Shown: one piece after another, positions 1 to 23,729 of the stretch
How positions within the stretch are numbered: position 1 is the first letter of the stretch
How the letters are laid out: every line of letters begins with the position of its first letter
Source: a virus
Virus record (IMG/VR): IMGVR_UViG_3300006409_000039
Span: 1 to 23,729 of that record
DNA length: 23,729 nt
Reading direction: 5' to 3' (one strand)
Notes under the pieces: model-generated
Seen by the model: only the letters and a program-made list of their open reading frames with translations
What the model was told of the DNA's origin: nothing
The model's database searches: none
Position numbers and translations under genes: made by a program

Positions 1-2809
1 TGTATTTCCTTATCAGATATGAAGAAGAGTTTACTCTTCGCAGCATCATAGTGTCGAAAAGCCACATGATAGTTTTTGAAGTCGTCCAGCCTTTACATGA
101 AACGTAGACAAATTCTACATAGAAATCTCCTGAACCTATACTCTTAAACCTGATTTTCCATTCATTCTTCCTTGCTGGATTGAACCATATTGGCTTTTCT
201 GCACCTTCACCTATCCAACTCATATAAATCCACTCTGTTAAGTTAACAGTTTGCCAATTGCCTCCTGTGCTGGTCAATGTGATGTTTCTCCAGTCAACCC
301 AGTAATCTGGAAAGTAAAACATCACAGTAATGTTACCACCAGATGTTTTGTAACGAATTACAATTTCTGCATCAAGCAGTGATGTATAGTTACTAAAAGG
401 AGACTCTAACGTATAGTTTCCACTTATCTTACCACTCTCATCAATCCAAATGTAACTACTGTCTGCCATAGTCCCATTAATATATGGTGACGAGCCGTAA
501 GTAACCCAACTATCTTCCCTACCTATCCAAAGATCAAGATTTGTCCAGTTGCTACGAGAGTCTGCAACATAAACCCTAAAGGATGAAATTGTTTTGTAAA
601 CAGAGAACTTATATGTTACATAGTGCCTATCAAAATCATTATCCTCAGCATAGGTTGAAGTATTCCCATCGTAGGAATTAGCAGTATTTATCCAACCAGA
701 GCTATTAGTATGAGTATTTGGACTTATCCACGCAGAACCATCATAAAACTGTATCTCATAAGCTCTCATATAAGCTACAGTAGAGACGTCAAACTCTAAG
801 TAAACCCATAGAGCTGTTTTTGAAGCAAAATTTTTAGTCACCCATCCTGAACCAGTACAATCTTCCATAGCTAGTACTTGTTCCCAGTAATTATCGTTCC
901 CACTTGCGAACTCATGCCCATCAACTGTAAATGTCAAAGGCTGTCCATAGTCTATTGTAGTAATTGTCACCACTTGAACATCAGTATCTCCCCAGTTACC
1001 GTCTGTATCATTAGCATAAACCCGCCAGCCGTAGGTTCCTACTTTTTCAATTGTTTTTGTAACGTTGCTCCATGCTACTGTCGGTGCTCCCGTCCAAGCA
1101 GTCCATGTTTCGTTCACCCAACTTCCACTATAGTTCCAACTGAAAATGTAGCCGCTTAATCCTAGGTCGTCTGTCCATTTCACTGAAAACTTTGTAGGTC
1201 TTGTAATAATTGTATTGTTAACGCTGATGTTAGAAGCTTGTGGCTCAGGAGGCTGTGTTTGATATTCTACCCATAATCTTACAGCGTCACATTCTCTCCA
1301 ATAGCCATTAAAGCCATCTGTTACCAAATATAATTGTACACCATTAATTTTTGTAACGTTGTCAAGATATGTAGTAACATTCCATTCAACCCATGTCCAT
1401 GTTGTAGGCATATCAGAAGACATAGAATAGTATTTCCAATAGCTGCCGTTCCAGATTACAAACTGTATTTTACAGAACCAATATTGTCCTCGAACATATA
1501 CCTGCAACTTCGCTTGATTTATAGCGCTTGCATTAGATGGTAGATCTGTAAAAGTAAAATTACCTAACTCCTCTGCTCCACCACCAGTAGTATATACATA
1601 ATTTCCTGAAATAACCTCACTGGTTGCACTACTATAAGATGGTTCGGGACTAACATACTTTCTTATAAATATCTGATCAACCCAATAGTCGTAGCCCCCA
1701 AAAATATAGACCCTAGTGAAACTTGAATAAGTAGAATCAGAGCCACTAATATTTCCAGCTAATGTTCCATCACTTAAGTACCTTATAGCTCTTGTAGTTC
1801 CATCTGATAGCAGAATATAGATTCCCTTTGACCAAGCATCCATTTCATCCGTAACAACTCCAGAAGAAGCTATTGCAGCTCCTGCATAAGCATCCCGTCT
1901 TTCTGTTCTTACATAATCAGAACTATGAGTGAAATACCATCCATAACCATTACCCGAATTATCAATTAGACCAATACGGTCTGCAGCACCGCCAGAATAT
2001 CCACTATTCCTGTTTACCCTAAATTCAAGGGCAATATCTCTGCCTAATGTTTGACCAATATCTTTGTACGCACCATTTGGATCATTCGATGTTGTTTTAT
2101 GTGCAGAGTACGTTCCTTCATAAGCTCTAGTATTATCTTGTGTCACGTTTCCAGTACCATAATCTACCCATCCAGACCATGTTTCTAGATCATCAAAGAA
2201 AAGAAAGGTTGCTGATCCACTACTTGAAGTAGTAGCTCCAACCTTTCCATAATAAACACATATAACCACATTAGTTCCTAAGTCATCTTTTACTTTTACC
2301 CAGAAATAAGCAGTACGATTGGGTGCCACTCCTGTGGTTCTTTCTATATAATAATTCAATGGTGTAGTCCCGTCATCATCAGTAAAATTAATATCATTTG
2401 GAAAGTCTTCGCAATTCCCTTTTAAGTGAAAGTCATAATCACTTGAGCCACTACTCTCCCCTATCTTTAGCAGTACTTGGTAATTGGTTCCAGCACCAGT
2501 AGATCCTGAAATAGTTACATTCTTCCTGTACTTATACCCATTTGAGAATCCAGTACCATAATCTACAGCATCTAAATATGGAGAACTACCATATAAGTCC
2601 CAGTAAGTATCATAAGGTCTATCTGCATCATTGAAAGCGTCAACCCACAGATATGTTGTTCCTATTGCTGCTATTGGAGGAGTAGGAGGCTCTACTGGTG
2701 GAACAAATGGTGGAAGAATGGCAGTCAGTAAACCACCTATTGCAAAGATAACAAGTAGTTTAAGCCACAAAGGCAAGCTCTCCCATTTAGATTTTAGTGC
2801 TTTCGCCAT
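1..2809 (-). CDS. Giant membrane-anchored surface/adhesin protein (partial, runs off left edge)
   Basis: The reverse strand stays open from an ATG at 2807-2809 to base 1, giving 936 residues with no stop; the C-terminus lies outside the window. A GGAG Shine-Dalgarno sits upstream, and the start overlaps the end of the preceding protease gene by 16 bp. Residues 12-33 form one hydrophobic segment followed by a proline-rich linker (33-46), so the N-terminus is probably a membrane or virion anchor. Residues about 88-197 match the DUF2341 pattern found in archaeal and bacterial surface proteins. Residues about 203-385 resemble a LamG/concanavalin-like jelly roll, about 525-620 an Ig/fibronectin-like unit, and about 705-770 a discoidin-like unit. 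About 26 N-x-S/T sequons are spread along the chain. I infer a host-binding adhesin or tail-spike-like protein exposed outside the cell; the sub-domain calls after DUF2341 are fold-level guesses. Confidence 0.8.
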   Translation of the reverse strand, partial: MAKALKSKWESLPLWLKLLVIFAIGGLLTAILPPFVPPVEPPTPPIAAIGTTYLWVDAFNDADRPYDTYWDLYGSSPYLDAVDYGTGFSNGYKYRKNVTISGSTGAGTNYQVLLKIGESSGSSDYDFHLKGNCEDFPNDINFTDDDGTTPLNYYIERTTGVAPNRTAYFWVKVKDDLGTNVVICVYYGKVGATTSSSGSATFLFFDDLETWSGWVDYGTGNVTQDNTRAYEGTYSAHKTTSNDPNGAYKDIGQTLGRDIALEFRVNRNSGYSGGAADRIGLIDNSGNGYGWYFTHSSDYVRTERRDAYAGAAIASSGVVTDEMDAWSKGIYILLSDGTTRAIRYLSDGTLAGNISGSDSTYSSFTRVYIFGGYDYWVDQIFIRKYVSPEPSYSSATSEVISGNYVYTTGGGAEELGNFTFTDLPSNASAINQAKLQVYVRGQYWFCKIQFVIWNGSYWKYYSMSSDMPTTWTWVEWNVTTYLDNVTKINGVQLYLVTDGFNGYWRECDAVRLWVEYQTQPPEPQASNISVNNTIITRPTKFSVKWTDDLGLSGYIFSWNYSGSWVNETWTAWTGAPTVAWSNVTKTIEKVGTYGWRVYANDTDGNWGDTDVQVVTITTIDYGQPLTFTVDGHEFASGNDNYWEQVLAMEDCTGSGWVTKNFASKTALWVYLEFDVSTVAYMRAYEIQFYDGSAWISPNTHTNSSGWINTANSYDGNTSTYAEDNDFDRHYVTYKFSVYKTISSFRVYVADSRSNWTNLDLWIGREDSWVTYGSSPYINGTMADSSYIWIDESGKISGNYTLESPFSNYTSLLDAEIVIRYKTSGGNITVMFYFPDYWVDWRNITLTSTGGNWQTVNLTEWIYMSWIGEGAEKPIWFNPARKNEWKIRFKSIGSGDFYVEFVYVSCKGWTTSKTIMWLFDTMMLRRVNSSSYLIRKY

Positions 2810-3270
2810 CTCTCGTAGTTCTCCTGCGTAGTATAAGAGTTACGGAAATTGAAGCAATACCAAAAGCGCCAATCTTTAATGTCTTGCAGAGTTCGCTTAC
2901 TTTTCTTAGCCCAATCATATACAGTATCTCCGATTACTACAACAGCATGGGCAGGTTTCTCATAAATGTATACGAAGATTTGCCACCACTCTTTCTTGGG
3001 AACCGCCAGGCGGAAAAGGGTAGCTAAGAGAATTGCTCCATCTTCACAGTCTCCGTAACCATCTCGTAAGGTTTCACTTGGAAGCTTCCAGAAGTCCTTT
3101 TTCTCCGAGCGATACTCAATATGATTACATACAAACTCAAAAATGTTGTCTAGTGAAGGATGCCTCAAGAGTTCTGTAACAACTATACTTTCCTTTCGCT
3201 TACCTTTTTCGATTATTCGCACTTTCTTGTACTTTCGCATAGCTAGCCATTCACGTATTCGATCAAACAT
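2794..3270 (-). CDS. Transglutaminase-like cysteine protease
   Basis: This 158-aa protein carries the signature of the transglutaminase-like cysteine peptidase superfamily (BTLCP type). The nucleophile motif GDCEDGA has Cys75, PAHAVVV has His108 and VYDWA has Asp119, giving a Cys-His-Asp triad in the right order and spacing. There is no signal peptide or membrane segment, and the first 30 residues are very basic. The ATG overlaps the stop of the upstream gene as TAATG, and its own end overlaps the adhesin start, so it is translated between an unknown protein and the adhesin. In viruses of this kind such enzymes could process virion proteins or cleave an amide or peptide bond in the host envelope. 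Nothing in the sequence decides between these. The family call is firm; the substrate is unknown. Confidence 0.8.
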   Translation of the reverse strand: MFDRIREWLAMRKYKKVRIIEKGKRKESIVVTELLRHPSLDNIFEFVCNHIEYRSEKKDFWKLPSETLRDGYGDCEDGAILLATLFRLAVPKKEWWQIFVYIYEKPAHAVVVIGDTVYDWAKKSKRTLQDIKDWRFWYCFNFRNSYTTQENYERWRKH

Positions 3271-3629
3271 TAGAATCCATCCTTTGAAATTTTCTGAACT
3301 TTAAAAGCGTTTAGCTTACAATTCCCCGTAGCCGGGTCAACACTTAGTTCCAAGCGAATAGGCCCATCTTTCCCTTCTATATAACAGCCGAGAATTCTCT
3401 CCATAACTGTCGGCTTACTGGGGACTCCTCCACCGACTAACGATATGGTTTGCCCGGCTGTTGTTTTTACAAAAAAGTTCTTAAAGAGGGGACTTCCACA
3501 GATAGTATACGTTCGCCCATTGATCACCCTTTCAACAGAAGATATCTGGTCTTGCGGAAAGTTCCACGGGTAGCCATCTCTATCTGTGAAAGTTCTACCA
3601 TCTTTAAGGTGAATTATCCACTTAGCCAA
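3270..3629 (-). CDS. Conserved-looking structural-module protein of unknown function
   Basis: I do not recognise the family. The reading frame can be opened at a GTG at 3636-3638, but that codon lies inside the AGGAGGTG Shine-Dalgarno sequence. The TTG at 3627-3629, six bases after GGAGGT, is a better start and gives 119 aa; a nearby ATG (3631-3633) is out of frame. The product is mixed charge, probably mostly beta, without membrane segments, with two aromatic-rich stretches (WIIHLKDG near the start, SPLFKNFFVKT in the middle) and a closing segment LGCYIEGKDG. Its stop overlaps the next ATG as TAATG, so it is coupled to the transglutaminase-like protease. Its place beside the adhesin suggests a tail, baseplate or adhesin-assembly role, which is inference from context only. 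Confidence 0.65.
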   Translation of the reverse strand: MAKWIIHLKDGRTFTDRDGYPWNFPQDQISSVERVINGRTYTICGSPLFKNFFVKTTAGQTISLVGGGVPSKPTVMERILGCYIEGKDGPIRLELSVDPATGNCKLNAFKVQKISKDGF

Positions 3630-3680
3630 ACATTTCACCTCCTGAACAGCCTAGAGCTGCACACGAGAAAGGAGCAGAGT

Positions 3681-4067
3681 TTATCCAGTGTACTGGTATC
3701 TGTGATGCGCCTTAAATCTTACTGTTCCGCTGGTAGTTGCGTCTGCGGGAATCTTTACTTTTGTACGAACTACAACACTGTTAGGATAACTCTGAACAAC
3801 GCTTGGACAGGCACATTCTTTTCCACCGGGTATGCTCGTTACGAAAGTTGCATCTTTCGCTGTAGAATAGTAAACCCACGACTCTTGTTTTGCTTCTGAG
3901 CTATTGTAACTTCCTAAGAAAGAGATACTCATGTTCTTCGCTGTAGCGTATGAACCAGCTTTGTTTCTTATATGGTAACTGTACATTGCGCTAGATTCGC
4001 CTACATCGATAGTACCATAGTCGATACTGGGTGGGTTGAAGCTTAAACTAGGTGCAGAAGCTACCAT
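3681..4067 (-). CDS. Small beta-sandwich-like virion or surface protein
   Basis: This 128-aa protein starts at an ATG preceded by GGAGGTGA at good spacing. Its opening, with the pattern SLSFNPPSIDYGTIDVGESS, resembles the first strands of Ig-like (ASPM/SPD-2/Hydin or CARDB-type) beta sandwiches, which often begin with a proline plus 'G-x-x-x-V-G' pattern. The rest alternates hydrophobic and Ser/Thr residues and ends in a basic, aromatic tail. There is no signal peptide. It lies between the glycan cassette and the adhesin-side genes and could be a decoration, tail-tube-like or adhesin-associated subunit. I see no motif that proves a function, and the fold assignment is tentative. Confidence 0.65.
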   Translation of the reverse strand: MVASAPSLSFNPPSIDYGTIDVGESSAMYSYHIRNKAGSYATAKNMSISFLGSYNSSEAKQESWVYYSTAKDATFVTSIPGGKECACPSVVQSYPNSVVVRTKVKIPADATTSGTVRFKAHHRYQYTG

Positions 4068-4098
4068 CTAGACTGTTCACCTCCATCTTATTTTATAT

Positions 4099-5202
4099 TT
4101 AGCTTTTATTTAAAACTTTTCGAACTATATCTAAGACTTGTGCTGTCATGTCTCTAATGTCATAGTATTCTTCAGCAATCTCTCGCGCTTTCTCTCGGAA
4201 GTGTTTCGGGTCTTCTTTCATTTCGTTCCATAAAGACTCGATTTGATCCGCCATGTCAATAGGATCGAAAGGTTTTGCGTAACGGAAGGAGTGCGTGTCG
4301 CCAAAGCTATCGGTATCCCACGAAATGGTAGGTGTGCCACATGCAAGTGCCTCAATATACGAGCGAGAAGGTTCACCAATCATCACCGGACTGATATAGA
4401 TGTCGCCCCCTCTAAACCAGTGCTCTGGATACGCTTGCATTCCACTAAGGTCATACTTCCCTAGGAAGTGAATGAAAGGACCACGGTAAACCATCTTGCT
4501 CCACAAACGAAAGCCTTGCCCACAACCCCATGGGTGAAATCGAACATGTGGATTGCGTTTGTAGTATTCTTCGATAGCATATAGTAGGATAAATGGATCC
4601 TTCATTGTACGCCAAACTTCACCGTAGAGTAGTCGTGGCTTTCCATCGAGTTTCATCTTTGCGCCTTTCGGGTGGAAACGTTTCAAGTCTATGCCTTTCT
4701 TCACAAGGTGAAGCTTGTTTTCTGTGTCGAATGCTTTCCATAGGTAGTAATGGCGCTTATCGAAGACTATCGTTGCTTCACAGTCTTGGAGCCAATTGAG
4801 AGAAGCAGTGAACGATCTGCCATGTTCTGTTAATTCGTGCGATTCTGCTGTTAAGCAGGCTTCTGGACTTCCATGAATGAAGAAAATTCGTGGCTCTAGC
4901 CTTGCAGTGATAGGAGTTTCCGAATAGTGAATCATGTGAACGTTTGCTTTCTGAAACGCCCATTCGTGAGATTGAGCTACTAGTCCACTTCTAGGATCAA
5001 CCACACCACCGTCTGGTTTGTCCACTACCACTAGACCTGCCAGAATTCCTTCGTTCAGGTTCTCGTACATCACCAATTCTTTCGTTGTTTCATACAGTCC
5101 ACTCTTTCCGGGTGCCCATAGACACCAATGAGCAATGCAAATATCAATCTTTTCGCCTTGTTTCCATGGTGGAATTTCATCTATCTTTACTTGTTGAGCC
5201 AA
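4099..5202 (-). CDS. GT-B glycosyltransferase (family 4-like)
   Basis: The 367-aa product has the C-terminal half of a retaining GT-B glycosyltransferase. The segment VKKGIDLKRFHP is the usual hinge, the LLYGEVWRTMKD region is the nucleotide-side loop, and EPSRSYIEALACGTP is the E-x7-E sugar-nucleotide motif. The N-terminal half (about 1-150) would be the acceptor domain and is diverged. No membrane segment is present, so the enzyme is cytosolic and transfers a sugar from a nucleotide or activated donor to an unknown acceptor. Translation starts at TTG (5200-5202), seven bases after GGAGG, and overlaps the epimerase gene by 16 bp. Together with the next two genes it forms a compact glycan cassette that may modify the virion, the adhesin or the host surface. 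Confidence 0.85.
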   Translation of the reverse strand: MAQQVKIDEIPPWKQGEKIDICIAHWCLWAPGKSGLYETTKELVMYENLNEGILAGLVVVDKPDGGVVDPRSGLVAQSHEWAFQKANVHMIHYSETPITARLEPRIFFIHGSPEACLTAESHELTEHGRSFTASLNWLQDCEATIVFDKRHYYLWKAFDTENKLHLVKKGIDLKRFHPKGAKMKLDGKPRLLYGEVWRTMKDPFILLYAIEEYYKRNPHVRFHPWGCGQGFRLWSKMVYRGPFIHFLGKYDLSGMQAYPEHWFRGGDIYISPVMIGEPSRSYIEALACGTPTISWDTDSFGDTHSFRYAKPFDPIDMADQIESLWNEMKEDPKHFREKAREIAEEYYDIRDMTAQVLDIVRKVLNKS

Positions 5203-6071
5203 TCAACCACCTCCTTAATACCTGAAAAGATATCTGTGTTAGGGGTGTACCCTAGGAGAACTTTCGCTTTTGAGATATCGTAGACAAAAATGGTTGGATC
5301 GAACTTTCGTGATGCAACTATCTCAGGTTCTATGTTTTTTCCAGTTGCACGCCTACAGTACTCGTATACCATTTTTATGCTAAGTGCTTGGCCAGTACCG
5401 ATATTGTAAATTTGATTAAGGTATGGAGTCTCTAGCGCTAGTACATTCGCTTGTACTATATCATGGATACTAACGAAATCATTGAGCTGGTTTCCACCAT
5501 AGATAGTTGGTTTCCTGCCTTGTAATAGGCTTCTAACAAAGTTACTGATAGCACCATGCTGCTTTCGTGGACCATAGATGTATCCATATCGCAAAATAAC
5601 GTATGGCACTGAATAGTATTGTATTAGTTGCTCTGCAAAGAGTTTTGAATAGCCATAGATACTGGATGGTCTTGTCGGGCTGTCTTCGTGTATTGGTGAC
5701 TTTACGTGGTTTCCGTAAACGGAGCCAGTAGAACTAAACACTATTCGGTCTACTTGTTTCTTTTTACAAGCCACTAGAGTTCTCAACGTACCAAGTACAT
5801 TTACACGTATTGCTTCTACAGGATTTGCTTCCGCAATTCCAAAACGTGCAATTGCTGCCAAGTGAAGTACTTTGTCTCCTTTCTTCAGAGCATTTTCAAT
5901 TGGGTCAGTGCAGATATCCATTTTTACAGTTCGTAACAGGGGGTGTTTAATGGATTGTAAATTCTCAATGTTAAGATCGACACCCACTACTTCGTAGTTT
6001 AGTTCCAGTAGTTTCTCTATAGTGTGAGTGCCTACGAAGCCATTAGCTCCTGTTACTACTACTTTTGTCAC
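5187..6071 (-). CDS. NAD-dependent sugar epimerase/dehydratase (extended SDR)
   Basis: This is a complete extended short-chain dehydrogenase of the GalE/RmlB/WcaG type. The Rossmann motif TGANGFVG is at the N-terminus, followed by DLN at the end of strand 2, a LAAIA cofactor motif, SSTGSVYG with the catalytic Ser/Thr, and YGYSK with the catalytic Tyr and Lys four residues apart. The motif RYGYIYGP and NIGTG further on are typical of nucleotide-sugar epimerases. It would convert one nucleotide sugar into another for the flanking glycosyltransferases. An earlier GTG at 6075-6077 lies only three bases after the Shine-Dalgarno GGAGG. The GTG at 6069-6071, nine bases after it, fits better and gives 294 aa starting right at the first beta strand. 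It overlaps the upstream glycosyltransferase by about 29 bp. Confidence 0.87.
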   Translation of the reverse strand: MTKVVVTGANGFVGTHTIEKLLELNYEVVGVDLNIENLQSIKHPLLRTVKMDICTDPIENALKKGDKVLHLAAIARFGIAEANPVEAIRVNVLGTLRTLVACKKKQVDRIVFSSTGSVYGNHVKSPIHEDSPTRPSSIYGYSKLFAEQLIQYYSVPYVILRYGYIYGPRKQHGAISNFVRSLLQGRKPTIYGGNQLNDFVSIHDIVQANVLALETPYLNQIYNIGTGQALSIKMVYEYCRRATGKNIEPEIVASRKFDPTIFVYDISKAKVLLGYTPNTDIFSGIKEVVDWLNK

Positions 6072-7047
6072 GTTCACCCACCTCCTCGATGATACGCCTA
6101 ATCTTTCTCGCTATTTTCTTTTCATCATAGCGTTCGCGAACAAATTTGCTTACTTTTCTGGAGATAGCTCGCTTCTCGCTCTCATTTAGTTGGGACCACC
6201 ATAGTATTCTGTTAACCGCCTCTGTTTGAGTCTTCACAACGTATTCTGACGGATAGAACAAGTCAGCGCCTAGCCAGCAATTAATGACCGGGAATAGCCC
6301 TTTTGCACATGCTTCTGCTAGTGACTTCTGGAAACCTTCTTGGATGCTGTTTGAGAAGTAGACGTCTTTGTCATCAAGCCACTTCGACCAATTATCAATG
6401 CTATCTTGTTGGCTAAGAATTATCTTGTCTTCAAGTCCCAAAGTTTCGATGAGTTCGCGAAGTGGCCCAACATACTCTTTTATGAGCTCACCTCTCCACT
6501 GGTGAGTCCAATCCCCCTTGATATATAGAGTCCACTCACTGTCATGTTTTAGAAGTTCGTAGTATGTTTGTACGGTTGTGTATACTCGCTTCTTGAAGAA
6601 GATCGAAGTAGCCTGCATACATAGATTCTTACCGTATTTCTTATTCGGTGTCAGCTCGAACATTTCTGTATTGAAACCGATAGGTAACTCGTACATTGGT
6701 GGTCTGTATGGAACCTCTTCTCTCATGAATTTATGCTTCATAGGCGTTGTGAGTATAAGCGCTTTTACTTTTCGCCAGTCCACTTGATTGGCTCTATACA
6801 CTTCAATTCCGTGCATTCTAGCAACAATAGGACACTGTAGCGCTGACATATGTGTAACTTCAGGTAGTGGATAGTGACAGAAATCAAAGAATGCAACGTC
6901 ACACCAGTCAATCAGACCACGTATGCTAGCGAAGTCCAGAAATTGATTTCCTGTTGGAATAAACGGCTCTACTGTATGGTATCGTGTCAGCTCTTGTAAA
7001 ATTGGCAGAACAAAACTATTATTTATAGCAAAGAGTGCAATGTTCAT
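6043..7047 (-). CDS. GT-B glycosyltransferase (family 1/4-like)
   Basis: This 334-aa protein has a short diverged N-terminal half and a recognisable GT-B C-terminal half. LPIGFNTEMFEL is the post-linker motif, YIKGDW corresponds to the donor-domain strand, and the acidic motif is QEGFQKSLAEACAKGLFP, matching E-x7-E with the typical G-x-P replaced by G-L-F-P. The absence of a signal peptide or transmembrane segment suggests a cytosolic enzyme. It starts with ATG at 7045-7047, overlapping the stop of a 20-codon leader ORF as ATGA, and has its own GGGAGGG a few bases upstream. It is the first gene of the glycan cassette after the capsid genes. Acceptor and donor cannot be read from the sequence. 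Confidence 0.82.
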   Translation of the reverse strand: MNIALFAINNSFVLPILQELTRYHTVEPFIPTGNQFLDFASIRGLIDWCDVAFFDFCHYPLPEVTHMSALQCPIVARMHGIEVYRANQVDWRKVKALILTTPMKHKFMREEVPYRPPMYELPIGFNTEMFELTPNKKYGKNLCMQATSIFFKKRVYTTVQTYYELLKHDSEWTLYIKGDWTHQWRGELIKEYVGPLRELIETLGLEDKIILSQQDSIDNWSKWLDDKDVYFSNSIQEGFQKSLAEACAKGLFPVINCWLGADLFYPSEYVVKTQTEAVNRILWWSQLNESEKRAISRKVSKFVRERYDEKKIARKIRRIIEEVGERDKSSSNRS

Positions 7048-7106
7048 CGGGGAACCCTCCCATCAAGTAGACTACAAAAGGGGGTACTTACTCGGGCGTA
7101 AACCAT
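7044..7106 (-). CDS. Candidate 20-aa leader ORF before the glycan cassette
   Basis: A 20-codon ORF (protein begins MVYARVSTPF and ends GRVPR) starts at ATG 7104-7106, with a near-perfect GGAGGTGA Shine-Dalgarno at 7113-7120. It ends in TGA at 7044-7046, overlapping the glycosyltransferase ATG by four bases. This Shine-Dalgarno is stronger than the one in front of the glycosyltransferase. It lies between the highly expressed capsid gene and the glycan genes, so it may act as a translational coupler or a dampening leader. The peptide itself may have no function, and no homology can be claimed at this length. Confidence 0.4.
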   Translation of the reverse strand: MVYARVSTPFCSLLDGRVPR

Positions 7107-7161
7107 TCTAATCACCTCCAAACTGGGCCTAACCGTCAACCGAATGGAGTATTATCCACTC

Positions 7162-8076
7162 TTATGCGGTTACGCCCGAAATCTTGATTATTCGTTGCGA
7201 AGTCGATGTTGTCGAACTATCTGGAATGACTCTTGTCGCAAAGAACTGCCGGACGGTATATTCCAGTCCAACGCCTGTTATTCTTTTTACTTCTACCAGC
7301 GGAACTTTCGGATGAGCAGCAGCTACGCCATGTATAGCAGTGTCTGGTCCTTTAATCATTAAGAGTGCTTTATTGCCATTGACCAGTGTAGAGTTCTTTG
7401 TTGGATGTAGGGACAAACCGTATGAACGTTGTATGTAGTCACCGAGTTGTATTCTGATATTCTCAACTTCTGTCAGTGACAGCAAAGGTGTCCATGCTCT
7501 TATTGGCAAAACTAACGCCATATTCTTAATGTCGTCTGGTTGAACACCTGTCGCTTGAACGGCCAAATTGATTGCGTTTTTGATATCTTTCACAATACTG
7601 GTGGCAGCAGCAGCTGGCCATGAGGCAGAAGCCGCAACAGAAGTAGTATGCGCGTAGTCGTGCAAAGTTGATATAATGTTGTCGTCTTTCGCTTTCGCAA
7701 GGGCCTCTGACAGCCTTCGAACACCAGTTTCATACTGTATGTTTTCTAACTGGCGCATTGTTGCTTCGTCTGTGATAAGGAAGCGACCTTCAGCTTTCTG
7801 CATCTCCATGTAGAAGGTCGTCCAGTTGATTTTACTTTCGCCACCTCTAGCTCCTTCAGCAACTGGATACTCCATAGTCATTTCGGAAGGATACTGGTAT
7901 TTAACGTCCAGACCAGAGAACTGTCGTACACCTACCAGTTTTAGTCCTTGGGAAATGAAGTCAGCTCTTCTGTAGATGACTTGTCGAACTATTTCAGCCT
8001 TTATGACATCAGGTGTCGTAGTTGTTTGAAGCAACTTTCTTTGCTTCAGTTCTTGTACGAGTTGTTTAAGTTCCAT
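7162..8076 (-). CDS. Major capsid protein (HK97 fold)
   Basis: This 304-aa protein has the length and layout of an HK97-fold major capsid protein of the type common in archaeal and thermophile siphoviruses. A helical N-arm is followed by an E-loop-like segment near residues 55-80 (YPSEMTMEYPVAEGA), then a P-domain with a long 'spine' helix around residues 105-140 (LSEALAKAKDDNIISTL). An Ala-rich A-domain follows, and the C-terminus contains the beta-strand pair VRQFFATRVIPDSS and RIIKISGV. The start is ATG with GAGGTGA upstream, directly behind the decoration protein. The gene order protease-scaffold, decoration protein, capsid protein is the canonical head module. A 55-base spacer follows it, whose start can pair with the next Shine-Dalgarno. 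Confidence 0.85.
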   Translation of the reverse strand: MELKQLVQELKQRKLLQTTTTPDVIKAEIVRQVIYRRADFISQGLKLVGVRQFSGLDVKYQYPSEMTMEYPVAEGARGGESKINWTTFYMEMQKAEGRFLITDEATMRQLENIQYETGVRRLSEALAKAKDDNIISTLHDYAHTTSVAASASWPAAAATSIVKDIKNAINLAVQATGVQPDDIKNMALVLPIRAWTPLLSLTEVENIRIQLGDYIQRSYGLSLHPTKNSTLVNGNKALLMIKGPDTAIHGVAAAHPKVPLVEVKRITGVGLEYTVRQFFATRVIPDSSTTSTSQRIIKISGVTA

Positions 8077-8087
8077 CTTTAGTCACC

Positions 8088-8525
8088 TCATGGAAGATTC
8101 AGCAAGCACTTCACTTTTGCAGCGGCAACAGCTGAAGCTTTCGCTTCTAGAGCAATACCTACGACATATTTGCGAAGGATGGTTGCGCCAGAAGCGTAGA
8201 CGTTAGTCCAAGTTGTTCCTCTAGCTGCACCAGCTGATGCAGCAGCGCTAATTGTTATTGGTTGACCAATAGAGATGGCACCGGCATCACGAACCCAAAC
8301 ATCAGCAACACCGTGGCGAATAACAGCAATTGGAACGCTTGATACGTAACTGCCAGCAACTCTTGGGCTTTCAGTGGTTTGCATAGCTACACCAAATGGC
8401 ACGCTAGTTTTTGCACACTTGATAACTCGTCCGGAAGTGTTGATTGCTAAGACATATCCTTCTTTCTTAAGTGCTTGGTTACATTTGTAACTCAAAAGGT
8501 CGTGTGGGAATTTGTAAAGGCCCAT
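8088..8525 (-). CDS. Capsid decoration/cement protein (DUF2190-like)
   Basis: The 145-aa protein is Ala/Ser/Gly/Val-rich with the strand pattern of DUF2190-type head decoration proteins. An early segment is GYVLAINTSGRVIKCAKT, followed by 'PFGVAMQTTES', a central 'VADVWVRDAGAISIGQPIT' and a terminal 'YVVGIALEAKASAVAAAKV'. The phrases 'x-GVA' and 'VGIALE' are characteristic of small trimeric cement proteins that sit on the capsid surface. It begins at ATG 8523-8525, overlapping the protease-scaffold stop as TAATG, and the major capsid gene starts 11 bases after its own stop. The position between protease-scaffold and capsid is typical. I am fairly sure of the role, less of the exact family. 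Confidence 0.78.
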   Translation of the reverse strand: MGLYKFPHDLLSYKCNQALKKEGYVLAINTSGRVIKCAKTSVPFGVAMQTTESPRVAGSYVSSVPIAVIRHGVADVWVRDAGAISIGQPITISAAASAGAARGTTWTNVYASGATILRKYVVGIALEAKASAVAAAKVKCLLNLP

Positions 8526-9310
8526 TACTTAGCCACCTCCGGAGGTAGATCTCTCTTCACTACTTCGTCGATGTTATCTGTGCCGAACATTGATCTGATT
8601 ATCTCCGATACTTTTTGTTCGTCTGTTGACACAGCCACTGCAGATAGTTTAATTGCTGGACTCAACCGTTTTACTGTGTCAAGCTGGTGTTCTAGCATTT
8701 TCAACTGTAGATCTACACACTCAACGCCTTCGAGGAATGTTTCAACGTTAAAGCTTTCATCTATCTCTTTGATAGATGAGATTAACTCTTGTTTCTTTGT
8801 CAATTTGCGGTCTTCCTCTAGTTTCTTGAGTGTCGCTAACTCGTCCTCTAGCTTTTTCAGTTTCAGCTGAAGAGTATCGATTTCTTTTTCTTTTGCTTCA
8901 ATAGTGTTCTCAAGTTTCTCTACTTCTTCTGTCCAGAACTCCTCGAGATCGGCTGACATCTTTTTCTTTGAAGGTGCAGGATATGGATAAGGATACGGGG
9001 ACTTTATGGCTTCCTCTAGTACACTAATGACAGCTGCGATTGTTTTACGGTCTAGCCCTTTCTCCTTCAAACGGTTACGGATCCATCTTAGGAATGCCGC
9101 TTTAGTTGGCTTCCTTAGCTCTGTCTCTATAACCGTCGGAGTTACTGCTGGTGTTTGAACAGGTTCGTTCATTTTCTCTTGCTGTGGCTTTATCAGCGTT
9201 TTCAATACGTTGAGGATCTTCTTGACTTGGTCTTCGGGGATTCCTTCGTCCGTCAGTTTCTTTGCCAGTGAGTCAAAGAAGTCAGTTTCCATTTTTGAAT
9301 TCTCACTCAT
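8525..9310 (-). CDS. Possible nested in-frame scaffold protein
   Basis: An ATG at 9308-9310 lies in frame inside the protease-scaffold gene (Met191) and is preceded by GAGGTGG about five bases away. Initiation here would give a 261-aa protein made of the helical and coiled-coil part only, without the protease domain. The arrangement is that of lambda C/Nu3 and Mu I/Z, where a shorter scaffold is made in excess of the protease. The Shine-Dalgarno and in-frame ATG are visible; actual use is inference. Confidence 0.4.
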   Translation of the reverse strand: MSENSKMETDFFDSLAKKLTDEGIPEDQVKKILNVLKTLIKPQQEKMNEPVQTPAVTPTVIETELRKPTKAAFLRWIRNRLKEKGLDRKTIAAVISVLEEAIKSPYPYPYPAPSKKKMSADLEEFWTEEVEKLENTIEAKEKEIDTLQLKLKKLEDELATLKKLEEDRKLTKKQELISSIKEIDESFNVETFLEGVECVDLQLKMLEHQLDTVKRLSPAIKLSAVAVSTDEQKVSEIIRSMFGTDNIDEVVKRDLPPEVAK

Positions 9311-9880
9311 GTTTTCCACCTCACGTGGTTTAGGGGCTATCAATCTGTACCCATCTGTATCCGGAACTAGGAGGATCTCCATCGTAGGTCCGGATTGGGT
9401 ACTGCCACCTTGCCCAAGGGTGACTTTCTGTAGTTGAATCGGTGCTACCGATTCGACCCGACATGTGCTACATGCCGGGTTTTCGACCAGTGCACCTGCT
9501 CTGAATTGCACATTGGTAGCTACTTTCTTACCATCCTTCACGATTGCATCAACATCTATTTCGGGTGAAATACCCGTCTTCTCACCTCTTATAATTTTGT
9601 TGATTTCCTCTTTGTCGAAGATGATACCTTCTGCTTTCACACCTTGCTCGGTCAATGCATACGCTGTCCAGAAACCAACAACCGCTTCATCTAAGTCGAA
9701 ATGTCCTCGCTTTATAGGTTTACCTGGAATAGTTGTTGCTCCTTCGTGAATAACAGTGGTAGGATAATAGACGGTTTCACCATCCATTCCTGTCCAAGTT
9801 CCTTCGTTTAGAAAGTCGACACGAATCTTCAGTACTTCACCTATCTTTTCCCAGTTGAGAGGATAGCTCTGAAGTTTCAC
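8525..9880 (-). CDS. Prohead protease fused to scaffold protein
   Basis: This 451-aa protein begins with GTG (9878-9880), overlapping the stop of the upstream multi-enzyme gene as GTGA. Residues 1-150 look like a prohead serine protease of the HK97/Mu-I type: strand-rich, with GHFD containing His60, GISPEIDV containing Ser105, and RAGALVENPAC closing the domain. The linker is followed by a charged helical region; residues about 315-375 form a long Glu/Lys heptad-rich coiled coil typical of scaffolding proteins. The N-terminal protease would mature the capsid and degrade the scaffold. Two oddities are a short Pro-Tyr repeat (YPYPYPAP) near residue 300 and an internal Met191 with a GAGGTGG Shine-Dalgarno, which could give a separate scaffold. 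Confidence 0.82.
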   Translation of the reverse strand: MKLQSYPLNWEKIGEVLKIRVDFLNEGTWTGMDGETVYYPTTVIHEGATTIPGKPIKRGHFDLDEAVVGFWTAYALTEQGVKAEGIIFDKEEINKIIRGEKTGISPEIDVDAIVKDGKKVATNVQFRAGALVENPACSTCRVESVAPIQLQKVTLGQGGSTQSGPTMEILLVPDTDGYRLIAPKPREVENMSENSKMETDFFDSLAKKLTDEGIPEDQVKKILNVLKTLIKPQQEKMNEPVQTPAVTPTVIETELRKPTKAAFLRWIRNRLKEKGLDRKTIAAVISVLEEAIKSPYPYPYPAPSKKKMSADLEEFWTEEVEKLENTIEAKEKEIDTLQLKLKKLEDELATLKKLEEDRKLTKKQELISSIKEIDESFNVETFLEGVECVDLQLKMLEHQLDTVKRLSPAIKLSAVAVSTDEQKVSEIIRSMFGTDNIDEVVKRDLPPEVAK

Positions 9881-12800
9881 TTTCCCACCTTCGGTGCCTT
9901 TTCTTCACGCTTAAGAGTCCATAAATTCATACGTGGTTCTTTCGCAACCAAGACGAAGTGTCCTTTCAAACGTTTCCCTTTGATGTCCATCTTTAGGAAT
10001 GTATCCGATGATTCGTATATTTTGACTTTCAATGTATCTAAAGTCTCAATATATGCTGGTGTCTTCTTTGTTGGGTTACCAGGTGTACCAGGCTTAAGGT
10101 ATGTGGGGCCATCTAAGCCTTTTTTCATCCACGATTTGTCCTTACACCAGTCAAATATTGCGCTAACTTCATCGGCATATATTGGATTATCATTCAATAT
10201 GAAGTGTAGCAGTGGTTTATTCGGATCCCAGTCAATGCGTAAGTCCCAATGTTCCGTTGTTGGACCTACTCGAACTGGCTTCTTTTCAGCAGACCACCAG
10301 TGGTGCTGAAGTACACCCTTACATTCTATCGGAGATGTTATCGTTGGAGGAACTTTAGCTCCGAGATACACAGCCATACTAAGCTTGACTTCACCACGTT
10401 TGATCGCGTCAACCAGTGCGTCTCTTAAGCGCTTTCGTTCAATAGTATTTTTCTTCTCCCAATATTTAAATCTTGTAGGAATACGTGAACGGATCTTAGG
10501 TGGCAGGCAGCTAACACCATAAGGCGGAATCCAGCCCTTCTTGACAGCACGTCTCGACAAAACGTAGGGTAGCTGATCTTCCGGCTTCCACATTAGATAG
10601 ACAAATTCAGTACGTGGCATTTCTCTCTTCCATGGATTAGGCAGTAGACGAATAACCCACCGTCCATTAAACTTTGTATCTTCGATAAAGAACTCATAAA
10701 AGTCTGGTTTCTGTGCACCTACGTATACTGTACACTTTTGAACGATTGAAAATACACCATATTCGTATTTTGTTGCACCTACCTCACCAGGTTCTACTAC
10801 TCCTTCAATGTCCAGCCACTCGACAGGTTCCGGCTTTTTCTTCTCAACGAACAACTTACGTCTTAAGCTCTCAATATACGTTTGAGGCTTATTTGTCATC
10901 TTGAAGTAACGATCCCAATCTTTCTCGATTTCCTTCGCCTGCTTAACTGTGGTGACATCGTCTTTTATGACACCAGCTCTTTGATGTGCAATGGTGAAGC
11001 CTTCCAAGAAGTCATCTACCTTTATTCTAAAGTCCATGTGGCAAGATTTCCCACGATAATGATTCTGCATTACAGCTTTATGGGGCTTATCATCCATTGG
11101 AATTCGAAGATAGGTGGTTGATGGAGTGAACTCGTGTAACTTTAGAACTTCATCAAGTGTGTAACCAGTAAGCGAGGCAAAGAATTTCGCTTCTTCTATG
11201 ATATCGGCAGAGCCCATTACTTCCTTCTTGACTAGCAGCTCAACTTTATGTGCGATTTCTATTACGTCTGTTACACTGTCTGGTGTTTTTTGTCCTTTTC
11301 GTACTTCTATGAATTTTGGTTCGTAAACTGTTAGCCACTGTTCGTTCGTACGCTTGTTCCGGTACCAGTTAACGGTGTGAAATGAAAGTGTAATGACCGT
11401 ACCAGGTAGAAGCTTACCTTTAACATTGAAAGTTTTTCCAATGTACATATAAGACTTGTTACCAACTTTGTAAACGAGCTTCTCCGGAACCTTCCAGCCT
11501 GGAGGAATTCGAACTCCTACACGATAGTTGAAAACTCCCGGTGTTTTTGTTTCGATACCTTCCAATATTACAACATGGATATCAGCCATCTTTTTCCACT
11601 TTAGCCAAGCGTCTGTAAGTCCGCTTAGCGGATAGTCACTGTCAGCTAGTTTGACCAACGCACCTTCACTTGCAGGTGCTTTTGCCACTTCTTTTATAGC
11701 GTCGATAAGTTCTTTGGGGCTTTTCACTAGTATACTCGGAGTCATATTGAACTTTCCTGGTTTCGGAACATCGTTAGTGCTTTGAGACCAGGGGGTGAGC
11801 TCGAGATACTTCAACCGTGTAAGATATTCCATTTTATGTAAGTCCCCAACTGTTCCTGGCAAGTCGTGCTTCTTTACTTTTGGATCATAGAAGTAAACAC
11901 AGTCGTATACGTTTGGAACGATGTGACTATCGTCTACAGGTCCCTTTGCATGTAAGTATCCTCCAGTGACTTCACGAGGTTGATGTTTTCCATCTTTCCA
12001 AGATTCCACTTCCGCCAGCCAAATTCCTTCTTCAGGGCCGTGCTCTTGCAGCCACTTTACAAGTGTTGGTACTCTATGTGTGAATTCTCGCCCATCTTCA
12101 CTGAAGGCTTTCACTACCTTTCCTTTCTTGTGCCATTCTGAATGAATACCATCGTACTTCTTCTGTACAACTATTCCTTTCTTTATGTCTTCAGGCTTAA
12201 ACCACTGTCCCACTACACTAGGAATTAAATCTGCGAATCTGTAGTATGCTCTATGGCCTTTAAGCGCCAGAAAGAAACGTAGTGGAACTAGCTTGTCCTC
12301 TTTATAGCTTTGCTTAGCTTGTGCAGCTGCTTCCTTCTCTCGAACTTCAGCAACTCTTGCTTGCATTCGTACTAATTGTCGTAGCTTTGATGGAACTAAA
12401 ACGAGATCGTATAGCGGAATATAGTTTGTGAATGGACCACCGTATTCACCTACCCAGTGATCTTGGAATCGGTCAGCGAATTTTGGAGCTGCTCTTCCTA
12501 AACGAAATATTATAGGTTGGTGTATTTCCTTTATATACTTTGGATCTGACCATAGTCTATCGATGTCTCCTTGTGTACTTCCCCAATTTGCAATGCCACC
12601 TACTATGCTGATGTAGGGCCGTTTCAGAACTATTGGTTTCTCATAGGCTTCCAGTACCTCACGTAGAGTGATTGTTTCACCTAGTATTTCTCCATAGTGT
12701 GCTATTGGTGCATACGGGGATTCTTTCTCGATCTCTGTTAGGATCTCTTCCACACTCTTCATTAAGGGAGTTGTGTGCTCAAAAGGTAGTTTTCTTTGCT

Positions 12801-14388
12801 CGATTTCTTCAACGATTAAGTTGTGGAATCTCTTGACCTCTTCCTTTGTTAAGCTATGTGGTAGGGTTTTCCAGTTGTCTCCAGCCCACATATGGCAAAT
12901 GCGATGGTCATCGTAGAGTTGACGGTCCTTCCACTCTTTTAGGAGACTGGGGTCTTTCAGTACTTCTTTTACTGTTGAGGGTGAAACTAGGTATGTTTCA
13001 AGGTTGATTTCTACGTTCCTTATCCACTTTTGAATGCCTTGTGGTACCTTCACGGGTACGGGTTCGTCGAATAGCTTGATGATGCTGAATTTGTAGACGT
13101 ACACCTGTTTTGCATCAGGCCACCAGGACTTCCATTCTTCATCGGAGATTTGATGCAGGTCTCGCATTTTGTAGCGTACCAAACTGGCATTGTATGGGCC
13201 CTTACATTCTGTGATTTCTAGTAAACCGTACGCTTTCTTATCATCGATGAATATGAGTGGTGTCTTGAGATATTGTTTAGGAGTAGGCTTAGTTGATATG
13301 ATGATAAGTTTCTTTCGCTTCGCAATAAGCTTTCCGTGAGGTTCAACTAGGTAGATGCCAGGAGGATACTTTGCGAGTTTGCCTGTCTTATATTCTATCT
13401 CGATGCCTAGATATCCTAGTAGCTCCTTGGCTATTGGACCAAAATTACCTGCAACAATCTTGGACGGCTTGTATTTCAGTAGCATCTCGATGACTTTAGG
13501 TGCTGCAGGTGACTCTTCTACATAAGGGTTTTTGATCCACTCTTTGGTTGAGCCTTTTACGATCAAGAAGAGCTTCGCTCTAGCAAACACATCTGCAATC
13601 TCGTGCTCATTATTCATCGCGTAAATGATGGTATTCGCTCCTAATCTGAGCACTTTGTTGTCGGTAGCTATCTCGATTGTGAGGTTGTATTGCTTTTCTA
13701 GTTGCTTTAGATGTCTCTTGAGTTCTTCGTTAGCTATTTCGATGAGCTCCTTTCCGCAATGTGTAATGATTACGTGCTTAATGCCTACTTCATTGCACCA
13801 TCTGACTTGCTCTTCGATTGTTGCATGACCATACGGTTTATTTGTTTCTTCGTCTCTTCGAACTCTCCCTGGCTTATCGGTTATATAGCTACCGTCTCCT
13901 ATGTAAGTGTTAATGCCCTTCAATGCGAGCTTATAATTGCGTAAGCTCAAGATGTCTGGGAAGTATCCTATGGTTGACTTACCATCTGAAATGACAAAGC
14001 CATTTGTAGGGAATTTGATGCTGTGACTGACTGGAATCGGCTTAACGTCCAAAGATCCTAGTTTGTTCCACTGGTAACGAATCAAATTCTTATGGTCAAT
14101 GACTTCTTTGATGTTGGAGCTTAAAGTTTCCCAAACTGCTGGAAGCATCCAGACATCAAGACCTTGTAACTTTGGGTCTTCTAACCCACCTGCATGGTCG
14201 GGGTGAGCATGTGTAAGTAGTACGTGTGTTGGCTTCAACTTTGTAATAGTGCTTGAATGTTGCCAATCCCTTCCGTAGTCAATGAGCAGTCGAGTATCAT
14301 CCTTCTCCACTAGTATACAACTATGTTTCAGATGGTTCTTAGATTGCTCCTCTATGTTTGCTTTCGTGCCTAGAAATGTTACTTTCAT
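9877..14388 (-). CDS. Five-activity DNA end-processing megaprotein (MBL, Pol-beta-like NTase, ATP DNA ligase, two LigD-type phosphoesterases)
   Basis: The 1503-aa product is a chain of enzyme domains. Residues 1-250 are a metallo-beta-lactamase fold hydrolase: HAHPDH (His60, His62, Asp64, His65), His122, Asp145 and His210. Residues 252-335 resemble a dinitrogenase iron-molybdenum-cofactor domain (ADVFARAKLFLIV, then VAGNFGPIAKELLGYLGIEI). Residues 360-455 may be a PUA/ASCH-like barrel, and 465-545 are helical and unknown. Residues 570-665 hold a Pol-beta-type nucleotidyltransferase signature, GSTQGDID (603-610). Residues 700-1035 are an ATP-dependent DNA ligase: motif I KYDG with Lys744, motif III Glu793, motif IV EGALVK at 908, motif V WLKWKK at 928, then an OB fold. 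Residues 1100-1270 and 1355-1495 are two LigD-type 3'-phosphoesterase domains with H-x-D-x-R at 1117 and 1380. It overlaps the flanking genes by four bases each. DNA end cleaning, filling and sealing is the natural reading; the substrate is inferred. Confidence 0.85.
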   Translation of the reverse strand: MKVTFLGTKANIEEQSKNHLKHSCILVEKDDTRLLIDYGRDWQHSSTITKLKPTHVLLTHAHPDHAGGLEDPKLQGLDVWMLPAVWETLSSNIKEVIDHKNLIRYQWNKLGSLDVKPIPVSHSIKFPTNGFVISDGKSTIGYFPDILSLRNYKLALKGINTYIGDGSYITDKPGRVRRDEETNKPYGHATIEEQVRWCNEVGIKHVIITHCGKELIEIANEELKRHLKQLEKQYNLTIEIATDNKVLRLGANTIIYAMNNEHEIADVFARAKLFLIVKGSTKEWIKNPYVEESPAAPKVIEMLLKYKPSKIVAGNFGPIAKELLGYLGIEIEYKTGKLAKYPPGIYLVEPHGKLIAKRKKLIIISTKPTPKQYLKTPLIFIDDKKAYGLLEITECKGPYNASLVRYKMRDLHQISDEEWKSWWPDAKQVYVYKFSIIKLFDEPVPVKVPQGIQKWIRNVEINLETYLVSPSTVKEVLKDPSLLKEWKDRQLYDDHRICHMWAGDNWKTLPHSLTKEEVKRFHNLIVEEIEQRKLPFEHTTPLMKSVEEILTEIEKESPYAPIAHYGEILGETITLREVLEAYEKPIVLKRPYISIVGGIANWGSTQGDIDRLWSDPKYIKEIHQPIIFRLGRAAPKFADRFQDHWVGEYGGPFTNYIPLYDLVLVPSKLRQLVRMQARVAEVREKEAAAQAKQSYKEDKLVPLRFFLALKGHRAYYRFADLIPSVVGQWFKPEDIKKGIVVQKKYDGIHSEWHKKGKVVKAFSEDGREFTHRVPTLVKWLQEHGPEEGIWLAEVESWKDGKHQPREVTGGYLHAKGPVDDSHIVPNVYDCVYFYDPKVKKHDLPGTVGDLHKMEYLTRLKYLELTPWSQSTNDVPKPGKFNMTPSILVKSPKELIDAIKEVAKAPASEGALVKLADSDYPLSGLTDAWLKWKKMADIHVVILEGIETKTPGVFNYRVGVRIPPGWKVPEKLVYKVGNKSYMYIGKTFNVKGKLLPGTVITLSFHTVNWYRNKRTNEQWLTVYEPKFIEVRKGQKTPDSVTDVIEIAHKVELLVKKEVMGSADIIEEAKFFASLTGYTLDEVLKLHEFTPSTTYLRIPMDDKPHKAVMQNHYRGKSCHMDFRIKVDDFLEGFTIAHQRAGVIKDDVTTVKQAKEIEKDWDRYFKMTNKPQTYIESLRRKLFVEKKKPEPVEWLDIEGVVEPGEVGATKYEYGVFSIVQKCTVYVGAQKPDFYEFFIEDTKFNGRWVIRLLPNPWKREMPRTEFVYLMWKPEDQLPYVLSRRAVKKGWIPPYGVSCLPPKIRSRIPTRFKYWEKKNTIERKRLRDALVDAIKRGEVKLSMAVYLGAKVPPTITSPIECKGVLQHHWWSAEKKPVRVGPTTEHWDLRIDWDPNKPLLHFILNDNPIYADEVSAIFDWCKDKSWMKKGLDGPTYLKPGTPGNPTKKTPAYIETLDTLKVKIYESSDTFLKMDIKGKRLKGHFVLVAKEPRMNLWTLKREEKAPKVGK

Positions 14389-15050
14389 GGTCTAAGCAAC
14401 TCCCTAAGGTTGGGTATTCGATAACCAAGTTTCGGCCCTAGTAGCCAAACAACAAAGCGCCTAAATGGGCATTGTTCGGGAGCTTCTTCTTTCGTATAAC
14501 AGACCAATATGTCACGGTTGTTCTCCATACAAACTGCAGCCATATATTTGCCTACAGATACTAGTTTATTCACTAACTCTGTAAAGAATTCCTTTGTCTT
14601 CTCAAGACACTCCTTCCAAGAATGACCTTTGCGATAGAGTTTCAACCCATGGAGAAAGGCTTTTTCGAACTCGTCTAAAGCGTCTGTAGTGAAACTTACA
14701 ACATCAGTATAGCCCCAGTAAGCTAAGCAACCCTTCTTATGGGCTTCTATACCCAGTGATTTTGCAGATAAACACGCTAAAGTGTAGACTTCTCTATTTG
14801 CTAGTAACTCTACGTTATCGAAGTTTATCACACATTTTCGATCTTGGCTCACAAGACAATCTTTGTTTCCGTGATCAAAAAACACTAGCATATCACGTGG
14901 ATAATTACGCAGTACGGTTTCCACCTGATCGCGTGTTGCCTTCTCTTTTGGTAAGTCAATACACGGAAAGAGCTTCTTCACCTTCTCTGCCCATCGGTAT
15001 GTGTAATAGGTAGCAGTATCGAATTCTGGGCGAACCAAGATGCAACTCAT
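14385..15050 (-). CDS. Caspase/gingipain-like cysteine peptidase (clan CD)
   Basis: This 221-aa protein shows the two catalytic blocks of clan CD peptidases. LVFFDHGNKD has the His-Gly pair (His60), and EVYTLACLSAKSLG has the nucleophile Cys93 at the end of a hydrophobic strand. A third block, KGCLAYWGYTDVVSF, matches the strand and turn that follow Cys in gingipain/CHAT-type enzymes. No signal peptide or membrane segment is present, so it would act in the cytosol or inside the prohead. The start overlaps the 78-aa gene as ATGA and the end overlaps the 1503-aa megaprotein as ATGA, so both partners are probably made in step. It could process virion proteins, activate the megaprotein or act on the host after entry. 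The fold call is good; the target is unknown. Confidence 0.75.
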   Translation of the reverse strand: MSCILVRPEFDTATYYTYRWAEKVKKLFPCIDLPKEKATRDQVETVLRNYPRDMLVFFDHGNKDCLVSQDRKCVINFDNVELLANREVYTLACLSAKSLGIEAHKKGCLAYWGYTDVVSFTTDALDEFEKAFLHGLKLYRKGHSWKECLEKTKEFFTELVNKLVSVGKYMAAVCMENNRDILVCYTKEEAPEQCPFRRFVVWLLGPKLGYRIPNLRELLRP

Positions 15051-15283
15051 TTAACCAACTCGTTCAGCTTTGAGCGAAATTGGGGATTACTTTTGTAGAG
15101 CTTCAATGCTTGCTTCATGAAGTGTTTTACTAGGCGCTTATTGCTAGAACTATTGTGATGCCCATTTAAGATGCTAGCGAACTCTGCGTATGTCAGTACT
15201 TGGTTGCCAATTATTATTTTCTCATTTGGCTTACTTAACGCTTCTAGTTGAATTGCCCGCTTTATGACATCTTGCGGTTTCAA
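15047..15283 (-). CDS. Small hypothetical protein between portal and caspase-like peptidase
   Basis: This 78-aa protein is not recognised. It begins with TTG (15281-15283), overlapping the portal stop as TTGA, with AGAGG a few bases upstream, and ends overlapping the peptidase ATG as ATGA. It is basic and largely helical, with a central 'NQVLTYAEFASILNGHH' segment and a C-terminal amphipathic stretch ending in NELVK. The conserved overlap on both sides argues for a real gene. It may be a head-assembly cofactor or an adaptor for its downstream neighbour; this is context only. Confidence 0.65.
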   Translation of the reverse strand: MKPQDVIKRAIQLEALSKPNEKIIIGNQVLTYAEFASILNGHHNSSSNKRLVKHFMKQALKLYKSNPQFRSKLNELVK

Positions 15284-16797
15284 ACTGTTTCCCTCTGTTG
15301 CTCTTTACTTTCTGGAGTTTTAGGTGCTTCGGAAGGTGCCTCCCTTCTAATATATTGAGCGATTATATCTGAAAGGGTACGAGTGTACTCACCAACTCGA
15401 CCCTGTCTTCGAATATCGACTAGTAGAGCTTTATCTTCTTCCGATAGAGGCTCGAATAAACCTACTTCGTCTCGAAGCTCATCGATGGTAGCTATACCCA
15501 TTGCCGAAATAACAGCTGCACGTCTAACTGCTTCACTCTTCTCAAGCCCAAGCATGAATTGGAACCTAATGTCTATTTTGTTTAAGTCTTCCTCTGTAAA
15601 TCCTTCCTTTGGATATTTGCTACGTATATGCCGTCTTACTAGTTGTAGAACTTTCATCTTTATGATATCAGCTAATGCTTCAGCGCTTAATAGGGTGTAA
15701 GAAGCGACTACCAGTTCAGAAGCATAGGTGCTTCGACCTCTACCTGTAACAGAAGCTTCGTGCGCTCCTGTAGCTGCGAAAATACTCTTGTTTATCTGGT
15801 CCAATAACGGGTTTGGATCAACATATGTTATATGGCGGGGTTCAACGTATGAGATTTCGGTATTCTTTCCTGTGATAAAGTCTTGGTCGACATGCTTCAG
15901 CGGTGTTGCAATCGCAGACTTATAGTCTTCTAACTCACTTTTAGCAGCCTCTTTTGCTGCACTAATTCGAGCTTCTAAAGTTTCACCTGAAAACCGTGTT
16001 GGGTCGTATGCACTAAGATCCAGTTTGTGATGCATACGTGGAACTAGTCTATGCCTTAAAATTATGTCATTGATTCGTAATACTAGCTTCCAGAGCAGTT
16101 GTGAACGCAATGCTTCCAGTGGACTTATAGACCAAATTCCAAACGTATAACGACCTCGGATGTCGTAGACTACTTCAGCACGATTATTTAGGCTGAAGTG
16201 AAGGATCTTTTCTTTTGGGAAGATCTTTTGCTCGATAGGCCCGTATACCTCGCTTCCATATCCTTCGTTTAAGATGTAGTAGTTTGCTTGAAAAATTTGT
16301 GCACTAATATCGTCTATTTGGTCAGTAGACTCTAAAATAGTCAGAGCATGTATCGGAAGTGGCTGTAGTTCTTTCAATCCTCTATTCATATCGATATAAT
16401 AGATGTCGTCCCCGTCACGCAGTAGGTGAAATGCTACGCTATAGAAAAGGCTTCTTAAGTCGTATTTTTGTTCAAATTCCGCACAGTACCGTAACAGGCG
16501 TTGCTCTTTCTCATCCAGTTTGTGGCCGATACGTACACCTATACCTTTGTAAGCTGCTCTAACCATCAGTGCAATTCGATTGAGAGCACCATACAGTTCG
16601 GGATCACACTCTACAAACATCCTGTAGAGGTCGTATTTGTTCGAAATGTTCACGATACGACTGTAGATATCTTTAAGAGGTTTCAGTACAGGATAGTCCA
16701 ACTCAGTTGATGAGAAAACAGGACTCGGAGCTACTCCTAGTGCTAAGCGCTTAACCGTTGAGGATAGTGTTGTATAGATTCTTCGAAATACAGACAT
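15280..16797 (-). CDS. Portal protein
   Basis: The 505-aa product has the length, order and look of a phage portal protein: it follows the large terminase directly (TAATG overlap) and precedes the head genes. The N-terminal part includes a helix-rich clip and stem precursor (YDLYRMFVECDPELYGALNRI), a central beta segment with the DDIYYIDMNRGLKELQPLP pattern, and a long crown-side helix region at residues about 380-460. A WSISPLEALRSQLLWKL segment corresponds to the helix following the wing domain in many portals. It would form the dodecameric ring through which DNA is packaged and ejected. No frame disruption is visible. The C-terminal 25 residues are a charged, Pro/Glu-rich tail. Confidence 0.85.
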   Translation of the reverse strand: MSVFRRIYTTLSSTVKRLALGVAPSPVFSSTELDYPVLKPLKDIYSRIVNISNKYDLYRMFVECDPELYGALNRIALMVRAAYKGIGVRIGHKLDEKEQRLLRYCAEFEQKYDLRSLFYSVAFHLLRDGDDIYYIDMNRGLKELQPLPIHALTILESTDQIDDISAQIFQANYYILNEGYGSEVYGPIEQKIFPKEKILHFSLNNRAEVVYDIRGRYTFGIWSISPLEALRSQLLWKLVLRINDIILRHRLVPRMHHKLDLSAYDPTRFSGETLEARISAAKEAAKSELEDYKSAIATPLKHVDQDFITGKNTEISYVEPRHITYVDPNPLLDQINKSIFAATGAHEASVTGRGRSTYASELVVASYTLLSAEALADIIKMKVLQLVRRHIRSKYPKEGFTEEDLNKIDIRFQFMLGLEKSEAVRRAAVISAMGIATIDELRDEVGLFEPLSEEDKALLVDIRRQGRVGEYTRTLSDIIAQYIRREAPSEAPKTPESKEQQRETV

Positions 16798-19358
16798 TAA
16801 ACTGTCACCACTACATTAATCGGAATTTGAGACCTTTTAGAATTGTCCAGCCCCCAAATAGCATTTGCTAGCGCATCTGCAACATCCTTTCTTCCTCTTG
16901 GAAGGTGATCTACTTTCCCTGATGCTTTTAGTTGTAGCTGTTTCAGCTCTCGTACCAACTCGGGATAATTGCAGATGTCTAGCTTTCTACTGTAGAAGAG
17001 CTCTTTCACTCTATCATGCTCGGCTTTTCCAGCATGATGTATAACTACGGGAATTCCCCGCTTTCTGACGTCTGAGATGACTTCGGGATAATTCCACATA
17101 TCGAACACTACTGTTGAGATCGGGAAAAGGTCAATACACTTGAAAATGAAGTCGCGAACCTTGAAAGGGTCTACTTCACCCTTCTTTGGGGGTGTAAGTA
17201 GTTTCAGTCCTGGCACTATGTATTTACCCGAATTCAAATCATGGTAAGCTATACAAAAGCCGAAAGAATCGTGCTTGAAAGATGGGTCACCAGCAAGGAC
17301 ATACATCTGGGAGCGGTCAATATATTTATTTAATTTTTCTAGGTCAAAGCCCTCTTTCATCAGGTCAAAAATATTTGGACGCTCTTCGTTAACATAGATG
17401 ATATCTTGGTTGCCGTAATAAGCTTGCTCATAGAAGCTAGGTTCACACCCGTAGTCTCTCCAAAACGCTGCGGGGTCTTTCTTTAGTTCTGCTTGGAGCT
17501 TGGGAGAGTCGAATGGAAGATTTGGGTTAAATTCCCATGTGGGACACTTGACTCCTAGCATTTCGGGTTGTGTCTTTGATTGCTCATACAGCTGCATAAC
17601 GAGATCTGTTGGGGTTTGAACGCTAGAGATGACGATAACCTTTCCATCTAAGCCGAAAGTTGTTGTGCCCCTACTGAGCGAAGTATAAACATTTTTTGCT
17701 CCACGCTTACTGGTTGACTGTTCGAATCGTGCTAACTCATCGAAGATAGCAACTTTAACAGATCGACCTACTAGTGACGCTGAAGAACTAGTTCCACATA
17801 GGATCACTATTGGTTTGTTGAAGCGTATTTCTGTCTCGTAAGCTTTCGGGTTATATTGACGGAAAAATGGGCTGTGCCGTACTTTCGCTAAGATTTCGCT
17901 GAAGACTGTATCCCTTGCCTGATCTTCGGATACAGCAACTGCAACAATAAATATCTTGCTTCCAGGAGCAAGGCCGTAGTGTTCTGCTGGATCCGGAAGT
18001 ATGAGAAGTCTAAAAGCTTCGTATAGGGCAAAAACTGCAGATAAAAAGGTCTTTCCACTATTGTGCAGAACTATATCGTTACCTATGTACCATCCGGTTT
18101 CAGGTACGTGATAATCATACGTCTCTTTCTTTCCACAGTATTCTATCTTTGTAATCGGCTCCCAGTAAATGCTTGGCTCTGTAACTAACTTAAGCCATGG
18201 ATGATCGAGGTTCTTTGCAAGTTTCCTTAGAGTATAGATCGTTAGATGATTCCTACAATTAATAGTGGAATTGACAAGTTTGTCCATCTTATAGTTTGAG
18301 ATATTTAAGATTCTTCGTAGGTCCGCTTTCTTGAATGGTAATTTGTCGATTGGCGAGTTAGCTGAAGACTTTCGCTTGTAAGTTATTTCTGGAGCAATAA
18401 TAGAGAAATCATCGAGAACTTTCAAATAGTACGCTTCGAATCCTTTTCGCTTCATGGCTTTGTAGCATCGGAGGATACTCCGAATTCCAAATCTCAGCAG
18501 TAGGTGCTGGATTTGTCGCAATAAAGTTTCGCTAGAAGAATAGTAGTATGGAGATTCTTCAAGCCCGCCATCTCCCCGCCAGTACCAGTAGAGGAATTCT
18601 CGTAAACTGTCTCTATCATACTCAAAAACTTCATCCGGTACGAACTTGTTCTTTGATAATTCATTGAACAGTTTCAATCTTTTCATTTCAGCTCTGAATG
18701 TGCCATGCTTAATACGATAGTCTTTCGAGTTACCTAAGTCTACCAGCTCACTTCCAAACTCGGCCATTAGAGCTTCTTTGAAGGCTTTGAGGATTTCTGG
18801 GTCTCTATTCGAGAAAGTAGTACAGCTTCGTAAGCAACCTTCAGCAAGTGTTAGTGCTAAGACTCGTGCTCTTAAAGGACAGTGTTTGTTTCCAAAATAG
18901 GGCAAAGATCGAGCAAGCGCAATGTAGTCTCCAACTTTGAGTTGCCTTAATTCTCGTTCTCCAAATGGTGTTAGGAATGGTTGGTTCTCTGTAACTTCCA
19001 CAACTCTTCCACTATAGGTTTCTACCTTATAAACGTCTCGTATTCCCTGTTTTATCAAGGTGAAGTTACTTGTTGAACGTATTTCACTTCCAAAAGTCGG
19101 GATGGAAGAGGGTTGCTCACAAATGGAAACTAAGCGTCCGGTAGAAGTATCTACGATTAAGGTATTAGAAGTGGTACATCTCATTCCTGCGACTAGAATG
19201 AGCTCGGAATAGCTACCTTTGTAAAACTCTCGTAGGATCTCTGCTTGCTTAGGGTAGAGCTTCAAGCCTAGAAAGAATGGGTGGGTAGCAAAGAATACTG
19301 GGTCAGCAGCTGCTTTAAGAACTAGACTGACCTGTTGTAGTTTTTGTACCTGCTCCAA
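16797..19358 (-). CDS. terL: Large terminase subunit (TerL) with an intein in Walker A
   Basis: The precursor is 853 aa. Residues 1-60 and 434-853 join to a 480-aa TerL. Splicing restores the Walker A motif GMRSGKT. Walker B is KVAIFDE (Asp540-Glu541), a coupling-like motif SSVQTP follows at 578, and the C-terminal RuvC-like nuclease shows acidic residues at AGDPS (Asp691), VVFDMW (Asp753) and GRKDVADAL (Asp825, Asp828). The enzyme is the ATP-driven packaging motor and DNA cutter, acting at the portal. The best start is TTG at 19356-19358, overlapping the small terminase by 44 bp; its Shine-Dalgarno is weak, so a start a few codons later is possible. The inteinless length and motifs agree well with TerL. 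Confidence 0.9.
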   Translation of the reverse strand: MEQVQKLQQVSLVLKAAADPVFFATHPFFLGLKLYPKQAEILREFYKGSYSELILVAGMRCTTSNTLIVDTSTGRLVSICEQPSSIPTFGSEIRSTSNFTLIKQGIRDVYKVETYSGRVVEVTENQPFLTPFGERELRQLKVGDYIALARSLPYFGNKHCPLRARVLALTLAEGCLRSCTTFSNRDPEILKAFKEALMAEFGSELVDLGNSKDYRIKHGTFRAEMKRLKLFNELSKNKFVPDEVFEYDRDSLREFLYWYWRGDGGLEESPYYYSSSETLLRQIQHLLLRFGIRSILRCYKAMKRKGFEAYYLKVLDDFSIIAPEITYKRKSSANSPIDKLPFKKADLRRILNISNYKMDKLVNSTINCRNHLTIYTLRKLAKNLDHPWLKLVTEPSIYWEPITKIEYCGKKETYDYHVPETGWYIGNDIVLHNSGKTFLSAVFALYEAFRLLILPDPAEHYGLAPGSKIFIVAVAVSEDQARDTVFSEILAKVRHSPFFRQYNPKAYETEIRFNKPIVILCGTSSSASLVGRSVKVAIFDELARFEQSTSKRGAKNVYTSLSRGTTTFGLDGKVIVISSVQTPTDLVMQLYEQSKTQPEMLGVKCPTWEFNPNLPFDSPKLQAELKKDPAAFWRDYGCEPSFYEQAYYGNQDIIYVNEERPNIFDLMKEGFDLEKLNKYIDRSQMYVLAGDPSFKHDSFGFCIAYHDLNSGKYIVPGLKLLTPPKKGEVDPFKVRDFIFKCIDLFPISTVVFDMWNYPEVISDVRKRGIPVVIHHAGKAEHDRVKELFYSRKLDICNYPELVRELKQLQLKASGKVDHLPRGRKDVADALANAIWGLDNSKRSQIPINVVVTV
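18060..19178 (-). mobile_element. Intein with LAGLIDADG-type homing endonuclease, in TerL
   Basis: A 373-aa in-frame insertion (TerL residues 61-433) begins with Cys61 and ends LHN with His432-Asn433; the extein +1 residue is Ser434, giving a class 1 splice layout. It interrupts Walker A between Arg and Ser-Gly-Lys-Thr, a frequent intein site. The N-terminal splicing block CTTSNTLIVD and a C-terminal block (TYDYHV then YIGNDIVLHN) are visible. The block B segment reads TENQPFLT (residues 123-130), with Gln126 at the position where nearly all inteins have His. The middle contains two LAGLIDADG-like motifs, LALTLAEGCLR and YWYWRGDGG, indicating a homing endonuclease that is probably intact. Confidence 0.9.
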
Positions 19359-19848
19359 ATCCCATCTTCTCCAAGTACTCTGTTACTTTGTGTTTACATT
19401 CGTCGCATAGGTTAGTTGCTAGATAGGCTATGAGAAATTCAAATTGCACATTAAGTTGGTTGAGTTGTATCAGTGGGCCACGTTTAATGGTTCCTTCCAG
19501 CGTACAGAGATCGCGTATCAAACCCCGAATTTCCCGCACTAGCTCCGTCTTCATTTTCACGGTGCTTTGATTTGTTGGCTCATTTTTCAGGTCGGTGATC
19601 ATTCGTCTTAGGTCTTCCATTAGATTCTGTAGTACGCTGATATAGTCTTCCTCGGGCTTTATTTGTTGAATAACTATCTGACCATTTCGGACGTTAACCT
19701 GTACATGCTCTCGGAAGTGTTTCCAGACCATTTGATAAGACATCTCTGATTCTCGAGCAATATCGTCCATTGTAAGTTTACCGAGGAAGAGTTCCGTTGC
19801 CCATCGCTGGGCTCTTGGATCACTACACAATCTACACTTTCGGGGCAC
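19315..19848 (-). CDS. Putative small terminase subunit (DNA-binding)
   Basis: This 177-aa protein directly precedes and overlaps the large terminase, the usual place of the small subunit. The N-terminus has a Cys pair (C5, C8), then a helix-turn-helix around residues 25-46 (LTMDDIARESEMSYQMVWKH), followed by a charged helical/coiled-coil centre (residues 65-120) for oligomerisation. A second CDEC pair sits at 148-151, so the two Cys pairs could bind one zinc. The GTG start (19846-19848) is preceded only by a weak GTGAAAG, but a TATA box lies about 45 bases upstream. It would bind the viral packaging site and hand DNA to TerL. The role rests on context and the HTH rather than on close sequence similarity. 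Confidence 0.72.
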   Translation of the reverse strand: MPRKCRLCSDPRAQRWATELFLGKLTMDDIARESEMSYQMVWKHFREHVQVNVRNGQIVIQQIKPEEDYISVLQNLMEDLRRMITDLKNEPTNQSTVKMKTELVREIRGLIRDLCTLEGTIKRGPLIQLNQLNVQFEFLIAYLATNLCDECKHKVTEYLEKMGFGAGTKTTTGQSSS

Positions 19849-19891
19849 TTTACTTTCACGTCGGGGCTGTTTCTATAGTTTATTTCTTTTT

Positions 19892-19905
19892 CTTATATTT
19901 AAAGG
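19892..19905 (-). promoter_or_regulatory. TATA-box promoter of the leftward virion operon
   Basis: On the minus strand the sequence CTTTAAATATAAG lies about 45-55 bases before the small terminase start. It matches an archaeal TATA box, and with the usual 25-base distance transcription would begin around 19870-19876, leaving a leader of about 25 bases. No bacterial -35/-10 pair is evident. The call is by pattern only. Confidence 0.55.
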
Positions 19906-20008
19906 GTTTCGCTCTTTGCATCGGGTTGCAGCTTAGCGGGGCTTCTTCTCCGCTTTCTTTTTCGGCTCATCTTTCGGTGGCTCTGTTAGCTTTTTGATAA
20001 GTAGAATG

Positions 20009-20016
20009 TTATATAA
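20009..20016 (+). promoter_or_regulatory. TATA-box promoter of the rightward small-gene operon
   Basis: TTATATAA at 20009-20016 lies about 75 bases before the first rightward gene. It resembles an archaeal TATA box, placing the transcription start around 20036-20041, inside or next to a GC-rich hairpin. Pattern evidence only. Confidence 0.5.
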
Positions 20017-20028
20017 GAGGACGGCAGA

Positions 20029-20049
20029 GAGGCGCCGCCCGCGGCCCTC
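20029..20049 (+). repeat. GC-rich inverted repeat near the rightward transcription start
   Basis: GAGG (bulged C) GCCG-CCCG-CGGC-CCTC forms an eight-pair stem with a four-base loop, wholly GC-rich in an AT-rich surrounding, followed by five T at 20055-20059. It could be a leader hairpin, a terminator/attenuator for one strand, or a protein-binding site. Its overlap with the predicted start makes a control role more likely than a simple terminator. Confidence 0.5.
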
Positions 20050-20090
20050 GACACTTTTTAGTAAAAAACAACTAAATGAGGTGGTTTAAT

Positions 20091-20297
20091 ATGAAAGAGA
20101 AAATATGCATAGGAAAGATGAAAGTTGAAGACCTAGAAGTAAAGATCATATACGATAGAAAGTACAAAGAGTTCACCTTGATATTGGACAACAAGTACAA
20201 GTTCGGTACCTACGGAATAATTGAGCTAGGAGATTACGAATGTTGGTTGGAAGAGTATGAAGGCAAATTGGAAAAGACCAATAAGTGGAACGCGTAA
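20091..20297 (+). CDS. Small acidic protein, first gene of the rightward operon
   Basis: The ATG at 20091 follows GAGGTGG at a good distance and gives 68 aa. An upstream ATG at 20076, four bases before that Shine-Dalgarno, would add five residues and is less likely. The protein alternates charged and hydrophobic residues (KICIGKMKVEDLEVKIIYDRKYKEFTLI) in a pattern suggesting a compact beta-rich domain, with a final acidic helix. No family is recognised. It is the first gene of the rightward small-gene operon, downstream of a TATA box and a hairpin leader, and could be an early regulator. Confidence 0.65.
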   Translation: MKEKICIGKMKVEDLEVKIIYDRKYKEFTLILDNKYKFGTYGIIELGDYECWLEEYEGKLEKTNKWNA

Positions 20298-20315
20298 CAA
20301 ATAGGAGGTGAAAGT

Positions 20316-20588
20316 ATGGGAAAGAAAAGAAGATCCAGACCACGGAACCCAAATAGTTGGCTGCGAAAGAAGGTACCCTGCAGCATGTCGTTGTACCCAA
20401 CTGGTAGAGAACTAAAACACATACAAAGGATTCAATCCTACCGCTACTACGAAAGCCTGACCAGTAACGGTGCAACTAGAGGAGTTCAACTACCCAGATG
20501 TCTACAACCTGCGATAAGAACGCATAACATGCCAGGAGCAAGACAAACAAAAACGGTCTGGTTCACTGGGTTCAGCCGTAGGAAGTAG
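20316..20588 (+). CDS. Small basic protein (paralogue of the 50-aa protein at 20720)
   Basis: This 90-aa protein has a clear AGGAGGTG Shine-Dalgarno seven bases before its ATG. It is strongly basic (GKKRRSRPRNPNSW at the start, FSRRK at the end). Residues about 11-45 share the pattern PNSW..K.V.CS.SL.P..REL..I......YR with the 50-aa ORF at 20720-20872, so the two are probably paralogues. No membrane segment or known motif is seen. The charge suggests nucleic-acid binding, but that is inference. It lies 18 bases after the preceding gene. Confidence 0.65.
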   Translation: MGKKRRSRPRNPNSWLRKKVPCSMSLYPTGRELKHIQRIQSYRYYESLTSNGATRGVQLPRCLQPAIRTHNMPGARQTKTVWFTGFSRRK

Positions 20589-20719
20589 GCGGCTGAGTAG
20601 AACATGTGTTAGCGTAGGGTCCTAACACGAGTAACTTAACCTATACCTGAAAGTCTACATGGTTAAATGAACTCCTAAAGGTAGCTAGCGTTAGACTAGC
20701 TACCGGGAGGTAGGTAGCC
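20589..20719 (+). other. Structured spacer with three hairpins
   Basis: This 131-base spacer has no convincing ORF but three inverted repeats: GTGTTAG/CTAACAC at 20606-20628, TTAACC/GGTTAA at 20636-20666, and a nine-pair GGTAGCTAG/CTAGCTACC at 20680-20704. The last hairpin ends just before the GGGAGG Shine-Dalgarno, and CTCC at 20672-20675 can pair with it, extending the stem. It also starts with CGGCTGAGTAGAACATG, close to the repeated leader element found at 21131 and 22577. A small structured RNA or a translation switch for the next gene is possible. Confidence 0.55.
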
Positions 20720-20872
20720 ATGCCAAAATGGCCTAAACCAAACAGTTGGGTTTGGAAACCCGTTAAGTGTTCTTGTTCCCTTGAGCCAAGTGCTAGGGAG
20801 CTAAGAGCGATAAAAGCGAGAGAAAACTACAGAGCAGTTTTTCGAATCAAACGAAGGTTGAGGAAGCAATGA
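20720..20872 (+). CDS. Unlisted 50-aa basic protein, paralogue of the 20316 gene
   Basis: An ATG at 20720, ten bases after GGGAGG, opens a 50-codon ORF that ends at TGA 20870-20872 and overlaps the next gene by four bases (ATGA). Its segment PNSWVWKPVKCSCSLEPSAR mirrors the first 40 residues of the 90-aa protein at 20316, with shared PNSW, Cys-Ser, REL and YR positions. The shared sequence and the overlap make it a probable real gene despite its length. It is basic and could bind nucleic acid. It lacks the C-terminal half of its paralogue. Confidence 0.6.
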   Translation: MPKWPKPNSWVWKPVKCSCSLEPSARELRAIKARENYRAVFRIKRRLRKQ

Positions 20873-21111
20873 GATACCAGAAAGAGATAGAAGTAGAAGA
20901 AGTAACTATTACTATGGGCAAGCCTGATCCGAACTGTGACAGATGCAACGGAACCGGGTACATAGGAGATCTACATTGCTTCTGCAAGATGAACTTTTCC
21001 AAGCCTAAGAGAAAGAAAATGGTGGTGGAAATCAGAATGGGACTTCCTTGTGGAAAGTGCGAAAAAAGACGGTGTGTAGGCTGCAAACATAATGGAAAAG
21101 AGCACCGTTAG
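20869..21111 (+). CDS. Small zinc-finger-like protein (DnaJ-type CxxCxGxG)
   Basis: This 80-aa protein has two Cys-rich clusters. The first is CDRCNGTGY followed by CFCK, matching the CxxCxGxG zinc-binding pattern of DnaJ-type fingers. The second is CGKCEKRRCVGCKH near the C-terminus. Each cluster has enough Cys and His residues to hold a zinc ion. The start overlaps the 50-aa gene by four bases (ATGA), so they are translationally coupled. The protein may bridge RNA or proteins, but no specific role can be read. The spacer after it contains a leader element and a 17-aa leader ORF. Confidence 0.7.
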   Translation: MRYQKEIEVEEVTITMGKPDPNCDRCNGTGYIGDLHCFCKMNFSKPKRKKMVVEIRMGLPCGKCEKRRCVGCKHNGKEHR

Positions 21112-21124
21112 AACAGTAGCGAAA

Positions 21125-21159
21125 CTCCTCCATCGGCTGAGAGGTGGAACGATGAAGCC
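21125..21159 (+). repeat. Repeated leader element, copy A
   Basis: The segment CCTCCATCGGCTGAGAGG then TGGAACGATGAAGCC is nearly identical to copy B at 22570-22603, differing at only a few positions. It contains an anti-Shine-Dalgarno tract, GGCT/AGCC that can pair, and a start codon of a short ORF. Confidence 0.55.
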
Positions 21160-21205
21160 TTCCCGAGAATTCCTAGTCAACTGTAAGGAGGTATGTAAGC
21201 AGTGA
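21152..21205 (+). CDS. Candidate 17-aa leader ORF
   Basis: ATG at 21152 follows AGGTGG and opens 17 codons (MKPSREFLVNCKEVCKQ), ending at TGA 21203-21205, which overlaps the GTG start of the next gene as GTGA. The overlap and Shine-Dalgarno suggest it is a translated leader that couples to the downstream gene. Similarly placed MKPS- and MKLS- openings follow the other element copies. Confidence 0.35.
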   Translation: MKPSREFLVNCKEVCKQ

Positions 21206-21432
21206 CAAAGAAAGACCTAAACCGAAGAAAGAAAGTACACATCAAGCCAAAGACAAGAGCACAAAAGCAGCGGGTAAGTGAAAAGAAAACTTGGAGACGC
21301 CTAGTACGAAAGACACGACAGTTCAAAATGGTTCCTTGTGAAATACAATTCCCAAGACGTCGACATGCACAGAAGCTTTACGGCCAACAATACAATCGGT
21401 TTGGTGTGTACGATATAGTGAAGGGCAGATAA
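21202..21432 (+). CDS. Very basic small protein
   Basis: This 76-aa product is rich in Lys and Arg throughout (KKDLNRRKKVHIKPKTRAQK, later FPRRRHAQK) and has only one Cys. The start is GTG at 21202, with AAGGAGG eleven bases upstream and a 17-aa leader ORF overlapping it by four bases. Such charge is typical of nucleic-acid binding or virion-internal proteins, but no family is recognised. A long pyrimidine-rich spacer follows. Confidence 0.6.
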   Translation: MTKKDLNRRKKVHIKPKTRAQKQRVSEKKTWRRLVRKTRQFKMVPCEIQFPRRRHAQKLYGQQYNRFGVYDIVKGR

Positions 21433-21513
21433 GCCTTTCACTACCCCTTCCCCATCTTTTTCTGATACAAACGATGAAGCTTAGTGCTGAGGTATACAGA
21501 AGGAGGTGGTATA
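21433..21513 (+). other. Pyrimidine-rich spacer with possible terminator
   Basis: After the stop codon comes a run of C and T (CCTTTCACTACCCCTTCCCC) then ATCTTTTTCTG, which could act as a T-rich archaeal terminator for part of the transcripts. Its CCTTC at 21446-21450 can pair with GAAGG in the next Shine-Dalgarno. CTGA then CGATGAAGC at 21462-21480 resembles the repeated leader element. Confidence 0.35.
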
Positions 21514-21807
21514 ATGGACCGAGAAGAACAGCTCCATTTCGCACTACGTACTCTCGCTATAGAGTACGATGGACTACCTTTTAAGCAAGAAATTGCAACA
21601 ATAATAGATTACTGTGCGAAGGATTGGCCTGTAGGCGACGAATGTGATCTCGATGGGTGCGTGGTAAACTATAGTCCTGATGGAACAACTAGACCATATT
21701 GGTGTGAACATAGTGAAACTGTTGATTATATCATTGGCAATACAGCGTACCACTACTGTACGAAATTCCGATGCTTAGTTCGAATCTGTAGACTAGGGGG
21801 ACATTAA
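21514..21807 (+). CDS. Cys-rich small protein, possible metal binding
   Basis: An earlier ATG at 21484 lies before the strong GGAGGTGG at 21502-21509, so the ATG at 21514 is the likely start, giving 97 aa. The protein has an acidic N-terminal helix and then many Cys and His residues (DYCAKDWPVGDECDLDGC, PYWCEH, YHYCTKFRC, then a final Cys). At least six Cys plus two His suggest one or two bound zinc ions. No exact family is recognised. The next spacer begins with a tract complementary to the next Shine-Dalgarno. Confidence 0.65.
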   Translation: MDREEQLHFALRTLAIEYDGLPFKQEIATIIDYCAKDWPVGDECDLDGCVVNYSPDGTTRPYWCEHSETVDYIIGNTAYHYCTKFRCLVRICRLGGH

Positions 21808-21842
21808 GTCCTCCCTCGTATAACTAAAAAGGAGGTGGTATA

Positions 21843-22139
21843 ATGGATCAAGAAACATTTCGTGAGCTTTTAACAAGAGGAATGACTAGAGCAAAGAAAC
21901 ATGGAAAAGCTAACTGGCCAAAGATTCTCGCAGCACTGCGTAAAGATGGTGGAATCTACTCAACGACACAAGTCTGGGAAATATTTGTCAAGAAAGCTGT
22001 TAACCGTTACCGTACGAAGGAAGTCCTTCACAAATATGCTGATACAGGAAAGATCGCGAGAGTCTACAAAGGTGGCCAGTATTGGTGGACCGCAAACCCT
22101 GAGATTGTGAAGAGAGTTAGAGCTGTGAGGAGCAATTAA
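21843..22139 (+). CDS. Winged-helix-like protein, first paralogue
   Basis: This 98-aa protein and the one at 22646 are about 60% identical over most of their length. Shared segments include HGKANW, KDGGIY, the helix around VNRYR.KE, and KGGQY.W. Helices, a recognition-helix candidate (TTQVWEIFVKKAVNRYR) and a final beta-hairpin (IARVYKGGQYWWT) give a plausible winged-helix layout, implying DNA binding. It has a GGAGGTGG Shine-Dalgarno and starts at ATG. Possible role: transcription control within the virus, inferred from fold only. Confidence 0.68.
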   Translation: MDQETFRELLTRGMTRAKKHGKANWPKILAALRKDGGIYSTTQVWEIFVKKAVNRYRTKEVLHKYADTGKIARVYKGGQYWWTANPEIVKRVRAVRSN

Positions 22140-22174
22140 GCTCCTCGTTCTTTTAACTGTTAGGAGGTGATAGT

Positions 22175-22567
22175 ATGTCGTTAGCTGATATAAAGATCTA
22201 CGTTGAAAAATTGAAGAAGTGGATAACCATCAAGCCCGTGAAGAACATCCACATTGGCTTAGATCTCAGCCATCAAGAATACGAGCAGCTATGCGAAGTA
22301 AAAAGATTATGTGTCGAAGACATCCTCGGAAACATGTGCGATGAAGCTCATGACCGAGATACTGAAGATCAGAAAGGACTCATTGAGGGACGGGCAGAAG
22401 CAATCACTGAGATTATGTATGCTCCTACAATCAAAGAGACCCTCAAAGTCTTCTACAACTACATGTTCAGCTGTGATTGGAACGAATTCCTAGAGATGGT
22501 AAGAGCTACACTTATCAAAGAGTTTGGTGAAGAGTACACTGAAGAAATTATGCGTCGAGTAGCATAA
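22175..22567 (+). CDS. Helical protein of unknown function
   Basis: This 130-aa protein begins with ATG after GGAGGTGA. It is mostly helical and acidic, with Glu/Asp-rich segments near residues 58-75 (DRDTEDQKGLIEGRAEA) and near the end (EFGEEYTEEIMRRVA). I do not recognise it. It lies between the two winged-helix-like paralogues, so a role as a partner of those proteins is possible but not shown. The following spacer holds copy B of the leader element. Confidence 0.62.
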   Translation: MSLADIKIYVEKLKKWITIKPVKNIHIGLDLSHQEYEQLCEVKRLCVEDILGNMCDEAHDRDTEDQKGLIEGRAEAITEIMYAPTIKETLKVFYNYMFSCDWNEFLEMVRATLIKEFGEEYTEEIMRRVA

Positions 22568-22569
22568 CG

Positions 22570-22603
22570 CCTCCATAGGCTGACAGGCTGGAAGGATGAA
22601 GCC
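22570..22603 (+). repeat. Repeated leader element, copy B
   Basis: CCTCCATAGGCTGACAGG then CTGGAAGGATGAAGCC matches copy A at 21125-21159 with a handful of substitutions and one added base. It starts with CCTCC complementary to the GGAGG of the next gene and ends with GATGAAGCC, whose ATG opens an 11-aa ORF (22596-22631). GGCT and AGCC can pair, with a GA/GAUGA internal loop. Confidence 0.55.
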
Positions 22604-22631
22604 GTCACATCTTATCCTTTCCCATAAATAG
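22596..22631 (+). CDS. Candidate 11-aa leader ORF
   Basis: ATG at 22596 after GGAAGG opens 11 codons (MKPSHLILSHK) ending at TAG 22629-22631, whose last base is the first G of the next GGAGG Shine-Dalgarno. It shares the MKPS opening with the leader ORF at 21152. A ribosome ending here would cover the next Shine-Dalgarno. Use is uncertain. Confidence 0.25.
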   Translation: MKPSHLILSHK

Positions 22632-22645
22632 GAGGTGAAAGCGGA

Positions 22646-22939
22646 ATGGATGAGAAATTGTTTAGACAACTTCTCGAGAAGGGGGTAACGAAAGCTAGGC
22701 CACATGGCAAAGCTAACTGGAACAAGATTCGAAATCAACTAACAAAAGACGGTGGTATCTACACTACCAGTCAAATCTGGGAACAGTTCGTAAAGAGAGT
22801 TGTCAACAGATATCGTTGCAAGGAATGGCTTCACGAGCAAGCTGAGAAAGGAATTTGCCTCAGAGCATACAAAGGTGGACAATACTATTGGACATTCAAC
22901 CCCGAGTTAGTCGAGAAGTACGCAAAGAAGGGGCAGTAA
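22646..22939 (+). CDS. Winged-helix-like protein, second paralogue
   Basis: This 97-aa protein is a close paralogue of the one at 21843, with matching HGKANW, KDGGIY, VNRYR, and a KGGQYYW hairpin. Differences concentrate in the linker and C-terminal tail. Its start is ATG after AGGAGGTG. The pair flanking one unrelated gene suggests duplication within the operon and divergence of targets. DNA binding is inferred from the winged-helix-like layout. Confidence 0.68.
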   Translation: MDEKLFRQLLEKGVTKARPHGKANWNKIRNQLTKDGGIYTTSQIWEQFVKRVVNRYRCKEWLHEQAEKGICLRAYKGGQYYWTFNPELVEKYAKKGQ

Positions 22940-22978
22940 GCTCCTTCATTCATTTCAACTGAAAGGAGGTGATATCGA

Positions 22979-23614
22979 ATGTCGAAGAAAAGGTATGATA
23001 CTGGTCGTGGTAGTGGAGTTACAGAGAACCCATTTGTATGGAGGCTAAGGATGAAGCTTCCACCTGTAAGAAAGCAGAAGAAACTTGAACGTGAAGAGTT
23101 CGAAAAACTGCTGAAAGTTCAGCAAGCAATCAAGACACCTACGATGAGTAAAGATGAATTCATTAAGTGCCTAAGTGAACCAGAGATCTATGGGCGACGT
23201 AGGAAATACCGTACACTAAAAGAAAAGCGACAACAAGCGATGGAGTGGTTCTCGAAACAAGAAGAGAACTGGTGGTCAAACGAGCAACTCAAAATATTGG
23301 CGTACTTGGACAGGAAGAACTTCCAATTCGAAGTGAAAACATACAAGATGTGGAGCCGAGACTTCATCAAGCGTTGCAAGAGAATCTACAACAGATTGAA
23401 GAAGCAGGACTCAAAACTTGCAAAAGAGTTCATCGAGGAAGCATGGAAACGACTGGAAGCAGCAAAGCCACGAAAACGTGGTGAAGTGGAACAACGCATT
23501 GTCAACCGTATAAGGAGACTTACCATACAAAGAAGGTACTACGAACTACATCAGCTATACGAGGAACTTCGGCCTCTTCTTCCACCCGAAGTAGCGAATG
23601 GGCTCGCTTCGTAA
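22979..23614 (+). CDS. Large basic protein of unknown function
   Basis: This 211-aa product starts at ATG after AGGAGGTGA. It is very basic and mainly helical (KQKKLEREEFEKLLKVQQAI, EKRQQAMEWFSKQEENWW), with many aromatic residues in the middle third and an acidic to neutral C-terminal end (LYEELRPLLPPEVANG). No catalytic motif or family is recognised. It is the last gene of the rightward run in this window. The charge suggests binding to DNA, RNA or a virion-internal role. A pyrimidine tract follows its stop codon. Confidence 0.65.
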   Translation: MSKKRYDTGRGSGVTENPFVWRLRMKLPPVRKQKKLEREEFEKLLKVQQAIKTPTMSKDEFIKCLSEPEIYGRRRKYRTLKEKRQQAMEWFSKQEENWWSNEQLKILAYLDRKNFQFEVKTYKMWSRDFIKRCKRIYNRLKKQDSKLAKEFIEEAWKRLEAAKPRKRGEVEQRIVNRIRRLTIQRRYYELHQLYEELRPLLPPEVANGLAS

Positions 23615-23729
23615 GCCCTTCCCCCTTTCTTCTAAGCGTGCACTAGGATGAGTTAGCCTCTCCTAGGCATAAAGCGCACCGCATGAACCGCTGAGTTGCG
23701 CAAGCAGTGTAGGTGGCGACGCCTACTAG
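23615..23729 (+). other. Structured terminal spacer with three stems
   Basis: After the stop is a pyrimidine tract (CCCTTCCCCCTTTCTTC), then three stems: CTAGGA/TCCTAG at 23643-23666, GCGCA/TGCGC at 23674-23701, and GTAGGTG/CGCCTAC with a GCGA (GNRA) loop at 23709-23726. There is no ORF, and the T-arm sequence of a tRNA is absent. A structured RNA or leader of a further gene is likely, but the window ends here. Confidence 0.5.

Follow-up and report, generated by a model that had tools for sequence, protein, structure and literature searches.

A 1503-residue protein with predicted DNA end-healing and ligase domains, encoded among the head genes of a virus and very probably coupled to the head

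The window, that is the whole stretch analysed here, comprises 23,729 nucleotides of viral DNA (IMG/VR record IMGVR_UViG_3300006409_000039, positions 1 to 23,729); features described below lie on its minus strand unless otherwise stated. A single unbroken ORF (9877..14388; ATG at 14388, stop at 9877) encodes a giant protein of 1503 aa that carries, from the N- to the C-terminus, a metallo-beta-lactamase (MBL) hydrolase, an ASCH domain, a probable Pol-beta-type nucleotidyltransferase (NTase), an ATP-dependent DNA ligase with its OB fold, and two predicted LigD-type phosphoesterase (PE) domains. The original prediction had given these coordinates correctly, and the one multi-enzyme frame that it proposed was confirmed by Pfam (MBL and ligase), family profiles and predicted folds; the strand is minus, and the ASCH domain had been overlooked. 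The MBL, ligase, OB and two PE domains that it named were all borne out, and its NTase stands on motif and fold, with a weak database match.

The gene order in the window is a possible TerS, TerL (with an intein), portal, a 221-aa ORF, the giant, prohead protease, cement protein and MCP, in agreement with the proposed location between portal and prohead protease. The large terminase (16797..19358) was recognised by Pfam and phrog profile matches; its intein carries a LAGLIDADG domain, and inteins or intein-like domains are also found within the giant ORFs of loci L013, L047 and L081. The portal protein (15280..16797) matched phrog_12 (E 0.006) and a portal profile that has the window portal among its seeds. 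The 221-aa ORF (14385..15050) had no match in a Pfam scan; by eye it is caspase/CHAT-like (H60-G, A-C93-x-S). On the other side of the giant lies a prohead protease of the S78/XkdF type with a coiled-coil, scaffold-like tail (8525..9880), too diverged for a Pfam match and identified by an iterated family profile, which it entered at E 5.7e-8 before being included in it. It is followed by a capsid cement/decoration protein (8088..8525; Pfam Phage_cement, E 1e-4, below the cut-off) and by a probable major capsid protein (7162..8076; phrog_264, E 0.004, and position). The giant shares 4 nt with the gene on either side, ATGA on the side of the 221-aa ORF and GTGA on that of the protease gene, and hence is translationally coupled inside the head operon. 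Two further observations concern the rest of the window. Between the MCP and the tail-side genes (4099-7047), translations inspected by eye reveal two glycosyltransferase-like genes around an NAD-dependent epimerase-like gene, which may decorate the virion or the host surface; the opposite (plus) strand carries a pair of small paralogous ORFs, each about 98 aa long (21843-22139 and 22646-22939).

A single-sequence scan of viral contigs with the window protein alone found no relatives, and alignments were needed to find them. Profile scans found relatives in IMG/VR contigs and at ten loci of species genomes, seven from archaeal MAGs (Methanosarcinales, Methanophagales, Archaeoglobales, Thermoprotei and unclassified Euryarchaeota) and three from bacterial ones; clustering of the set left 45 non-redundant loci. 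The family belongs to head-tailed viruses, mostly of uncultivated archaea. The only named virus found with it among 50,697 phage records was ANMV-1: in that collection the L022 and L016 queries returned nothing beyond ANMV-1, and with the L005 query, among the matches listed, only its methylase part matched elsewhere. AlphaFold, run with family alignments, gave confident folds for the MBL, residues 341-461, the ligase with its OB fold and most of both PE domains. The match lists of structure searches with the whole model were occupied by MBL and ligase, and are informative for those two domains.

The MBL domain (residues 1-252; 13633..14388) matches Lactamase_B_2 over residues 32-210 (E 7e-14, above the Pfam cut-off), and its metal ligands are retained in all nine aligned relatives. 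One structure match was VIA (Z 23.6, 221 aligned, rmsd 2.6); the closest structures are YhfI, PhnP, PqqB and RNase Z (Z 21-24), with Apyc1 also found (Z 20). The ASCH domain (residues 341-461; 13006..13368) is indicated by its predicted fold and by profile matches to TTHA0113 (E 8e-5) and, in relatives, to PF04266 (E 0.002). Residues 587-677 (12358..12630) bear the motif GG..N.G.T.GDID, of which D608 and D610 are retained in 36-37 of 38 relatives; the best database match was AF0614 at E 0.26, and this motif, together with the predicted fold and secondary structure, makes a Pol-beta-type NTase probable.

The ligase is identified by Pfam, PDB profiles, structure and conservation. Its adenylation domain (residues 705-934; 11587..12276; nucleophile K744) matches DNA_ligase_A_M over residues 736-932 (E 6e-10, above the Pfam cut-off), the family profile matches archaeal and human DNA ligases with E values down to 2e-26, and in structure the core matches archaeal ligases and human Lig1 with Z of about 25. 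The adenylation motifs of ATP-dependent ligases (KxDG, E, EG, KxK) are all present, as is the OB fold (residues 936-1048; 11245..11583; structure). K744 is retained in 41 of 42 relatives, E793 and R805 in 41 of 41, and E908-G909 in 40 of 40. RNA ligase identity was rejected, the Pfam RNA_ligase matches being far weaker, where present, than those to DNA_ligase_A_M.

The first PE domain (residues 1093-1310; 10459..11112) contains the array Q1108-x-H1110-x6-H1117-x-D1119-x-R1121, and the second (residues 1352-1495; 9904..10335) was located by the LigD_N match of relatives and the family profile. When searched alone against Pfam the window protein had no LigD_N match, and here too alignments were needed. 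LigD_N was matched by the first PE of L017 (E 2e-7, just above the cut-off), more weakly and below the cut-off by those of L035 and L068, and by the second PE of L016 (E 2e-6, just below it). The family profile matched the archaeal LigD-PE structures 3p43 (E 7e-8), 3p4h (E 1e-6) and, weakly, 3n9b. Taken together, the LigD_N matches of relatives and the profile-structure matches identify a predicted LigD-type 3'-phosphoesterase. In the first PE, H1110 is retained in 41 of 41 relatives, and H1117, D1119 and R1121 in 40-41 of 42; equivalents of the LigD Mn site (H42/H48/D50, with R52) are thus present in 40-41 of about 42 relatives. Inspection of the alignment by eye revealed no clear equivalent of LigD His84 and Tyr88 in the first PE. 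The metal-site H and D of the second PE are present in the window protein and, among 48 aligned copies, in 17 (H) and 18 (D). The ligase and PE folds on which the original prediction depended were detected, and their catalytic residues are retained in relatives. The family keeps such residues at 25-40% identity; the identity of the motifs is far beyond chance, and a chance motif or an assembly chimera was ruled out by this conservation and by independent assemblies.

A PE fold with a Q-x-H-...-H-x-D-x-R metal site and an ATP-dependent ligase in one chain are shared with bacterial LigD (POL-PE-LIG), the ligase of NHEJ. Unlike LigD, the giant has no detected AEP primase or Ku partner, and both of its PE domains follow the ligase; it adds the NTase, MBL and ASCH domains and a link to the head protease, and its ligase core is nearer to archaeal replicative ligases. 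No Ku was found in 19 records searched, which may be partial (a control genome was positive), and no Pfam primase match was obtained in the giant polypeptides scanned. Both absences had been anticipated from the sequence, and membership in the bacterial Ku-LigD NHEJ pathway was ruled out on these grounds.

Across the family the first PE and the ligase are the best conserved parts, and the N-terminal domains are variable. D12-class Dam adenine methyltransferase domains occur within the polyproteins of six loci (L005, L013, L045, L054, L059 and L081), and a pyrimidine-dimer glycosylase-like domain in two (L003 and L033); these additions are consistent with a set of tools that protects and repairs the genomic DNA. 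No ligase was detected in L054, L059 and L068, the first two of which have methylase, PE and protease, so sealing is not obligatory in all members. The fused Dam domains, the MBL matches to PhnP, YhfI and Apyc1, and the description of polyvalent proteins as a phage theme (PMC5512222) would suit delivery by the capsid of a counter-defence protein, whose PhnP/Apyc1-like MBL, ASCH, NTase and Dam domains act against host signals or restriction, and whose ligase and PE mend host-made cuts in incoming DNA. We regard this as improbable: conservation is best in the first PE and the ligase, and the N-terminal domains are the variable part; it also overlaps with the end-healing and sealing explanation given below.

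The suggestion that the protein forms part of the capsid or is coupled to it found strong support in its relatives. Of 35 non-redundant loci that can be classified, 12 have ligase/PE domains fused to an XkdF/S78 protease. Among the 38 loci for which downstream sequence is available or a fusion is present, 11 encode the protease within the same polypeptide, 13 in the next gene and five within two to four genes; in six no protease was recognisable downstream. A portal gene lies within six genes upstream in 21 of the 35 loci with enough upstream sequence. Pfam matches to the fused protease range from E 6e-23 to 1e-28 in L005, L009, L047, L054, L060 and L063, and reach E 1e-7 in L059; in L013 and L066 a separate ORF joins the protease to the PE part. 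As fused forms recur across separate metagenomes (L003/L004, L008/L009, L057/L063, L058/L060 and L055/L065/L066), they are not assembly artefacts. In the tree of the first PE the state changes between fused and separate about six times (bootstrap 5-6), and at least two changes are forced by strong branches. In addition, a homologue of the window ASCH domain is found on the portal C-terminus in the clade of L010, L011, L018, L032 and L075. The interior of the prohead is where portal C-termini and the prohead protease are located, and the two kinds of fusion therefore both point there. These fusions, considered with the gene order, make it very probable that the giant is coupled to the head.

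The same evidence bears on a simpler view: the giant would be an ordinary ligase that the virus uses in replication and to seal nicks late, and it would merely lie in the head operon, the fusions being accidents of operon crowding. In 17 of 18 records with a ligase match, which may be partial, the head-linked enzyme is the only ATP-dependent ligase found, and for this reason it may also serve replication. However, divergent viruses repeatedly show the protease fused in frame and a domain shuttled onto the portal, and the gene is located in the late head operon; as a full account, this view seems very improbable.

In the window itself the giant and the protease are separate ORFs. The last codons of the giant are GTG GGA AAG TGA, and just before the stop lies a slippery heptamer, G GGA AAG (9880..9886), of the type used by lambda G/GT; relative to the giant, the protease is read in frame -1. 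The expected count of such a heptamer in the 28-nt zone is 0.016, and the stem downstream of it is not unusual (z -0.58). A candidate -1 frameshift at this site is possible, and would yield a protease fusion as in the relatives; the purine-rich ribosome-binding region may also account for the heptamer. As a conserved trait the slippery site was rejected, being absent at other adjacent giant/protease junctions.

From the domains, the conserved catalytic residues, the gene order and the fusions we infer encapsidation, proteolytic release and ejection, as well as the substrate and the timing of action. The best explanation that we can offer is a capsid-targeted polyprotein for DNA end healing and sealing, which would be packed with the DNA and act on the genome at entry; we give it a probability of roughly one half. 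By their predicted activities PE and ligase are a clean-and-seal pair, and sealing or repair of the genome on entry is plausible. The giant would be translated together with the head genes and would enter the prohead by association with the protease (window) or by fusion to it (relatives), probably near the portal; the prohead protease would free it, and it would then be packed with the DNA. At entry it would accompany the genome, the PE clearing blocked 3' ends, the NTase perhaps adding or filling, and the ligase sealing nicks or joining ends, such that a linear genome could be mended or circularised at once without Ku. That this amounts to a virion-borne machine for Ku-independent end joining, targeted by the protease to the prohead (in the window possibly via the -1 frameshift) and circularising or repairing the genome at entry, is put forward tentatively, with the odds somewhat against it.

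Another possible explanation is repair coupled to packaging, in which an enzyme at the prohead or portal heals nicks, gaps and 3' blocks during pumping by the terminase and so avoids a stall, ejection not being needed. The order TerL-portal-giant-protease and the portal-ASCH fusions would suit it, as would the findings in T4 that deficiencies in ligase and endonuclease VII lower the number of DNA-full heads and that nicked short substrates package poorly (PMC10893049). It leaves the Dam methylase add-ons unexplained, however, and T4 relies on ordinary replication enzymes for such healing; we consider it doubtful.

The giant has parallels in known systems. The virions of African swine fever virus contain a virus-encoded ligase and polymerase X that serve in repair, and AsfvLIG is among the structural matches of the giant's ligase (Z 20); in that virus, however, the repair enzymes are separate proteins, and it belongs to an unrelated realm. 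ANMV-1 AJP62006, annotated 'ATP-dependent DNA ligase', has the order NTase-ligase-OB-PE1-PE2 and is encoded immediately after the portal gene; it differs from the window giant in lacking MBL and ASCH and in having Met in place of the Arg of the first PE. The neighbouring AJP62005 (L002 1913-3193), annotated 'MutT-like phage hydrolase', matches the portals of the set and is also a profile seed, and a 1166-aa ORF after the ligase (L002 5868-9368) ends, by eye, in a MuF-like motif. The main text of the papers considered here on ANMV-1 and ANME-1 viruses does not mention a ligase.

Packaging and injection have been proposed for enzymes that are joined to MuF, portal or capsid serine peptidase (PMC9503650 and PMC5512222). 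The giant resembles such polyvalent, MuF-type or head-fused effectors in that several enzymatic domains are joined in one protein that is fused or linked to head genes, a combination characteristic of capsid-packaged polyvalent proteins. It differs from them in its core of DNA end healing and ligation, its S78/XkdF protease fusion and its occurrence mostly in archaeal viruses; the passages of the two papers that were searched report no DNA ligase in such proteins. A search of the open-access literature found no description of a fusion between a DNA ligase and a prohead protease, nor of a DNA ligase placed in archaeal virus heads. The giant family is a form of capsid-linked polyvalent protein with a LigD-like set of activities, outside the Ku-LigD pathway.

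The annotation of ANMV-1 is corrected by this family, which may also yield compact ligase-phosphoesterase enzymes from hot habitats. If the proposed role is true, many viruses, mostly of archaea, would have in their heads DNA repair enzymes with a physical link to capsid maturation. A single protein family would then make it possible to test how an injected linear genome is turned into a molecule that replicates, and how such viruses deal with nicks during packaging.
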